From contig NZ_FOTQ01000001.1 in the NCBI RefSeq assembly GCF_900114635.1, positions 558,001 through 622,000 of the forward strand: DNA of 64,000 nucleotides, given 5' to 3'. Below, piece after piece: positions 1 to 64,000 of the stretch (within the stretch, counting starts at the first letter, position 1; each line of letters begins with the position of its first letter). The notes under the pieces are model-generated. The model was not told the DNA's origin and made no database searches. It saw only the letters and a program-made list of their open reading frames with translations. A program made the position numbers and the translations under genes. The stretch comes from Shimia aestuarii (GTDB lineage: Bacteria > Pseudomonadota > Alphaproteobacteria > Rhodobacterales > Rhodobacteraceae).

Positions 1-56
1 ACGAACTTTTACGCAGCCGCAAATCAACCGGCAAAGTGGTTGTCACCATCGACTGA
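1..56 (+). CDS. C-terminal end of a gene, possibly an MDR-type quinone oxidoreductase (partial)
   Basis: Reading from base 3, seventeen codons run to a TGA at 54-56 and end in the residues STGKVVVTID. A terminal TGK(V/I)V(V/L)xxD tail is common in zinc-free medium-chain dehydrogenase/quinone oxidoreductases, so that family is the best guess, but so few residues cannot prove it. The gene enters from the left edge and converges on the LysR gene, with 19 bases between the stop codons. No terminator hairpin is obvious in the gap. Confidence 0.4.
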   Translation, partial: ELLRSRKSTGKVVVTID

Positions 57-75
57 TTCCGGAGCGGGGTGGGGC

Positions 76-969
76 TCAGCGCACTACCCCGAGGCGTACC
101 GGGTGCTCCTGGCGGGTCGAGATCGGGCGGAACCCCTTACGGACCAAACCGGCGAGATGGGTGATCGCGTCGCCCTTCGCCGCGTCGCCCCCATACATGT
201 TGATATACTGCTCACCCAGGTCAGGCAGCGCGCCGCCGTGGTCGATCACCTCGAGTTGCTGCGGCTCGGTCCCCTCGATCATGGCCCCAATCCCCAGATC
301 GGCCGCAATCGTGGCCTCCACCGTCCGGTCGGACTCGGTTTCCAGCGCCGATTCCCATTCGATCCCGGCCTTGTCCAACGATCCAATTGCCCGCGCGCGG
401 AAAACGCATTGCCGCCCCGAAGCATACTGGATCGGCCGCCGCCGCCAGCTCGCACCCCCCGGCGCCCCGATCCAAACCAGCGGCAGTTGGCATAGCCCTT
501 CTGCGCTTTCCGGCTTTTCCGCTTCGGTGGTCAGGATCAGGTCCATCTCGCCCTTTTCATACTGCTGCTTGAGCGCACGTGTGAAGGACGACACCAGATG
601 CACCTTCACACGTGGAAAGGCCGCATTGAACTGTTGCAACACCCGGGGAATAACCGGGTAAACGATGTCATGGGGAACTCCGCGCGAAATTTCCCCCTCG
701 AAGGTATCGTCGGTCAATCGCCGCATGATCTCGTCATTGAGCGTCACCATGCGCCGCGCGTAGCCCAGCATCTGCTCACCCGCCGGAGTCAGGGCAATTC
801 CCCGTCCGGAACGGTCAAGCAACGCCACACCGATCAGTTCCTCCAACCGCTTCAACTGCATCGACACCGCCGATTGGGTCAGATGCAGGAACCCTGCGGC
901 CCGTGTCACACCGCCAAGATCGGCGACCGCCACGAAGCTGCGAAGGGTCGTTACGTCGAGATTTCGCAT
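76..969 (-). CDS. LysR-family transcriptional regulator
   Basis: This 297-residue protein has the LysR layout. A winged helix-turn-helix fills residues 5-65, with the conserved AAGFLHLTQSAVSMQLKRLE recognition stretch, and is followed by a periplasmic-binding-protein-like effector domain. It is divergent from a DUF1127 gene. Two perfect copies of CATCAA-N5-TTGATG lie in the shared promoter region, one 3 bases upstream of its ATG. Both contain the T-N11-A core of LysR sites, so autoregulation and control of the DUF1127 gene are likely (inference). The co-inducer is unknown. Length and start are normal for the family. Confidence 0.9.
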   Translation of the reverse strand: MRNLDVTTLRSFVAVADLGGVTRAAGFLHLTQSAVSMQLKRLEELIGVALLDRSGRGIALTPAGEQMLGYARRMVTLNDEIMRRLTDDTFEGEISRGVPHDIVYPVIPRVLQQFNAAFPRVKVHLVSSFTRALKQQYEKGEMDLILTTEAEKPESAEGLCQLPLVWIGAPGGASWRRRPIQYASGRQCVFRARAIGSLDKAGIEWESALETESDRTVEATIAADLGIGAMIEGTEPQQLEVIDHGGALPDLGEQYINMYGGDAAKGDAITHLAGLVRKGFRPISTRQEHPVRLGVVR

Positions 970-971
970 TT

Positions 972-988
972 CATCAACATCCTTGATG
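972..988. promoter_or_regulatory. LysR operator-like palindrome, site 1
   Basis: CATCAACATCCTTGATG is a perfect inverted repeat (CATCAA-N5-TTGATG) beginning 3 bases upstream of the LysR start codon. The same arms and spacing recur at 1039-1055. It fits the T-N11-A LysR box and would place bound regulator over its own translation start, as expected for negative autoregulation. Confidence 0.65.
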
Positions 989-1038
989 CATCACGTCACA
1001 ACTATTCGTTTTTAAAATAGACCACACTCCTCCATATA

Positions 1039-1055
1039 CATCAAGCAATTTGATG
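1039..1055. promoter_or_regulatory. LysR operator-like palindrome, site 2
   Basis: CATCAAGCAATTTGATG is the second copy of CATCAA-N5-TTGATG, 67 bases from the first (start to start) and about 41 bases upstream of the DUF1127 start codon. Identical arms with different spacers argue for selection on the arms. It probably serves the DUF1127 promoter. Confidence 0.65.
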
Positions 1056-1096
1056 AAACATGGAAGACTCATCGCAGATCAGGAAAGGAACACGCC

Positions 1097-1303
1097 ATGA
1101 CCCTTCTCAGCACAATCGGCCGTTCGTTCGGCATTTCGTTTGATACCAGCGCCATCACCAAAGCTGCCGCCGTTATGCGCCAGCGTCGTGCGCTGAACCG
1201 GCTTGATGCTGCTGCGCTGAAGGATCTGGGCCTGACCCGTGCGGATGTGGAAGCAGAACTTAAGCGCCCGGTCTGGGATGTCCCGACCAACTGGCGCGGC
1301 TAA
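1097..1303 (+). CDS. DUF1127 domain small protein
   Basis: A 68-residue basic protein with a DUF1127 motif in its second half (RQRRALNRLDAAALKDLGLT, then an acidic helix ending near a conserved Trp). In alphaproteobacteria, short DUF1127 proteins have been linked to phosphate, stress and RNA-related regulation, but no single biochemical role is settled. A good Shine-Dalgarno (AGGAAAGGA) precedes the ATG. It sits alone, divergent from the LysR gene and downstream of operator site 2, so it is the probable target of that regulator (inference). Confidence 0.85.
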   Translation: MTLLSTIGRSFGISFDTSAITKAAAVMRQRRALNRLDAAALKDLGLTRADVEAELKRPVWDVPTNWRG

Positions 1304-1445
1304 ACCAGCCCCGCGGCTTTTCAACAATCTATTTCGCGTTTCTCCGGCGTGTAATCCTTGAAAAGCCCCATCATCTCACCGATATTCATCTGTGACGGCT
1401 GCCCGAGGGATCGGGCGGCCCAAAAGTTCAATATCGGAGGCTTGA

Positions 1446-2183
1446 ATGGCTGAATTTGACACAATCCGGAGCGGCGTAGGCGCGCGCGCGGCCCAGATTG
1501 ATGAAGGGCTGCGCGCCCACATGAACAAAGTCTACGGCACGATGTCCGTGGGCATGCTCATTACTTTCGCGGTTGCCTGGGCCGTGGGCACGTCGCCCGC
1601 CCTGCTCGGCATGTTCCGCGATCCCATGACCCTGCAACCCAACATCCTGGGTTGGATCGTCATGTTTGCGCCGCTGATTATGGTCTTTGCATTCGGCGCG
1701 GCCATCAACCGACTGTCGGCGGCTGGCGCGCAACTGTTCTTCTACGCCTTTGCGGCGGTCATGGGCCTGTCCCTGTCGTGGATCTTCGTGGCCTTCACCG
1801 GCTTCTCGATCGCGCAGGTCTTCCTTGTGACCTCGATCGCTTTCGCGGGTCTGTCCCTCTGGGGCTACACGACCAAGAAAGACATCTCGGGCTGGGGCAG
1901 CTTCCTGATCATGGGTGTGATCGGGATCCTCGTGGCGTCGATCATCAACATCTTCCTCGGCTCGCCCGCGATCCATTTCGCGATCACGATCCTCGGCGTG
2001 CTGATCTTTGCCGGCCTCACCGCCTATGACACGCAGAACATCAAGAACACCTACCTGCAGCACGCCCATCATGGCGACAGCGAATGGTTGGGCAAAGCCG
2101 CGATCATGGGGGCCCTGAACCTCTATCTCGACTTCATCAACATGTTCATGTTCCTGCTGCAACTGCTCGGCAATCGCGAGTAA
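1446..2183 (+). CDS. Bax inhibitor-1 / YccA family membrane protein
   Basis: This 245-residue polytopic protein has about seven hydrophobic segments from residue 35 to the C-terminus and the family's features: a tyrosine/aspartate-containing TAYDTQNIK segment near residue 195 and a closing LYLDFINMFMFLLQLLG helix. BI-1/UPF0005 proteins sit in the inner membrane; relatives act as pH-sensitive calcium leak channels, and YccA of E. coli modulates the FtsH protease. The start is supported by a CGGAGG ribosome site 6 bases upstream. It appears monocistronic and ends at a strong bidirectional hairpin. Confidence 0.9.
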   Translation: MAEFDTIRSGVGARAAQIDEGLRAHMNKVYGTMSVGMLITFAVAWAVGTSPALLGMFRDPMTLQPNILGWIVMFAPLIMVFAFGAAINRLSAAGAQLFFYAFAAVMGLSLSWIFVAFTGFSIAQVFLVTSIAFAGLSLWGYTTKKDISGWGSFLIMGVIGILVASIINIFLGSPAIHFAITILGVLIFAGLTAYDTQNIKNTYLQHAHHGDSEWLGKAAIMGALNLYLDFINMFMFLLQLLGNRE

Positions 2184-2207
2184 CGCGCAGACGTCTCAAC
2201 CAAGACA

Positions 2208-2241
2208 AAGGCCGGTCCTTCGGGACCGGCCTTTTCTTTTT
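2208..2241 (+). terminator. Bidirectional intrinsic terminator
   Basis: An 11-bp perfect stem (AAGGCCGGTCC / GGACCGGCCTT arms, 3-base loop) is followed by TTTTCTTTTT. It ends the BI-1 gene. The A-rich left flank gives a U-tract on the opposite strand, so it can also stop the converging DUF4342 transcript. Confidence 0.9.
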
Positions 2242-2254
2242 GCAAAGACGCATT

Positions 2255-2548
2255 TCAATCCGCGCCGTCTTCTTCAGGCGGGTCCTCGCGGACGATCTCG
2301 ATCCTGACCTTGCTGACAAACGCGGCCAGCGCGCCCACGATGGCCAGCACTGGCGCGGCCAAAACAACCGCACCCCCGGCAATGGCCCCCACGGTCAGCG
2401 GAATATCAACCGCGATATCGCCGTCCGGTTCATAAATACGGATTCGGCTCGCCTTACCCTCTGCCGCAATCCGCTTGACCTCTTCGACCAGCTTTTCCCC
2501 GGCCACTTCGATCTCTTCGATCCAATCGGGTTTCTTGTCGTCTGACAT
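2255..2548 (-). CDS. DUF4342 domain protein
   Basis: A 97-residue protein of the DUF4342 family: a charged N-terminal half (MSDDKKPDWIEEIEVAGEKL), a short beta-rich stretch, then a Gly/Ala/Val-rich hydrophobic segment at about residues 52-75. Start chosen at 2548 because AAAGGAG lies just upstream and the N-terminus matches the family; a longer in-frame reading would run into the upstream gene. It follows the GNAT gene by 31 bases on the same strand, so the two are probably one transcript. Its function is unknown. Confidence 0.8.
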   Translation of the reverse strand: MSDDKKPDWIEEIEVAGEKLVEEVKRIAAEGKASRIRIYEPDGDIAVDIPLTVGAIAGGAVVLAAPVLAIVGALAAFVSKVRIEIVREDPPEEDGAD

Positions 2549-2579
2549 GCCAATGCGCTCCTTTCTACAAATACCACGC

Positions 2580-3146
2580 CTATTCAACCGCATCCGGTGT
2601 AACGGCGCCATAACACTCATCAACATCTTGCAGGTCTTCCAGGTCTCGCACCATCTGGACCGCGGGAAAATATACCCCCGGTGCTAGGGTAAGCTCGATT
2701 TCGCCGACAGGGCGAAACCCCATGGCCGCATAGAACGGACGTGCGGTCAGCGTACTCATGCAATGCATCCGCGTCATGCCCATCGCCCGCGCCGAAGCCA
2801 GCGTATGCGCGATCAACGCCGCTGCCACACCGCGACGCAACCAATCCGGGTCGGTTGCCACGTGCCGCACATGCCCCTGTCCCGGACCGTAAATGCCACG
2901 CGCCGGGCTGAGATCGGTCCAGCCGCCCGCGCCAACGATCACCCCGCTTTCGGGACAACGCGCCACGAAATAGGTACCACAGGCCAGAAGGGCAGGCTGC
3001 GCCGTGGTGATCAGAGGCAGCGCGTCGCGCAAGAGACGGGCGTCATAGTCATCGGGCAACAGCTGCGGGTAGGACCGGCGCAGCAACGCAGTCACATCGG
3101 ACCTGTCGGAAATCGAGGCGGAGTGAATACTAAAATATTGGGACAT
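2580..3146 (-). CDS. GNAT-family N-acetyltransferase
   Basis: A 188-residue single-domain GNAT enzyme, which would transfer acetyl from acetyl-CoA to an unknown amine. The core runs from about residue 55 to 165. Strand 4 and the pyrophosphate-binding loop read HVATDPDWLRRGVAAALIAH, a Q/RxxGxA/G-type motif, followed by the FYAAMGF signature that closes the fold. It is the first gene of a probable two-gene unit with the DUF4342 gene. Nothing in the sequence indicates the acceptor substrate. Confidence 0.85.
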   Translation of the reverse strand: MSQYFSIHSASISDRSDVTALLRRSYPQLLPDDYDARLLRDALPLITTAQPALLACGTYFVARCPESGVIVGAGGWTDLSPARGIYGPGQGHVRHVATDPDWLRRGVAAALIAHTLASARAMGMTRMHCMSTLTARPFYAAMGFRPVGEIELTLAPGVYFPAVQMVRDLEDLQDVDECYGAVTPDAVE

Positions 3147-3205
3147 GGTGGCATCCTGAAAATCTTTTCTTGGAGTTCAGGGCGCGACCGGGGTCTTCAA
3201 ATGCA

Positions 3206-3236
3206 AAAAGCCGCGCCTTGGTTGGCGCGGCTTTTG
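3206..3236 (-). terminator. Intrinsic terminator of rpmG
   Basis: The arms AAAAGCCGCGCC and GGCGCGGCTTTT pair perfectly around a 6-base loop, with T tracts on both sides. It lies 22 bases past the rpmG stop, so it ends that transcript. It could also protect the downstream GNAT gene from read-through. Confidence 0.85.
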
Positions 3237-3257
3237 CATGTGTCGGAAGGGGGGATC

Positions 3258-3425
3258 TTACTTGATCTTGCCTTCTTTGTACTCGACATGCTTGCGCACC
3301 ACCGGGTCGTACTTACGTACGACCATCTTTTCAGTCATGGTGCGCGCATTTTTCTTGGTCACGTAGAAATGGCCCGTGCCCGCGGTCGAGTTCAGACGGA
3401 TCTTGATGGTCGTCGGCTTCGCCAT
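3258..3425 (-). CDS. rpmG: 50S ribosomal protein L33
   Basis: A 55-residue protein beginning [20 protein letters not shown] and ending with a [13 protein letters not shown] tail, which is the canonical bacterial L33 of the large ribosomal subunit. This copy lacks the CxxC zinc ribbon found in C+ paralogues, as is normal for proteobacteria. An AGGAGAAGA ribosome site sits directly before the ATG. The gene is monocistronic with its own terminator and is divergent from the AlkB-like gene. Confidence 0.95.
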
Positions 3426-3686
3426 TTGTCTTCTCCTGCGCCGAGGCAGACAGACCGCCCCGTGAAATTCTCATGAAGCCTGCCTTTTACTGATGCCCGC
3501 CCCCGAGTCAATGGCCCCGACCAAAGATTTTTCGCGACCCCGCGTATTTACGCAAATTCGACACGATCCCCACGAAATCAAGCCATGTCCGGCGCATTGG
3601 AGCCATACCTTGCCGCTGCGGCCGACTTGCCTGCCCGGCACCCTTGTGGGCAAATACTGCAATTTTCGCCGTTGTCGGGAATCGTC

Positions 3687-4721
3687 ATGCTCTGGTTCAC
3701 GCTTGCCACCACCACGCCCGCCGCCCTTTTGCTGGCCGCCGGGATGTTGGGCGGTGTCTGGCCGCTGCTGGCGCTGATCTACCTGACCGCCTTCACCCTT
3801 GCCGTCGACCTCCTGGTCCAGGGGGCTGCCGCACGGCGCAAAAGCAATGGCGAGTTCCCTGTGGGCGAAGGGCTGGCCGTGTTTCTGGGCCTCGCGCACT
3901 TCCCGCTTCTCCTGATTGCCGTCTACGCCATCTCGGGCGCAGGCGGGTTCGGATGGGCCGAGCGGCTTGCCTGTTTCCTCGGCTTTGGCATCTTCTTCGG
4001 GCAAGTCAGCAACCCCAATGCGCATGAGCTGATCCACAAACAGGCCCGCTGGCCGCGGCGGCTGGGCATGCTGATCTATACCAGCCTGCTCTTTGGCCAT
4101 CACACGTCGGCTCATACCCGCGTGCACCATGTCTGGGTCGCCACCCCGCATGACCCCAACAGCCCACGCCGGGGCGAGAGCTTTTACCGATTCTGGCCGC
4201 GCGCGTGGGTCGGTTCCTTTGTCGAAGGTCTTAGGGCAGAAAACGCCCTGCGCGCCCGCGCCACCCGCCGCGCGCAGCCCTGGACCCACCCCTATATCGT
4301 CTATGTCGGCGGCGCTCTCGCGGCCTGCGGCATTGCCGGGGTGCTCTTCGGCCCTGCGGGTCTCGCCGCGCTGATCACTGTGACAGGATATGCCCAGATG
4401 CAGCTTCTGGTGTCGGACTACGTGCAACACTATGGCCTGACCCGCGCCGTCAGTGACTCGGGCAAGCCGGAACCAGTCTCTTCCGCCCATAGCTGGAATG
4501 CACCGCATTTCTTTTCTTCGGCCTTGATGCTGAATGCCCCGCGCCATTCGGATCACCACATGCACCCGCTGCGCAGCTACCCATCGCTGCGCCTTGATGC
4601 CGACACAATGCCCACCCTGCCCCGCTCCCTTCCGGCCATGGGCGCGCTGGCGCTCTGGCCGCCCCTCTGGCGGCGCGTGATGGATCCGCGAGTGGCGGCT
4701 TTGCGCGCGCCCCGGGATTGA
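3687..4721 (+). CDS. AlkB-like membrane alkane/fatty-acyl hydroxylase (non-heme di-iron)
   Basis: This 344-residue integral membrane protein carries the histidine boxes of the AlkB/XylM hydroxylase superfamily: HELIH, then HHTSAHTRVHH, and RHSDHHMHP near the C-terminus. These bind a di-iron centre that oxidises terminal methyl groups of alkanes or related chains using rubredoxin or ferredoxin electrons. Helices flank the boxes. An in-frame ATG at 3585 would add 34 residues with no better ribosome site; 3687 was chosen because family members begin just before the first helix. No rubredoxin gene lies nearby, so the substrate is uncertain. Confidence 0.85.
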   Translation: MLWFTLATTTPAALLLAAGMLGGVWPLLALIYLTAFTLAVDLLVQGAAARRKSNGEFPVGEGLAVFLGLAHFPLLLIAVYAISGAGGFGWAERLACFLGFGIFFGQVSNPNAHELIHKQARWPRRLGMLIYTSLLFGHHTSAHTRVHHVWVATPHDPNSPRRGESFYRFWPRAWVGSFVEGLRAENALRARATRRAQPWTHPYIVYVGGALAACGIAGVLFGPAGLAALITVTGYAQMQLLVSDYVQHYGLTRAVSDSGKPEPVSSAHSWNAPHFFSSALMLNAPRHSDHHMHPLRSYPSLRLDADTMPTLPRSLPAMGALALWPPLWRRVMDPRVAALRAPRD

Positions 4722-4759
4722 GACTGGATCGCGCGGACGGGTTTTGGCAGCATGGATCC

Positions 4760-5152
4760 ATGAAACGCGTGCTCCTCCTCTTCAGCCTCCTCGCCGCGCC
4801 GCTCTGGGCGCAATCGCCCATGACGGCCGCCGAATTCGAAGCCTATGCCGAGGGAAAGACCCTCTTCTTTGCGGCCGATGGTCAGCGCTATGGTGTCGAA
4901 GAATACCTGCCCGACCGCCGGGTCCGCTGGTCCTTTCTCGATGGACAATGCAAGGAAGGGTATTGGTACGAGGACAATCAACAAATCTGCTTTGTCTACG
5001 AAGAAAGCGATGGCCCGCAATGTTGGAGTTTCTTCCTTGGCAGTCGCGGCCTTACAGCAACGTTCGAAAACCGTCCCGGCGGACGCACGCTTTACGAGAT
5101 CGAATCCACCGGAGAAGAGATGCTTTGTCTTGGCCCGGAAGTGGGGGTCTGA
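4760..5152 (+). CDS. Secreted hypothetical protein
   Basis: A 130-residue protein with a clear signal peptide (MKRVLLLFSLLAAPLWAQS, cleavage probably after WAQ). The mature part has four cysteines and repeated aromatic residues (CKEGYWYEDNQQICFVYEE), suggesting a small disulfide-stabilised periplasmic domain. Similar short proteins are common in Rhodobacteraceae but have no known function. It starts 38 bases after the AlkB-like gene and may be co-transcribed with it. The start was chosen because it places the signal peptide at the N-terminus. Confidence 0.7.
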   Translation: MKRVLLLFSLLAAPLWAQSPMTAAEFEAYAEGKTLFFAADGQRYGVEEYLPDRRVRWSFLDGQCKEGYWYEDNQQICFVYEESDGPQCWSFFLGSRGLTATFENRPGGRTLYEIESTGEEMLCLGPEVGV

Positions 5153-5155
5153 CAG

Positions 5156-5224
5156 GTAGGAGGGGCGCTGCCCCATCGCGGCATGGCCGCGATTCCCCGG
5201 AGTATTTTCGGCAACATGAAGAAG
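5156..5224 (-). repeat. Dispersed intergenic repeat, copy A (reverse orientation)
   Basis: Read on the minus strand it has the order TGCCGAAAATACTCCGGGG, a short palindromic middle, then GGGGCAGCGCCCCTCC. The same layout (a xAAATACyCCGGGG box followed by a G/C-rich inverted repeat) occurs near 22.1, 36.4, 46.9, 51.1 and 55.2 kb. It fills the gap between the secreted hypothetical gene and the xseA stop. Confidence 0.6.
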
Positions 5225-5228
5225 CGGG

Positions 5229-6719
5229 TCAGAAAAGGCTGCCCTGTTCGGGTGTATCCTTGGGTTTGGCTGGCTTTTTTGGCGCAGCCGTGGCCGGGCC
5301 GCCCGGCGTGAACTTGCCATCCGCGAATTCGATTTCCAGCACCTGCGCCTTCTTGGCCGCTTTGGCCGTTTTCACCAGCGCCCCGTCCCCGCGTACCACG
5401 GCGTAACCACGCTCCAGCGTCGCGTGATAGCCCAGTGTCTGGCGCATGCGCTCAAGTCCCGCCAGCTTGTCCTGCTGCAATCTGATCCGGCGCAAATAGG
5501 CGTCCTCCAGCCGCCTGTGCAGGTCGTCGATCCTGTCCTTGCGGCGATCTATTTCACGCTCCAACGCATCTGTGCGCAACCGGTCGGAACGGCGATAGAG
5601 CGCCTCGCGTTTGCCCTCGATTATGCGCCGCAGCGTGCTGGCGCGCAGCGAACCGCTGGTCTGCGAAAGCGTGACCTTGCGTTGCTGCACCCCGGCGACC
5701 AGCGCACGGGGGAGACGATCTGACGCCTCGTCCAGCCGCTGGCGCGGCGTCTGCAACAGGGCCTCGGCCCGTGGCAAGGCGCGCGCGACATCGCGCAGGC
5801 GCTGTCCGCGCTGACCGACAGCATTGCCCATCGCCCGCGTCAGCCGCGCGCCCTGTTCATCCACCCACGCCAGCAGGTCCAGCCGCACAGGCACCGCAAG
5901 CTCCGCCGCCGCCGTCGGGGTGGGCGCCCGCCGATCCGACACGAAATCTATCAACGTGGTATCTGTCTCGTGCCCGACCGCCGAAATCAGCGGAATCTCG
6001 GAAGCCGCCGCCGCACGGGCCACGATTTCCTCGTTGAACCCCCAAAGATCCTCGATCGATCCACCGCCCCGGGCCACGATCAGGAGGTCCGGGCGCGGCA
6101 TCGCTCCGCCCGGCGTCAAACGGTTGAACCCCTCGATCGCACGCGTCACCTGCGGCGCGCATTGTTCGCCCTGCACGGCCACGGGCCAGATCAGAACCTT
6201 GCGCGGAAACCGGTCGCGCAGCCGATGCAGGATATCGCGGATCACCGCACCGCTCGGCGACGTGACCACGCCAATGATCTCGGGCAGATAGGGCAAGGGC
6301 CGCTTGCGCTCCTCGGCAAACAGCCCCTCGGCCGCCAGAGCCTTTTTGCGCTTTTCCAGCATCGCCATCAGCGCGCCTTCGCCTGCGACGGTCACGTCAT
6401 CAACATTGATCTGGTACTTCGACTGGCTGCCAAAGGTGGTCAGCTTGCCCGTGACCACCACCTCCATACCCTCTTCGGGCATCATCGACAGGCGGCTCAC
6501 CTGACCTTTCCAACTCACCGCGGCAATGACCGAACGGTCATCCTTGACGTCAAAGTAGAGATGCCCCGAGCGCGCCAGCATCACCCGCCCCACTTCGCCG
6601 CGCACCCGCACGCGCCCAAAGGCGCCCTCGATGGTGCGTTTCAAGGCGCCGGAAATCTCGGACACCGAGAATTCCGGGGCGTTTTCGCCTTCGATGGGGG
6701 AATCGATGAGGTCGGACAT
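5229..6719 (-). CDS. xseA: Exodeoxyribonuclease VII large subunit
   Basis: The 496-residue catalytic subunit of ExoVII, which with XseB degrades single-stranded DNA to oligonucleotides. An N-terminal OB fold (residues 20-115, GHLYFDVKDDRSVIAAVSWK) is followed by the catalytic core with GVVTSPSGAVIRDILHRLRD, ARGGGSIEDLWGFNEE and SAVGHETDTTLIDFVSD, then a long coiled-coil region and a lysine-rich tail. The frame stays open far upstream, antisense to purD, but homology begins at MSDLIDSP, which fixes the start at 6719. It is divergent from purD with a 75-base shared promoter region; xseB is not adjacent. Confidence 0.95.
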   Translation of the reverse strand: MSDLIDSPIEGENAPEFSVSEISGALKRTIEGAFGRVRVRGEVGRVMLARSGHLYFDVKDDRSVIAAVSWKGQVSRLSMMPEEGMEVVVTGKLTTFGSQSKYQINVDDVTVAGEGALMAMLEKRKKALAAEGLFAEERKRPLPYLPEIIGVVTSPSGAVIRDILHRLRDRFPRKVLIWPVAVQGEQCAPQVTRAIEGFNRLTPGGAMPRPDLLIVARGGGSIEDLWGFNEEIVARAAAASEIPLISAVGHETDTTLIDFVSDRRAPTPTAAAELAVPVRLDLLAWVDEQGARLTRAMGNAVGQRGQRLRDVARALPRAEALLQTPRQRLDEASDRLPRALVAGVQQRKVTLSQTSGSLRASTLRRIIEGKREALYRRSDRLRTDALEREIDRRKDRIDDLHRRLEDAYLRRIRLQQDKLAGLERMRQTLGYHATLERGYAVVRGDGALVKTAKAAKKAQVLEIEFADGKFTPGGPATAAPKKPAKPKDTPEQGSLF

Positions 6720-6794
6720 TTGGCCTCGCTTGTCACTCTGCGTCCCACAGCTTAGAACGCGCACAACCGAAGGCCAAGCAGAAGGGCACCCCCC

Positions 6795-8057
6795 ATGAAC
6801 ATTCTCATTCTCGGCAGCGGCGGACGGGAACATGCGCTGGCATGGGCCGTCCTGCAAAACCCCAAATGCGACAAGCTGATCGTTGCGCCGGGCAATGCCG
6901 GGATCGCCCAGATCGCCGACTGCGCCGGGATCGACATCATGGATGGCGGCGCGGTGGTAAATTTCGCCGAAGAAAACGCCATCGACTTTGTCATCGTCGG
7001 CCCCGAGGCACCGCTTGCCGTCGGTGTGGCCGATCGCCTGCGCGAGGCGGGAATCCTCGTCTTTGGCCCTTCCGCGGCCGCCGCGAAACTCGAGGCCTCC
7101 AAAAGCTTTACCAAGGAAATCTGCGACGCGGCCAACGCTCCCACCGCCGCCTATGGCCACTTTACCGACGCCGACGCCGCCAAGGCCTATATCCGCGAAC
7201 AGGGCGCGCCCATCGTGGTCAAAGCCGACGGGCTGGCCGCCGGTAAGGGCGTGATCGTGGCCATGGATGAACAAACCGCGCTGGACGCCATCGACGACAT
7301 GTTCGGCGGCGCCTTTGGCGGCGCGGGCGCCGAGGTGGTGATCGAAGAGTTCATGGAGGGCGAAGAAGCCTCCTTCTTCATCCTCTGCGACGGCAAGACC
7401 GCGCTGCCCATCGGCACGGCGCAGGATCACAAGCGCGTTGGCGAAGGCGACACCGGTCTCAACACCGGCGGCATGGGCGCCTATTCCCCGGCCCCCGTTC
7501 TCACCGACGAGGTGGCAAAAAAGGCGCTTGATCAGATCATTCAGCCCACGATCGACGAAATGGCACGGCGCGGCACGCCTTATCAGGGCGTGCTCTATGC
7601 CGGTTTCATGATCAAGGACGGCCAGCCACGCCTTGTGGAATACAACGTCCGGTTTGGCGACCCGGAATGCCAGGTTCTGATGATGCGCCTTGGGGCACAG
7701 GCGATGGACCTGATGCATGCCGCCGCCGAAGAACGTCTTGACGGCGTCGAGGTCAACTGGGCCGACGATCACGCCATCACCGTGGTCATGGCCGCCAACG
7801 GCTATCCCGGCAGTTACGAAAAAGGCTCGGTGATCAAGGGGCTTGATGCCCTGCCCGAGGACAGCATGAACATGGTATTCCACGCCGGCACCACCGCCAG
7901 GGACGGCGCCATCACCGCCTCGGGCGGTCGTGTGCTCAACGTGACGGCGCGCGGTGACAGCCTGCAAGAGGCCCGCGACCGCGCCTATGCCATGGTTGAC
8001 GCCATCGACTGGCCCGGCGGGTTCTTCCGCCGCGATATCGGCTGGCGGGCGCTCTGA
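6795..8057 (+). CDS. purD: Phosphoribosylamine-glycine ligase (GARS)
   Basis: A 420-residue ATP-grasp enzyme that joins glycine to 5-phosphoribosylamine in de novo purine synthesis. The N-terminal domain has [12 protein letters not shown]; the ATP-grasp region has [16 protein letters not shown]; the family signature RFGDPECQ appears near residue 287. The length is standard. It overlaps the promoter zone with divergent xseA and is followed after one base by a membrane protein gene, so those two are translationally close. Confidence 0.97.
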
Positions 8058-8058
8058 C

Positions 8059-8646
8059 ATGGTCGAGTTCCGCTTCCGCCCGGCGCCCGTTCGCTCCGAA
8101 CGGGTGTTCCGGCTGGACGCGGATCGCCTCACCTGCCTCAAGGACGACCGTGCCGAATGGTCCCTGCAGCTGGCCAATATCACCGACGCGGCCTTTGCCT
8201 CCTACAAGGCCCATGGCCGCAAGATTTGGCGGCTTGACCTGATGAGCGGCGATGAAACGCACCACATCAACGCCAACCTGCCAAGCCGCGACGCCTATCT
8301 CACCGACGATTTCGCCGCCTTTCACGGGCTGGTCAGCGCGCTTGGCGAAGCCCTGCCGGACCAACAGATCCTGTTTGGCGAACATGGCCGCGCGCGCAAG
8401 GCGATCTTTGCCGTCGGCCTTCTGTCGGCCCTCGCCGGGGCAGGGCTTTTCACCGCCGCCCTGCTCAGCGGCGTTTCCTCCAGCCGCCTGACCGAGGCCG
8501 CCGTCCCGCTTCTGGGCCTGACCCTATTTGGCGGCCTTCTGATCCGCGCCTATAACCCGTGGAAACGCCCGCCACGCATCGCGCTCACCCTGCTCCCGCC
8601 AATCCTGACCTACATGGCTGGGGGCAAGGTCGAAGAAACCCCCTGA
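8059..8646 (+). CDS. Hypothetical membrane protein
   Basis: A 195-residue protein starting one base after the purD stop (TGACATG). The first 110 residues are soluble and read like a PH-domain-like or regulatory sheet domain. Two hydrophobic helices follow at about residues 116-137 and 146-165 (AIFAVGLLSALAGAGLFTAALL and a similar stretch), then a short cytoplasmic tail. No catalytic motif is visible. It is probably co-transcribed with purD, but a role in purine metabolism is not implied by the sequence. Confidence 0.7.
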   Translation: MVEFRFRPAPVRSERVFRLDADRLTCLKDDRAEWSLQLANITDAAFASYKAHGRKIWRLDLMSGDETHHINANLPSRDAYLTDDFAAFHGLVSALGEALPDQQILFGEHGRARKAIFAVGLLSALAGAGLFTAALLSGVSSSRLTEAAVPLLGLTLFGGLLIRAYNPWKRPPRIALTLLPPILTYMAGGKVEETP

Positions 8647-8718
8647 GCAAAGCGTTTGCCAGTCCCCCATACGCACAGTAACCTGCCCTTCAGGGGAGAA
8701 AATACGGGAGCCGGACCC

Positions 8719-9339
8719 ATGTCCGACACACCATCCGTTGCGGATGCCTATCAAAGCGGTGAGTTCACCGATCTGGCCTTTCATTTCGTGCCGGTCGGCA
8801 TCGTTGTGACCGAAAACCGCGTGATCCGCGACTGCAACCAGACCTTTGCCAATATGTTCGGCTACGAACGCGCCGCCCTGCGCGATCAGACCTTTGCCAT
8901 CCTCTATCCCAGCCAGGAAGAATTCGCCAATATCCGGAACCGCGGCGTCGACTGCCTACGCGAAGGCGGCATCTACTGGGACGAACGCGTGATGATGCGC
9001 AATGGGGGCGAGATGTTCTGGTGCCGGGTGCGCGGCCACACGTTTACCCCCGAAGACCCTCTCATGCGCGCGGTCTGGAGCTTTGCCGACCTTTCCGACA
9101 CCCGCCCCTATCAGCAACTCACCCGCCGCGAGCGCGAAGTATTTTCCCTGATGAGCGAAGGCATGACCTCCAAGGAAATCGCCAAGGTTCTGGAAATGTC
9201 CAACCGCACCGTCGAGGTCCACCGCGCCAAGCTCCTGAAGAAATTCGGGGCCACCAACACCGCCGCCCTGTTCCAGTCCCTCGGCGCGATCAGCGGCGAT
9301 CACGTGATCAACGCCGGGCACCAGTTCTCGGCCCGCTGA
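8719..9339 (+). CDS. PAS-domain LuxR-type transcriptional regulator
   Basis: A 206-residue regulator. A PAS fold spans roughly residues 15-125 (VPVGIVVTENRVIRDCNQTF, then MFGYERAALRD), and a GerE/LuxR helix-turn-helix occupies 134-195 (LTRREREVFSLMSEGMTSKE, TVEVHRAKLLKKF). There is no phospho-acceptor receiver domain and no acyl-homoserine-lactone domain, so the PAS pocket is the likely sensor. The start at 8719 puts it after a GGGAGCC ribosome site. Located 25 bases upstream of the ClpP-like secreted protein, it may share a transcript with it. Confidence 0.85.
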   Translation: MSDTPSVADAYQSGEFTDLAFHFVPVGIVVTENRVIRDCNQTFANMFGYERAALRDQTFAILYPSQEEFANIRNRGVDCLREGGIYWDERVMMRNGGEMFWCRVRGHTFTPEDPLMRAVWSFADLSDTRPYQQLTRREREVFSLMSEGMTSKEIAKVLEMSNRTVEVHRAKLLKKFGATNTAALFQSLGAISGDHVINAGHQFSAR

Positions 9340-9364
9340 TCCCCCAAGCCAGGGAGACCCCACC

Positions 9365-10954
9365 ATGACAAGACTATTCGGGGCGGTTCTGACTCTGATC
9401 GGTTTCCTGACCGCACTTTCGGCACAGGCCGCAAATTTCGAAATCCGCGCCACCAACCCATATGGCGATCCCCGGTTTCAGCTTCTCGACCTGAACCAGA
9501 CCTATTCCGAGGCGATCGGCTTCATTCAGGGCCTCGGCCCCTCCAAACCCACGCTGGAAGGGGTACAAGAGGATTGGGACTGGGTGTTTCGGGGCAATGC
9601 AATCCGCTCGGACGGCGCGCACAGCTATGAAACCCTGCTCATTCCTGCCGCCGTCGGAAGCCTGCAGGCCGGGCGCGTGATCCACCTTTCAGGACAGATC
9701 GAAAAAGGCGATGCCGAGGTTTTGCAAAGGCTGATCAAGGCAGGCGGGTTCAGCAACTGCCGCGCCCCCGGCTATTGCCCCTTTGCGAACGTGATTTCTC
9801 TCGACTCACCGGGCGGCAACTTCGCCGAGGCGCTGCGGCTGGCCGAAATCATACGGTCAGAAAACTTCGTCACCGTCGTCGGCCCCAACGCCACCTGCGA
9901 AAGCGCCTGCACGCTGATGTTTCTTGGCGGCTACACCAGCTACGAGGGCCGCTTCTTTCCCCGCCGCTTTGCCCATGTCACCTCCCGCGTCGGCGTGCAC
10001 CAGCCCGCGATCACCCTGCCCCGCCGTGACTATTCTGCGGGTGAAGTCGACCAGATCCTCACCATTCTGTCCCGCTCGACCAATGCCGTGACCAAGTTCT
10101 TCCTCGGGTCCGGCGTGTCCATCGGGTTGATGGACCGCATGTTCGCCACCGCCCCCGAGGACATGTACACGCTCACCCCGCTCGATCTCGCCGGGGAACA
10201 TGTTTTCCTTTTTGACTGGGCCGCCGCCCCGAACCAGCCCCTGCCGGGCCGACTAACCGCTACCCGCGCCGCCGCTTTGGCTTATTGCGGGCAAAGCTTC
10301 CGCTCGACCTACAAGGTCGACAGCATGGACCTCGTGCATAACCTTCAGGTCGACGCGCTGTCCTTCATTACCTTCGAAACCGGGCGCAACTTTGCCTGCA
10401 TGGGCCACAAGAGCAACGCCGGGACATGGCAGGTCGAGATTTGCGACAGCAATCGCTGCGTATTCGAGACCTATGGCCAGGTCGAGATGATGCCCAAGGA
10501 CCCCGCGCTCAAATATTATAACCAGATGCTGGAAATCGCAGTCGGCATCGACAACGCAGAGCTCGGCATCGCCATCCGCGACTATGCCCATCGCGGCGCG
10601 CTGCTCGCCTATGTCCGCGAGTTCTACAAGGATGAAAGCTACCTGTTCCGCGATGTGCCGCTGACCCCGGACCAGATCGGCATGCCTCTGGCCTATTGCG
10701 GCGTTCTGGATGATGCCAATCCGGAACTGGTGCGCATGGTTCAGGGCAAGCTCAACGATCTCGGCATCAATGTGGGCCGCCCTGACGGCGCCCCCGGCCC
10801 CAACACCCGCGAAGGCATTCAGACCGCACAAAACCGGCTGACCGGTGACACCACGGCACAGGGGCGCATAACACCGGCCCTGCTGCAGGCCATGGGCATC
10901 CCGTCAGAGGCACAGGCCCGGTTCCGCTTCTGCGATCCGGCTTACGATCATTAA
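9365..10954 (+). CDS. Secreted protein with ClpP/crotonase-like domain and peptidoglycan-binding domain
   Basis: 529 residues with a signal peptide (cleaved after about AQA, residue 22). Residues 108-250 resemble the COG3904 periplasmic ClpP-like fold: ISLDSPGGNFAEALRLAE, then CESACTLMFLGG, where the Ser beside Ala-Cys could be the nucleophile, and VGVHQP. Residues 455-518 form a PG_binding_1-type repeat (KLNDLGINVGRPDGAPGPNT). The two ends suggest an envelope protein that binds the cell wall; peptidase activity is inferred, not shown. Several cysteines point to an oxidising compartment. Confidence 0.7.
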   Translation: MTRLFGAVLTLIGFLTALSAQAANFEIRATNPYGDPRFQLLDLNQTYSEAIGFIQGLGPSKPTLEGVQEDWDWVFRGNAIRSDGAHSYETLLIPAAVGSLQAGRVIHLSGQIEKGDAEVLQRLIKAGGFSNCRAPGYCPFANVISLDSPGGNFAEALRLAEIIRSENFVTVVGPNATCESACTLMFLGGYTSYEGRFFPRRFAHVTSRVGVHQPAITLPRRDYSAGEVDQILTILSRSTNAVTKFFLGSGVSIGLMDRMFATAPEDMYTLTPLDLAGEHVFLFDWAAAPNQPLPGRLTATRAAALAYCGQSFRSTYKVDSMDLVHNLQVDALSFITFETGRNFACMGHKSNAGTWQVEICDSNRCVFETYGQVEMMPKDPALKYYNQMLEIAVGIDNAELGIAIRDYAHRGALLAYVREFYKDESYLFRDVPLTPDQIGMPLAYCGVLDDANPELVRMVQGKLNDLGINVGRPDGAPGPNTREGIQTAQNRLTGDTTAQGRITPALLQAMGIPSEAQARFRFCDPAYDH

Positions 10955-10958
10955 AGGC

Positions 10959-11692
10959 CTATTTGCAGGCCACCGCGTCGGACAGGCTCTTCGACCCTTT
11001 GAACGGACCTGCATCGCGGCTGGCGACCTTGCCGCCGCGATACGTCGTCACCATCACGCGCGCCCAGTCGCCGCTGGCCGTCACGATCTCGGGTCCCGTG
11101 CCGCAGTCGCGGATACCGCCCGAGATAAAATCTTCACCGATCTTGTGATTGGTCAGCCCCGGCTTGTCGGCCAAGTGCACCAGCTTGCCGCCGTCAAACC
11201 GCCAGATGCGCAGTGTCTTGGCCAGATGCGGGCGGTCGATATAGGCCAGCTCGACCTTGCCGTCCCCATCCAGGTCCGCCGCCCCTAAAGGCGCAAGCCA
11301 GCGGTTGGTGCGCCCAATATGCGGGGTCTGGGCGATTTTGCCGGATTCATCATAAACAGCCAATGCCGCGCCCAGGCGAACATCGCTTTCGACCACGACC
11401 ACTTCCGGACGACCATCATTGTCCAGATCCACAAGGCGCGGCTCCAAGTCCTCGAACACCCGCGTGTCCGGCAAGGTAATTCTGATGGTCTTGGCCTTCA
11501 GCAGCGCACAGGCCGGACAGGTATCCACCTTGAGGACCAGTGCACCCCACTCCACAGCATCCCCAAGCACGCCATGGGCATAGCGGGTGGTCGGCGCGTC
11601 ATAGCGCACCGACAGAATTTCGCGATCGCTTCCCGCCAGCGCAACGGCAGGAACTGCCAGCGCCAGTATCAGAACGGCGAGCGCGCGCCGCA

Positions 11693-11693
<1 letters not shown>
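10959..11693 (-). CDS. Secreted FG-GAP/VCBS-like repeat protein
   Basis: A 244-residue protein with a signal peptide (MRRALAVLILALAVPAVALA). It contains at least two calcium-binding-like FG-GAP/VCBS turns (DLDNDGRPEVVVVESD and DLDGDGKVELAYID), typical of integrin-type beta-propeller blades. It also has a CPAC motif at about residue 58 and two further cysteines. Its ATGA overlap with the upstream ferredoxin gene indicates translational coupling. The function is unknown; extracytoplasmic location is the firmest inference. It converges on the ClpP-like gene. Confidence 0.75.
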
Positions 11694-12034
<341 letters not shown>

Positions 12035-12110
12035 TTATTTGACGTCCGCCTGTACCTAGTCATGCACGCCCCGCGCTGCCAGTCCCTTTTGCGACATCGC
12101 GGGAACAACC

Positions 12111-12138
12111 TTGCGACAAAATCCAAATGTTCTATATT
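12111..12138 (+). promoter_or_regulatory. Predicted promoter of the SOS-boxed ORF
   Basis: TTGCGA (12111-12116) and TATATT (12133-12138) are separated by 16 bases, a good sigma-70 match. A start about 7-8 bases after the -10 would fall at about 12145-12146, the A of the ATG, giving a leaderless mRNA. The predicted LexA box overlaps the -10. Confidence 0.6.
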
Positions 12139-12143
12139 TGTTC
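12129..12143 (+). promoter_or_regulatory. Predicted LexA (SOS) box, GTTC-N7-GTTC
   Basis: GTTCTATATTTGTTC matches the alphaproteobacterial LexA consensus GTTC-N7-GTTC exactly. It overlaps the -10 element and ends two bases before the ATG of the OB-fold ORF, so bound LexA would block both polymerase and the transcript start. Confidence 0.75.
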
Positions 12144-12145
12144 CT

Positions 12146-12517
12146 ATGCTGACCATTTCCCCCTCCCGCGCCCCTTATGACAACTGGCCCCGCCCCCCCT
12201 CGGCGTTGACCGCCGACCGCCTTGTCGAGCCGCCCAACGGTGCCCGCATCACCGTGGCCGGGCTGGTGATTCTGCGCCAACGTCCGGGCACCGCCAAGGG
12301 CGTAATCTTCCTCACCCTCGAGGACGAAACCGGGGTGGTGAACATCATTGTCTGGCGCAAGCGCTATGAACAGTTCCGCCGCGCGGTGATCGCCGGGCGG
12401 ATGCTGCGCGTCACCGGGCAGCTTCAGCGTGAAAACAACGTCACCCATGTGATTGCCGAACGGATCGAGGATATCTCGCCCATGCTCGACAGACTTCTGA
12501 GCGGGAACACACCCTGA
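12146..12517 (+). CDS. Stand-alone OB-fold protein homologous to the C-terminus of error-prone polymerase DnaE2
   Basis: A 123-residue protein. From about residue 32 it reads like the C-terminal OB domain of DnaE2/ImuC: ITVAGLVILRQRPGTAKGVI, then a block with LEDETGVVNIIVW, and a closing VIAERIEDISPML. No polymerase, imuA or imuB sequence precedes it; the upstream neighbour is a divergent ferredoxin gene 130 bases away. An exact LexA box abuts the ATG and no Shine-Dalgarno is present, consistent with a leaderless SOS transcript. It is either a decayed dnaE2 remnant that kept its operator or an independent single-strand-DNA-binding SOS factor; the intact reading frame favours function. Confidence 0.75.
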   Translation: MLTISPSRAPYDNWPRPPSALTADRLVEPPNGARITVAGLVILRQRPGTAKGVIFLTLEDETGVVNIIVWRKRYEQFRRAVIAGRMLRVTGQLQRENNVTHVIAERIEDISPMLDRLLSGNTP

Positions 12518-12577
12518 CCCTTTTGAGATGCGCAAAAACCGGCTAGAAGGGAGCGCAGCAAATCAAGAGGCCCGAGC

Positions 12578-13120
12578 ATGCCCCCCCGATCCGCCCTTCT
12601 TCCGGCCATCGCGCTGGCGGTTCTCGCCGCCTGCCAGGAGCAGATTGCGGACGTACCCTATATCGCTGCGCTGGCCGAACCCGAGATTGTCCGCGCAGAA
12701 GACGCAGGCGCCCCGCCCAATGCGCGCCCCGGAAGCTGCTGGGGTCGCGACGTGACCCCGGCCGTGGTGGAAACCGTCACCGAACAGATCATCGTGCAAC
12801 CCGCCGAAGTGCTGGACGACGGCACCGTGCTCAGCCCGGCCATTTTCCGCACGGAAACCCAGCAACGTATCGTCAAGGAACGCCGCGAAACCTGGTTCGA
12901 AACCCCCTGCCCCGAGGTCTGGACCGAGGAATTCACCGCCTCCTTGCAACGCGCCCTGCAGGCGCGTGGCCTGTTCTACGGCCCCATCACCGGTCAGCCC
13001 GACGCCCGTACCCGTGCCGCCATCCGCCGCTATCAGAAAGCGGGTGGGCTCGACAGCGCGGCCCTCTCGCAGGAAAGTGCCCGGCGGCTGGGCTTGGTGG
13101 CGGTTCCGCGCGAGGAATAA
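12578..13120 (+). CDS. Peptidoglycan-binding-domain lipoprotein
   Basis: A 180-residue predicted lipoprotein: a signal peptide ending LAAC puts the acylated cysteine at residue 19. A cysteine-containing middle domain (ARPGSCWGRDVTPAVVET) is followed by a PG_binding_1-like repeat at residues 120-175 (LQRALQARGLFYGPITGQPD, then a helix with AIRRYQKAGGL). It probably anchors a small domain between membrane and wall. The sequence shows no enzyme motif. A strong bidirectional terminator separates it from the converging htrA gene. Confidence 0.75.
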   Translation: MPPRSALLPAIALAVLAACQEQIADVPYIAALAEPEIVRAEDAGAPPNARPGSCWGRDVTPAVVETVTEQIIVQPAEVLDDGTVLSPAIFRTETQQRIVKERRETWFETPCPEVWTEEFTASLQRALQARGLFYGPITGQPDARTRAAIRRYQKAGGLDSAALSQESARRLGLVAVPREE

Positions 13121-13132
13121 GTCCCTACAAAG

Positions 13133-13166
13133 AAAAAAGCCCCGACCAGAGGCCGGGGCTTTTTTG
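13133..13166 (+). terminator. Bidirectional intrinsic terminator
   Basis: AAAAAAGCCCCG and GGGGCTTTTTT arms form a stem flanked by A and T runs on both sides. It lies between the converging PG-binding lipoprotein and htrA genes and can end both transcripts. Confidence 0.9.
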
Positions 13167-13188
13167 ATCTCGCGTCATGCGTGCGACG

Positions 13189-14649
13189 TTACTCTTCCAG
13201 GCTCAGTGCCACGAAACGCGGCTCTCCCCCACGACGCACCAGAAGCAACAAAGACTTGCGCCCTGCCTCCTTGGCCTCGGCAATCCGGTCTTCCAGATCC
13301 GAGATCGTCAGCAGCTTCTGCTGGCTCGCCTCGGTCAGGACATCCCCGGCGCGCAGGCCCTTTTCATAGGCTTTCGACGCCTCATCCACGGCTCCGACAA
13401 CAAGCCCGGTGGTGCCATCATCAATGCCTAGTTCGCTGCGCAGCGCATCGGTCAGCGGCGCCACGGTCAGGCCGAGGATTTCTTTCTCCTGCGGCTCGCC
13501 CTGCGGCACGGGCTGACTCGCCGGCACAGCTTCGGCCTCTTCACGACGGCCCAAAGTCACCTTGAGCGTCTGGGTCTTGCCATCCCGAAGGACAACCACG
13601 CGCACGGTCGTGCCCACATCGGTGTTGCCCACCTGCTTGACCAGCCCACGCACGTCTTCCACGTCCGCGCCATCAAAACTCAGGATCACGTCACCCGCTT
13701 CCATGCCAGCTTCTTTCGCCGGCCCTTCCGGCACATCCGTGACCATGGCGCCCGATGCGGTTTCCAGGCCCTCGATCGCTTCGACCATGTCTTCGCTCAC
13801 ATTCTGAATGCGCACACCCAGCCAACCGCGACGGGTCTCCCCAAACTCCTGGAGCTGGGCGACCACTTTCTTGACAACGTTCGACGCCATCGAGAAACCG
13901 ATCCCGATCGACCCGCCGTTGGGCGACAGGATCGCGGTGTTCACACCGACAACCTCGCCGTCCATGTTGAACAATGGCCCACCCGAGTTGCCCCGGTTGA
14001 TCGCGGCGTCGGTCTGGATGTAGTCGTCATAGCTGCCCGACAGCGCCCGGTTGCGGGCCGACACGATCCCGGCCGAAACCGAGAATCCCTGCCCCAGCGG
14101 GTTGCCCATGGCAATGACCCAGTCACCAACACGTGCCGTGTCGCTGTCGCCGAAGGAAACAAACGGCAGCGGCTTGTCGGATTCGACCTTGAGCAGGGCA
14201 ATATCAGTGTTCTTGTCGGTGCCAATCACTTTCGCGGGCAATTCCTCGCCCGAGTAGAATTCGATCAGGATTTCATCCGCGCCCTCGATCACGTGGTTGT
14301 TTGTCACCACATATCCGTCTTCCGAAATCACGAAACCGGACCCAAGCGCCGAAGTGCGGCGCGGGCGGTCACCATCGCCCTGGCGGTCCTGGAATTCGCG
14401 GAAAAAGTCCTCGAAGGGCGAGCCTTCGGGCACGATGCCCTGCGGCCCGGTGCGCCCGGCCACCACGGTCGATGTGGTGATATTGACCACGGCCGGGCTG
14501 AACTTCTCCGCCAGATCGGCAAAGCTCTCGGGCCGCGCCTGTGCCGTGAGTGCCTGTGCCAGCACCAGCATGCCGGTCAGAAACGCCAGCCACAAAAGCC
14601 GCATCTGGGCCCAAGTGTGGCGGTCCACTGCAATCGCCTGAGATTTCAC
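13189..14649 (-). CDS. Do/DegP-family periplasmic serine protease (HtrA)
   Basis: 486 residues with an N-terminal signal sequence or anchor (residues 16-38). The trypsin-like domain has the triad His119 (TNNHVIEG), Asp149 (NTDIALLK) and Ser222 (RGNSGGPL). Two PDZ domains follow (about 275-370 and 395-480). Such proteases degrade or refold misfolded envelope proteins. The start is a GTG; an internal ATG at 14604 is possible and would leave the signal peptide intact. It lies downstream of DUF2065-hflC-hflK on the same strand, a common grouping for envelope proteolysis genes. Confidence 0.93.
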   Translation of the reverse strand: MKSQAIAVDRHTWAQMRLLWLAFLTGMLVLAQALTAQARPESFADLAEKFSPAVVNITTSTVVAGRTGPQGIVPEGSPFEDFFREFQDRQGDGDRPRRTSALGSGFVISEDGYVVTNNHVIEGADEILIEFYSGEELPAKVIGTDKNTDIALLKVESDKPLPFVSFGDSDTARVGDWVIAMGNPLGQGFSVSAGIVSARNRALSGSYDDYIQTDAAINRGNSGGPLFNMDGEVVGVNTAILSPNGGSIGIGFSMASNVVKKVVAQLQEFGETRRGWLGVRIQNVSEDMVEAIEGLETASGAMVTDVPEGPAKEAGMEAGDVILSFDGADVEDVRGLVKQVGNTDVGTTVRVVVLRDGKTQTLKVTLGRREEAEAVPASQPVPQGEPQEKEILGLTVAPLTDALRSELGIDDGTTGLVVGAVDEASKAYEKGLRAGDVLTEASQQKLLTISDLEDRIAEAKEAGRKSLLLLVRRGGEPRFVALSLEE

Positions 14650-14846
14650 GTCAGGTTCCCCCTATTCTGTTTTGGTCCTATGAACCGGCCCCGCCGGTTC
14701 GTCAGGCTGAAAAATGTGTTCTTACCGTTGCAAGTACAACAGCACACCTATCGCTTTGTCACAAATCCGCGTGAGTGACTCGTGAATTTTTCGGTAAGAT
14801 TACGCCCATAACGCAGATTCCTGCAAAGAAATGCGCGCCGGATCGC

Positions 14847-15044
14847 TCACGCGCCCAGCGTCTTGGCCACCCAGACAAAGACCACCCCCAACGCCAGCGC
14901 CACCAAACCCAGTGTACGCCGCTGGCCCTCCGGCAGGCTGCGCAGCGCGGCAAGCAGGTCTTCAACAAGCGAAGGGGCCAGTACATAGACCAGCCCCTCC
15001 ACAATCAATACAAGGCCAATGGCCAAAAGCGCAGTGCCGATCAT
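14847..15044 (-). CDS. DUF2065 (YjeT-like) small membrane protein
   Basis: A 65-residue protein of two hydrophobic helices (residues 3-28 and 44-62) joined by a short polar loop with a PEGQRR turn, matching the DUF2065/YjeT family. It overlaps the hflC stop by four bases (ATGA) and so is coupled to hflK-hflC. This association recurs widely in proteobacteria, suggesting an accessory role with the HflKC-FtsH complex (inference). Confidence 0.85.
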   Translation of the reverse strand: MIGTALLAIGLVLIVEGLVYVLAPSLVEDLLAALRSLPEGQRRTLGLVALALGVVFVWVAKTLGA

Positions 15045-15913
15045 TCGCGGCCCTTGTCGCTCTTCAGGTAGTTGAAGAACTCGCTGTCGGGCGACATCAC
15101 CATCGACGAGTTGTCCCCGCCCAAAGCCGCGCGATACGCATTCAGCGAACGGTAGAATTCAAAGAATTCCGGGTCCGCGCCAAAAGCATCGGCGAAAATG
15201 GCGTTGCGCCGGGCATCTGCTTCACCTCGGATGATCTCGCTTTGACGGTTTGCATCCGACACAAGCTCGACCACGGTACGGTCGGCCTGTGCACGCACCC
15301 GCTGTGCGGCTTCTTCACCACGCGCGATCTCGTCCGCGGCTTCCCGTTCCCGCTCTGCACGCATCCGTGCAAACGTCGCTTCAAGGTTGGCCTGCGGCAG
15401 GTCGGTGCGTTTCAGACGCACGTCGATCACCTCAAGGCCAAGGCCCCGCGCCTCGGTGATGGCCGCATCCCGGATGCGGTTCATCAGCGACACACGATCC
15501 GACGACAGCACCGAATCGGAACGAACCGAACCCAACACCTCACGTGTCTGCGAGCGCAGAATGTTGTCCAGACGCCGTTCAGCCAGCTCGATACCACCGG
15601 TACCAACCGCCTGACGGAACTGTTTCACATCCGCGATCCGATAACGGGCAAAGGCGTCCACGACCAGACGTCGATCGTCCAGCGGCGTGACTTCCAGCGG
15701 GCCCACTTCACGGCTCAGAATACGGTCGTCATATTTGACCACGTCCTGAATAAGCGGGATCTTGAACGCGATGCCCGGATCTTCCTTGACGGTCACAACC
15801 CGGCCAAACTGCAGGACAAGCGCCTTTTCGCGTTCATCCACGATGAAGACCGACGACAGCGCCGCAGCGGCGACGATCACCAGTACGGGCAAAAGATAAG
15901 TGGCTTTCCGCAT
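15041..15913 (-). CDS. hflC: HflC, protease modulator
   Basis: A 290-residue SPFH/prohibitin-domain protein with an N-terminal membrane anchor (residues 5-23) and the family segment VDEREKALVLQFGRVV. With HflK it forms the large periplasm-facing ring around FtsH in the inner membrane. The start is at 15913 (MRKATYLLPV), one base after the hflK stop; the longer in-frame version would overlap hflK without reason. Confidence 0.94.
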   Translation of the reverse strand: MRKATYLLPVLVIVAAAALSSVFIVDEREKALVLQFGRVVTVKEDPGIAFKIPLIQDVVKYDDRILSREVGPLEVTPLDDRRLVVDAFARYRIADVKQFRQAVGTGGIELAERRLDNILRSQTREVLGSVRSDSVLSSDRVSLMNRIRDAAITEARGLGLEVIDVRLKRTDLPQANLEATFARMRAEREREAADEIARGEEAAQRVRAQADRTVVELVSDANRQSEIIRGEADARRNAIFADAFGADPEFFEFYRSLNAYRAALGGDNSSMVMSPDSEFFNYLKSDKGRE

Positions 15914-15914
15914 A

Positions 15915-17048
15915 TCAGTTACCCCCCTTGCGCAGCTCATTCAGCGGCAGATAAGGCACCACGCCCTGATCCGACGCATTCTGATCAATGATCACCTTGT
16001 CGATACCACCCAACACTTCTTCCATGGTCTCGAGATACAGACGCTTGCGCGTCACCTCCGGCGCCTTCTTGTATTCCTCAAGCACGGCCGAGAAACGGCT
16101 CGCTTCACCTTCGGCTTCGTTCACGACCCGTGCACGATACCCTTCGGCTTCTTCCAGAACCTGAGCGGCTTCACCCCGCGCCCCGGCGAGAACCCGGTTG
16201 GCATAGGCATCGGCCTGTTTCTGCAAGCGGTCACGCTCCTGGCTGGCCGACTGCACTTCGCGGAAGGCGTCTTTTACCGGCTCGGGCGGATCGGCACCGT
16301 CAAAGTTGATCCGAACGATGTTCACGCCAGAGTTATAGGTGTCCAGCGTTTCCTGAATCAGCTCTTGCAGACGGTCGGCAATAATTCCCCGGTCCCGGTT
16401 GAGGATCGGTGCCAGTTCCGACTGCGCGATAATCTCGCGCATCGCCGATTCCGCCACCGCGCGGATCGTGGTTTCCGGGTCGCGCAGGTTGAAAAGGTAC
16501 TGCGCCGGGTCCGAGATGTTCCACACCACCTGGAAATCAATATCCACGATGTTTTCGTCGCCGGTAAGCATCAGCCCGTCTGTCGAGCGCGAACTTGACG
16601 GAATATCTTCGGTCTGTTCGTTCGTAACCGGGACAACCTCGGCCGTCACAAGCGGCCAGGGCGCAAAGTTCAGACCGGGATTGCCGGTCGCGTAATACTC
16701 ACCAAGGAACAGCTCAACCGACTGTTCTTCCGGTTTCACGGAATAGAAACTGGCCAGCGCCCAGAATACGCCTGCCACCACGATCCCGATGCCTACAGTG
16801 CCACGAGTCAGCTTGGGGCCACCGCCCCCCGTCGGGCCATTGCCCCCCGAGCGACCACCGCCGCCACCGCGCCCGCCCATGAGCACACGCAGCTGGTCCT
16901 GACCCTTTTTCATCAGATCATCAATGTCCGGGATCTGCGGACCGTCGCCGCCACCCTCAGGCGGGCGTCGCCCGTCCCCGTTGTTGCCGCGATTTCCGCC
17001 GCCCTGATTGCCGCCCCCTCCCCAGGGGCCGCCGCTATTACCTGCCAT
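15915..17048 (-). CDS. hflK: HflK, protease modulator
   Basis: A 377-residue SPFH-domain partner of HflC. The first 80 residues are Gly/Asn-rich and cytosolic (GGGNQGGGNRGNNGDGRR), followed by a transmembrane helix at about 85-105, the SPFH domain (PEEQSVELFLGEYYATGNPG) and a helical region. AAAGGGA precedes the start codon. It heads hflK-hflC-DUF2065 and follows gor by 76 bases. Confidence 0.94.
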   Translation of the reverse strand: MAGNSGGPWGGGGNQGGGNRGNNGDGRRPPEGGGDGPQIPDIDDLMKKGQDQLRVLMGGRGGGGGRSGGNGPTGGGGPKLTRGTVGIGIVVAGVFWALASFYSVKPEEQSVELFLGEYYATGNPGLNFAPWPLVTAEVVPVTNEQTEDIPSSSRSTDGLMLTGDENIVDIDFQVVWNISDPAQYLFNLRDPETTIRAVAESAMREIIAQSELAPILNRDRGIIADRLQELIQETLDTYNSGVNIVRINFDGADPPEPVKDAFREVQSASQERDRLQKQADAYANRVLAGARGEAAQVLEEAEGYRARVVNEAEGEASRFSAVLEEYKKAPEVTRKRLYLETMEEVLGGIDKVIIDQNASDQGVVPYLPLNELRKGGN

Positions 17049-17125
17049 AAAGGTTCATCCCTTTCCTACATCCGTCTTCGGCGCTGCTCTTAACCTGAGG
17101 TCTGCGCCACAAATTTCAACCCGAT

Positions 17126-18481
17126 TTACGCGGAGCGTACCGGCGTTTTCATCGTCACGATCTCTTCCGACATGGTCGGGTGCACCGCAACCGTCCGGTC
17201 AAAATCTTCTTTGGTCGCACCCATTTTTACGGCGATCCCAGCAAGCTGGATCATCTCGCCCGCCCCCGGGGCCACGATATGACAGCCCAGAACCTTGCGT
17301 GTCGCCTTGCTCACGATCAGCTTCATAAGCACCCGCTCGGCCCGCCCGGCAAAGCTTTGCTGCATCGGCTTGAAGCTGGTGGCGTAAACCTCAATCGGCT
17401 CCTGCTCAGCGGCTTCCTCTTCCGAAAGCCCCACCGTGCCCATTTCCGGCTGGGTGAAAATCGCCGTCGGGATCAACTCGTGATCGACCGGCGTCGGGTT
17501 GCCCTTGAACACGGTTTCCACGAACGCCATGCCCTCGCGGATCGCCACCGGGGTAAGGTTCACCCGGTCGGTGACATCACCCACGGCATAGACTGACGGC
17601 ACCGCCGTCTGGCTGTATTCATCGACAACCACTTCGCCCTTGCGCCCGATCTGAACGCCAATCTCCTCAAGCCCCATGCCTTCGGTGTTGGGCGCGCGGC
17701 CCGTGGCGAACATCACCTGGTCAAACAGGCGCTCGGTGCCATTCGTCGCCTTCACCCGGATCTTGTCGCCATCCTTCTCCATGGAAAGGATATTGGTGCC
17801 AAGATGCACGTCGATCCCGCGCTGGCACATCTCTTCACAGATCAACCCGCGCGCCTCGTCATCAAAGCCGCGCAGGATCTGCGCCCCGCGGTAATATTGC
17901 GTGGTTTTTACACCCAGCCCGTGCATGATACCGGCAAACTCACAGGCGATATAGCCCCCGCCGATGATCAGCATGTCCTCGGGAAGCTTTTCCAAATGGA
18001 AAATGTCGTTCGAGGTGATCCCCAGTTCGACCCCCGGCATGTCCGGCATCACCGGACGCCCGCCCATCGCCAAAAGGATATGCTTGGCGCTTTTCTGCGT
18101 CCCGTCCGCCAGTTCAACCGTATGCGCATCCACCAGCTTGGCGCGCTGGTCAAAGGTCTCGACCCCGCTATTGGCCAAAAGCTTGCGATAGACGCCCTCC
18201 AGCCGGTCCAGTTCGGCATGCAGCTTGCCCTTGAAATTGTCCCAGCTGAACGGCCCCGGCTTGATGTCCCAGCCATAGGCGGCGGCATCTTCCACCATGC
18301 CGGAATACTCGCTGGCAAACACCATCAGCTTTTTGGGCACACAGCCCCGGATCACGCAGGTGCCTCCGTAACGGTCTTCCTCGGCCAGCGCTACCTTGAC
18401 ACCTTCGGCGGCCGCAACACGCGCAGCCCTTACACCACCGGAACCACCGCCGATGACAAACAGATCATAATCAAAAGACAT
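17126..18481 (-). CDS. gor: Glutathione-disulfide reductase
   Basis: A 451-residue FAD/NAD(P)H disulfide reductase that regenerates GSH from GSSG. It shows the FAD loop GGGSGGVRAARVAA, the redox-active disulfide C42-C47 in GGTCVIRGCVPKK, the second nucleotide loop IIGGGYIACEFAG and the C-terminal HPTMSEE with the catalytic His-Glu pair. CVIRGC rather than CVNVGC is the glutathione reductase variant typical of alphaproteobacteria and plants. It lies 15 bases after rpiA, so the NADPH-using enzyme is transcribed with a pentose-phosphate gene. Confidence 0.93.
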   Translation of the reverse strand: MSFDYDLFVIGGGSGGVRAARVAAAEGVKVALAEEDRYGGTCVIRGCVPKKLMVFASEYSGMVEDAAAYGWDIKPGPFSWDNFKGKLHAELDRLEGVYRKLLANSGVETFDQRAKLVDAHTVELADGTQKSAKHILLAMGGRPVMPDMPGVELGITSNDIFHLEKLPEDMLIIGGGYIACEFAGIMHGLGVKTTQYYRGAQILRGFDDEARGLICEEMCQRGIDVHLGTNILSMEKDGDKIRVKATNGTERLFDQVMFATGRAPNTEGMGLEEIGVQIGRKGEVVVDEYSQTAVPSVYAVGDVTDRVNLTPVAIREGMAFVETVFKGNPTPVDHELIPTAIFTQPEMGTVGLSEEEAAEQEPIEVYATSFKPMQQSFAGRAERVLMKLIVSKATRKVLGCHIVAPGAGEMIQLAGIAVKMGATKEDFDRTVAVHPTMSEEIVTMKTPVRSA

Positions 18482-18496
18482 GTATCGTTGTTTTCC

Positions 18497-19285
18497 CTAG
18501 TCCACGAGATCCGTGAAAAGATTATCGGTCTCGGCGAAGTCGAGCATCGCCTGTTCGATCGTTCCGGCGTTGATGTCGCGCACTTCGACGCGCCCATCCC
18601 CAAAACCGACAACAACCGCGTCACAGATATCTATGAACAGCCCGTTTTCAACCACGCCCGGCATCTGGTTGAGTACCATCGCCAGCTGGCGGGCATCCCC
18701 GATCCGCTTCAGATGCAGATCAAGGATGTGGTTGCCTTCATCCGTCATGAACGGCGCCGCGCCATTCATCCGCAAAGTCGTGCTGCGCCCCAGCACGTCC
18801 ATGCTCACCAGCGTTTCCTCGATCAACGCCTGTGTGGTCTGCCATCCGAACGGCACCACCTCGACCGGCAAGGGGAACGCACCCAGCGTTTCCACTTCCT
18901 TGCCGACATCGGCAATCACGATCATCTGGTCGCTTGCCGTCGCCACGATCTTTTCCTGCAACAGCGCGCCGCCGCCGCCCTTGATCAGGTTCAGGTTTCC
19001 GTCGAACTCATCCGCGCCGTCGATCGTCACGTCAAGCCACTTGGCCGCATCAAGGCTCACCACCTCGATCCCCACATCCTGCGCCAGCTGCGCAGTGCGG
19101 GTCGATGTCGGTACGCCCTTGATACGCAACCCCTGTTCCCGGACCATCTCGCCCAGGCATCGCACCATCCACGCGGCGGTCGATCCCGTGCCCAGCCCGA
19201 CGCGCATACCATCCTCGACATAATCCGTGGCCCGCTTTGCGGCGACGAATTTGGCCTTGTCGATGGGCGACAATTCTCCGGTCAT
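18497..19285 (-). CDS. rpiA: Ribose-5-phosphate isomerase A
   Basis: A 262-residue RpiA that interconverts ribose-5-phosphate and ribulose-5-phosphate. Signatures: VGLGTGSTAAWMV, DGADEFDGNLNLIKGGGGAL (active-site loop) and the family end region with NGLFIDICDAVVVG. The start has a GGGAG ribosome site. It leads a minus-strand cluster with gor. Confidence 0.95.
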   Translation of the reverse strand: MTGELSPIDKAKFVAAKRATDYVEDGMRVGLGTGSTAAWMVRCLGEMVREQGLRIKGVPTSTRTAQLAQDVGIEVVSLDAAKWLDVTIDGADEFDGNLNLIKGGGGALLQEKIVATASDQMIVIADVGKEVETLGAFPLPVEVVPFGWQTTQALIEETLVSMDVLGRSTTLRMNGAAPFMTDEGNHILDLHLKRIGDARQLAMVLNQMPGVVENGLFIDICDAVVVGFGDGRVEVRDINAGTIEQAMLDFAETDNLFTDLVD

Positions 19286-19385
19286 GGCGCGACTCCCTGA
19301 TTTGTTTTGTAAAGGTTATAGAAAAGAAGCGCCGCAGGTGCGAGCGCCAATTCAGCCTACCGCACGCCAGTCTGTACGGGCGCCG

Positions 19386-19820
19386 TCATGCCCGCCTCTG
19401 CATTGTGCCCACAACCCGGCGCATCAGGTCGACCAACTGATCAGCCTCGGCCGCACTCAAACCTGACAAGGCCGCGTTGTTCTGCGCCTGTGCCGCCGCC
19501 TTCGCGTCCCCTTCCAGAGCGCGCGCCTTGTCCGTCAGTCGCACGATCCGCGCGCGCTTGTCCGTGGGGCTGGGCTGACGTGTAATCAGCCCGTCCCGCT
19601 CCATCCGCGCAAGCGTATTGGCCATGGTTGCCTGTTCGACATCCAGCCGTTCAACGAGATCCCGCTGTGTCAGCCCGTCGCCATCCCACAACACGAGAAG
19701 CACCATGAACTGTGCCGGTGCCAGCCCTAGCGGCTGGATGCGCCGGGCAAGCCCGGCGGCAAACAATCGCGCCATGTGATTGGCCAGAAATCCAGCCGAG
19801 TTTCCCGTTTCAAAAGTCAT
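19386..19820 (-). CDS. MarR-family transcriptional regulator
   Basis: A 144-residue winged-helix regulator with the MarR core at residues 25-110: LAPAQFMVLLVLW, then LVERLDVEQATMANTLARME as recognition helix and a DKRARIVRLTDKA wing. Start placed at 19820 (MTFETG). An ATG at 19841 would add seven residues but lies inside the operator and immediately downstream of the predicted start site. It is divergent from a small membrane protein gene, and the shared region holds a perfect 16-bp palindrome plus a near copy, so autorepression with control of the neighbour is likely. The ligand is unknown. Confidence 0.88.
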   Translation of the reverse strand: MTFETGNSAGFLANHMARLFAAGLARRIQPLGLAPAQFMVLLVLWDGDGLTQRDLVERLDVEQATMANTLARMERDGLITRQPSPTDKRARIVRLTDKARALEGDAKAAAQAQNNAALSGLSAAEADQLVDLMRRVVGTMQRRA

Positions 19821-19838
19821 TGTCACAAAAAACACTTG

Positions 19839-19851
19839 CATAGCACGCTAT
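19839..19851. promoter_or_regulatory. MarR operator, imperfect copy
   Basis: CATAGCACGCTAT matches the perfect palindrome at 19866-19879 in 12 of 13 positions. Its centre is about 27 bp from the other. It overlaps a TTGCAT -35-like element (19837-19842) directed towards the divergent membrane protein gene. Confidence 0.6.
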
Positions 19852-19864
19852 TCAACCCTATTTC

Positions 19865-19880
19865 ACATAGCATGCTATGT
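19865..19880. promoter_or_regulatory. MarR operator, perfect 16-bp palindrome
   Basis: ACATAGCATGCTATGT is a perfect inverted repeat centred between the divergent MarR and membrane-protein genes. On the minus strand it lies between a TTAACA -35 and TAGGGT -10 (17-bp spacer), a position where bound regulator blocks the marR promoter. Confidence 0.75.
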
Positions 19881-19896
19881 TAATTGAAGATTCGCC

Positions 19897-20346
19897 ATGA
19901 AACTTAAACTCCACGCCTTCTCGGGCGCGCTTGCCTTGCTGACGATTTCGACGTTCTGGACCAGCACGGTGGTCTCTGAAGTCTCTGGAAACAAAGACAT
20001 GATCATTTGGGTAAAGACTGCGGTTCTCTACGGCATGTTCGTGCTGATTCCGGCCATGGCGACCGCAGGTGCCACCGGCGCGATGCTCGGCAAGGGCTGG
20101 CGCCTACCCCAGGTGGCAGCCAAGCAACGCCGCATGAAGATCATCGCTGCAAATGGCCTTCTGATCCTCCTGCCCAGCGCGGTCTTTCTCGCTCTGCGGG
20201 CCCAGTCCCACCAGTTCGACACGGCCTTCTACCTCGTTCAAGGCGTGGAACTTTTGGCCGGCGCAACCAACATCACCCTTTTGATCCGCAACATGAAGGA
20301 TGGGCTCGCACTGCGCGGGAGGCGTCTGAAACGGACCGCCGCCTGA
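19897..20346 (+). CDS. Hypothetical four-helix membrane protein
   Basis: A 149-residue protein with about four hydrophobic helices (residues 8-25, 40-62, 84-100, 112-133) and a basic C-terminus. A GAxGAMLGKGWR loop follows helix 2. The family is not one I can name with confidence; similar small membrane proteins in alphaproteobacteria are uncharacterised. It is divergent from the MarR gene and shares the palindromic operator region, so it is the probable regulated target. A role in export or membrane stress is only a guess. Confidence 0.7.
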   Translation: MKLKLHAFSGALALLTISTFWTSTVVSEVSGNKDMIIWVKTAVLYGMFVLIPAMATAGATGAMLGKGWRLPQVAAKQRRMKIIAANGLLILLPSAVFLALRAQSHQFDTAFYLVQGVELLAGATNITLLIRNMKDGLALRGRRLKRTAA

Positions 20347-20364
20347 ACCGCCCTGCTCGAATGC

Positions 20365-20387
20365 GCGCAGCCCGCAAAGGGCTGCGC
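20365..20387 (+). terminator. Possible terminator after the membrane protein gene
   Basis: A 9-bp perfect stem (GCGCAGCCC / GGGCTGCGC) with a 5-base loop sits 19 bases past the stop. The following CTTGGTTAAC is only weakly T-rich, so termination strength is uncertain. Confidence 0.5.
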
Positions 20388-20441
20388 CTTGGTTAACAGG
20401 ATCATCGCGCGCGGTGTTTACCATGGCTGTCATGGCACGCC

Positions 20442-20485
20442 GTACCGACGCTATACCGACGTGATACCGACGTGAGACCGACCGC
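20442..20485. repeat. Array of four 11-bp direct repeats (ATACCGACGTG type), locus 1
   Basis: Four consecutive 11-mers: GTACCGACGCT, ATACCGACGTG, ATACCGACGTG, AGACCGACCGC. The 338-base gap 20347-20684 otherwise holds the hairpin at 20365-20387 and the sdaA leader; no gene is visible there. A second array of the same unit and length occurs at 51001-51044. The 11-bp period puts each unit on the same DNA face. Confidence 0.75.
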
Positions 20486-20684
20486 GATTTTCTCCTCTGT
20501 CGCCTTGTTTACCTCATCTCCGCCACCGATTCGCCCCGCACCCGCGCCGCCGCCGCAACTTCGCGTTAATCTCATTGAACGGCCGCGTTTTGCGCGTTTT
20601 CGGCGGCAAGCGTCGCTTTGAGGCTGCCAGCCGGCCATTGCCTGCGTTATCCCTTCTGAAAACATCTCAGAATCGGACGCGCGC

Positions 20685-22058
20685 ATGTTCCTCTCTGTCT
20701 TCGACATGTTCAAAGTGGGCGTCGGCCCTTCCTCCTCGCACACCATGGGCCCCATGGTCGCCGCCGCCCGTTTTCTTGACACCATGCGCGCGTCCCCCTT
20801 TGATTTCCACGGTCTTCGCGCTTCTCTGCATGGCTCTCTGGCCTTTACCGGCGTCGGCCACGCCACCGACCGCGCCACCATTCTTGGCCTCGCCGGATTC
20901 CAGCCTGACAGCTATGACCACGACAAGGCCGAAGCCATTCTGGCGCAGATCAACGCAACCCACACAGTCCACCCCGAGAGCCTGCCGGCCCTGCATTTCA
21001 ACCCGCAGGACGATCTGAGGTTCGATTTTGGCCCCAACCTGCCCGGCCACGCCAATGGCATGATCCTCATGGCCACCGACGCCCAGGGCGACGTGATCCT
21101 GCAGGAAACCTACTATTCCATCGGCGGCGGCTTCGTGATGACCGAAGCCGAACTCGCCGCCGGCAAGGACACCGACGAAGGCGCCCCTGTCCCCTTTCCC
21201 TTCAAGTCTGCAGCAGAAATGCTGGAAATGGCCCAGATCTCGGGCAAATCCATTGCCGAGATGAAAAAGGCCAACGAGATTTCGCGCGGCTGTACCGAGA
21301 GCCTCGCCAAAGGCTGTGCCCGCCTTTGGCAGGTCATGAATGACTGTATCGACCGCGGCCTGACCACCGACGGAACCCTGCCCGGTGGGCTCGGCGTAAA
21401 GCGCCGCGCCAAATCCATCCATGACGCGCTTCAGGCCGAACGTGGCATGAACCTCAATGCGCCCCACACGATCAACGACTGGATGAGCGCCTATGCCATG
21501 GCGGTGAACGAGGAGAACGCCGCCGGGGGACAGGTCGTCACCGCCCCCACCAACGGTGCGGCCGGGGTATTGCCGGCCGTGATCCGCTACTGGCTCGACC
21601 ACGTGCCCGGTGCCACGGCCTCGCGCATCGACGAATTCCTGCTCACCGCAGCCGCGATTGGCGGCCTCGTCAAATTCAACGCGTCGATCTCGGGCGCAGA
21701 AGCCGGCTGCCAGGCCGAGGTCGGTTCCGCTTCGGCCATGGCCGCCGCCGGTCTCTGCGCCGTCATGGGCGGCACGCCTGAACAGGTCGAAAACGCCGCA
21801 GAAATCGCCCTGGAACACCATCTCGGCATGACTTGCGACCCGGTCAAGGGGTTGGTGCAGGTGCCTTGTATCGAACGCAACGGGCTGGGCGCGATCAAGG
21901 CCGTCTCCGCCGCCAGCCTTGCCTTGCGGGGCGACGGAACCCATTTCGTACCTCTGGATGCGGTCATCGAAACCATGCGTCAAACCGGGGCGGACATGCA
22001 CGAGAAGTACAAGGAAACCTCGCTGGGGGGACTCGCCGTCAACGTTCCCAACTGCTGA
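20685..22058 (+). CDS. sdaA: L-serine ammonia-lyase (L-serine dehydratase), iron-sulfur type
   Basis: A 457-residue single-chain enzyme that deaminates L-serine to pyruvate and ammonia using an oxygen-sensitive [4Fe-4S] cluster. The beta domain opens with [19 protein letters not shown]; the catalytic alpha domain has [12 protein letters not shown] and [16 protein letters not shown], whose cysteines include cluster ligands. Length matches the proteobacterial fused type. It lies downstream of an 11-bp repeat array, a possible regulatory site. Confidence 0.95.
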
Positions 22059-22066
22059 CGCCCCGC

Positions 22067-22134
22067 TCTTTCTTTTTCCAGAAATACCCCGGGGGTGAAT
22101 TGCGCCCTTGGCGCAAGAGGGGGCAGCGCCCCCT
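22067..22134 (+). repeat. Dispersed intergenic repeat, copy B
   Basis: Between sdaA and the converging lytic transglycosylase gene: TTCCAGAAATACCCCGGGGG, GTGAATTG, then the inverted repeat GCGCCCTTGGCGC and GGGGGCAGCGCCCCC. This is the most complete copy of the repeat family and its closing hairpin could act as a weak terminator. Confidence 0.65.
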
Positions 22135-22139
22135 AAACC

Positions 22140-22952
22140 CTATCGCATTGCGAAAACACAGCCATCCGTTACCAGTTGCGGTGGCGTCAGGCACATGGCC
22201 CGGGCCACGTTAAACGCGGCCAGCACCTTGGGCACGTAATCACGGGTCTCGGCATAGGGCGGCACGCCGCCATGGCTGCGCACCGCATTTTCCCCGGCAT
22301 TATACCCGGCCAGCACGAGGATCGGATCGCGTTCGAAATGCTCCATCAGGTAGTCGAGAAACCGCACGCCCCCCTGAATGTTCTGGGGGGTGTCCATTGC
22401 GTCCGACACGCCAAATCGCTCCGCCGTCGCCGGCATCAGCTGCATCAGCCCCTGCGCCCCCGCGCCGCTGACGGCGTCCCCGCGCCCGCTGGATTCCACC
22501 GCGATCACGGCAAGTACCAAGGCGGGCGAAACCTTGGTACCGACCGTTGCCTTCAATATCTCGATACCATGCGCCTCTACGATGCTGCTTAAATCCGACA
22601 AGCGTGGCGCCGCAACACCCGCCCCCATCGGGGGATTGGACAGTTTCACCAAAGCCGGTTCCAGCCGTCCCGGCCCGGAGGCATCAATCTGAGGAGAAAC
22701 CCCATCCCAGAACCAACCATAACGTTGCCCGGCCACGGCCGGGGTCGCCGCGGCCACGTTCTGTGTACCCGGCACAGCAACAGCCGCCACCTGCGGTTCG
22801 ATCTGAACCGTGATCCTTTTTGTCTGCCCCGGTTTGGGCGGTTTGACCCGCTTTGCCTTGAAATCCGGAAAAGGCGGCGGCGACTCGGCCGCAACCGGCC
22901 AAGCCAGCCCTGCCACGACAAGGGCCATCGCGAAATATCTGCGCCATTTCAT
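22140..22952 (-). CDS. Lytic transglycosylase (SLT domain), periplasmic
   Basis: 270 residues with a signal peptide (MKWRRYFAMALVVAGLAWPV, then AAES). The SLT domain covers about residues 120-250: VIAVESSGRGDAVSGAGAQG with the catalytic Glu, GLMQLMPATAERFGV and LAGYNAGENAV. It would cleave the MurNAc-GlcNAc bond to leave 1,6-anhydro-muropeptides. It stands alone, divergent from the Flp pilin cluster; wall opening near a pilus locus is suggestive but unproven. Confidence 0.9.
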   Translation of the reverse strand: MKWRRYFAMALVVAGLAWPVAAESPPPFPDFKAKRVKPPKPGQTKRITVQIEPQVAAVAVPGTQNVAAATPAVAGQRYGWFWDGVSPQIDASGPGRLEPALVKLSNPPMGAGVAAPRLSDLSSIVEAHGIEILKATVGTKVSPALVLAVIAVESSGRGDAVSGAGAQGLMQLMPATAERFGVSDAMDTPQNIQGGVRFLDYLMEHFERDPILVLAGYNAGENAVRSHGGVPPYAETRDYVPKVLAAFNVARAMCLTPPQLVTDGCVFAMR

Positions 22953-23110
22953 TGAATATGCGCCTGTATGTTTCTCTGCTCTGTCTCAAGTCTTGCAAAT
23001 GGCGCGCGTCAAAACCAGCCTGCAGGTCGATTCCAGAAGCGTTTTTGGCCGATTGTGCCCCACAGACCACCCGGAGATTGGCAAGAAATACACGGTTTGC
23101 GCACCTTCCA

Positions 23111-23118
23111 TTAACCAT
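23111..23118 (+). promoter_or_regulatory. Possible CtrA half-site
   Basis: TTAACCAT is the preferred octamer half-site of the alphaproteobacterial cell-cycle regulator CtrA. It lies in the gap between the lytic transglycosylase and flp1, about 200 bases before flp1. A full TTAA-N7-TTAA site is not present, so the call is tentative. The rest of the 368-base gap 22953-23320 shows only the flp leader module from 23192. Confidence 0.3.
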
Positions 23119-23320
23119 TTATCCAGATAATTCATACAATTACTAAAATCCCCCTAACAAAATGACGGCGCGCGAAAATGGTGCCACTTGCGCCCAAATC
23201 CCGCCCCATTCCCCCGCAATAAATCTCTCATACCAAGTCGGACAGGCCACTGAGAGAGACGTCTGATCATCCCGGCAAGGTCGACTGTAAACCAAATCTG
23301 ATCCTTTGGAGGGACATACC

Positions 23321-23509
23321 ATGATCAAGTTCATCAAGAACTTCCGCAAAGACGAAAACGGTGCCGTGACTGTTGACTGGGTTGTGCTGACCGCCGCCGT
23401 TGTTGGCCTGGCCGTTGCTGCCTACACCACCATCGAAAGCAACACCAAGACGCTGGCCGGCGCAGCTGCTGACCGGATCGCCGTCGAGAACACCCTGGCC
23501 GCTGACTAA
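23321..23509 (+). CDS. flp: Flp-family type IVb pilin, copy 1
   Basis: A 62-residue prepilin of the Tad pilus. A short basic leader (MIKFIKNFRKDENG) ends in Gly at the expected CpaA/TadV cleavage site; mature pilin begins AVTVDW and continues as one hydrophobic helix. The canonical Glu5-Tyr6 of Flp is Asp5-Trp6 here. GGAGGG lies eight bases before the ATG, so five upstream in-frame residues are not used. This is probably the major pilin subunit, since three genes encode exactly the same protein. Confidence 0.95.
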   Translation: MIKFIKNFRKDENGAVTVDWVVLTAAVVGLAVAAYTTIESNTKTLAGAAADRIAVENTLAAD

Positions 23510-23534
23510 TCCTCAGCCCAGTCGAGTTTTCAGA

Positions 23535-23563
23535 AGGGCCGCGCTTCCAGCGCGGCCCTTTTT
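23535..23563 (+). terminator. Terminator of flp1
   Basis: AGGGCCGCGC / GCGCGGCCCT form a 10-bp stem around TTCCA, followed by TTTTT. It makes flp1 a single-gene transcript. Confidence 0.93.
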
Positions 23564-23800
23564 CATGCGGCTGTCATATACCCGACCACTACTCAGGCAA
23601 CTCGCGCATGAGGGGTTTTCATCAAAAGCCATGCAACTTCCTTTGAATTGCACCAGATTCGCACGATTACAGCCCAAATCCCGCCGCATTCCGCCGCGAT
23701 AAGTCATTCATACCAAGTCGGACAGATCACTGAGAGAGACGTCTGATCACCCCGGCAAGGTCGACTGTAAACCAAATCTGATCCTTTGGAGGGACATACC

Positions 23801-23989
23801 ATGATCAAGTTCATCAAGAACTTCCGCAAAGACGAAAACGGTGCCGTGACTGTTGACTGGGTTGTGCTGACCGCCGCCGTTGTTGGCCTGGCCGTTGCTG
23901 CCTACACCACCATCGAAAGCAACACCAAGACGCTGGCCGGCGCAGCTGCTGACCGGATCGCCGTCGAGAACACCCTGGCCGCTGACTAA
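23801..23989 (+). CDS. flp: Flp-family type IVb pilin, copy 2
   Basis: Base-for-base identical to flp1 over all 189 coding bases, with the same GGAGGG ribosome site and terminator. The encoded 62-residue prepilin therefore cannot be told from copy 1. Absence of even synonymous differences points to very recent duplication or ongoing gene conversion. It carries the same leader and terminator elements, so it is probably expressed as its own transcript and adds gene dosage for the major pilin. Confidence 0.95.
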   Translation: MIKFIKNFRKDENGAVTVDWVVLTAAVVGLAVAAYTTIESNTKTLAGAAADRIAVENTLAAD

Positions 23990-24014
23990 TCCTCAGCCCA
24001 GTCGAGTTTTCAGA

Positions 24015-24043
24015 AGGGCCGCGCTTCCAGCGCGGCCCTTTTC
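24015..24043 (+). terminator. Terminator of flp2
   Basis: Same 10-bp stem-loop as after flp1, followed by TTTTCTTT. Confidence 0.93.
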
Positions 24044-24133
24044 TTTGCGGTCGGGACACCTGCACACATGCTCCACCTTCGGGCCTTCGGACACGCAACA
24101 ACCGCTGAAAAGAACCAGAAAGGTTCTATTGCG

Positions 24134-24461
24134 GCCCAAATCCCGCCGCATTCCCCCGCAATAAATCTCTCATACCAAGTCGGACAGGCTACTGAGAGAG
24201 ACGTCTGATCATCCCGGCAAGGTCGACTGTAAACCAAATCTGATCCTTTGGAGGGATATACCATGATCAAGTTCATCAAGAACTTCCGCAAAGACGAAAA
24301 CGGTGCCGTGACTGTTGACTGGGTTGTGCTGACCGCAGCCGTTGTTGGCCTGGCCGTTGCTGCTTACACCACCATCGAAAGCAACACCAAGACGCTGGCC
24401 GGTGCAGCTGCTGACCGTATCGCCGTCGAGAACACCCTGGCCGCTGACTAATCCTCAGCCC
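24134..24461 (+). repeat. Flp pilin tandem unit 3 (diverged)
   Basis: Third copy of the leader plus gene; similarity stops just after the stop codon, where a different terminator follows. It starts 462 bases after unit 2. Confidence 0.93.
24263..24451 (+). CDS. flp: Flp-family type IVb pilin, copy 3
   Basis: Encodes the same 62 residues as copies 1 and 2, with four synonymous base changes in the gene and one base change just before the ATG. All differences are silent, so purifying selection or conversion has kept the protein fixed. The ribosome site is GGAGGG. It is the oldest-looking of the three copies by divergence and has a different terminator. Confidence 0.95.
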   Translation: MIKFIKNFRKDENGAVTVDWVVLTAAVVGLAVAAYTTIESNTKTLAGAAADRIAVENTLAAD

Positions 24462-24473
24462 GCCAGACCAACG

Positions 24474-24513
24474 AAAAGGGGCCGGTACACCTTGCGTGTC
24501 GGCCCCTTTTTTG
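24474..24513 (+). terminator. Terminator of flp3
   Basis: AAAAGGGGCCG and CGGCCCCTTTT arms enclose an inner ACAC/GTGT stem and a CTTGC loop, followed by T residues. It is unrelated in sequence to the flp1/2 terminators. Confidence 0.88.
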
Positions 24514-24625
24514 CAAGGCGCACCATTTGCACGCGCCTGCGACACCGGATGCTGCCCAGGTCCTTGTTCATTCATGCACGCCGCATGAGGCTTTCCCGAC
24601 ATCCGATAAATGTGAGGGTTCCTGT

Positions 24626-24805
24626 ATGAAACGGTTTCTGTTGCGCTTTCGCGCGAATGAAAACGGGGCGATCTCGGTAGAATGGGTCGTTCTGACCGCC
24701 GCCATGGTCGGCTTCCTGCTGGCCATCATGAGCACGCTCGGGGAAAGCGCCAAGCAATCGGCGCGCGATACCGGCAGCTTCATCAATGACCGGGCCAGCT
24801 ACTGA
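24626..24805 (+). CDS. Divergent Flp-type pilin (possible minor pilin)
   Basis: A 59-residue prepilin with a basic leader (MKRFLLRFRANENG), the same Gly cleavage site, and mature start AISVEWVVLTAAM. It has the canonical Glu at position 5 where flp1-3 have Asp, and its C-terminal half is unrelated to theirs (GESAKQSARDTGSFINDRAS). It may be a minor or initiating subunit. GAGGG lies near the start. It is followed by 146 bases with a weak hairpin (CCACATT...AATGTGG) before cpaB. Confidence 0.85.
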   Translation: MKRFLLRFRANENGAISVEWVVLTAAMVGFLLAIMSTLGESAKQSARDTGSFINDRASY

Positions 24806-24951
24806 TCCGACCGCCCAAAACATGGCCAAGGCCATGAAAGATGCCCCAAGCAACCCTTAAATCGCCACATTCACCCGTCAATGTGGGGCGATAGAAATCC
24901 CAGCTGCGGTCTGATCCGCCGCTGTACAAGACGGAAAACGAGGTAAGAGAC

Positions 24952-25809
24952 ATGCGTGCTATTTTTGCAGTCGTTCTCCTTGTCGGCCTGGGACTTGCAG
25001 GAGTCGCGGTCTACATGGCCCAGAACTATATCGAAGGTTACCAGGCCGCCCTGGCCAAGGAACGCGCGGAACGCCAGACCATCGAACTGGTCGACGGGTT
25101 CATCGTCGCCCGATCGCTGAAATACGGCGAAACGCTCGTCAAGGATGACGTGCGACGGGTCAAGTGGCCCAAGGCCGCCATGCCCGAGGGCATGTTCGTT
25201 ACTGTGGACGAACTTTTCCCCAAGGGCGACAACAGCAAGCGGGTTGTCCTGCGTGCCATGGAAAAAGGCGAAGTCCTGATCGCGGCCAAGCTGACCAAGC
25301 CCGGTGAAGAAGCTGGCATCGTGTCGCGCCTTCAGCGCGGCCAACGTGCCTTTGCCATCAAGGTTGACGTATCCAGCGGTGTCTCCGGTTTCCTGCGCCC
25401 CGGCGACCGCGTCGATGTCTACTGGACAGGCCGAGCCGGTGACATGAACGACTCTCGCGGCGACTTCACCAAACTGATCGAAGCGAATGTCTCGCTGATC
25501 GCAATTGACCAGACAACCAACGAAGAGGTCGACACCGGCACCATTGCACGCACCGTCACCGTGGCCGCATCTCCCCAGCAGGTCGCAGCTCTGGCCCAAG
25601 CCCAATCCACGGGCCGCCTGTCCCTGTCGCTGGTTGGCGCCGAGGATGACACGGTTGCCTCTGCCATCGAGGTGGACCAACGCGCCCTTCTCGGGATCGA
25701 GGCCGAACAGGAAGAAGTGGTGCAGCACGTCGAAAGCAAGCAAGTCTGTACCATCAAGACCCGCAAAGGCTCTGAGATCATCCAGATCCCGATCCCGTGC
25801 ACGAACTGA
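24952..25809 (+). CDS. cpaB: Flp pilus assembly protein CpaB/RcpC
   Basis: A 285-residue periplasmic protein with an N-terminal membrane anchor (residues 4-22), a SAF domain (from about residue 47, VDGFIVARSLKYGETLVKDD) and the RcpC/CpaB region around SGFLRPGDRVDVYWTG. It is thought to work with the CpaC secretin at the outer membrane and may bind peptidoglycan or stabilise the channel. A strong terminator follows immediately, so it is not co-transcribed with cpaC. Confidence 0.93.
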   Translation: MRAIFAVVLLVGLGLAGVAVYMAQNYIEGYQAALAKERAERQTIELVDGFIVARSLKYGETLVKDDVRRVKWPKAAMPEGMFVTVDELFPKGDNSKRVVLRAMEKGEVLIAAKLTKPGEEAGIVSRLQRGQRAFAIKVDVSSGVSGFLRPGDRVDVYWTGRAGDMNDSRGDFTKLIEANVSLIAIDQTTNEEVDTGTIARTVTVAASPQQVAALAQAQSTGRLSLSLVGAEDDTVASAIEVDQRALLGIEAEQEEVVQHVESKQVCTIKTRKGSEIIQIPIPCTN

Positions 25810-25827
25810 TCAAATTCCTTTCCAAAC

Positions 25828-25856
25828 AAGGGCGCCCGCATTCCGGGCGCCCTTTC
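25828..25856 (+). terminator. Terminator between cpaB and cpaC
   Basis: An 11-bp perfect stem (AAGGGCGCCCG / CGGGCGCCCTT) around CATTC, then TTC. It separates cpaB from cpaC, leaving about 145 bases for a new promoter. Confidence 0.8.
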
Positions 25857-26000
25857 GCCATGCCCAGCTGTGGCACGGCGTCCACATGCAAAATGGCCGC
25901 GAAACCATTGATTCTTGCAAAAATTCGCAAACTGGCGCACAGTGCAAGGAAATGTGGACAAAAGATCCACGAACTGAGGCGTGATCGAGAGGCAGGTCAC

Positions 26001-27410
26001 ATGACATATCGAAAAATCTTGGGTGCGGCCCTTTTGGGTGCGGCACTTGGTATCTTACCTGTTTTTGTGGGGCCGTCGTTGGCCGAAACCCTGCGGGTGG
26101 TCCGAAGCGGAACCTCCTCGACACTCGGGGTTCCGATGAACCGCGCCGTGGTCGTCGAAAGCGATGTTCCCTTTGCGGAATTGTCGATCGCCAACCCGGC
26201 CATCGCCGATATCTCGTCGCTGTCGGATCGCACGATCTATGTTCTGGGCAAATCGCCGGGCATGACGACGCTCACGCTACTGGATGCGGCGGGCAAGCTG
26301 ATCACCAATGTCGAAGTCAGCGTCGCGCCAGACATTACCGAGTTCAAGGAACGTCTGCGGCAGATCCTGCCCGGCGAGAAAATCGAAGTCCGTACCGCCA
26401 ATGACGGCATCGTGCTTTCGGGGACCGTGTCTTCGATCCAGAAGCTCGATCGCGCCATGGAACTGGCACAGCGCTACTCACCGGAACGCGTCTCTAACCT
26501 GATGGTGGTCGGCGGCGTGCAACAAGTCATGCTAAAGGTCCGTTTTGCGGAAATGCAGCGCTCGGTGTCCAAGTCGCTCAGTTCCTCCTTCGCCCTCGGT
26601 GGCGAAGGCGTCGGCGTTGAGACCGGCACGTGGCTGTCCGGCGACAATGGGCTTGGCAACCCAATTGCAACCCAGGAAGGCACTGTCGGCGCCATGGCGT
26701 TTCAGTTCGGCGTCGGTGCGTTCGAAGTGGGTATCCTCTTGGAAGCCCTTGAAAACAAAGGCGTTGTCCGCACCCTCGCAGAACCCAACCTGACGGCCTT
26801 GTCCGGGCAAGAGGCCAAGTTCCTTGCCGGTGGCGAGTATCCCGTCCCGGTTGCCCAGGAAAACGGCGCGATCACCGTGGAATTCAAACCCTTCGGTGTA
26901 GAGCTGAATTTCGTGCCACGCGTCGTCGACAGCGACCTGATCAATCTCGAGATGGCCGCTGCCGTCTCCTCGGTGGACAGCACCAACAGCTATTCGGACG
27001 GAACCCTGACGATCAACGCTTTCAAACGGCGCGAAACCTCGACCACGGTTGAGCTGCGCGACGGCGAGAGCTTTGCCATTGCCGGGTTGCTGATGGACGA
27101 CTTTCTGGACAACAATGCGCAAGTGCCCTGGCTTGGGGACATCCCCGTACTGGGCGCCCTGTTCCGCAGCGCGGATTACCAGCGCAACCAGTCCGAACTG
27201 GTCATCATCGTCACCGCCCATCTCGTAACCCCCACCCGTGGCGAGGCGCTGGCCCTGCCGACGGATCGTGTGAAACCCCCGACAGAGCAGGACTTGTTCC
27301 TGTTTGGCCATGTCGCCGATGACGCCAAGCGGCGCAAGCCCAAGAAGGGCCCGGCGAGCGAAGTGGCCAAGCAGGACTTCTCTGGCTCTTACGGCTATGT
27401 GATGGATTGA
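26001..27410 (+). CDS. cpaC: Tad pilus secretin CpaC/RcpA
   Basis: A 469-residue secretin, the outer-membrane pore of the Flp pilus. It has a signal peptide (cleaved after about SLAE), a pilus-formation N-terminal domain (residues 35-110), a BON-like segment and the secretin domain at about 230-415, with the ending LVIIVTAHLVTPT typical of type II/III secretins. The start at 26001 was chosen over an upstream in-frame ATG because it begins the signal peptide. It is followed 11 bases later by the OmpA-like lipoprotein gene. Confidence 0.94.
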   Translation: MTYRKILGAALLGAALGILPVFVGPSLAETLRVVRSGTSSTLGVPMNRAVVVESDVPFAELSIANPAIADISSLSDRTIYVLGKSPGMTTLTLLDAAGKLITNVEVSVAPDITEFKERLRQILPGEKIEVRTANDGIVLSGTVSSIQKLDRAMELAQRYSPERVSNLMVVGGVQQVMLKVRFAEMQRSVSKSLSSSFALGGEGVGVETGTWLSGDNGLGNPIATQEGTVGAMAFQFGVGAFEVGILLEALENKGVVRTLAEPNLTALSGQEAKFLAGGEYPVPVAQENGAITVEFKPFGVELNFVPRVVDSDLINLEMAAAVSSVDSTNSYSDGTLTINAFKRRETSTTVELRDGESFAIAGLLMDDFLDNNAQVPWLGDIPVLGALFRSADYQRNQSELVIIVTAHLVTPTRGEALALPTDRVKPPTEQDLFLFGHVADDAKRRKPKKGPASEVAKQDFSGSYGYVMD

Positions 27411-27421
27411 GGAGCAGGAAG

Positions 27422-28078
27422 ATGTGGAAGAAACTCGCTACCCTCGCTCTGTTTGCCCTGGCAGCCTGTTCGGATGGGGACGGTGACTACGTACCTTCGT
27501 GGTTCCGCGAAGCCGGCTCAGTGGTGGATTCAGGCAATTTCGGCTATGCCACCATGAACAACGTCGGCATTCAGAACGGCGACAAGCAATATGTTCTGAG
27601 CCTCGCCAATCGCTTCGCGGAAGAAGTGGACACAACGATCAATTTCGACTTCGACAGCGCCCAGCTTGACGAGGCGGCCCGCACAACGCTGCGCCAGCAG
27701 GCATCGTGGATTCTTCAATTCCCCGAAGTACGCTTCAAGGTCTACGGGCACACCGATGCCGTCGGCAGCCATGGCTACAACAAGTCTCTCGGCATGCGTC
27801 GCGCCCGCGCCGTGGTCAGCTACCTGGCATCACAGGGCATCGGTCGTGACCGTCTCGAGGCCGTCGTATCGCTTGGCAAGACCCAGCCGCTGATCGTCTC
27901 CCAGGGCCGTGAACGTCGCAATCGCCGCACCGTCACCGAAGTGACCGGCTTTGTCGAACGGCACCCGACCGTGCTGGATGGGAAATACGCCCAGATCATC
28001 GCGCGAGAGTATACCGCAAGTGCGACCTACCGCACACAATTGTCCGGTCTGTCTGCAACGGGCGAAACCAGCGACTAA
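27422..28078 (+). CDS. OmpA-family lipoprotein of the Tad locus
   Basis: A 218-residue predicted lipoprotein (lipobox ALAAC, then DGDGDY) with a C-terminal OmpA/MotB-type peptidoglycan-binding domain at about residues 60-165: FDFDSAQLDEAART, YGHTDAVGSHGYNKSLGMRR and GRERRNRRT. It occupies the slot where cpaD/rcpB stands in other tad loci and probably tethers the secretin complex to the wall. A GGAGCAGGAAG site precedes the ATG; a TTG at 27407 is a weaker choice. Confidence 0.88.
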   Translation: MWKKLATLALFALAACSDGDGDYVPSWFREAGSVVDSGNFGYATMNNVGIQNGDKQYVLSLANRFAEEVDTTINFDFDSAQLDEAARTTLRQQASWILQFPEVRFKVYGHTDAVGSHGYNKSLGMRRARAVVSYLASQGIGRDRLEAVVSLGKTQPLIVSQGRERRNRRTVTEVTGFVERHPTVLDGKYAQIIAREYTASATYRTQLSGLSATGETSD

Positions 28079-28101
28079 GCATTCAAACCATCAACAAATA
28101 C

Positions 28102-28134
28102 AAAGGACCGGCCCCCGCGGCCGGTCCTTTTTTG
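28102..28134 (+). terminator. Terminator after the OmpA-like lipoprotein gene
   Basis: A 12-bp stem (AAAGGACCGGCC / GGCCGGTCCTTT) around CCCGC with a six-T tail. The 292-base gap 28079-28370 otherwise contains no gene; its second half is AT-richer and should hold the promoter of the cpaE-led operon. Confidence 0.93.
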
Positions 28135-28370
28135 TTGCGGAAACGATCGGGCAACTTTTCCGCTATCGTCGCATAATTCCGCACAATTTCGGTTTTTTGG
28201 CCCCAATGTTGCCCAACTTGCCAGCGATTTTCACTTGCATGGGACCAGTGTGCCGACACGAGTCGGTTCCCTCGGTTCCCAACAATCAGGGGGCATGGCG
28301 ACAGCGACAAGAAGCCAGCACCCCCTAGGAACAAATTGCGGCCTGACCGCGAGCGAGGAACTTGAGGCTT

Positions 28371-29618
28371 ATGACGAGTAGCGAGCCGATCCAGACCGAG
28401 CAGAGCCCGATCCTGGCGTGTACCATTTGCCGGGACGTGCAGAACTTCGAACTCCTTATCGTGGATATGGAGGAGGCGCTTGGCGAACAATGGGGCGACC
28501 TTGGTTTCGAGGACGCGATCCCGTTCATGGAGCAGCCAGAGGCTGCGCATCTGGAATTCATCGCTCTTGCTATCGACGACATGGACGAGGACAACCTCGC
28601 CGAGCTGACCAATATCATCTCCGCCGCGCGCGAACGCAATATCCGCACACTTCTGATCGCCGAGGACGTCACGCCGGCATCGCTGCACCACCTGTTGCGC
28701 CAAGGTGCCAACGAATTCATCCCCTACCCTCTGCCGCCGGGCGAATTACAAAACGTCATCGACAAGATGCACGCCGTCGAACCCGAGCCGGAACCCGTTC
28801 CGCAACAGGCAACCGTTTCGCTGAGTTCCGCCGCAGAGTCCCGCGAAGGTGTGCTGATCGCGGTTCAGGGGCTTGCCGGTGGCACCGGCGCCACCACGCT
28901 GGCCGTCAACCTCGCCTGGGAACTGGCCACGATCGACAAGAAGAATTCGCCAACCGTGTGCCTGCTGGATTTCGACCTGCAATTCGGTTCGGTTTCGACC
29001 TTCCTTGACCTGCCGCGCCAGGATGCGGCCTTCGAGGTGATCACCGACACAGAGGCGCTGGACAGCGAAAGTTTCGGACAGGCTCTGCAGACCTACCAGG
29101 AAAAACTGCACGTCCTAACCTCGCCCCCCGACATCATCCCGATGGATCTCGTATCCCCCGAAGATGTCGAACGTGTGGTTGGTATGGCGCGGCGCCACTA
29201 CGATTATGTGATCGTGGACATGCCCTCGACATTGGTCCAGTGGTCCGAAGTCGTCCTGAACGCGGCCCATGTCTACTTTGCGACGATGGAAATCGACATG
29301 CGTTCCGCCCAGAACGCCATGCGCCTCAAGCGTGCGCTTCAGGCCGAGGACCTTCCCTTCGAAAAACTGCGCTACGTCATGAACCGCGCGCCGAAATTCA
29401 CCGACTTGAGCGGCAAGAGCCGCGTCAAGCGCCTTTCCGAAAGCCTCGGCATCTCGATCGACGTGCACCTCCCGGACGGCGGCAAGCCGATCGCGGCGGC
29501 AAGCGACCATGGCGAACCGCTGGCGCTAAACGTGCCCAAGAATCCGCTCCGCAAGGAAATCTCGAAACTCGCGGTCAGCTTGCACGAGCTTGACCAGTCC
29601 GACGACAAAGCAGCCTGA
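28371..29618 (+). CDS. cpaE: Tad pilus localisation ATPase CpaE/TadZ
   Basis: A 415-residue protein with an atypical receiver-like N-terminus (residues 20-125) and a MinD/ParA-like domain from about 160. The phosphate loop reads LAGGTGATTLAVNLAW, lacking the usual Walker lysine, as is common in CpaE. Later motifs are LLDFDLQFGSVSTFLD and VIVDMPSTL. TadZ/CpaE marks the pole where the pilus machine is built. The start is the ATG at 28371; a TTG three codons earlier is also in frame. Confidence 0.92.
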   Translation: MTSSEPIQTEQSPILACTICRDVQNFELLIVDMEEALGEQWGDLGFEDAIPFMEQPEAAHLEFIALAIDDMDEDNLAELTNIISAARERNIRTLLIAEDVTPASLHHLLRQGANEFIPYPLPPGELQNVIDKMHAVEPEPEPVPQQATVSLSSAAESREGVLIAVQGLAGGTGATTLAVNLAWELATIDKKNSPTVCLLDFDLQFGSVSTFLDLPRQDAAFEVITDTEALDSESFGQALQTYQEKLHVLTSPPDIIPMDLVSPEDVERVVGMARRHYDYVIVDMPSTLVQWSEVVLNAAHVYFATMEIDMRSAQNAMRLKRALQAEDLPFEKLRYVMNRAPKFTDLSGKSRVKRLSESLGISIDVHLPDGGKPIAAASDHGEPLALNVPKNPLRKEISKLAVSLHELDQSDDKAA

Positions 29619-29632
29619 GGGAGGAATAAACC

Positions 29633-31096
<1,464 letters not shown>

Positions 31097-31101
31097 CTGA
31101 T

Positions 31102-32070
31102 ATGCCGTTTTCTCCTGAACTCATCGTCTATGGCATGATCTTCATCGGCGTTTTTGTCCTTGTCGAAGGCGTCTACTTGACCGTCTTCGGCAAATCGATC
31201 TCGCTCAACAGCCGCGTCAATCGCCGCCTCGAAATGCTCGACAAGGGCGCGCGGCGTGAAGAAGTGCTCGAACAGCTCCGCAAGGAGATGAAGCAGCACG
31301 GCGAAACCCGCACCATCCCGCTTTATTCGCTTCTGGCGGACAAGGCCCAGAAGGCCGCAATTGCTTTCACGCCCAAGCAACTCATGATGATGATGGCCGC
31401 CGTGACCGCTTTTGCCTTTGTTGGCCTGAGTGTCGGCACTCAGACCGGTCCCGTCACCACAGCACTCATCTCGGTGATGATGGGCGTGGGCGGCGTCTAT
31501 TTCTGGGTCAGCATGAAGGCGGGCAAGCGCGTTGCAATGATCGAAGAGCAACTGCCGGACGCCATCGAACTGATGGTGCGCAGCTTGCGTGTCGGCCATC
31601 CGTTCTCCTCGGCGATCCAGATTGTTTCGAAAGAAATCGACGACCCGCTGGCCACCGAATTCGGCGTCATCGCCGACGAAAGCGCCTATGGCCGCGACCT
31701 TGGCGAAGCGCTGAAAGACATGGCCGAACGCCTGGACATGCAGGATTTGCGCTTCCTCGCCGTGGCCGTGGCCATCCAGCAGCAATCGGGTGGTAACCTG
31801 GCCGAGATCCTCGCTGGTCTCTCCAAGGTGATCCGCGCCCGCTTCCGCCTGTTCCGCCGCGTGAAGGCCATCACCGCCGAGGCAAAGTGGTCGGGCAAGT
31901 TCCTGTCCGCCTTCCCGGTCGTCGCGCTGATCGTGATCAACCTATTGGATCCGAACTACTACGACGAAGTTAAACCCCATCCGTGGTTCATTCCCGGCTG
32001 TATCGCCGTGGGTTTGTTCCTGGCCGCCAACCTGTTCGTGATGCGCGTGCTGACGAACATCAAGGTCTGA
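31102..32070 (+). CDS. tadB: Tad pilus inner-membrane platform protein TadB
   Basis: A 322-residue GspF-superfamily platform protein. There is one N-terminal helix (residues 7-27), two central helices (about 95-140), a cytoplasmic T2SSF domain (residues 150-275, LPDAIELMVRSLRVGHPFSS) and C-terminal helices. With TadC it couples CpaF ATP hydrolysis to pilin assembly in the inner membrane. It is 12 bases from tadC. Confidence 0.94.
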   Translation: MPFSPELIVYGMIFIGVFVLVEGVYLTVFGKSISLNSRVNRRLEMLDKGARREEVLEQLRKEMKQHGETRTIPLYSLLADKAQKAAIAFTPKQLMMMMAAVTAFAFVGLSVGTQTGPVTTALISVMMGVGGVYFWVSMKAGKRVAMIEEQLPDAIELMVRSLRVGHPFSSAIQIVSKEIDDPLATEFGVIADESAYGRDLGEALKDMAERLDMQDLRFLAVAVAIQQQSGGNLAEILAGLSKVIRARFRLFRRVKAITAEAKWSGKFLSAFPVVALIVINLLDPNYYDEVKPHPWFIPGCIAVGLFLAANLFVMRVLTNIKV

Positions 32071-32082
32071 GGAGACGCCGAT

Positions 32083-33054
32083 ATGAACACCTTTGAAGCG
32101 CTCAACATGATGCTGACCGACATTCTCGGTCCCCGTGGCCCGATGATCGGCCTCTCGGTCGTGGTCGTTTTCCTGATCCTCCTCATCATCCCACTTCTGA
32201 TGAGCCGCAAGGAAGACCCGATCGACAAGCTCAAGCGCAGTCAGACAGACGGCGGCAGGAAAGACCAGCGCAAGGAAGCACTGCGCCGCAAGGGCGCCAA
32301 TGCCAAGCTGGACAAATACAAGCAGTTCCTTGAACCCAAAAACGAAGAGGAACTGAGCTCGGTACGCCTCACGCTGATGCAGGCGGGCTATCCGTCGCGC
32401 GACGCCGTGCGTGCCTATCACCTGTCGCAGATGCTGCTTGGCATCGGCGGATTGATCCTCGGTGTTCTATATTTCGTCTATGTCAAAGGTACCGACGGGG
32501 CCAGCACCAAGGACACGCTGATGTACACGCTTGGCCCCGGCGTTATTGGCTACATGCTACCCAAATACTGGGTCACGCGCCGCGTCGCCGCCCGCAAGGA
32601 AGAGATCACCTCCGGCTTCCCGGACTCGCTCGATATGATGCTCGTTTGTGTTGAGGCAGGCCAGTCGCTCGACCAGTCCATCGTCCGCGTCGCCGGAGAA
32701 CTGCGCGCCTCCTACCCTTCGTTGGCTGACGAATTCCAGATCGTCGCCTACGAGATGAAAGCCGGTAAGGACAAGGCGCAGGTGCTTTCGGACATGGGCG
32801 AGCGCTGCGGTGTTCAGGATGTCTCGTCTTTCGTGACGGTGCTGATCCAGTCGGCCACCTTCGGTACGTCGATTGCCGAAGCGCTGCGGGTCTATGCCGG
32901 GGAAATGCGCGACAAGCGCGTGATGCGCGCGGAAGAGGCAGCAAACAAGTTGCCAACCAAGATGACACTCGCCACTATGATGCTCACAGTCCCGCCGCTG
33001 CTGATCATCCTGGTCTCGCCGTCGATCGTCGGCATCGGCAACATGGGCCAATAA
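32083..33054 (+). CDS. tadC: Tad pilus inner-membrane platform protein TadC
   Basis: A 323-residue partner of TadB with the same order: a helix at about 20-42, a charged cytoplasmic stretch, a helix pair around 115-160, a T2SSF domain (FPDSLDMMLVCVEAGQSLDQ) and a terminal hydrophobic helix (MMLTVPPLLIILVSPSIVGI). GGAGACG precedes the ATG. Confidence 0.94.
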   Translation: MNTFEALNMMLTDILGPRGPMIGLSVVVVFLILLIIPLLMSRKEDPIDKLKRSQTDGGRKDQRKEALRRKGANAKLDKYKQFLEPKNEEELSSVRLTLMQAGYPSRDAVRAYHLSQMLLGIGGLILGVLYFVYVKGTDGASTKDTLMYTLGPGVIGYMLPKYWVTRRVAARKEEITSGFPDSLDMMLVCVEAGQSLDQSIVRVAGELRASYPSLADEFQIVAYEMKAGKDKAQVLSDMGERCGVQDVSSFVTVLIQSATFGTSIAEALRVYAGEMRDKRVMRAEEAANKLPTKMTLATMMLTVPPLLIILVSPSIVGIGNMGQ

Positions 33055-33066
33055 TACGAACCGAGC

Positions 33067-33630
33067 ATGACCACCTTACGGGCATCTGCCCTTGTCATCC
33101 TGCTACTGTCTTTGGCCGCCTGTTCTTCGGGCGGCCTTGGCACGTCCGACGACAACCCCTTTGCCCCCCCTGTCGACACGTCCAAAGAGGCCGTGGACGG
33201 TCTTGTGGTCGGCTGGCGCCTGATGGAAGCCGGGGAATACGAACTGGCGCTCGACGCCTTTGCCCGCCACGCGGTCGATCACGGCACCACGCCAGAGCTC
33301 AAGGCTGCCGTCGGCACCGCTTATATCGGGCTTGGGCGGCTTGGGCAGGCCGAGACACTGTTGCGCGAAAGCCTCAAAGAAGGCCCTGACCACCCGGAAA
33401 CATGGAACAATCTCGGTGTAGTGCTCATGGAAAAGGGCGAATTACCCGAGGCAGAGCTGGTTTTTCGCAAGGCTTATGCGCTCGACAATGGCGAAAGTGA
33501 CTCGATCCGCGACAATTTGCGCTTAGCGCTCGCAAAATCGGAAAACCCCGGCTATGATGACGGGAAAACACAAGACTACAAATTGGTGCGGCGGGGCAGC
33601 AGCGACTACCTCATCCGGCAAACACCATAA
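33067..33630 (+). CDS. tadD: TadD-like TPR lipoprotein
   Basis: A 187-residue lipoprotein (signal ending LSLAAC) with two to three tetratricopeptide repeats between residues 50 and 150, including WNNLGVVLMEKGELPEAEL. TadD is a pilotin-like protein needed for secretin assembly and pilus production. It overlaps no neighbour but is 12 bases from tadC and 29 from the next TPR gene, so it stays in the operon. Confidence 0.88.
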   Translation: MTTLRASALVILLLSLAACSSGGLGTSDDNPFAPPVDTSKEAVDGLVVGWRLMEAGEYELALDAFARHAVDHGTTPELKAAVGTAYIGLGRLGQAETLLRESLKEGPDHPETWNNLGVVLMEKGELPEAELVFRKAYALDNGESDSIRDNLRLALAKSENPGYDDGKTQDYKLVRRGSSDYLIRQTP

Positions 33631-33659
33631 AGGGCACGAGCAGTATAAGGACGCAAAAA

Positions 33660-34508
33660 ATGCGCCATCCTTTCCTTGGGACAGTCTGCGTGGCAGCAAT
33701 CGCCATGCTTTCGGCATGCGCTGACACGACCGACGAAAGCGTCGAACGCGCAATCCAGAATGTGAACGCGGTGGATGACAGCAACCTGTCAGACATCATG
33801 TTGACGGTGGCAGACCCTAACGAGGGGGTCTCCTATTTCCAGCGAACCCTGAAGGATCATCCTGACCGGATCGACATTCAGCGCGGCCTGGCAATTTCTT
33901 TCGTGCGCGCCAAACGCTATACCGAGGCCGTGCCGGCCTGGACGAAAGTGACCAAGCACGAAGACAGTACGGCCAACGACCGCGTCGATCTTGCCGACGC
34001 CCAGATCAGGGCCGGCAAATGGGAAGATGCGGAAAAGACGCTTGATGATATTCCGCCCACGCATGAAACCTTCAAACGCTATCGGCTCGAGGCGATGATC
34101 GCCGACAGCAACAAGGAATGGTCGCGCGCCGACAGCTTCTATGAAACCGCCGTGGGCCTCACCACCCGCCCCGCCGGGGTCATGAACAACTGGGGCTATT
34201 CCAAGCTCACCCGAGGCGACTACGCCGAGGCCGAGCGCCTGTTCGGCGAAGCCATCCGTCAGGACAACACGCTGTTCACCGCCAAGAACAACATGGTTCT
34301 CGCCCGTGGTGCCCAGCGCAAGTACACGCTTCCCGTGATCCCCATGGTCCAGACCGAGCGCGCCCAGTTGCTGCACACGCTGGCGCTCTCCGCGATCAAG
34401 CAGGGTGACACTGCCACCGGCAAGGCGCTCCTGCGCGAGGCGATCGACACGCACCCGCAGCATTTTGAGGCCGCCGTGCGTGCCTTGCGGGCACTCGAAA
34501 ACACCTAA
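33660..34508 (+). CDS. Second TPR lipoprotein of the Tad locus
   Basis: A 282-residue TPR protein with a lipobox (MLSAC at residues 16-20) and several degenerate repeats, including VMNNWGYSKLTRGDYAEAER and ALRALENT at the end. It resembles TadD but is about 95 residues longer. It probably cooperates with or is a duplicate of TadD in secretin assembly. The spacing to the prepilin peptidase gene is 15 bases. Confidence 0.82.
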   Translation: MRHPFLGTVCVAAIAMLSACADTTDESVERAIQNVNAVDDSNLSDIMLTVADPNEGVSYFQRTLKDHPDRIDIQRGLAISFVRAKRYTEAVPAWTKVTKHEDSTANDRVDLADAQIRAGKWEDAEKTLDDIPPTHETFKRYRLEAMIADSNKEWSRADSFYETAVGLTTRPAGVMNNWGYSKLTRGDYAEAERLFGEAIRQDNTLFTAKNNMVLARGAQRKYTLPVIPMVQTERAQLLHTLALSAIKQGDTATGKALLREAIDTHPQHFEAAVRALRALENT

Positions 34509-34523
34509 CCAGGGGCACCCGCG

Positions 34524-35018
34524 ATGCAAATCACTGCATATTCCGCGATGTGGTTCCTGCCCTTCGTCCTGCCGATCTGCTTCTATGTCGCCTGGTCGGA
34601 CATGCGCGCCATGCGCATACCCAACCAGTCGGTACTGGTTCTGCTCGGTGTGTTCCTTGTGGTTGGCCTCGTCGCGCTGCCATTCACGGAATACGCCTAT
34701 CGTCTTCTGCATGTCGTCGTGATCCTGCTGATTGGCATGGTGCTCAACGCCGGGGGGCTCATCGGCGCGGGCGACGCCAAGTTCTCCGCCGCCGCCGCGC
34801 CCTTCATCGCCTTTGGCGATCTGCGCCTGTTGCTTGCGATCTTTGCCGCCACGCTCCTTGCCGCCTGGGTGACACACCGCACTGCCAAGCATTCCCCGAT
34901 CCGCCGCGCTGTGCCCGACTGGGATAGCTGGGATCAGGGCTGGGATTTCCCGATGGGCCTCGCCCTTGGTGGCGCTCTGGCGACCTACCTTGTGCTCGGG
35001 GCCATCTACGGGGCCTGA
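34524..35018 (+). CDS. cpaA: Type IV prepilin peptidase CpaA/TadV
   Basis: A 164-residue integral membrane aspartyl protease that removes the basic leader from Flp pilins after glycine. The two catalytic aspartates sit in WSDMRAMRIPN (residue about 24) and GAGDAKFSAAAAPF (about 77), the GxGD family signature. Five to six helices. It lacks the N-methylation domain of PilD, as usual for TadV. Clear ribosome site AGGGG. Confidence 0.93.
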   Translation: MQITAYSAMWFLPFVLPICFYVAWSDMRAMRIPNQSVLVLLGVFLVVGLVALPFTEYAYRLLHVVVILLIGMVLNAGGLIGAGDAKFSAAAAPFIAFGDLRLLLAIFAATLLAAWVTHRTAKHSPIRRAVPDWDSWDQGWDFPMGLALGGALATYLVLGAIYGA

Positions 35019-35103
35019 ACCAGCCTGAATATCGCCATTTTTCTGGTGTGTAACCAAGGCAAGGAATCTGGCGCCCGCATTGCGCCCTGTTGGAGATTTG
35101 CCA

Positions 35104-36411
35104 ATGAACATGCAGACATCCCATGTGATGGCCCCGCCCCCGCCCAAGCGGCTCGAAGAGATGAAACTGCCCGTCGTCATGATGCGCGACATCCTTCTCA
35201 AGACCATGTTCCGCAAGAATATCGACTTGGTGTCCGACCTCGCCGGGGCAATCTGCCTGCCGCGCGCCGTCACCCAGGAATTGGTCGACATGGCCCGCGA
35301 ACAGCGCCTGCTCGAGGCGACAGGTACGCTCAACGCCAATAACGGCAATGAAATGGGCTATCAGCTGACGGATCTCGGCAAATCCCGGGCGCAGGACGCG
35401 CTGGCCCAATCCGAGTATTTCGGCGCGATGCCGGTGCCGCTCGATGTCTACCGCGAACAGGTCAAACGCCAGTCCATCCGCAACATCCAGATCACCCGCC
35501 AGCAGCTGACCGATGCCATGGGCCACCTGATCCTGCCGGACTCGCTGCTCGATCACCTTGGACCGGCCGTGAGCTCGGGACGCTCTATCCTGATGTACGG
35601 CCCGCCCGGCAACGGTAAATCCTCGATCTCCAACGGCATCCGCGACGCCATGGGAGACAAGATCTATGTGCCCCGCGCCATCGAATATGCAGGCCAGGTG
35701 ATCACCGTCTATGACCCGATCGTGCATTCTGCTGCCGAAGGCGATGAACAGGATGAAACCTCCCTGCGCCGCGTGGCCCGTTTTGACAGCCGCTATGTCC
35801 GATGCGACCGCCCCACCGTGATCACCGGGGGCGAACTGTCGCTCAACATGCTCGACCTTGTCTACAACCCCACCGCCCGCACCTATCAGGCCCCGCTGCA
35901 GCTTAAATCGACCGGTGGCATCTTCATCGTCGACGACCTTGGCCGCCAGGAAGAACCGCCTCAGGCGCTCGTCAACCGCTGGATCGTACCGCTGGAAGAA
36001 AGCAAGGACATCCTCGCCCTGCAATCGGGCGAGAAGTTCGAAGTGCCCTTCGACACGCTGGTGATCTTCTCGACCAACTTTCACCCCAACGAGATCTTCG
36101 ACCAGGCCGCGCTGCGCCGGATCTTCTTCAAGATCAAGATCGACGGCCCCAACCAGGCCAACTTCCTCAAGATCTTCGCACTGGTCGCCAAGAAAAAGAA
36201 GATGCCGCTCGACGAAGAGGCCCTCGTGCACCTTCTCAAGCACAAGTACCCGACGATCGACAATGTCTATGCCAACTACCAGCCGGTCTTCCTGATCGAC
36301 CAGATGATCTCGATTTGCGAGTTCGAAGGCATCCCCTACCAGATGTCCCCCGCGTTGATCGACCGCGCCTGGGCCAACATGTTCGTCAAGGACGAGCACA
36401 TCGTCAAATAG
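35104..36411 (+). CDS. AAA+ ATPase with N-terminal helical/winged-helix region, Tad-associated
   Basis: A 435-residue soluble ATPase. Residues 30-150 look like a winged-helix or helical adaptor (LLKTMFRKNIDLVSDLAGAI). The AAA core has Walker A GPPGNGKSS (166-174), a Walker B-like FIVDDLGRQEEPPQA and an arginine-rich sensor region (QAALRRIFFKI). It is the last gene of the tad operon in this window, 85 bases after cpaA. Homologues accompany tad loci in other alphaproteobacteria, but no role is established. The start is MNMQTS with a GGAG site. Confidence 0.75.
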   Translation: MNMQTSHVMAPPPPKRLEEMKLPVVMMRDILLKTMFRKNIDLVSDLAGAICLPRAVTQELVDMAREQRLLEATGTLNANNGNEMGYQLTDLGKSRAQDALAQSEYFGAMPVPLDVYREQVKRQSIRNIQITRQQLTDAMGHLILPDSLLDHLGPAVSSGRSILMYGPPGNGKSSISNGIRDAMGDKIYVPRAIEYAGQVITVYDPIVHSAAEGDEQDETSLRRVARFDSRYVRCDRPTVITGGELSLNMLDLVYNPTARTYQAPLQLKSTGGIFIVDDLGRQEEPPQALVNRWIVPLEESKDILALQSGEKFEVPFDTLVIFSTNFHPNEIFDQAALRRIFFKIKIDGPNQANFLKIFALVAKKKKMPLDEEALVHLLKHKYPTIDNVYANYQPVFLIDQMISICEFEGIPYQMSPALIDRAWANMFVKDEHIVK

Positions 36412-36420
36412 GGGCTCGCC

Positions 36421-36495
36421 CGCACTTTCTATTTCTACCAGTACCCCGAGGGGAGGCGCAGCCCGCTGCGACGGGGGGCAGCGCGCCCCCTTTTC
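36421..36495 (+). repeat. Dispersed intergenic repeat, copy C
   Basis: Follows the AAA+ ATPase gene: TTTCTACCAGTACCCCGAGGGG, then GCAGCCCGCTGC and GGGGGGCAGCGCGCCCCC with T residues after it. A diverged member of the family that could also act as the operon's terminator. Confidence 0.5.
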
Positions 36496-36525
36496 CCGAC
36501 GCCCCGCATCCCCTAAATAAAGGTC

Positions 36526-36756
36526 ATGACACCCTTGGCCCATATCGCCGCGCTCCCGGTGCGCGCCTATCGCCTGATCTTCTCCCCGTGGGTCGGCTTC
36601 AACTGCCGCTATCAGCCGACCTGTTCCGCCTATGCGCTTGAAGCGCTGGAAAAGCACGGGGCGGTCAAGGGAAGCTGGCTGACCCTGCGCCGGATCGGGC
36701 GCTGTCACCCCTTGGGCAGCAGCGGCTATGATCCCGTCCCTCCGGGCAAGGAATAG
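36526..36756 (+). CDS. yidD: Membrane protein insertion efficiency factor YidD
   Basis: A 76-residue YidD (UPF0161) with its core [20 protein letters not shown] (three family-conserved cysteines overall) and the terminal GSSGYDPVP. It is thought to aid YidC in membrane protein insertion. In many bacteria it sits between rnpA and yidC; here yidC is 3.3 kb downstream with ttcA and an EAL gene between. No operon partner is evident. Confidence 0.93.
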
Positions 36757-36926
36757 GATTCATGCGACCGCCGAAAAAGCTGCCCCGCTCAATCAATCCC
36801 TGAATCCCGACCGTCGCAAACACGCAATCGGTCGCCGATCATTACGCCCACCGGGCTAACACGCTGGACAGCTGATCTGGCGGTTCCTACGGTGCGACCA
36901 TAACTTTATTGCTTCAGGAGTTGAGC

Positions 36927-37430
36927 ATGCGCCTTGTTACCAAAATTGCCATTTTCACCACCGCCGCCCTCTGCGCCGCTCCGGCCATGGCCGAAAAATT
37001 CCTCGGCTACGGAGCCATCGAAGGCTGGAACGTCTATGTCGATACCGAGAAAAAATCCTGCATGATCGAAACCAAGGACGATTTCGAAAATGTCGTGCAG
37101 ATGGGCCTGACCCGGGATCGGGGCGTGGCCTATATCGGCGTATTTACCAAGGCGGAAACCGACATCCGCAAAGGGGCAAAGTCTGCTGTGGCCGTGCTGA
37201 TCGGGGAAAACCTCTATGTTGGCGAAGCCACGGGCATGCGCGGCAATATTACCAAGGGCTATTCCGGCGGCTATGTGTTGACCGACGATCCTCAGGTGTT
37301 CGATGACATCGCCAAGGCCTACACCATGACGGTGTTCCCCGAAAAGAGCTACAGTTTCTTCGTCGATCTCAAGGGCACGGCCAAGGCGCTCGAACTGGCT
37401 AAAAAGTGCAACGCCGAGCAAGTGCAGTAA
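36927..37430 (+). CDS. Secreted hypothetical protein
   Basis: A 167-residue protein with a signal peptide (MRLVTKIAIFTTAALCAAPA, then MAEKF). The mature part is beta-rich with two cysteines (KSCMIETKDD and KKCNAEQ) and has glycine/tyrosine-rich turns. It is distantly reminiscent of invasion-associated locus B-like periplasmic proteins but I cannot assign it. GGAG precedes the ATG by about nine bases. The GC-rich hairpin at 37440-37455 may end its transcript. The 170 bases before it hold nothing recognisable. Confidence 0.7.
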   Translation: MRLVTKIAIFTTAALCAAPAMAEKFLGYGAIEGWNVYVDTEKKSCMIETKDDFENVVQMGLTRDRGVAYIGVFTKAETDIRKGAKSAVAVLIGENLYVGEATGMRGNITKGYSGGYVLTDDPQVFDDIAKAYTMTVFPEKSYSFFVDLKGTAKALELAKKCNAEQVQ

Positions 37431-37439
37431 ACACGGGCC

Positions 37440-37455
37440 GGGGGGTACGCCCCCC
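37440..37455 (+). terminator. Possible GC hairpin after the secreted protein gene
   Basis: GGGGGG-TACG-CCCCCC is a perfect 6-bp stem 10 bases past the stop. No U-tract follows, so it is a weak terminator or transcript-end stabiliser. Confidence 0.35.
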
Positions 37456-37503
37456 CACGCTCAAACGCTTGCCCGGCGGGACGATTTCCCCTAAAGCCGC
37501 CCC

Positions 37504-38373
37504 ATGCTTGACGATCTCGATGATATCCACCCGCTGTTCCACGGCGCACCGTCCTCCGCCAGTTTCAAGAAACTGCGCAAACGCATCGTGCGCCAGACGC
37601 GCGAGGCGATCGAACAATACGGCATGATCGAACGTGGAGCACGCTGGCTTGTCTGCCTGTCAGGCGGCAAGGACAGCTATACCCTGCTCGCCGTTTTGCA
37701 TGAACTGAAGTGGCGCGGCCTTTTGCCGGTCGACCTGCTGGCCTGCAACCTTGACCAGGGGCAGCCGGGATTTCCCTCGACCGTATTGCCGGAATTCCTG
37801 GAAAAGATGGGGGTCGAACACCGGGTCGAGTATCAGGACACCTATTCCGTTGTGAAGGACAAGGTCCCCGAGGGGCGCACCTATTGCGCGCTCTGTTCGC
37901 GCCTGCGCCGCGGCAACCTCTATCGCATTGCCCGCGAAGAAGGGTGTTCCGCCGTCGTGCTCGGGCATCACCGTGATGATATTCTCGAAACCTTCTTCAT
38001 GAACCTCTTCCATGGCGGGCGTCTTGCAACCATGCCGCCCAAGCTGGTCAATGAAGAGGGCGATCTTTTTGTATACCGCCCGCTTGCGCATGTCGCCGAG
38101 GCCGATTGCGAGAAGTTTGCGCGTGACATGAACTACCCGATCATCCCGTGTGATCTCTGCGGATCTCAGGACGGGCTGCAGCGCCAGCAGGTCAAGCAAA
38201 TCCTTGATCAATGGGAAAAAAACAGCCCCGGCCGGCGACAGGTGATGTTCCGTTCCCTGATGAACATCCGGCCAAGCCACATGCTCGACCCCAAGCTCTT
38301 TGATTTTACGGGGCTGATGCGCGGGTCTGTAAAATTTGAACAAATTGACACGGAAGTCCCCAAGCTGCGTTAA
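37504..38373 (+). CDS. ttcA: tRNA 2-thiocytidine(32) synthetase TtcA
   Basis: A 289-residue PP-loop enzyme that thiolates C32 in certain tRNAs using a [4Fe-4S] cluster. The PP-loop is [10 protein letters not shown] (residues about 53-58); the cluster and active-site cysteines lie in [10 protein letters not shown] and [26 protein letters not shown] is the other family signature. The length is normal. It lies just before the EAL gene. Confidence 0.95.
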
Positions 38374-38434
38374 CGGTCAGGTCAACATGTGCCTCTAACC
38401 TTGTTGGGAATCGCTGCCATCAGGGACATGATAC

Positions 38435-39991
38435 ATGCCGCTGCGCCTGGGACCGTTACTCAACCTGCTTCGGACCGCCCCTCCTCCTGCGGAGACGTCA
38501 TCGTGGCGCCGTCTGCCTATTCTGATTCCGGTCGTATCACTTGCTGCCTGGATGCTCGCGGGTGAATCCGGCCTGTTGATTGCCGCCTTGTTGCTGCCTC
38601 TGCCGCTGCTGTTCCTGCGTGGTACCGCCGCCGCGCCCAACCAGCGGCGCGCGTCGCAAACCGATGCGTTGACAGGCGCGCTCTTGTCCTCCGCGTTCGA
38701 AAGGCGATTCCAGGCACTTATGCGCTCCCTGCCCGACAGCGGGCGCACAACCGCGTGTTTCTCGATCAAGATCGACGATTTTGCGCGGCTGCGCGAAACC
38801 TATGGAGATGCCGAGGCGGATCAGGTGCTGAAATTCACGGCAGAGCGTATTGTCCGCGCCCTGCGCAGCGATGATCTCGTCGCACGCTCTGGGGACGCAA
38901 CCTTCCTGATTGCGCTTGATCCTGTGCGCCTGCTCGACCTTGAAACCGGGTTGCAACTTGCCGTGCGCCTGCAAACCGCGATCGAGGAACCCGTCCCCCT
39001 GCGCATGGCATCGATCTATGCCTCCTGTTCGATCGGGTTTTGCTTGGCTACTCGGATACGCGACGCAACCGCGCGCGCCTTGATCCAATCGGCGGAAATG
39101 GCGATGACCGAAGCCCGCCGCGCCGGCCATTCGAGTATCCGCGCCTTCTCCGCGGACATGCGGCGCAAGGTTGTGACCCGCCGTCGAACAGAAAGCGAAG
39201 CTGCCCGCACGCTGGAACGCGATCAGATCCGCGCATGGTATCAACCGCAGATTTCGACCGACACCGGACGGGTCACCGGGTTCGAAGTGCTGGCCCGCTG
39301 GGAGCACCCCTCGCGCGGCATCCTTGCCCCTTATGAATTCCTCGATGTCCTGACCCAGACGGGCCAGATGTCGCGCCTGGCCGACTACATGCTGGCGCAG
39401 GCATTGAACGCCCTGCGCGCGTGGGACGAGGCCGGCCTTATTGTCCCCATGGTCGGCGTGAACTTTTCCGGTGACGAACTGCGCAGCCCGTCATTGCTCG
39501 ACCGGATCCGCTGGGAGCTTGACCGCACCGGCCTTGACCCGTCGCGGCTGGCGGTCGAAATCCTTGAAAGCGTGATCGCCGGGGCACCCGACGACATGGT
39601 GGTGCGCAATGTCGAGGCTCTCGCCAAACTCGGCTGCGCCATCGACCTTGATGATTTCGGCACGGGACATGCCTCGATATCGTCGATTCGCCGGATGCCG
39701 ATATCACGGCTCAAGATCGACCGCTCTTTCGTCACGCATGTCGACAGCGACCCGGAACAGCAACGCATGATCGCCGCCATTGTCACCATGGCCGAGCGAC
39801 TGGGTCTCGAAACCCTGTCCGAAGGTGTGGAAAACGCAGCTGAGCACGCGATGCTTGCTCAATTGGGCTGCCGCCACGTCCAGGGCTTTGGCATCGCCCG
39901 TCCCATGCCCTTTGCCGATACGCTCGGATGGATGGAGAAACACAAGGCCAAACTCTGTCTTCCCCCCGAAATTGGGCGAAAGTCGGGGTGA
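38435..39991 (+). CDS. Membrane EAL phosphodiesterase with degenerate GGDEF domain
   Basis: 518 residues: two N-terminal helices (about 28-70), a GGDEF fold (70-250) whose signature is ARSGDATF instead of GGDEF, and an EAL domain (258-505). The EAL site looks complete: EVLARWEHP, GVNFSGDEL, EILES, DLDDFGTGHASISSI, KIDRSFV and TLSEGVEN. It should therefore hydrolyse c-di-GMP; the GGDEF part may bind GTP as a regulator. It could oppose c-di-GMP-driven adhesion by the nearby Tad pilus (inference). Confidence 0.9.
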   Translation: MPLRLGPLLNLLRTAPPPAETSSWRRLPILIPVVSLAAWMLAGESGLLIAALLLPLPLLFLRGTAAAPNQRRASQTDALTGALLSSAFERRFQALMRSLPDSGRTTACFSIKIDDFARLRETYGDAEADQVLKFTAERIVRALRSDDLVARSGDATFLIALDPVRLLDLETGLQLAVRLQTAIEEPVPLRMASIYASCSIGFCLATRIRDATARALIQSAEMAMTEARRAGHSSIRAFSADMRRKVVTRRRTESEAARTLERDQIRAWYQPQISTDTGRVTGFEVLARWEHPSRGILAPYEFLDVLTQTGQMSRLADYMLAQALNALRAWDEAGLIVPMVGVNFSGDELRSPSLLDRIRWELDRTGLDPSRLAVEILESVIAGAPDDMVVRNVEALAKLGCAIDLDDFGTGHASISSIRRMPISRLKIDRSFVTHVDSDPEQQRMIAAIVTMAERLGLETLSEGVENAAEHAMLAQLGCRHVQGFGIARPMPFADTLGWMEKHKAKLCLPPEIGRKSG

Positions 39992-40102
39992 ACCTGCCGA
40001 TCGGGGTCGCTCGGGGCTCAGAATCGGGCACTACCCCCTTGACCTTTGGGGCGCACCTCTGTTGAACCACCCCAACGTTTCAAAGACAGGTGGCCTTCGG
40101 CA

Positions 40103-41914
40103 ATGGACGATCAGAACAAGAACCTCATCCTCGCGACAGCGCTCAGCTTCGTCGTGATCCTGGTTTGGTTTGTCATGTTCCCTCCCCCGGAACAACCGGT
40201 GGAAGACCCCAACGCCGTGATTGCGGCAGATGGTTCCGTACCCGTGGCGCCGACCGCCACCGCGCCTTCGGCTGCCCCCGCGGCCGAAACCGGGACAACC
40301 ACAACCGAAGCCGTCCCGGACGCCCCGCGCGTTGACATCGACACCGCCCGCCTGAGCGGCTCGATTTCACTTGTCGGCGGTCGCATCGACGACCTGAAAC
40401 TGAACGACTACCGCGAAACCCTGGATGAAGGCGCTCCGATTGTCTCTTTCCTGTCCCCGTCGGGCCAGCCGCACGCCTATTATGCGCTCTATGGCTGGGC
40501 GCCCGGTGCCGGCCTGAGCTACGATCAGGTTCCTGGCTCCAACACCGAGTGGACCTTGGAAAATGGCGACAAGCTGACCGAAACCGCCCCGATTACCCTG
40601 AAATGGGACAACGGCGCAGGGCTGACCTTCCGCCGCACCATTTCGCTGGACGAAAACTACATGTTCTCGGTCGAACAATCGGTTGAGAACACCGGTGCAG
40701 GCACCGTGTCGCTGGCGCCCTACGGCATTCTTGCCCGCCATGGGGAGCCCGAAGATCTCAAGAACTTCTTCATCCTGCACGAAGGTCTGATCGCCATGGC
40801 CGATGGCGAGCTGACCGAAACCGATTATGACGGCATGACGGACTACCCGTTCGAACAGCGCGAAGGCGCGCGCGCCGAGGTCACGCAAGTGACCGAGAAT
40901 GGCTGGATCGGCTTTACCGATCACTACTGGATGGCCACCCTCATTCCCCAGCCCGGTACCGCCTTCAAATCCGTCGCCAAATATGACGAGCGCCGCGACA
41001 TCTACCAGACCGAAGCCGTCATGCCGACCCTGACCGTTGCCCAGGGCAGCACGGTCGCTACCACCTCGCAACTGTTTGCCGGGGCCAAGGAATGGGCCAC
41101 CATCCGCGATTATCAGAAATCGGGTGGCGTTCAGGGCTTCCTCGATTCCATCGATTGGGGCTGGTTCTTCTTCCTGACCAAACCGATGTTCGCCCTTCTG
41201 CACTGGCTCAACAGCTTCATTGGCAACATGGGCTGGGCCATCATCGGCCTCACCATCGCGATCAAGATCATCGTCTTCCCGCTAGCCTACAAATCCTACG
41301 CCTCCATGGCCAAGATGAAGGAACTCCAGCCGCAGATGGAAGCCCTCAAGGAGGCCGCCGGCGACGACCGTCAAAAGATGCAGCAGGGCATGATGGAGCT
41401 TTACAAGAAGGAAAAGGTGAACCCAGCCTCGGGCTGTCTGCCGATCCTGATCCAGATCCCAATCTTCTTCTCGCTCTACAAGGTGATCTTCGTCACCCTC
41501 GAACTGCGCCATGCCCCGTGGATCGGCTGGATTACCGACCTTTCGGCACCGGATCCGTCCTCGATCTTCAACCTGTTCGGCCTGCTTCCCTACGCGGTGC
41601 CCGAACTCGGTTTCCTCGAAATCCTCAGCCTTGGCATTCTGCCTATCCTTCTGGGTATTTCGATGTGGCTTCAGCAGAAACTGAATCCGGCCCCCACCGA
41701 CCCTACGCAGCAGATGATCTTTGCCTGGATGCCTTGGGTCTTTATGTTCATGCTCGGCAGCTTTGCCAGCGGCCTGGTGGTCTACTGGATCACCAACAAC
41801 GTGATCACCTTCACGCAGCAGTACCTGATCATGCGCAGCCACGGCTACAAGCCTGACGTCTTTGGCAACATCCGGTCGAGCTTCAAGCGCAAGCCCAAAC
41901 CGGACGCCAAGTGA
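40103..41914 (+). CDS. yidC: Membrane protein insertase YidC
   Basis: A 603-residue Oxa1/YidC insertase. It has an N-terminal helix (residues 6-22), a Pro/Ala-rich linker, a large periplasmic beta-supersandwich (75-345) and the conserved five-helix core (365-585), including QPQMEALKEAAGDDRQKMQQ coiled segment and CLPILIQIPIFFSLYKV. The start at MDDQNKN follows family practice. Its TGA overlaps the ATG of the MOSC gene by one base, so they are translationally coupled, along with engB. Confidence 0.96.
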   Translation: MDDQNKNLILATALSFVVILVWFVMFPPPEQPVEDPNAVIAADGSVPVAPTATAPSAAPAAETGTTTTEAVPDAPRVDIDTARLSGSISLVGGRIDDLKLNDYRETLDEGAPIVSFLSPSGQPHAYYALYGWAPGAGLSYDQVPGSNTEWTLENGDKLTETAPITLKWDNGAGLTFRRTISLDENYMFSVEQSVENTGAGTVSLAPYGILARHGEPEDLKNFFILHEGLIAMADGELTETDYDGMTDYPFEQREGARAEVTQVTENGWIGFTDHYWMATLIPQPGTAFKSVAKYDERRDIYQTEAVMPTLTVAQGSTVATTSQLFAGAKEWATIRDYQKSGGVQGFLDSIDWGWFFFLTKPMFALLHWLNSFIGNMGWAIIGLTIAIKIIVFPLAYKSYASMAKMKELQPQMEALKEAAGDDRQKMQQGMMELYKKEKVNPASGCLPILIQIPIFFSLYKVIFVTLELRHAPWIGWITDLSAPDPSSIFNLFGLLPYAVPELGFLEILSLGILPILLGISMWLQQKLNPAPTDPTQQMIFAWMPWVFMFMLGSFASGLVVYWITNNVITFTQQYLIMRSHGYKPDVFGNIRSSFKRKPKPDAK

Positions 41915-42657
41915 TGGGCCGCGTTGCGGCCCTCTGGCGGCACCCGATCAAGGCCCATGGCCGCGAAGCCCTTGGCCGGGTCGCCCTGACCGAAGGCCAG
42001 ACCCTGCCTTGGGATCGCCGCTGGGCCGTGGCCCACGAAGCCGCAAAAACGACAGTGGGCGAGTGGGCCCCCTGTGCCAATTTCTCCCGCGCCGCCAAAG
42101 CGCCTTCGTTGATGGCCATCACGGCGCAAACCGACGAGACAACGGGCCGGATCACGCTTCGCCATCCCGATCTCTGGGATCTCACATTTGACCCAAGCAC
42201 GCAGGGCGAAAAACTGATCCAGTGGGTCCGCCCGATCATGCCCGCCGACCGCGCCGCTTCGGCCCGCGTTGTCCCGGCGGGGGACCACGGCATGACCGAT
42301 ACCATGTTTGCCTCGATCTCGATCCACACCACCGCGTCGCACCGCGCCGTCGAAGGCCGCATGGGTCGCAAACTCTCGACCGAGCGCTGGCGCGGCAATA
42401 TCTGGCTCGATGGCTTTGCCCCGTGGGAAGAATTCGACTGGATCGGCAAGACGCTGCGCATCGGCACCGCCGAAATCGAAATCCGCGAACCGATCACCCG
42501 CTGTCTCGCAACCACCGCAAACCCCGACACTGGCCATCGCGATGCCGACACGCTGGGCGTTTTGAACGAGGTGTTTGGTCATCAGGAATTTGGCGTCTAC
42601 GGTGTGGTCACGAAATCCGGCGACATCGCCCTAGATTCCCCCGCAGAGGTGCTCTGA
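41914..42657 (+). CDS. MOSC domain-containing protein
   Basis: A 247-residue protein with an N-terminal MOSC beta-barrel segment (RVAALWRHPIKAHGREALG) and the C-terminal MOSC core ending in RWRGNIWLDGF and EPITRCLATTANPDTGHRD, whose Cys is the conserved sulfur- or molybdopterin-related residue. MOSC proteins handle sulfur or bind molybdenum cofactor; YiiM and mARC-type reductases are relatives. It overlaps both yidC (TGATG) and engB (TGATG), giving a three-gene coupled chain. Confidence 0.88.
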   Translation: MGRVAALWRHPIKAHGREALGRVALTEGQTLPWDRRWAVAHEAAKTTVGEWAPCANFSRAAKAPSLMAITAQTDETTGRITLRHPDLWDLTFDPSTQGEKLIQWVRPIMPADRAASARVVPAGDHGMTDTMFASISIHTTASHRAVEGRMGRKLSTERWRGNIWLDGFAPWEEFDWIGKTLRIGTAEIEIREPITRCLATTANPDTGHRDADTLGVLNEVFGHQEFGVYGVVTKSGDIALDSPAEVL

Positions 42658-43310
42658 TGCAACTGCCTTTCCCGCTTGTCGAAGACCTCGACCCCTTTGC
42701 CGTTGAAAAAGGGCGCAAGCTTTTTGATGGCGCCAACAGCGACTTTCTCAAGGGCGTCGTGGCCATGTCCGGCCTGCCCCCGTCCGACCGGGTCGAAGTC
42801 TGCTTCGCGGGCCGCTCCAACGTGGGCAAATCCAGCCTGATCAACGCCCTGACCAACCGTACCCGCCTCGCGCGCGCTTCCAACACACCGGGCCGCACTC
42901 AGGAAATCAACTTTTTCACCCTGTCCGACAGCCATTACCTCGTCGACCTGCCCGGCTATGGCTATGCCAACGCACCACTCGCTGTGGTGGAGAAATGGCA
43001 GAAGCTGCTGAAACAATACCTCTTGGGCCGCGCCAACCTGCGCCGCGCCTTCGTCCTGATCGACACCCGCCACGGGATCAAGGCCGTGGACGAGGAAATC
43101 ATGTCCCTTCTCGACAGCTCTGCCGTGACCTTTCAGGCAGTGTTGACCAAGGCCGACAAGGTCAAGGAAAAGGACCGAGAGAAGGTGCTGAAACAGGTTC
43201 GGGAAAAGCTCTCCAAACACCCCGCCGCCTTCCCTGAGATCGTGCTGACCTCTTCCGAAAAGGGCGACGGGCTCGCCGAACTGCGCGCCATCATCGCCGG
43301 GCTGGACTAG
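42657..43310 (+). CDS. engB: Ribosome biogenesis GTPase EngB/YihA/YsxC
   Basis: A 217-residue TRAFAC GTPase needed for large-subunit assembly. G1 GRSNVGKSSLINAL, G3 DLPGYGYA, G4 TKADK and the switch-1 NTPGRTQEINFF are all present. It overlaps the MOSC stop by one base and is followed after four bases by the dehydrogenase gene. In many Rhodobacterales argB comes next; it does not here. Confidence 0.95.
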   Translation: MQLPFPLVEDLDPFAVEKGRKLFDGANSDFLKGVVAMSGLPPSDRVEVCFAGRSNVGKSSLINALTNRTRLARASNTPGRTQEINFFTLSDSHYLVDLPGYGYANAPLAVVEKWQKLLKQYLLGRANLRRAFVLIDTRHGIKAVDEEIMSLLDSSAVTFQAVLTKADKVKEKDREKVLKQVREKLSKHPAAFPEIVLTSSEKGDGLAELRAIIAGLD

Positions 43311-43314
43311 AGCC

Positions 43315-44121
43315 GTGTCGCTCACCGGCATCGGCGTGGCTGGCTGTGGCCGCATGGGGGCTCCCATGCTCGCCGCCCTGCGCGCCGCCGGATTTGATGC
43401 GTTGGGGTTCGACGTCCGACCACCCGAAGAATTCGGCCCCCTCGCCCCCCACATGCGCCCCCTGCCCGAGTTCGGCGCCCATCTCCGCACCCTCATCACG
43501 GTTGTGCGCGACATTGCCCAGACCGACGACGTGCTGTTCGGCGCCCAGAACCTCGCAACAGCCCCCAATCTGCAATCGGTGATCATCTCCTCCACGCTCA
43601 GCCCGCGCTATGTCACTGATCTGCGCAACCGCATTCCCGCGCATATCACCCTGATAGATGCCCCCATGTCGGGCGCCGCCATCGCCGCAGAAGAGGCGCG
43701 CCTGTCCTTCATGCTGGGCGGAGACACCGACGCGCTTGATCGCCACCAGCCCCTGTTTGATGTCATGGGTGCGCATTTTCACCGCATGGGCGGATTCGGA
43801 ACCGGCATGCAGGCCAAGGTGCTCAACAACCTGCTCGCCGCCTCCAACACAGCCATGACCCGGCTTGTGCTCGATTGGGCCGACGTCGCCGGAATTGACG
43901 AAACCGCTCTGCTGAGTTTGATCCACACTTCTTCCGGGCAAAACTGGTTCGCCTCCGGCTTCAACGACATCGAGTTCGCGCGCGATGGTCTCGACCCGGA
44001 AAACACCATTGGCATCCTCGTCAAAGACGTCGCCTCCGCCCTGGATGCCGCCCCGCCAGACGCCGACACAACCCTTCCCGAAACCGTGCAAGCCGCTATT
44101 CGCGCCCTCCGCCCTCGATGA
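43315..44121 (+). CDS. NAD(P)-dependent beta-hydroxyacid dehydrogenase (3-hydroxyisobutyrate dehydrogenase family)
   Basis: A 268-residue enzyme with a Rossmann motif GVAGCGRMGAPMLAALRAAG, the substrate-binding loop IDAPMSGAAIAAEEARL and the catalytic-lysine motif GMQAKVLNNLLAASN. These are the features of the 3-hydroxyisobutyrate / tartronate-semialdehyde / glyoxylate reductase family; the exact substrate is not evident. It starts with GTG four bases after the engB stop, so it belongs to the yidC-MOSC-engB unit. Confidence 0.85.
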   Translation: MSLTGIGVAGCGRMGAPMLAALRAAGFDALGFDVRPPEEFGPLAPHMRPLPEFGAHLRTLITVVRDIAQTDDVLFGAQNLATAPNLQSVIISSTLSPRYVTDLRNRIPAHITLIDAPMSGAAIAAEEARLSFMLGGDTDALDRHQPLFDVMGAHFHRMGGFGTGMQAKVLNNLLAASNTAMTRLVLDWADVAGIDETALLSLIHTSSGQNWFASGFNDIEFARDGLDPENTIGILVKDVASALDAAPPDADTTLPETVQAAIRALRPR

Positions 44122-44193
44122 ATACCCGCGTCGCAGGCATTTCCATCCGCCCAAAAAGTTGCGCCCCTCCGCCTTTTGCGGCATGAGTGCCCC

Positions 44194-44889
44194 ATGACCA
44201 AACACGCCCGCGCCCTCGCCGTTCATCTCTTCACCGCCACCGGCGCGGTTTTCGCCATGCTGGCCATGCTGGCCGCCGTTGACGGCAAATGGAGCCTCAT
44301 GTTCCTCTGGCTGGTTGTGGCCTTCGTCGTCGACGGATTCGATGGCCCAATGGCACGCCGCTATCATGTCAAGAAATACGCGCCGGAGTTCGACGGTGTA
44401 TTGCTCGACCTGATCATCGACTACCTGACCTATGTCTTCATCCCGGCCTTCGCCCTCTTCAAATCCGGGCTCATGGACGGCTGGACCGGTTGGTTCGCGA
44501 TCATCGTGATCACCTTTACCTCGGCTCTCTATTTTGCCGACACGCGCATGAAAACAAAGGACAACTCCTTTTCCGGCTTCCCCGGATGCTGGAACATGCT
44601 GGTGATCGTGATCTTCGCGGTTGAGCCGAACTTCTGGGTGAGCCTCGCCCTCGTCACGGTTCTGGCCATCGCCATGTTCCTGCCGATCAAGTTCATCCAC
44701 CCGGTCCGCACCGAACGCTGGCGCCTTGTTTCCCTGCCCATGGCCGTCGCCTGGACCTTCTTTGCCGGCTGGGCGGCCTGGGTCGATTTCCATCCCGAAA
44801 GCTGGGCCCACTGGGGCCTCGTCGCCACCTCCGCCTACCTGCTGGTCGCCGGGGCCGCGCAACAGATGATCTACCGCGAAACGCTGTGA
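44194..44889 (+). CDS. pcs: Phosphatidylcholine synthase
   Basis: A 231-residue CDP-alcohol phosphotransferase that condenses CDP-diacylglycerol with choline directly to phosphatidylcholine in the inner membrane. The motif DGPMARRYHVKKYAPEFDG...DxxxD matches the Pcs version, and seven to eight helices fill the protein. Pcs is characteristic of alphaproteobacteria that take up choline. The start at MTKHARAL was preferred over an upstream ATG. It converges with the cyclase fusion gene with a 6-base gap. Confidence 0.92.
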   Translation: MTKHARALAVHLFTATGAVFAMLAMLAAVDGKWSLMFLWLVVAFVVDGFDGPMARRYHVKKYAPEFDGVLLDLIIDYLTYVFIPAFALFKSGLMDGWTGWFAIIVITFTSALYFADTRMKTKDNSFSGFPGCWNMLVIVIFAVEPNFWVSLALVTVLAIAMFLPIKFIHPVRTERWRLVSLPMAVAWTFFAGWAAWVDFHPESWAHWGLVATSAYLLVAGAAQQMIYRETL

Positions 44890-44895
44890 TCCGGG

Positions 44896-46284
44896 TCAAT
44901 CGTGCCGGTCGATAAAGGCAAGCGCCTCGGCGCACATGTCATCGAAGGTGGCCGACCCTTCGAACATGAAATGATCGTCGCCAGCGAATTCCGCATATTC
45001 GGCCCCATCGATCAACCGCGCCATCAACCTGCCTTGCGATACCGGCGCAATGCGGTCGCCCGAGGCATGCAACACCAGCACCGGCACACCAAGCCTTCGC
45101 GCCTCTTCGACACAATCAAGCCGCGCGTTCATCCTGAACAGTTCCAGCGCATTTTCTGAAGACACCGTCAGCCGCTGCATTTCGTCAAAGGCCTTCTGCT
45201 GCTCCGGTGCCAATCCGGGGGCAAAGCTCGATGTGAAGAACTGTCGAAAGATCGGGTTGGGCAGACCCCAGCCATCTTTGATCATCCTGCAGGCCGCGTC
45301 GTAGAGCAAGGTTTCCTCCTGGCTCTCCCGCATCAACCGCCCCTGAAGATAGCCGCCCCAGATCACGAGGCAACTGACCTTCTCGGGGTGGCGCAGAGCG
45401 TAGCGGATCGAAAACCCCGCCCCCTGGCTGGCCGCGAAGATCGCGAAACGGTCCAACCCCGACGCCGCCACGACCGCTTCCATATCCGCGATCATGGCAT
45501 CACTGGAAATCTCGGGCACGTCCCAATCCGAAAGGCCATTGCCCCGCTGATCGAACCGGATCAGCCGCGTATTCTCCGAGAACCGCCGCAGGAACCCGGA
45601 CCAAAGAGGGTTCCCCCATTCGTACTCAAGATGAGTCATCCAGTTCGGTGCCTTGAAAACCGGCTTTCCTTGTCCGGTCTCCGCCCAGGCGATCTGCGTT
45701 CCATCCGCCGACCGGGCATAGCGCACATGCTGCGCACGCGCTTCCCGAAACTCGGGGGGCGGTTCGGGCCGCTCAAGGCTCCATTGCCAAACCCGGATCG
45801 GCCGGGTGAGGTTCTTGACGCGCTGGCTGCCCAGATCGCGGAAATGTTCACCCAGCCGGTCAAGCACCGTCTGGTGCACGATGTCCGAAATCGCCACCCC
45901 ACCAGGTTCCGCCAATGCCTCGAGCCGCGCCGCAACATTCACTCCGTCACCGAATACGTCCTCCTCGTCCACAATCACGTCGCCGATATTGATCCCGACG
46001 CGATAGACGATGCGCCGGTCGTCTTCCAAACTCGCTTCCCGCCGGGCCATGTCCGATTGAATGTCGATCGCACATCGCACTGCATCCTGTGCCGAGGCGA
46101 ACTCGGCCAGCATTCCGTCGCCTGTCGTCTTGACGATTCGTCCCCGGTTGCGGGCTATCTCGGGGTCGATCAACTCGCGGCGATGCCGCTTCTGGCGGGA
46201 CAGCACCCCCTCTTCATCCTGTTCCATCATCCGCGAAAACCCGACCATATCGGCGGCGAGGATCGCGGCAAGTCTGCGTTCCAT
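44896..46284 (-). CDS. Class III adenylate/guanylate cyclase fused to an alpha/beta hydrolase
   Basis: 462 residues. Residues 1-165 form a class III cyclase domain with both metal aspartates (AADMVGFSR; TTGDGMLAEF) and the transition-state GVNVAARLE residues, so it looks active. Residues 190-460 form an alpha/beta hydrolase with the nucleophile elbow AASQGAG, acid LHASGDRIAP and His in AGDDHFMFEG. The protein has no membrane segment. Start at MERRLAAIL with a CAGGAGA site. The hydrolase substrate and whether it controls the cyclase are unknown. Confidence 0.88.
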   Translation of the reverse strand: MERRLAAILAADMVGFSRMMEQDEEGVLSRQKRHRRELIDPEIARNRGRIVKTTGDGMLAEFASAQDAVRCAIDIQSDMARREASLEDDRRIVYRVGINIGDVIVDEEDVFGDGVNVAARLEALAEPGGVAISDIVHQTVLDRLGEHFRDLGSQRVKNLTRPIRVWQWSLERPEPPPEFREARAQHVRYARSADGTQIAWAETGQGKPVFKAPNWMTHLEYEWGNPLWSGFLRRFSENTRLIRFDQRGNGLSDWDVPEISSDAMIADMEAVVAASGLDRFAIFAASQGAGFSIRYALRHPEKVSCLVIWGGYLQGRLMRESQEETLLYDAACRMIKDGWGLPNPIFRQFFTSSFAPGLAPEQQKAFDEMQRLTVSSENALELFRMNARLDCVEEARRLGVPVLVLHASGDRIAPVSQGRLMARLIDGAEYAEFAGDDHFMFEGSATFDDMCAEALAFIDRHD

Positions 46285-46345
46285 ACAAAAATCTCCTGCT
46301 GGCGCAGGACACAGTTTAGCACGCGGAACGGTTTCGCCCAAAACC

Positions 46346-46804
46346 TCAGATCAGGAACCCGCCCGCCCCCTCGTGGCGCAGAAGCCAAACCTTGCTTTCA
46401 ACCCCGCCCGCGCCGGAGAAGCCTGTCAGCCCCTTGGCCCCCATCACGCGATGACAGGGAATGAGGATCGGGATCGGATTGCCGCCACAGGCCTGCCCGA
46501 CCGCCTGCGCGGGCACACCCAGATCGGCCGCGATCTCACCATAAGTCCGCGTGTACCCGAAAGGGATCGCCCGCATCGCGTCACAAACCGCGCGCTGAAA
46601 CGCCGAGCCACGAACGCGCAAAGGCAGGTCGAATACTTCCCGCCCCCCGACAAAATAGTCTGCCAACTGCGCCTCCGCATCCTGCAAAACGGCACAATCT
46701 GACGAGCGCTCCGGCACGCCGCCCCAATCCAACGCAACAATCGCCCCGTCCTCTGCGACGATCCTCATTGCCCCCAAGGGGCTCTCCATCCAGCGCTCTT
46801 CCAT
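46346..46804 (-). CDS. ogt: Methylated-DNA-protein-cysteine methyltransferase (Ogt type)
   Basis: A 152-residue suicide repair protein that takes alkyl groups from O6-alkylguanine. The acceptor Cys is in IPCHRVMG, preceded by VGQACGGNPIPILIPCHRV and the arginine-finger region YGEIAADLG. The ATG at 46804 follows an AGGATGGGG ribosome site; a TTG five codons upstream is less likely. Located downstream of ileS and upstream of the cyclase gene on the same strand. Confidence 0.93.
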   Translation of the reverse strand: MEERWMESPLGAMRIVAEDGAIVALDWGGVPERSSDCAVLQDAEAQLADYFVGGREVFDLPLRVRGSAFQRAVCDAMRAIPFGYTRTYGEIAADLGVPAQAVGQACGGNPIPILIPCHRVMGAKGLTGFSGAGGVESKVWLLRHEGAGGFLI

Positions 46805-46856
46805 ACCCCATCCTGCCAATGAAAAAGGCGCCCCGCAAGCAAGGCGCCCGTCTCTT

Positions 46857-46930
46857 CATTTTGCCCGAAATACTCCGGGGGTTTGGGGGCTGGCCCCCAA
46901 TTCATCATGCGGTTGGAGGCCGGCTCCTAA
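46857..46930 (+). repeat. Dispersed intergenic repeat, copy D
   Basis: Between ogt and ileS: TTTGCCCGAAATACTCCGGGGG, then GGGGGCTGGCCCCC and GGAGGCCGGCTCC palindromes. The core box is strongly conserved relative to copies B, E and F. Confidence 0.6.
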
Positions 46931-49840
46931 TCAGCTCAATGCCTCGTCACAACGGCCGCAGACCGCCGCATGCGCGTGGCTGCCCACATCCGGCAGGATT
47001 TTCCAGCACCGCTGACATTTCGCACCGTCCGCCTTTTCAAAGACCACGCCCACGCCTTCAACCTCAGGCATGCGGAAGGCTTCGGCAGGCAGCGGATCAC
47101 CGGTCAGGGAGACGCTCGATGTGATGCAGACATCGGCAAAATTCACGCCCTTCAGCGCGATCAGCACCTCTTCATTGCGTACATGAACGGTCGGTGCCGC
47201 TTCAAGCGACGCCCCGATTACCTTATCGGTCCGCTGGATTTCAAGCGCCGCGGTCACGACACGGCGCACTTCGCGCACCTGCGCCCATTTCGCGGCCAGC
47301 GGCTCGTTCAGCCAATCAGCCGGCGTGTCCGGGAAGTCCACGAGATGCACCGAGGACTCATCGCCCGGGAACCGCTCAAGCCAGACCTCTTCCATGGTGA
47401 AAACAAGGATCGGCGCCAGCCAGGTGGTCAGACGATGATAAAGGATATCAAGCACCGTGCGCGCGGCGCGGCGGCGCGGCGTATCCCCGTCGCAATAAAG
47501 CGCGTCCTTGCGGATGTCGAAATAGAAAGACGACAGGTCCACCGTGGCAAAGTTGAACACGGCGCTGAACACACCCTGGAAATCAAACGCCGCGTATCCG
47601 GTGCGTACCTTGTGATCCAGCTCGGCAAGGCGATGCAACACCCAGCGTTCCAGCTCCGGCATATCCGCCAGTTCCACCCGATCCGCTTCGCTGAATTCCG
47701 ACAAGGACCCCAGCATGAACCGCATCGTGTTGCGCAACCGGCGATAGCTGTCCGCAACCCCCTTGAGGATTTCCGGCCCGATCCGCTGATCGGCGGTGTA
47801 ATCGGTCTGAGCAACCCACAGACGCAGGATATCGGCGCCGTATTGCTGCACGACCTTCTCAGGCACGATGGTATTGCCAAGCGACTTGGACATTTTGTTG
47901 CCCTTCTCGTCCAGCGTGAACCCGTGGGTCACCACGTTGCGATAAGGCGCGCGCCCCTTGGTGCCACAGGCCTGCAACAGCGAGGAATGGAACCAGCCGC
48001 GATGCTGGTCGGTGCCTTCCATGTAGACGTCGGCAATCCCGTCCTTGGTCCCGTCTTCCCGGTCGCGCAGCACAAACGCATGGGTCGATCCACTGTCAAA
48101 CCAGACGTCCAGCACGTCATAGACCTGCACCCATTCTTCCGGATCATACTCATTGCCAAGGAACCGCGCCTTCGCGCCCTCGGCATACCAGCAATCCGCG
48201 CCTTCAACCTCGAACGCTTCCACGATCCGCGCGTTCACCGCCGGGTCCTGCAACAGGAACCCTTCGTCACTTGGCAACGCATCCTTCTTCACAAAACAGG
48301 TCAGCGGCACGCCCCAGGCCCGCTGGCGTGAAAGCACCCAGTCCGGGCGGCTCTCGATCATCGAATAAAGTCGGTTGCGGCCCGCCTGCGGCGTCCATTT
48401 CACCAGCTTGTCGATCGAATTCAGCGCCCGCTCGCGGATGGTATCGCCCATCTCGCCCTGCCCGTCCTCGATGTCCCGATCGACGGCGGCAAACCATTGC
48501 GGCGTGTTGCGGAAGATCACCGGCGCCTTCGAGCGCCAAGAATGCGGATAGCTATGCGTCACCCGGCCCCGCGCAATCAGCGCACCAACCTCGGCCAGCT
48601 TGTTGATCACCGCCGTGTTGGCGCCACCCTCCTTGCCCTTGGGCGTGATGATAACCTCGCCGCCAAACAACGGCAGCGACGCCCGGAACGATCCGTCCTC
48701 GATCACGTTATGGGTCATCTGAAGCCCGTGCTTCACCCCAAGGATAAAGTCATCTGCACCATGGCTCGGCGCAGTGTGCACGAACCCGGTTCCGGCCTCG
48801 TCGGTCACATGGTCGCCGGGCAGCATCGGCACATCATAGTCCCATTCGCCTTCGCCACCCGAGACCCCGCGCAGCGGGTGCGCACAGATCAAAAGGTCAA
48901 GCTGCTCGGCGCTCACATCGCGCTTGCGCACGAATTCCTCGACCTTGGCCGCCTTCATCACGTCCTCGGCCAGGTTGTCTGCCAATAGGTAATGCTCGCC
49001 TTTCTGGGCCCAGTTGCCCTCCGGCGCCGCCGTGACCTTGTAAAGGCCATAGGAGAGGTCCGGGTTGAACGCCACGGCGCGGTTCGACGGGATCGTCCAC
49101 GGGGTCGTGGTCCAGATCACGACGTTCACGCCAAGAAGCTGCGAGCGTGCCCCGGTCTTCTCCACCGCCCGCACGATGGGGAACTTGACCCAGATCGTGT
49201 GGCTCTTGTGATCGTGATACTCGATCTCCGCCTCGGCCAGCGCGGTCTTCTCCACCGGCGACCACATCACGGGCTTGGACCCCTGGTAAAGCGTACCGTT
49301 CATCAGGAACTTCATGAACTCCCCGGCAATCACCGCCTCGGCGTGGTAATCCATTGTCAGATAGGGGTTTTCCCAATTGCCGGTGATGCCCAGCCGCTTG
49401 AATTCCTCGCGTTGGATGTCGACCCACTTGTCGGCAAAGGCACGGCATTCCTGACGGAACTCGACCACGTCAACCGCGTCCTTGTCCTGACCCTTGGCAC
49501 GGTACTGTTCCTCGATCTTCCATTCGATCGGCAACCCGTGACAATCCCAGCCCGGCACGTAACGGCTGTCATACCCCATCATCTGGTGCGAGCGTACGAT
49601 CATGTCCTTGATCGTCTTGTTGAGCGCGTGGCCGATATGCAGGTGCCCGTTGGCATAGGGCGGACCATCGTGCAGCGTGAAGGGATCGCGCCCTTCTTTC
49701 TCACGCAGCTTGTCATAAACCCCGATCTTCTCCCAACGCTCCAACCAAGCCGGCTCGCGCTTGGGCAGCCCTGCACGCATCGGGAAATCGGTCTTGGGCA
49801 GGTTCAGGGTGTCTTTGTATTCAGGCGTATCGGCGCACAT
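46931..49840 (-). CDS. ileS: Isoleucyl-tRNA synthetase
   Basis: A 969-residue class Ia aminoacyl-tRNA synthetase. The HIGH motif is HLHIGH at residues 66-71, the KMSKS loop is GNKMSKSLGN, and the CP1 editing domain spans about 185-400 (including VIWTTTPWTIPSNRA). A C-terminal zinc finger closes the protein (CQRCWKILPDVG and VCGRCDEALS). It charges tRNA-Ile and removes mischarged Val. The 256-base divergent gap to the globin gene shows no gene. Confidence 0.98.
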   Translation of the reverse strand: MCADTPEYKDTLNLPKTDFPMRAGLPKREPAWLERWEKIGVYDKLREKEGRDPFTLHDGPPYANGHLHIGHALNKTIKDMIVRSHQMMGYDSRYVPGWDCHGLPIEWKIEEQYRAKGQDKDAVDVVEFRQECRAFADKWVDIQREEFKRLGITGNWENPYLTMDYHAEAVIAGEFMKFLMNGTLYQGSKPVMWSPVEKTALAEAEIEYHDHKSHTIWVKFPIVRAVEKTGARSQLLGVNVVIWTTTPWTIPSNRAVAFNPDLSYGLYKVTAAPEGNWAQKGEHYLLADNLAEDVMKAAKVEEFVRKRDVSAEQLDLLICAHPLRGVSGGEGEWDYDVPMLPGDHVTDEAGTGFVHTAPSHGADDFILGVKHGLQMTHNVIEDGSFRASLPLFGGEVIITPKGKEGGANTAVINKLAEVGALIARGRVTHSYPHSWRSKAPVIFRNTPQWFAAVDRDIEDGQGEMGDTIRERALNSIDKLVKWTPQAGRNRLYSMIESRPDWVLSRQRAWGVPLTCFVKKDALPSDEGFLLQDPAVNARIVEAFEVEGADCWYAEGAKARFLGNEYDPEEWVQVYDVLDVWFDSGSTHAFVLRDREDGTKDGIADVYMEGTDQHRGWFHSSLLQACGTKGRAPYRNVVTHGFTLDEKGNKMSKSLGNTIVPEKVVQQYGADILRLWVAQTDYTADQRIGPEILKGVADSYRRLRNTMRFMLGSLSEFSEADRVELADMPELERWVLHRLAELDHKVRTGYAAFDFQGVFSAVFNFATVDLSSFYFDIRKDALYCDGDTPRRRAARTVLDILYHRLTTWLAPILVFTMEEVWLERFPGDESSVHLVDFPDTPADWLNEPLAAKWAQVREVRRVVTAALEIQRTDKVIGASLEAAPTVHVRNEEVLIALKGVNFADVCITSSVSLTGDPLPAEAFRMPEVEGVGVVFEKADGAKCQRCWKILPDVGSHAHAAVCGRCDEALS

Positions 49841-50096
49841 CTTTGGCGTCCTTCATCTATCGGTCGTATCGGAATGGTCTGGGGCGGCGCGACATCTCAA
49901 ACGCCTTGTCCCGGCGGCTCGTGGGTCAGAGCGCCGGGCATATAATTCGAATAATGATCGCGGAACGGTGCATCATCATGCCCGTCTTATAGGCCCGCGC
50001 GAAACCAGCGTCCAGAGGGTTGAAACGCGGCGCTTTGGCTCTTTTCCCTTCTTGCCTGCAACACTAGTGTGCCCACACAGAGAGCGAGACCTGAAC

Positions 50097-50504
50097 ATGT
50101 CCCCCATCCCACCCCGCTTTGACATCTCCCGCGACGACATCGCCCGCGTTGTTGCCGCGTTCTATGCGCAAATCCGCCAGCACCCGGGTCTCGGCCCGGT
50201 CTTTTCCGTCCACGTGCGCGACTGGCTCGCGCATGAGGAAAAGATCACCCGGTTCTGGGCCAACGCGATCCTTTACGAGCGCAGCTATGACGGAAACCCG
50301 GCCCAGATTCACAAACAGGCACAAAACGTCCGCCCCGGCATGTTCGAACCGTGGCTAGCACTGTTTGACATGACCCTGAAACAGGAACTCGCCCCCGAAC
50401 AGGCCGCCTCGTGGTCGGCGCTGGCACACACAATCGGGCGCAGCCTGCGCGCCAGCGTCGTCGAACGCCAGAAGGGTCCCGGCGGCGTCCCGATCCTACG
50501 CTGA
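50097..50504 (+). CDS. Group III truncated haemoglobin, copy 1
   Basis: A 135-residue truncated globin of group III (2/2 fold). It carries FYAQIRQHPGLGPVF, HVRDWLAHEEKITRFW and the proximal-His region with GNPAQIHKQAQNV. Group III globins in alphaproteobacteria are linked to oxygen or NO sensing/detoxification. It lacks a signal peptide, so it is cytoplasmic. The gene is 85 bases upstream of a second globin of the same group. Confidence 0.9.
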   Translation: MSPIPPRFDISRDDIARVVAAFYAQIRQHPGLGPVFSVHVRDWLAHEEKITRFWANAILYERSYDGNPAQIHKQAQNVRPGMFEPWLALFDMTLKQELAPEQAASWSALAHTIGRSLRASVVERQKGPGGVPILR

Positions 50505-50589
50505 CGGGCCCGGGCGCGGCAATGCGTATCATTGCCCTTGCGTCAACGCTCCGGTTTCCTGACCGGGTAACGATTGACGGACCTTTGCC

Positions 50590-50994
50590 ATGACCTCTAC
50601 GCCCACCGCCGAAGCCACCCTGAGCGCCGAGCAGATCGACCACGTGACCGCGCTGTTTTATGATCGCATCCGGGGGGATGACACGCTTGGCCCCGTATTT
50701 GCCGCGACCGTGACAGACGATGCCTGGCCCGCACATGTGGCCCGGGTGGCAAGCTTCTGGCGCAGCACTCTGCTGGGCGAGAACAGTTATCAGGGCAATC
50801 CGCTCAAAGCCCATAATCAGGCGAGCACGATGCAACTGGCCCATTTCGAACCCTGGCTGGCCATGCTCGACACGGTCCTGTCCGAAGAACTCTCGCCCGA
50901 TCAGGCGCGCGCCTGGTCCATGGTCGCCCATCGCCTCGGCAAGCGGCTGAGCATGGGGATGCAGGGCAAAGTCCCGCCCCATCTGCAAGAGTGA
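50590..50994 (+). CDS. Group III truncated haemoglobin, copy 2
   Basis: A 134-residue paralogue of the upstream globin: FYDRIRGDDTLGPVF, WPAHVARVASFWRSTLLG and GNPLKAHNQASTM align position for position, but overall identity is moderate, so the duplication is old. The end differs (GMQGKVPPHLQE). Retention of two group III globins in tandem suggests different ligands or partners (inference). Confidence 0.9.
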   Translation: MTSTPTAEATLSAEQIDHVTALFYDRIRGDDTLGPVFAATVTDDAWPAHVARVASFWRSTLLGENSYQGNPLKAHNQASTMQLAHFEPWLAMLDTVLSEELSPDQARAWSMVAHRLGKRLSMGMQGKVPPHLQE

Positions 50995-51000
50995 CGGTTC

Positions 51001-51044
51001 AAACCGACGCAATACCGACGTGATACCGACGCAAAACCGCAAGG
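51001..51044. repeat. Array of four 11-bp direct repeats (ATACCGACGTG type), locus 2
   Basis: Units AAACCGACGCA, ATACCGACGTG, ATACCGACGCA, AAACCGCAAGG. Same unit, same count and same order of degeneracy as at 20442-20485, 30.5 kb away. It begins 6 bases after the globin stop, between converging genes, so it is not a simple promoter element. Confidence 0.75.
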
Positions 51045-51065
51045 GGTTTTGCACCCAACACCCCC

Positions 51066-51122
51066 TTCATTTTGCCCAAAATACTCCCGCCGGAGGCGTC
51101 CCAACGGCGCCTCTTGCCCCTC
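51066..51122 (+). repeat. Dispersed intergenic repeat, copy E
   Basis: CATTTTGCCCAAAATACTCCCGCCGGAGGCG, then CCAACGGCGCCTC. The AAATACTCC box is intact; the second palindrome is GGAGGCG-N12-CGCCTC. It ends 3 bases before the VIT1-family gene stop. Confidence 0.55.
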
Positions 51123-51124
51123 GC

Positions 51125-51835
51125 TCACGGGTGGAATAGTGACCCCACACCAAAAGCAATCGCGGCTGCCGCACCGCCGATCGCCAGCGTCTCGAACCCC
51201 GACCGCCACCACGGCTCCGGCGACCAAAATGATTTGCTTGCGCCGATGACAAAAAAGACAACCCCCGTCATCGCCGCAGACCATGTAAATGCGTCCAATA
51301 CACTGAAAACAAAAGGCAAAAGTGGAATCAGCCCGGCCACAAGAAACGCCAAGAACGTCGCCACAGCGGCCCGCATCGGGTGCGGATCCACACCGGCCAA
51401 ACCGTATTCGCCTTCCAGCATCAACTGAATGGCGGCCTCTTCGTTGGCCGCAATCGCATCCGCCGCCGCCTCCAGAACCTCCCCCTCCAGCCCCTTCAGG
51501 CGCAGGATTTCCTTTATCTCCCGGCGTTCTCCCTCGGGGTGCTCACGCAGATGCCGCTTCTCAACCCCCCGCAACCGGCGCGCATGATCCAGCTCCGCCT
51601 TGGTTCCCGAGTAATTTCCCGCCGCCATCGAAAACCCGTCCGCCAGCACATTCGCCAACCCCAGCGCAACAATGATCATCGGCGACAGCCCGGCGCCCGC
51701 GACCCCCGCGACAATGGCAAAGGTCGTGACCGATCCGTCGATCCCGCCATACACAAGATCGCGCAGATATCCCCGCCCTGGCGGGGCACCGATCCTTTTT
51801 TCGACTTCGCTTTGAGAATGGCCATGATCTTTCAT
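51125..51835 (-). CDS. VIT1/CCC1-family iron or manganese transporter
   Basis: A 236-residue membrane protein of the VIT1/CCC1 family. It begins with a soluble stretch containing RDLVYGGIDGSVTTFAIVAG, the signature of the first helix, and has a cytoplasmic metal-binding-type helical region rich in Glu/Arg (about 85-135) followed by three helices at 160-235. Relatives move Fe2+ or Mn2+ out of the cytosol. It converges with the globins, an iron-linked neighbourhood. Confidence 0.88.
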   Translation of the reverse strand: MKDHGHSQSEVEKRIGAPPGRGYLRDLVYGGIDGSVTTFAIVAGVAGAGLSPMIIVALGLANVLADGFSMAAGNYSGTKAELDHARRLRGVEKRHLREHPEGERREIKEILRLKGLEGEVLEAAADAIAANEEAAIQLMLEGEYGLAGVDPHPMRAAVATFLAFLVAGLIPLLPFVFSVLDAFTWSAAMTGVVFFVIGASKSFWSPEPWWRSGFETLAIGGAAAAIAFGVGSLFHP

Positions 51836-51894
51836 GGCCTCAGACTGTCAAAGCCGCCGCTGCGCCTCCATGCGCCAGATCAAAAAAGACGGGT

Positions 51895-52884
51895 TCAGCG
51901 ATCAAACAGCCCGGTCAACGCCCTTTTGACCAACCCGGAAACCGAGGGACGCCGCCCCTCGCCAAAGGGCAAGGGTCGACACACTTCCATAGCCGCGACC
52001 CCAACGCGCGCGGTCAGGGCACCGTTCACAAGCCCCTCGCCAAACCGGCGGCTCAACTTGGCCAGCGCACCGCCCCCCGCCAGCGTTCCGATCAGGTCAT
52101 CGCCCACGGCGACGGCCCCGGTGGCCACGAGATGCGTCATCACTGCCCGGAACAGGCGCCAACTGCCCAGCGTTCCTGCGCGCCCGCCGTAAATCTCGGC
52201 CACACGCCGGATCATCCGCATATTGGCCGTCAACGCCGCCACCACATCCGCAAGCGCCAACGGCACCAGCGCAGTGACGGTCGCCACCTGCCGTGCAGCC
52301 GCCTCCACTTCCCGCCGTGCTGCTGCGTCCAGAGGAGCCATCACCTCGGCTTCGGCCAGCTGCAACAGGGCATCGCCATCCATGACGTCTCCGCGTCGCT
52401 CCGCCAGCCGCTCCCGGCCCCAACGCGTATCCTCGCGACCGCGATAGAACCGGGTCAGATTGTCTACGACCACGCGCGCCTCGGCCAGCGTCCCGCCCGC
52501 TTGTGCCGCATCCGCCTGCTGCCGCAGCTGGTCGACCCGGCGCAACCGCGCGAACCCGGCCAGCTCCTTGAACATCATGGCCACAGCCACCAGCAGCAAC
52601 GCCGCGCCCAATCCGGTCACGGCCCATCCCAGAACCGGTGACCGCGCGACCATCCCGGTCACGAAATCCCAAGCCGCCACTGAAACAACCGCCCCGAAAA
52701 ACGCCGCCAGCAGCGCCCAGAACCACCGCGCAAGCCGTGACGGCCTCCGCGCGCCCAACCGCGCCGCGACCTGCATCGCTTGCCCCTCCGGCAAAGGCGG
52801 CGTCACATCCGGCACCGGCGCGGCTTCGGCCACGTTCACGGACGGCTTGTCGTCCAAATCAATCAACACAGGCCCGTTGGTCAC
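51895..52884 (-). CDS. YcjF/TIGR01620-type (DUF697) membrane protein
   Basis: A 329-residue protein with a Pro-rich N-terminus, two adjacent helices (about 54-75 and 82-105) and a C-terminal DUF697 region (TALVPLALADVVAALTANMR). The start overlaps the stop of the YcjX gene by four bases (ATGA), the standard pairing of ycjX-ycjF. The pair belongs to stress-responsive regulons in E. coli; the molecular role is unclear. Confidence 0.88.
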   Translation of the reverse strand: MTNGPVLIDLDDKPSVNVAEAAPVPDVTPPLPEGQAMQVAARLGARRPSRLARWFWALLAAFFGAVVSVAAWDFVTGMVARSPVLGWAVTGLGAALLLVAVAMMFKELAGFARLRRVDQLRQQADAAQAGGTLAEARVVVDNLTRFYRGREDTRWGRERLAERRGDVMDGDALLQLAEAEVMAPLDAAARREVEAAARQVATVTALVPLALADVVAALTANMRMIRRVAEIYGGRAGTLGSWRLFRAVMTHLVATGAVAVGDDLIGTLAGGGALAKLSRRFGEGLVNGALTARVGVAAMEVCRPLPFGEGRRPSVSGLVKRALTGLFDR

Positions 52885-54296
52885 AACCGATCTCCAATCA
52901 GGAATTGCGCCGCCCGGTCCAGCCGGATGTGCGGCGGCCCCTCACCTGGGCGCAAGCTCAGCGGCGCGGGCGCAAATTTCATCACCTCATAGTCCTGACC
53001 AAGCCAGGTTTCGGCCCCGTCCCGAGCGGGAACCAGCAATTGCGATGGATCATCGGGCAATGCCCCTGGATAAAACGCCGCTTGGCGCCCGGTATCGAGC
53101 AACCGCCCGCGCACGCAATCAAGCGCCTTCCCGTCATGCGCAACCGTTTCCTCCACCGTCGCCCTGAGCGCCGCCAGCGACAATGCGCTGGTTTCAGCCC
53201 CGGCAAACTGTGCGCGGTCCGCCGCATCGCGGGTCAGCGCCTGCATGATCGCGGTCAGCTGGGGGTGTTGGGAATGATGCAAATGATCCGCTTTGGTTGC
53301 GGCAAACAGGATCTTCTCCACCCGCTTGCCCAACAGCAACCGGCTCAGAAACGCATTCCGTCCCGGTCGAAACGCCGACAGGATATCTGCCAGCCCGCCC
53401 CGCATGTCTTCCACGGCGCGCGGCCCGTTATGGATCGCGCCAAGCACATCGACCAGCACCACCTGCCGGTCAATCCGTGCGAAATGGTCCCGGAAAAACG
53501 GCTTCACCACCTGGGCCTTATAGGCCTCGAACCGCCGCTCGTACGCCCGCCACAAGGACCGCTTCCCGGCCCGCACCACCTCTGGCAGGGGCGCAAAGGT
53601 CAGAACCGGCGATCCCTCAAGGTCGCCCGGCAGCAAAAACCGCCCCGGCGTGCAATCGGAATACCCCGCGTTCCGCGCCGCGTTGAGGTAATCGGTAAAG
53701 GCCGCGGCAAGCGCCTTGGCGCTCGGCTCATCAAGTTCCGCTGCACCATCTGCAGCCTGCATCAACGCGCAATAGGCTTCGGCCTCGGCGCGCCCGGCAA
53801 TGCGCTCCAGAACCTCACCACTCCACTGCGCATAGCTTTTGTCAAGCAGCGCGAGGTCCAGCAACCACTCCCCCGGATAGTCCACGATATCAAGGTGGAT
53901 CGTACGCGGCCCCTGCAACCCCGAGAGCAATCCCGAAGGGCGTACCCTAAGCGACAGGCGCAATTCGCTGATCGCCCGCGTGCTGTCAGGCCAACGCGGT
54001 TCCGGCCCGGTCAGGGCCGCAAGATGTGTCTCATAATCAAAACGCGGCACCGTGACATCCGGTTGCGGCTGCAGAAACGCTGCCTCTATGCGGCCTTCCG
54101 AGGCCGCCACCAGCTGCCCCATACGCCCCCGATCCATCAGGTTGGCCACCAAAGAGGTGATGAAAACGGTCTTGCCCGACCGCGCCAACCCGGTCACCCC
54201 CAAACGGATCACCGGCTCGAACAACGCCTCTGACACCGCGTCGCCGATGGCTTCGACCCCGCGTGTCACGCTGTCCGCAATTGTGGAAATGACCAA
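52881..54296 (-). CDS. YcjX family (DUF463) GTPase-like protein
   Basis: A 471-residue P-loop protein of the YcjX/DUF463 family. The G1 loop is GLARSGKTVFITSLVANLMD at about 33; DIVDYPGEWLLDL occupies the G3 position and FAATKADHL the G4 position. Structures of relatives show a GTP-binding fold with an inserted helical domain. It lies upstream of the DUF697 gene and overlaps it by four bases. It is divergent from truA. Confidence 0.9.
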   Translation of the reverse strand: MVISTIADSVTRGVEAIGDAVSEALFEPVIRLGVTGLARSGKTVFITSLVANLMDRGRMGQLVAASEGRIEAAFLQPQPDVTVPRFDYETHLAALTGPEPRWPDSTRAISELRLSLRVRPSGLLSGLQGPRTIHLDIVDYPGEWLLDLALLDKSYAQWSGEVLERIAGRAEAEAYCALMQAADGAAELDEPSAKALAAAFTDYLNAARNAGYSDCTPGRFLLPGDLEGSPVLTFAPLPEVVRAGKRSLWRAYERRFEAYKAQVVKPFFRDHFARIDRQVVLVDVLGAIHNGPRAVEDMRGGLADILSAFRPGRNAFLSRLLLGKRVEKILFAATKADHLHHSQHPQLTAIMQALTRDAADRAQFAGAETSALSLAALRATVEETVAHDGKALDCVRGRLLDTGRQAAFYPGALPDDPSQLLVPARDGAETWLGQDYEVMKFAPAPLSLRPGEGPPHIRLDRAAQFLIGDRL

Positions 54297-54405
54297 ACCA
54301 ACGGCCCCTTTGACTGCTTCGCTTCGAACCTAAGCCCTGCCCCCGCCCTTTTCCAGTGGCCCAAGACCGCTTCATTTCCCCCTTGGAATCGTCTAAAGCG
54401 CGCCC

Positions 54406-55173
54406 ATGCCCAGATATGCCCTTCAGGTCGAATACCACGGACACCCCTTTGCCGGCTGGCAGCGCCAGGCGGATCAGCCCTCGGTGCAGGGAGCCATCGA
54501 AGCCGCGCTTGCGCGCCTCGAACCCGGCCCACACACGATCGCCGCCGCAGGACGCACCGATGCGGGCGTGCACGGCCTCGCTCAGGTCGCCCATTGCGAC
54601 ATGTCCAAGGACTGGGACCCCTTCCGCCTGTCCGAGGCACTGAATCACCATCTGAAACCCGCCCCCGTCGCCATTCGAAACGCCGCCCGCGTCCCGGATG
54701 ACTGGCACGCCCGCTTCTCGGCGGTTGAGCGGCGCTACCTCTTTCGCATCCTCATGCGCCGCGCCCCTGCGACGCATCAATCCGGCCTCGTCTGGCGCGT
54801 GAACCACAGGTTGGACGCAGACGCCATGCAGCGCGGCGCCGACCACCTGATCGGTCATCACGATTTCACCACTTTCCGCAGCACCATCTGCCAGGCCGCC
54901 AGCCCGGTCAAAACCCTTGATGAACTGCGCGTCGAACGTGTCGATACGCTCTGGGGGCCGGAAATCCACTTTCACGTCCGCGCCCGCTCCTTTCTGCACA
55001 ATCAGGTCCGCAGCTTTGTCGGCACGCTCGAACGGGTCGGCGCAGGTGCCTGGACGCCGGGTGACGTAGCCAACGCGCTTGCCGCTCGCGACCGCGCGGC
55101 ATGTGGCCCTGTCTGCCCGCCCCAAGGACTTTACCTTGCCGGTGTCGGCTACCCCGACGACCCTTTCATCTGA
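54406..55173 (+). CDS. truA: tRNA pseudouridine(38-40) synthase TruA
   Basis: A 255-residue pseudouridine synthase acting in the tRNA anticodon stem-loop. Catalytic Asp is in [24 protein letters not shown] and [13 protein letters not shown] are the other signatures. The length and start are normal. It is followed by copy F of the intergenic repeat. Confidence 0.96.
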
Positions 55174-55180
55174 ACATCTC

Positions 55181-55250
55181 TTCCATTTGCCAAAAATACC
55201 CCGGGGATGAATTGGGCCCGCGGTCCAAGAGGGGCCTGCACCCCTCCGAC
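55181..55250 (+). repeat. Dispersed intergenic repeat, copy F
   Basis: CCATTTGCCAAAAATACCCCGGGGATGAATTG, GGGCCCGCGGTCC, then AGGGGCCTGCACCCCT. Almost the same order and spacing as copy B (GATGAATTG versus GGTGAATTG), which makes these two the best matched members. Confidence 0.65.
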
Positions 55251-55357
55251 CCCAGCAAACCAAGGCCAAACGCCACCAGCTTACCCTGCGGAAACCCTTG
55301 ACCCGGCCGGCCAACCTGGTGCTATCTGACCACCACCAGAACCGCATGAGGCCCTCT

Positions 55358-56479
<1,122 letters not shown>

Positions 56480-56818
56480 TTTGGATCATTTGCGGTTGGC
56501 GATTCGAATTCGCGATGCCAACCAGCATCAAGCCACTGTCTAATTCACCAGTGGATTCGGCAAATACTGTCAAAATTAACAGTCACGCATTACCCAATAG
56601 TTTGGGATTCCTTACCAGACACGCACTCTTCCCTAAGGTAATCTCGTCTTTGGAAGGAGCTTGAGCCGCACATGGCTGCATCCCCAGGCGGTCGCGGATC
56701 GGGCGTTCGGGCGGAGAATTCTCCAATCACCTTCTGCTCTGTGCTGTCCCGTGCAGAGGATCAATCGAGATGCACACCCGTGCACATCGGTTTTCCTGTA
56801 GGTCATTTCATGACGTCT

Positions 56819-56853
56819 GGGTGTTCCGGTTATCCGGGACACCCAATTTTTTT
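56819..56853 (+). terminator. Strong orphan intrinsic terminator
   Basis: An 11-bp stem GGGTGTTCCGG / CCGGGACACCC (one G-T pair) with a TTAT loop, then AA and seven T residues, on the plus strand. The 399-base gap 56480-56878 has no supported gene: it is AT-richer than its surroundings, holds a perfect palindrome GGAGAATTCTCC at 56713-56724, and ends here. The terminator therefore ends either a 340-base 3' tail of the FabH2-like gene or a separate small transcript. Confidence 0.85.
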
Positions 56854-56878
56854 GTCCCCCGAAAAACCGGGGCTTTCC

Positions 56879-57754
56879 CTAGCGGCTGCGAAACTTGCCC
56901 GGACCGTTTTCAGAGACACCCATTTCCACCAGCACAGAATCCCGGCCTTCCCCGCGATGGCTGAGCGGGTCGGGCAACAAACCGGAACTCATCGCGAGTG
57001 CTGCCAGTTCGGCGCGATTGCTCAAGCCGGTCTTGTTCAGAAGGTTGTTCATACGCTGACGCACCGCAGACACTGAAATTCCCAATTGTTCCGCGATAAC
57101 CTTGTCCTGCAACCCGGCACCGATCATTTCCAGCAACTCGCGCTGTTTGTCGGAAATCGCGTTCCGCTCGACGAACTCGGCCGCGAAATGCATCATGTAG
57201 CGCTGATGTCCCATCAGCGCAGCGGCATTCAGAACCCATCCATGCGTCTGGATGATCCGCTTCATGTCCCGCTTGCTGTGATTGCCGGAAAACGTGATTA
57301 ACGCGGCCTGCGCGGGCGCATGCACCCGCAGTGGAATCGAGAAGCCGGCACGGATGCCACGTGAAGCGGCTTCGCGCAGCACCTTGTAGCGCGCCTCGGG
57401 GATATGGTGGTACTCGTCGACAAACTCCAGCCCGACCGCAATCGGTGTCAGGTGGTGCATCGCGTGCGTACGGAAATAGGACCACTTGGCCAGGTCCGGG
57501 TCTTTGTTGACCGCATTGAGCCAGGTCGAATCGTAAGAGGTGCGGATAAAGAGTGTTTTTTTCCAGTCGGCGTAGTTATTGGCCGAAATGAAGTCGATAT
57601 AAGGCAGGTTCAATGTCCGCCCCAGACGGACAATCAGCCGCCAGACATCCGCCGAGTGCGACGTGGCCTCAAGGCCGACCAGAAACTCCTGCAACAGCTC
57701 CGGCACATACTGTTCGGCTGCTGTCAGGGGGCGGCGGTTCTGGCCATCCTCCAT
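56879..57754 (-). CDS. LuxR-family regulator with autoinducer-binding-like domain (LuxR solo)
   Basis: A 291-residue LuxR protein. The N-terminal half (about 25-185) follows the autoinducer-binding fold (LNLPYIDFISANNYADWKKT, then a WLNAVNKDPDLAKWSYF region), but with changed spacing at the usual Trp/Tyr/Asp ligand residues. The C-terminal GerE helix-turn-helix reads LLEMIGAGLQDKVIAEQLGI and SAVRQRMNNLLNKTG. No luxI lies in the window. It starts four bases after the upstream small gene stop, so they form a unit. Confidence 0.88.
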   Translation of the reverse strand: MEDGQNRRPLTAAEQYVPELLQEFLVGLEATSHSADVWRLIVRLGRTLNLPYIDFISANNYADWKKTLFIRTSYDSTWLNAVNKDPDLAKWSYFRTHAMHHLTPIAVGLEFVDEYHHIPEARYKVLREAASRGIRAGFSIPLRVHAPAQAALITFSGNHSKRDMKRIIQTHGWVLNAAALMGHQRYMMHFAAEFVERNAISDKQRELLEMIGAGLQDKVIAEQLGISVSAVRQRMNNLLNKTGLSNRAELAALAMSSGLLPDPLSHRGEGRDSVLVEMGVSENGPGKFRSR

Positions 57755-57758
57755 CGCC

Positions 57759-58223
57759 CTAGACCGTTTCCTCTTCGAGATGCAGCTTCATGTCCACAAG
57801 GACTTGCTGTAGCGCCACCGTCTCGCGCAAAAGCCGTTTGGCCTCGGTCACGGTGATGATCCCGTCTTCGATCGACTGACTATATTCCGCCATCAGCACG
57901 GCAAATCGCTGGCTCAGGGCGATCACATCGGAGTTCACCCCACCCTTTTCGTCGGTATTGCGGCGGCGTTCGTCATGGGACAGCGTGATGCCCTGCAATT
58001 CGGCAAGCGCTGCGGTGACATGCGGATACGAGGCCGCCTCTTCAAGCGCAACCACGGCGTCGATCGGCATGAACCGGTCTTCGTGTTCGTCATGGGCCGA
58101 ATAATAGCGCCCCAGTGTCGCCTTTGACTTGCCAGTCAGCTTGCACGCCGCCTCGATTCCCACGTCCTTGACGAGGGCCTCCGAATGTTTCTTCAAATAG
58201 CTTCCGACGACGCCCATACCCAT
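57759..58223 (-). CDS. Conserved hypothetical protein, possible DNA-binding partner of the LuxR solo
   Basis: A 154-residue soluble protein. Residues 5-45 (YLKKHSEALVKDVGIEAACK, then TGKSKATLGRYYS) look like a helix-turn-helix of phage CII/Cro or XRE style, followed by the segment FMPIDAVVALEEAASYPHVT. The C-terminal third is a predicted helical hairpin with many Glu/Leu. I do not recognise a named family. It precedes and is probably translated with the LuxR solo gene, suggesting a regulatory pair. Confidence 0.7.
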   Translation of the reverse strand: MGMGVVGSYLKKHSEALVKDVGIEAACKLTGKSKATLGRYYSAHDEHEDRFMPIDAVVALEEAASYPHVTAALAELQGITLSHDERRRNTDEKGGVNSDVIALSQRFAVLMAEYSQSIEDGIITVTEAKRLLRETVALQQVLVDMKLHLEEETV

Positions 58224-58332
58224 GCTCCGAGTCTACCACCCATTCCCAAAACCGGGGAATGTTACAAGTCTTTTCCCATTAATAACTTAAGCCCGATTTG
58301 TCATTCAATAATTGCTTGTGACGTCGCGGGCA

Positions 58333-58452
58333 TGTGTGAGTTTCCGGCACTGTTACGCCGGATACTACGGGTACGCCTCCCTTTGCATCCCGCCAGGGGA
58401 GGCGTATTCCCGTCTGCAGGAAAGCCCGCCTCCCATCCCGGCGGGACTTTCC
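58333..58452 (+). other. Three consecutive stem-loops in the tdk leader region
   Basis: TCCGGC-N8-GCCGGA (58333-58352); TACGCCTCCC-N15-GGGAGGCGTA (58372-58406, 10-bp perfect stem); GGAAAGCCCGCC-N9-GGCGGG(A)CTTTCC (58419-58452, 12 bp with one bulge). They sit 50 bases before the tdk ATG, within the 278-base divergent gap. No U-tract follows, so they are not terminators; a structured 5' leader or small RNA is possible. Confidence 0.55.
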
Positions 58453-58501
58453 GCAGCAACCCTCTTGCGCACGCCCGCAACACCGTCCTATCACCGCGCG
58501 C

Positions 58502-59101
58502 ATGGCCAAGCTCTACTTTCACTACTCGACCATGAATGCCGGCAAATCGACCGTGCTTTTGCAGGCATCCCACAACTACCGCGAACGCGGCATGCAGACG
58601 TACCTTCTGACCGCGCGGTTTGATGATCGTGCCGGCAAGGGCAAGATCGCCTCGCGGATTGGTATTTCTGAGGACGCGGACACATTCGGCCCGGACACGG
58701 ATCTGTTCGCGCAGCTTCAAACCCGCCTCGTTCAAGGTCCGGTCACCTGCGTCTTCATCGACGAAGCCCAGTTCCTGACCGAAGATCAGGTCTGGCAGCT
58801 GGCGCGCGCCGTGGACGATCTGCGCGTGCCGGTCATGTGCTACGGGTTGCGCGTCGACTTCCAAGGCAAGCTGTTCCCTGGTTCTGCCGCGCTGCTCGCG
58901 CTGTCGGACGAAATGCGCGAGGTGCGCACGATCTGCCATTGCGGCAAGAAAGCCACCATGGTCGTGCGTCAGGACGAAACCGGGGCCGTGCTGCGCGAGG
59001 GCGCGCAGGTTCAGATTGGCGGCAATGAAACCTACGTCTCGCTCTGCCGTCGCCACTGGCGCGAAGCCATGGGGGACCTGCCGTCCGACACCATGGCCTG
59101 A
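58502..59101 (+). CDS. tdk: Thymidine kinase (type II)
   Basis: A 199-residue type II thymidine kinase. The P-loop is STMNAGKST near the N-terminus; the DEAQFL motif is the Walker B-like site; the zinc-binding lasso has CHCGKKATM with another Cys in LCRRHW. The enzyme phosphorylates thymidine in the pyrimidine salvage pathway. It is divergent from the hypothetical gene and lies downstream of the stem-loop cluster. Confidence 0.95.
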   Translation: MAKLYFHYSTMNAGKSTVLLQASHNYRERGMQTYLLTARFDDRAGKGKIASRIGISEDADTFGPDTDLFAQLQTRLVQGPVTCVFIDEAQFLTEDQVWQLARAVDDLRVPVMCYGLRVDFQGKLFPGSAALLALSDEMREVRTICHCGKKATMVVRQDETGAVLREGAQVQIGGNETYVSLCRRHWREAMGDLPSDTMA

Positions 59102-59109
59102 ACAGGCCT

Positions 59110-60207
59110 TCAGGCGTCCACCGAAGGTGAAAGTACGACTGGCGATCCATCCGGTCCGGTGGCCTTAAGACGTCCCGATTCAACATGTGATCGGGCACTT
59201 TCGTGAATGCGTTCCGAGCGATCCCGCCCAACGACCCGACGCTTGCGCAGCAGGAACATCTTGCCCCAGCCGCGCCACGTCCCCACCATAGGCGCGTCCG
59301 CATCGGTCACGAAACGCGCGCGCCATCCGTCCGGCAGGCGCACGTCGCAGCTTTCCAGCTTTTCCAGCATCCAGACCAGCGGGATATTCGACAGGGGCCG
59401 CGCCGCGTCATAGCCGCCAAGCATGCCGCCCACATCGCCATGTGACCCACGAAACCAGACCTGTTCCGCCCGCCCGTCCCAGCTTTCGGGGCATTCCCAA
59501 AGCACCGGCTCGAACACTTCGCGGGTTTCATCAAGCGCCAGCGCGTGGAACCCGTGTTTCACTGACGGGCTCAAGTTGTGGTTGTGATGCTGGTGACGAT
59601 CCTCGGTCAGGCGCCACAAGATAGGCAACCGCAGCCCCAACGCCTTGACCGTGTCCCAGACCCCGACCATCTCGACCATGATACCTTCATGGCAATAAGC
59701 CTTGGCGAAAGCACGGGCGGCATCGCTTTCCGGGGCCCACTCATAGTGGCGATAGGCTGTGCGAATATTGCGCTCGGTAGCGCAGGCCGTCCGCAGCAGC
59801 CCCACCCGGTCAATTACCCCGGCCAGCGAGCGCACAGCAAACGCCCCGCGGGAATACCCCATGAGCACGATCCGGTCTCCGGGGCGGTATCGTGACGCCA
59901 GATACCCGTAGGCGCGTCTGATCTGACGGTTAATCCCCCGCCCCATCATCACGTCAAGCGTATGGCGCCAGCCGGGCCACTGCACCCCAGCTTCGTAGTA
60001 AAGCGATACCTCCGCGCCCATCTCCTGCAAAAGGCGATAGGTGAGGCCGGCATTTGTTTCCTGTCCGGGCTCCAATGTCGACATCGTGCCATCGAGAATG
60101 ATCACATGGGTCTGCGGTCCGCGACGCGCAACGGCTGCGGAATGGTCTTCGCTCGCGCGTCGACCAAGCCATCCGAGTAGTCGTTCATGCAGCCGTCTGA
60201 GAGGCAT
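59110..60207 (-). CDS. DUF2235 alpha/beta hydrolase (Tle1-like)
   Basis: A 365-residue protein with the DUF2235 core: LDGTMSTLEPGQETNAGLTY at the oxyanion region, the nucleophile elbow LMGYSRGAFAVRSLAG (GxSxG) and the later VWDTVKALG and SLSPSVKHGFHALALDETR segments. Type VI secretion phospholipase effectors of the Tle1 family carry this domain, but it also occurs in housekeeping hydrolases. No T6SS, PAAR or immunity gene is nearby. It overlaps the preceding molybdenum hydroxylase gene by 23 bases, suggesting coupled translation. Confidence 0.82.
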   Translation of the reverse strand: MPLRRLHERLLGWLGRRASEDHSAAVARRGPQTHVIILDGTMSTLEPGQETNAGLTYRLLQEMGAEVSLYYEAGVQWPGWRHTLDVMMGRGINRQIRRAYGYLASRYRPGDRIVLMGYSRGAFAVRSLAGVIDRVGLLRTACATERNIRTAYRHYEWAPESDAARAFAKAYCHEGIMVEMVGVWDTVKALGLRLPILWRLTEDRHQHHNHNLSPSVKHGFHALALDETREVFEPVLWECPESWDGRAEQVWFRGSHGDVGGMLGGYDAARPLSNIPLVWMLEKLESCDVRLPDGWRARFVTDADAPMVGTWRGWGKMFLLRKRRVVGRDRSERIHESARSHVESGRLKATGPDGSPVVLSPSVDA

Positions 60208-62482
60208 CCCTTAACATTTCCCATACGCGCAGCGGTGTGAAGGGCATATCCGCCTGGCGAACACCGTGCTCCCATAAGGCATCCTGCACCGCATTCGCTG
60301 CCGCCGCCATAGCGCCCACGGTCCCGGCCTCGCCACAGCCTTTCATCCCCATCGCATTTGCCGTGGACGGCACCGCCTCGGTGGTGAACCGGATCATCGG
60401 CAAATCCCCGGCGCGCGGCATGGCGTAATCCATGAAAGTCGCAGTCAGCAACTGCCCATCCTCGTCAAAGACGACATGTTCCATCAACGCCTGTCCGACG
60501 CCTTGCGCCACCCCGCCATGCACCTGCCCCTCGGCCAGCATCGGGTTGATCAGGTTGCCAAAATCGTCGACCACGTCATAGCGGTCGACCGTGACCTGCC
60601 CTGTCTCGGGGTCAATCTCGACCTCGGCGACATGCGCCCCGTTGGGGAAAGAGCGCGCCTCAAGCGTCATGCGCGCCTCGTGGCGGAGCAGGTCTTCGCG
60701 CCCGTCGGCCCGGGCCATTTCTGCGGCTTCAAGCATCGTCGGATGCAGGTTTGACCCGTCGGCGCGGAACTGCTCATCATCAAAGCGCACCGCCTCGGGA
60801 TCGACCCCCATCTTTTCTGCCAGAAATGGCGTGAAGGCCGCGATCATCTTCTCGACCGTCACCAGCGTGGCTGAATTCTGCACCGTGACCGAACGTGACC
60901 CGCCGGTGCCGCCACCCTGCGCAATCCGGTCGCTGTCCCCCTGCACCACTTCGATCAGATACGCCGGAATCCCGGTCTGATCCGACAGGAACTGGGCATA
61001 AACCGTCTCATGCCCCTGTCCGTTGCTTTGCGTCCCGACATAGATCGACACGGTGCCATCCTCGTTGAACTCCACCTTCGCCCCTTCCGAAGGATCGCCC
61101 AGAATGCTTTCGATATAGTAACACAAACCCCGCCCGCGCAGCTTTCCCCTTCCCGCGCTGGCCGATTTACGCGCCTCAAACCCGTCCCAGTCAGAGAACG
61201 CAGCCGCCCGTGTCAGCACCCGGTCGAAATCACCCACGTCATAGGTTTCCCCCGTCGCCGTCTTGTACGGGAACGCCTCTTTCGGAATGAAACTGCGCCG
61301 CCGCAGCTCCAGCGGATCCACCCCCAATTCGCGTGCCGCCCGGTCCATGAGGCGCTCCAGCACGTAAATTGCCTCGGGCCGCCCGGCCCCGCGATAGGCA
61401 TCCACCGGCGTCGTGTTGGTATAGATCCCTTCAACCCGCAGCCAAGTGTCCTGCACGTCATAAACGCCCATGAGAACCCGGCTGAACAGGTTGGTCTGAA
61501 TGGCTTGGGCAAACTGCGAGTTATAGGCCCCGAGGTTGCAGGTCGTATGCACCCGATAGGCAATCGCCTTGAGGTTCTCGTCAAACGCCATCTCCGCCAT
61601 CGACACGAGGTCACGCCCGGCATTGTCCGACAACATCGCCTCGGTACGCTCCGCCATCCAGCGCACCGGCCGCCCGACGATGCGCGCGGCCTGCGCGATT
61701 ACGAAAGGCTCGTTATAGACCATGGCCTTCATGCCGAACCCACCGCCCGTATCGGGGTTGGTCACACGGACCTCCTCAGGTTCCAACCCGAAAATCCGGG
61801 CCACCTGCGCCTTGGGCACCCAGACCCCTTGCGCGTTTACCGCGACATGCACCCGTCCGTCTTCCCATTCGGCATAGCTGCCGCGCGGCTCCAGCGAATT
61901 GACGATCACCCGGTTGTCGCCAACCTCCAGCCGCATCACATGCGCTGCCTTGGCAAAGGCGGCCTCGGTCGCCGCCTCATCCCCCAGCCCCCAGTCAAAC
62001 GCCCGGTTGTCCGGCGCTTCGGCGTGCAGCGTCTCGCCGCCCGCCGCCACATCCACATGCGCGGGCAGATCGTCAAAATCGAACAGGATCATTTCCGCCG
62101 CATCACGTGCTTGCGCCAGTGTTTCTGCCACCACCACCGCGATCGGTTCCCCGACATAGCGCACACGGCCCTCGGCCAGCAAAGGCCGCTTGGGCCCGGC
62201 CCCGGTCGAGCCGTCCCGGTTCTTGACCTGCGTCCCCAAAAGCCGCGCGTCCAGCCCCGCCGCCTCAAGATCGGCCTGCGTCAGAATGCAATGCACCCCC
62301 TCGGCCTCAACCGCATCGCTGACATCCAGTTCCGTGATCTCTGCATGTGCCACCGGCGAGCGAAGGAAAAACGCATGCAGCCCGTCCTTGGGCGCAATGT
62401 CATCCACATACCGCCCCTGCCCGGTCAGAAACCGCGAATCCTCGACCCGCCGCACCGGCTGGCTTTTTCCGAACTTTTCCAT
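60185..62482 (-). CDS. Xanthine dehydrogenase/CO dehydrogenase large (molybdopterin) subunit, form II CoxL-like
   Basis: A 765-residue molybdenum hydroxylase large subunit. It opens with RRVEDSRFLTGQGRYVDDI, and at about residue 360 carries AYRGAGRPEA, the active-site loop of form II CoxL-type enzymes (form I has AYRCSFR). Other signatures: GGGFGMKAMVYNEPFV and TQSNGQGHETVYAQF. Such subunits oxidise CO, aldehydes or purines and need CoxS and CoxM partners, which are not adjacent. The substrate is therefore open. Confidence 0.9.
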   Translation of the reverse strand: MEKFGKSQPVRRVEDSRFLTGQGRYVDDIAPKDGLHAFFLRSPVAHAEITELDVSDAVEAEGVHCILTQADLEAAGLDARLLGTQVKNRDGSTGAGPKRPLLAEGRVRYVGEPIAVVVAETLAQARDAAEMILFDFDDLPAHVDVAAGGETLHAEAPDNRAFDWGLGDEAATEAAFAKAAHVMRLEVGDNRVIVNSLEPRGSYAEWEDGRVHVAVNAQGVWVPKAQVARIFGLEPEEVRVTNPDTGGGFGMKAMVYNEPFVIAQAARIVGRPVRWMAERTEAMLSDNAGRDLVSMAEMAFDENLKAIAYRVHTTCNLGAYNSQFAQAIQTNLFSRVLMGVYDVQDTWLRVEGIYTNTTPVDAYRGAGRPEAIYVLERLMDRAARELGVDPLELRRRSFIPKEAFPYKTATGETYDVGDFDRVLTRAAAFSDWDGFEARKSASAGRGKLRGRGLCYYIESILGDPSEGAKVEFNEDGTVSIYVGTQSNGQGHETVYAQFLSDQTGIPAYLIEVVQGDSDRIAQGGGTGGSRSVTVQNSATLVTVEKMIAAFTPFLAEKMGVDPEAVRFDDEQFRADGSNLHPTMLEAAEMARADGREDLLRHEARMTLEARSFPNGAHVAEVEIDPETGQVTVDRYDVVDDFGNLINPMLAEGQVHGGVAQGVGQALMEHVVFDEDGQLLTATFMDYAMPRAGDLPMIRFTTEAVPSTANAMGMKGCGEAGTVGAMAAAANAVQDALWEHGVRQADMPFTPLRVWEMLRDASQTAA

Positions 62483-62558
62483 GCACCTGCTCCCCGCGCG
62501 TCAGATTGTTAACATGGAATGTAATCTGCGCGGACAGCATGTCCAGAGGGACCGTCGC

Positions 62559-63689
62559 TCACAAAGAAGCGACGGTGACGATCTCCTGTCGGCCATAGCC
62601 GTTGAACCCGGTCGAAATCGACGAGGAATAGGCCCCCATTGCCCGGATCATCACGTAATCACCCTCCGCGACGCCCTCGGGCAACGCCATACGGTCCGGC
62701 AACCGGTCGATACTGTCACAGGTCGGCCCGAACACCACTTTCTGCGCCATCGCACCTTCCAGCGCCCCGCCATCCGGGCGCATCACCGACACCCGGTCGG
62801 GCGCACCAATGTCGCGCAGTTCGGTCAGCGATCCATACACACCGTCATTCAGGAACACCGCATCCCCGCGCACCGCCTTGACCCGAAGCGCCAATGTAAA
62901 GCTCTCGGCAACCATCGCCCGGCCCGGCTCACACACCAGCGCGGGACGCGCGATACCAAAGGCGCGATTGGTCTCGGACGCAATCCGGTCAAAAATTGCC
63001 TCAAGATCAGGGGCCGCCCCCCGGCGATGGGCGGCAAAACCGCCCCCCACATTCAGCCGCTTCAAGGTCACGCCCGCGCGGCGCGCCACATCCGCCGCTT
63101 CCACGATATACACCGCCCATGCCTGCGGATCGGCGCATTGCGTACCCGGATGAAAGGTCAGGGAAACATCAAATCCCATCGCGCGCGCCTTTTTCATCAG
63201 CGCCACCGCTTGATCCGGGTCGGCTCCGAATTTCTCACCAAAATCATAGGCTGCCCCCGGCACCGGCATCCGCAGGCGCACCGCGATCTCGGTGCAATGC
63301 CGTGGAACATCGGCCAGCTTGTCCAACTCGCACGGGCAATCCACCGACCAGCTCGCAATGCCATGCCCCACCGCCCCGGCGATCTCGGCCACCGACCGCA
63401 CCGGGTTGTGGTAGTGCAACACCGCATCCGCCTTGGCCTGCCGCACCTTTTCCATCTCGCTCAGCGAGGCGACGTCAAACGCCCCCAGCCCGGCCCCTAC
63501 GAGGTTATCGAGCACTGCCGCCTGATCATTGGCCTTGACCGCATAGGTCACCAGCCCGTCAAACCCCGCTTCGAACCGACGCGCGGTCGCCTGCAAAACA
63601 TCCGGTGAAAAGTACAAGATCGGATCATCGGGTTGGAATTTCTTGAGATGCCAAGTGGGAGAAGGCCAAAGGGCCGGTTGATTGCGCAT
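62559..63689 (-). CDS. Ornithine/diamino-acid decarboxylase, type III PLP fold
   Basis: A 376-residue alanine-racemase-fold decarboxylase. The PLP lysine is K52 in YAVKANDQ; the glycine-rich phosphate loop is RLNVGGGFAAHRR; the catalytic cysteine is in GPTCDSIDRLPD; YSSSISTGFNGYG is the C-terminal site. It would decarboxylate ornithine (or lysine) to putrescine. The stop codon lies within an 8-bp hairpin (62552-62575). It is divergent from an Lrp/AsnC regulator, a common regulatory pairing. Confidence 0.92.
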   Translation of the reverse strand: MRNQPALWPSPTWHLKKFQPDDPILYFSPDVLQATARRFEAGFDGLVTYAVKANDQAAVLDNLVGAGLGAFDVASLSEMEKVRQAKADAVLHYHNPVRSVAEIAGAVGHGIASWSVDCPCELDKLADVPRHCTEIAVRLRMPVPGAAYDFGEKFGADPDQAVALMKKARAMGFDVSLTFHPGTQCADPQAWAVYIVEAADVARRAGVTLKRLNVGGGFAAHRRGAAPDLEAIFDRIASETNRAFGIARPALVCEPGRAMVAESFTLALRVKAVRGDAVFLNDGVYGSLTELRDIGAPDRVSVMRPDGGALEGAMAQKVVFGPTCDSIDRLPDRMALPEGVAEGDYVMIRAMGAYSSSISTGFNGYGRQEIVTVASL

Positions 63690-63772
63690 ATCTGCCTCAC
63701 GTCCTGTTTCTTTTCAGACTCAGGTAGTTTTCAGTCGATTTCACGTGCTGATATGGTAAATAGGCGGGAATT

Positions 63773-63791
63773 TTTCGGCAAAGTGACGAAA
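63773..63791. promoter_or_regulatory. Inverted repeat upstream of the Lrp-type regulator
   Basis: TTTCG-N9-CGAAA is a symmetrical 5-bp inverted repeat in the 107-base gap between the decarboxylase and the Lrp gene, ending 5 bases before the regulator's ATG. It could be its own operator. Short arms keep confidence low. Confidence 0.3.
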
Positions 63792-63796
63792 CACAA

Positions 63797-64000
63797 ATGC
63801 AACTTGACGAAATCGACCGCAAACTGCTCACACTTCTATCGGAAAACGCGCGTGCCCCCGTGGCCACGCTGGCCCGCCAGCTCGGCCTTGCGCGCACCAC
63901 GGTTCAGGCCAGGATCGACCGGCTTGAACAAGGCGGCGCCATTGCCGGATACACCCTTAAACTTGGGGAAATGGCGCGCCCGCGCATCCGGGCCACCGCC
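63797..64000 (+). CDS. Lrp/AsnC-family transcriptional regulator (partial, runs off the window)
   Basis: The first 68 residues are visible. MQLDEIDRKLLTLLSENARA, then a helix-turn-helix with LARQLGLARTTVQARIDRLE, match the DNA-binding domain of Lrp/AsnC regulators. The ligand-binding RAM domain lies beyond the right edge. It is divergent from the ornithine decarboxylase gene, which it may control. Confidence 0.9.
   Translation, partial: MQLDEIDRKLLTLLSENARAPVATLARQLGLARTTVQARIDRLEQGGAIAGYTLKLGEMARPRIRATA

Follow-up and report, generated by a model that had tools for sequence, protein, structure and literature searches.

The ImuA–ImuB–DnaE2 (ImuC) mutasome cassette is one of the known systems closest to the locus described here, and most DnaE2 polymerases contain their OB domain within a single chain. 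A C-family polymerase divided between two genes is known from cyanobacteria, in which DnaE is encoded in two genes and the halves are rejoined by split-intein splicing. Among mutasome proteins, a split has been described for ImuB, which occurs as iPolY plus ImuB-C in DnaE2X systems (available text of a 2026 survey; PMC12926913), and several DnaE2 proteins lack the OB domain according to the accessible portion of the study by Timinskas et al. (PMC3919608).

In Shimia aestuarii, the OB domain is a separate gene with its own control. The gene lies in a stretch of 64 000 nucleotides (C18:558001-622000) that was analysed as a whole and is referred to below as the window (Table 1). In this genome and in relatives from the same family dnaE2 is split: the OB domain is absent from the polymerase body, the two halves co-occur and their LexA boxes are conserved.

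Table 1. Features of the split dnaE2 and associated genes; positions are those of the window unless a contig is named
Feature	Position	Strand	Basis or remark
Standalone OB-fold gene, 123 aa, detached DnaE2 C-terminal OB domain (ATG to end of stop codon)	12146..12517	+	NF004225, PF01336, AlphaFold2 model
LexA (SOS) box GTTC-N7-GTTC, GTTCTATATTTGTTC	12129..12143	+	Exact match; exact in 117/124 listed homologues
-10-like TATATT within the LexA box	12133..12138	+	Read from sequence
-35-like TTGCGA, 16 nt before the -10	12111..12116	+	Read from sequence
Predicted leaderless transcription start, A of ATG	12146	+	Inferred from spacing
Divergent 2Fe-2S ferredoxin gene, conserved neighbour of the OB gene	11693..12016	-	PF00111
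dnaE2 body, 985 aa	C18:973114-976035		DnaE2-model positions 6-945
imuB, same genome	C18:534576-536231		Passes both Pfam Y-polymerase cut-offs

The OB gene and its LexA-boxed promoter

The top family match of the OB protein is the C-terminal part of NF004225/PRK05672, a model for error-prone DNA polymerase, of which it covers positions 943-1040 of 1047 (112.4 bits, E = 1.8e-32); this bears out the origin from the DnaE2 OB domain proposed in a preliminary description of this DNA. It also matches PF01336 of Pfam with 50.8 bits (cut-off 27), and weaker matches were obtained to the OB portions of DnaE1, tRNA synthetases, SSB and others, the score of 14.2 bits against the SSB family PF00436 lying below the cut-off of 26. 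The best AlphaFold2 model has a mean pLDDT of 86.8 (64.9-82.3 for the other four models), with low confidence at residues 1-10 and intermediate confidence at 41-50, and contains five strands (34-43, 53-60, 63-70, 86-96 and 99-109). The nearest solved structures reach TM-scores of approximately 0.4-0.6 by query length and are OB folds from Stn1/Ten1, RPA and tRNA synthetases, and a sequence search of solved structures matched Pol III alpha weakly (E = 0.094).

The frame of the OB gene is open upstream as far as 11540, and this extension overlaps the divergent ferredoxin gene. A ferredoxin gene is found upstream on the opposite strand at 121 of the 124 listed OB loci, the exceptions being L155, which lies at a contig end, and the loci of genomes G194 and G083. 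Approximately 40 nt 5' of the LexA box, at 12084-12095, a CCCTTTTGCGAC-like stretch recurs in several relatives and may belong to the promoter of the ferredoxin gene. The N-terminal WPxPP sequence was considered as a docking motif and rejected: it is present in 99 of 122 OB proteins, yet L150, L153 and L159 lack it in genomes bearing a body.

The box of the OB gene is followed by CT and then by the ATG, an arrangement already recognized in the preliminary description. Exact GTTC-N7-GTTC sequences occur twice in the window against 2.00 expected, so that the box cannot serve as evidence by itself and was tested through conservation; the second copy (GTTCATGCCACGTTC, minus strand, 21438-21452) is within chance expectation. 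Genome-wide, 144 exact boxes were counted (70 + 74), with 62 + 55 in the backward-read control. A stricter pattern comprising the box, two nucleotides and ATG around a TATNTTT core, with at most one mismatch, occurs once in this genome, at the OB gene, and never in the backward-read control. The same pattern is present in ten of 18 genomes (11 matches, none in the backward control), the other eight being without it because their boxes diverge more.

It is conservation in homologues that makes the box significant. The 117 boxed genes among the 124 listed standalone OB genes comprise the 115 of the promoter table together with L155, with an exact box near a contig start, and L169, whose box lies 683 nt from the match with an ATG 5 nt after it. 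Besides these two, the promoter table omits the seven genes without an exact box in the same orientation (L021, L035, L097, L098, L099, L125 and L146). Among the seven, the boxes of L035 and L146 have one mismatch each, that of L098 is exact and reversed in orientation (GAACACAAAGTGAAC), and no LexA box was found at the OB genes of L021, L097, L099 and L125. The OB genes of L097, L098, L099 and L125, which have lost the usual box, share the C-terminus AGDQP. In a set of 80 named loci that partly overlaps the 115, 79 carry an exact box; the named relatives among these 80 kept loci include Shimia, Roseovarius, Mameliella, Roseivivax, Phaeobacter, Ruegeria, Leisingera and Marivita.

The position of the start codon relative to the box is likewise maintained. 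The start lies 2 nt past the box in 75 of the 115 boxed loci and 1-3 nt past it in 93, in 92 of which it is ATG; the remaining 22 show another spacing or, at L152, no start. Over all 115, ATG was found 111 times and GTG three times. The T, A and T columns and the final two T columns of the -10 are conserved at 82-92%, with a variable fourth base, and TTG is kept at the place of the -35 (T 91%, then T/G, then G 77%). The column consensus reads TTGC from 18 nt 5' of the box, then TGTTCTATNTTTGTTC, TC and ATG. In the S. aestuarii gene, 7 nt separate the end of TATATT from the A of the ATG. This distance fits a start at the ATG and there is no space for a Shine–Dalgarno sequence before it, which supports a leaderless mRNA. 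The gene is thus probably leaderless, with transcription starting at or adjoining the ATG as previously suggested from the promoter layout, and is predicted to be under LexA control and induced by DNA damage.

The truncated dnaE2 and its co-occurrence with the OB gene

The DnaE2 model matches three places in the S. aestuarii genome. One is the dnaE2 body (1235 bits against a cut-off of 939), another is also long and was taken as DnaE1, and the third is the OB gene, which covers model positions 943-1041. The body and the OB gene are complementary, with almost no overlap in model positions. Pfam domains of the body comprise PHP, polymerase, finger and HhH, a Pfam search of it revealed no OB fold, and the chain terminates shortly past LTLRRHPVALLRDLLTP, within the linker that precedes the OB domain. 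The PDIDVDFEH motif is retained in all 72 split bodies. Within 160 nt upstream of these, an exact box is present in 20 and the one-mismatch form GAAC-N7-GAAT in 51, G083 alone having neither, whereas neither form occurs in any of 1440 control segments taken from inside bodies; the body of S. aestuarii itself has the one-mismatch form.

The preliminary description had called the OB gene an orphan, with no polymerase body, imuA or imuB nearby. The window indeed contains none of the three, and the label of orphan nevertheless has to be given up, since the same genome carries a dnaE2 without exactly this domain and the halves co-occur across the family. Where a full-length dnaE2 was to be sought elsewhere in the genome, an OB-less one lies 403 kb away; of the mutasome partners sought with it, imuB and an imuA-like gene are present.

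Rejoining of the halves by a split intein was considered and rejected. The motif HN[CST] is absent from the first 45 residues of all 202 OB proteins inspected, and the 47 of 72 bodies that were measured extend 9-90 residues past LTLRxHP, which is too short for an intein half.

Among 295 family genomes, a match to the OB protein at E <= 1e-5 is present in 255, and the number with a body match at E <= 1e-150 is likewise 255. They contain at least 124 standalone OB genes and at least 121 long OB-less dnaE2 bodies. Among the matches listed, both halves are found in 117 genomes, the OB gene only in seven, the body only in four and neither in 167, a figure that takes in genomes with frames outside those listed. 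The Fisher p value for co-occurrence, 1e-67, ignores kinship among the genomes and is therefore unusable as a probability, and the co-occurrence may reflect shared ancestry. The 124 OB genes are those left of 130 fetched loci after removal of L173 (no OB match), L168, L170 and L171 (located at contig starts, each the 3' end of a fused gene) and L172 and L174 (fused); L173 was also left out of the body counts, being the same place as L054.

The genomes with one half were inspected individually. In five of those with the OB gene only (G061, G068, G118, G158 and G292), the assembly is fragmented and contains pieces of a body. In G051, an assembly of seven contigs that is 100% complete, the OB gene, imuA and imuB are present, and the sole match of the body search is DnaE1-like, with no dnaE2 body. 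G237 possesses an intact boxed OB gene (C33:517874-518194), a degraded split body with two stops (C11:322449-323408) and a different, fused DnaE2 (C26:105049-107973) adjoined by imuB-like and imuA-like matches, which looks like the replacement of one mutasome by another. The four body-only genomes (G044, G064, G162 and G180) gave no OB match of this kind at E <= 1, and the same is true of G098 and G142, in each of which the body was matched in two pieces; the six are draft assemblies, with 100-490 contigs each.

In 289 genomes from across the class, OB matches outside the family fall mostly within frames of approximately 900-1800 aa. The frame is shorter (132-894 aa) at ten places, of which at least five lie no more than 1.5 kb from the beginning of a contig. 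Assignment of the OB gene to plasmids or phages was not upheld: in the 40 highest-ranking of 799 plasmid records the match falls under the name 'error-prone DNA polymerase' or in unannotated records or stretches, and a phage search yielded two weak matches. Genome G035 (L151, L331, L359 and L276), which identical coordinates and a 100% imuA match with plasmid pDSHI03 identify as Dinoroseobacter shibae, carries both forms: the split pair is on its largest contig, and a complete imuA-imuB-dnaE2 cassette is on the plasmid.

Origin of the split and dispersal of the mutasome genes

In a tree of 97 bodies the split state requires three changes, compared with 22.4 in shuffles, and 70 split bodies form one group (support value 99) that includes one fused row, L178 of G292. 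The body of L178 is placed within the split group and its OB domain pairs with a distant fused one; it is perhaps a chimera, a re-fusion, a long-branch effect or contamination in a draft genome. The next rows outside the group are G194 and G083, which are split, and G004 and G276, which are fused, in an order that is weakly resolved. The OB tree, which is built on 85 columns and lacks nine of the 25 fused rows as well as L165 (missed by the motif), is poorly resolved, and a grouping of the 123 split OB domains is not rejected by it (p-AU 0.753).

G194 looks transitional. Its body and OB gene share a strand, the OB gene lying approximately 1 kb further downstream with its own box and ATG, and the OB protein retains the entire ancestral tail (...HPRDQAKRLFPSRDFH); between the halves is a gene on the opposite strand that resembles dimethylargininase (E = 4.4e-57, with a score short of the curated cut-off). 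The OB protein of G083 retains the tail in part, and both genomes may represent either early stages of the split or splits that arose in parallel. Of the 25 fused DnaE2 proteins, 21 terminate in the tail LFPSRDFH, and an SRDFH terminus is found in none of the 72 split bodies. Five split bodies (L062, L063, L067, L302 and L316) carry an HPR[NSDE] remnant near their end, as if the OB domain had been excised from inside dnaE2. Nearly all split halves are without the conserved C-terminal tail seen in fused DnaE2, so the enzyme may work differently from the fused one.

Matches to the imuA-like gene and to imuB were obtained in all 28 genomes searched. In S. aestuarii, the imuA-like gene is on contig C17, where an exact box precedes its match by 67 nt, and it scores 53.5 bits against the NCBI ImuA model, for which the cut-off is 150. 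Across genomes, an exact box lies 5-60 nt before the imuB match at all 23 loci L341-L363. With boxes at the body, the OB gene, imuB and the imuA-like gene, the mutasome genes of this genome occupy four boxed places. By comparison, imuB is closely upstream of fused dnaE2 in 20 of 25 cases (2-389 nt) and is found within the 600-1500 nt flanks of one of the 72 split bodies. The fused genes nearest to the split group, L172 (G276) and L174 (G004), have their own exact box and no imuB in the 3.1-3.4 kb upstream, as if the cassette had been dispersed ahead of the splitting of dnaE2.

Readings of the split and comparison with known systems

The best explanation of these observations, to which a probability of roughly 0.74 is assigned, is a DnaE2 split into two subunits, the OB half being supplied by a LexA-blocked and probably leaderless gene and the halves making up, with ImuA and ImuB, a working polymerase. 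The fission of dnaE2 in the Roseobacter group has left one gene for a PHP–polymerase–HhH body ending in the pre-OB linker and another for the OB domain, which follows a few N-terminal residues similar to the linker. Upon DNA damage LexA would be taken off both boxed half-genes, and the OB gene would be transcribed from the promoter with its -10 inside the box, with the 5' end of the mRNA at the ATG or directly adjoining it. The OB protein, which we infer to join the truncated DnaE2 physically, would then form with it and with ImuA and ImuB, encoded at separate loci, a working error-prone polymerase. A more speculative and rather doubtful extension is that the OB subunit acts as an on-switch, the body, with its mostly imperfect LexA box, being perhaps present early or at a low level while mutagenic synthesis awaits the OB protein translated from the perfect-box, leaderless mRNA. 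In Caulobacter, the timing of induction is tied to promoter strength and not to the quality of the LexA box (PMC12700426, in its accessible part); the difference between the OB and body boxes alone does not, for this reason, predict gating.

The preliminary description had suggested a free single-strand-binding regulator. According to this reading, which is now considered unlikely, the OB protein has left DnaE2 and serves, alone or with DnaE1, ImuB or RecA filaments, as an SOS-induced ssDNA-binding factor, the truncated DnaE2 needing no OB domain. G051 and G237, with an intact OB gene and no intact body of this kind, would agree with it, as would the several DnaE2 proteins without an OB domain in the available text of Timinskas et al. 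(PMC3919608) and the presence of Stn1/Ten1 and RPA among the nearest solved folds of the OB model. Against it, 117 of the 124 listed OB genes accompany a long OB-less body, the sequence is nearer to the OB domain of DnaE2 than to SSB, and LexA boxes are found on both halves. The detached part of a split DnaE2 is thus the better reading. A role as a brake, in which the OB protein would compete with DnaE1 or DnaE2 for ssDNA or for ImuB and so limit mutagenic synthesis, is very improbable, as it leaves the OB-less bodies of the same genomes unexplained.

Selection on the OB gene bears on whether it is functional at all. Four close pairs gave dN/dS values (NG86) of 0.06, 0.14, 0.20 and 0.24, and the S. 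aestuarii gene gave 0.20/1.23 against that of a genus relative. The 7762 pairs with dS of 0.05-1.0 have a median of 0.34 and a maximum of 0.81, the higher values in wide pairs being attributed to a dS that is likely to be compressed in distant GC-rich lineages; purifying selection is claimed from the four close pairs alone and is observed in these close relatives. A start is present and the frame is open at 114 of the 115 boxed loci, and 47 columns are invariant among 66 aligned OB rows. That the gene is a decaying dnaE2 fragment retained by chance after fission, as its being part of a larger gene and the values from the wide pairs might suggest, is the least probable reading of all in the face of the close-pair values, the at least 124 homologues, the invariant columns and the conserved box and start; the earlier judgement that it is not debris stands, its homologues being both intact and, in 117 cases, boxed.

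No report of a split DnaE2 pair was found in the open-access literature, and the pair is likewise unreported in open-access work on LexA and leaderless genes of this group; subscription journals and supplements were outside the scope of both searches. The available text of the 2026 survey (PMC12926913) does not describe a split DnaE2, the accessible main text of PMC3919608 does not contain the names Rhodobacter, Roseobacter, Ruegeria or Rhodobacterales, and 'imu', 'dnaE' and 'OB-fold' are absent from the main text, as available and supplements aside, of the D. shibae network paper (PMC6473078). For genome annotation, roseobacter bodies that look truncated and an OB gene that looks orphaned are very probably a pair. 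As the OB domain is a separate small gene, deleting, titrating or retiming that gene can show what it contributes to damage-induced mutagenesis, and, if the OB half gates the polymerase, this would be a new way of restraining mutagenic synthesis.

Compared with SSB and other small OB-fold proteins, with which it shares a common fold, the OB protein has a far stronger homology to the OB domain of DnaE2. The OB-less DnaE2 proteins of PMC3919608 resemble the bodies described here, and the occurrence of the missing domain as another gene is not stated in the available text. Split ImuB, as far as the accessible part of the 2026 survey describes it, is alike in that a mutasome protein is encoded in two genes, and unlike in that the protein and the lineages are different. 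Split DnaE of cyanobacteria is likewise a C-family polymerase from two genes, whereas no signs of an intein are seen here (202 OB proteins and 47 of 72 bodies). With the ImuA–ImuB–DnaE2 cassette, finally, the system has in common a DnaE2-type polymerase, imuA and imuB in the genome and LexA boxes, and it differs in that the OB domain has a gene of its own and the mutasome genes are dispersed.
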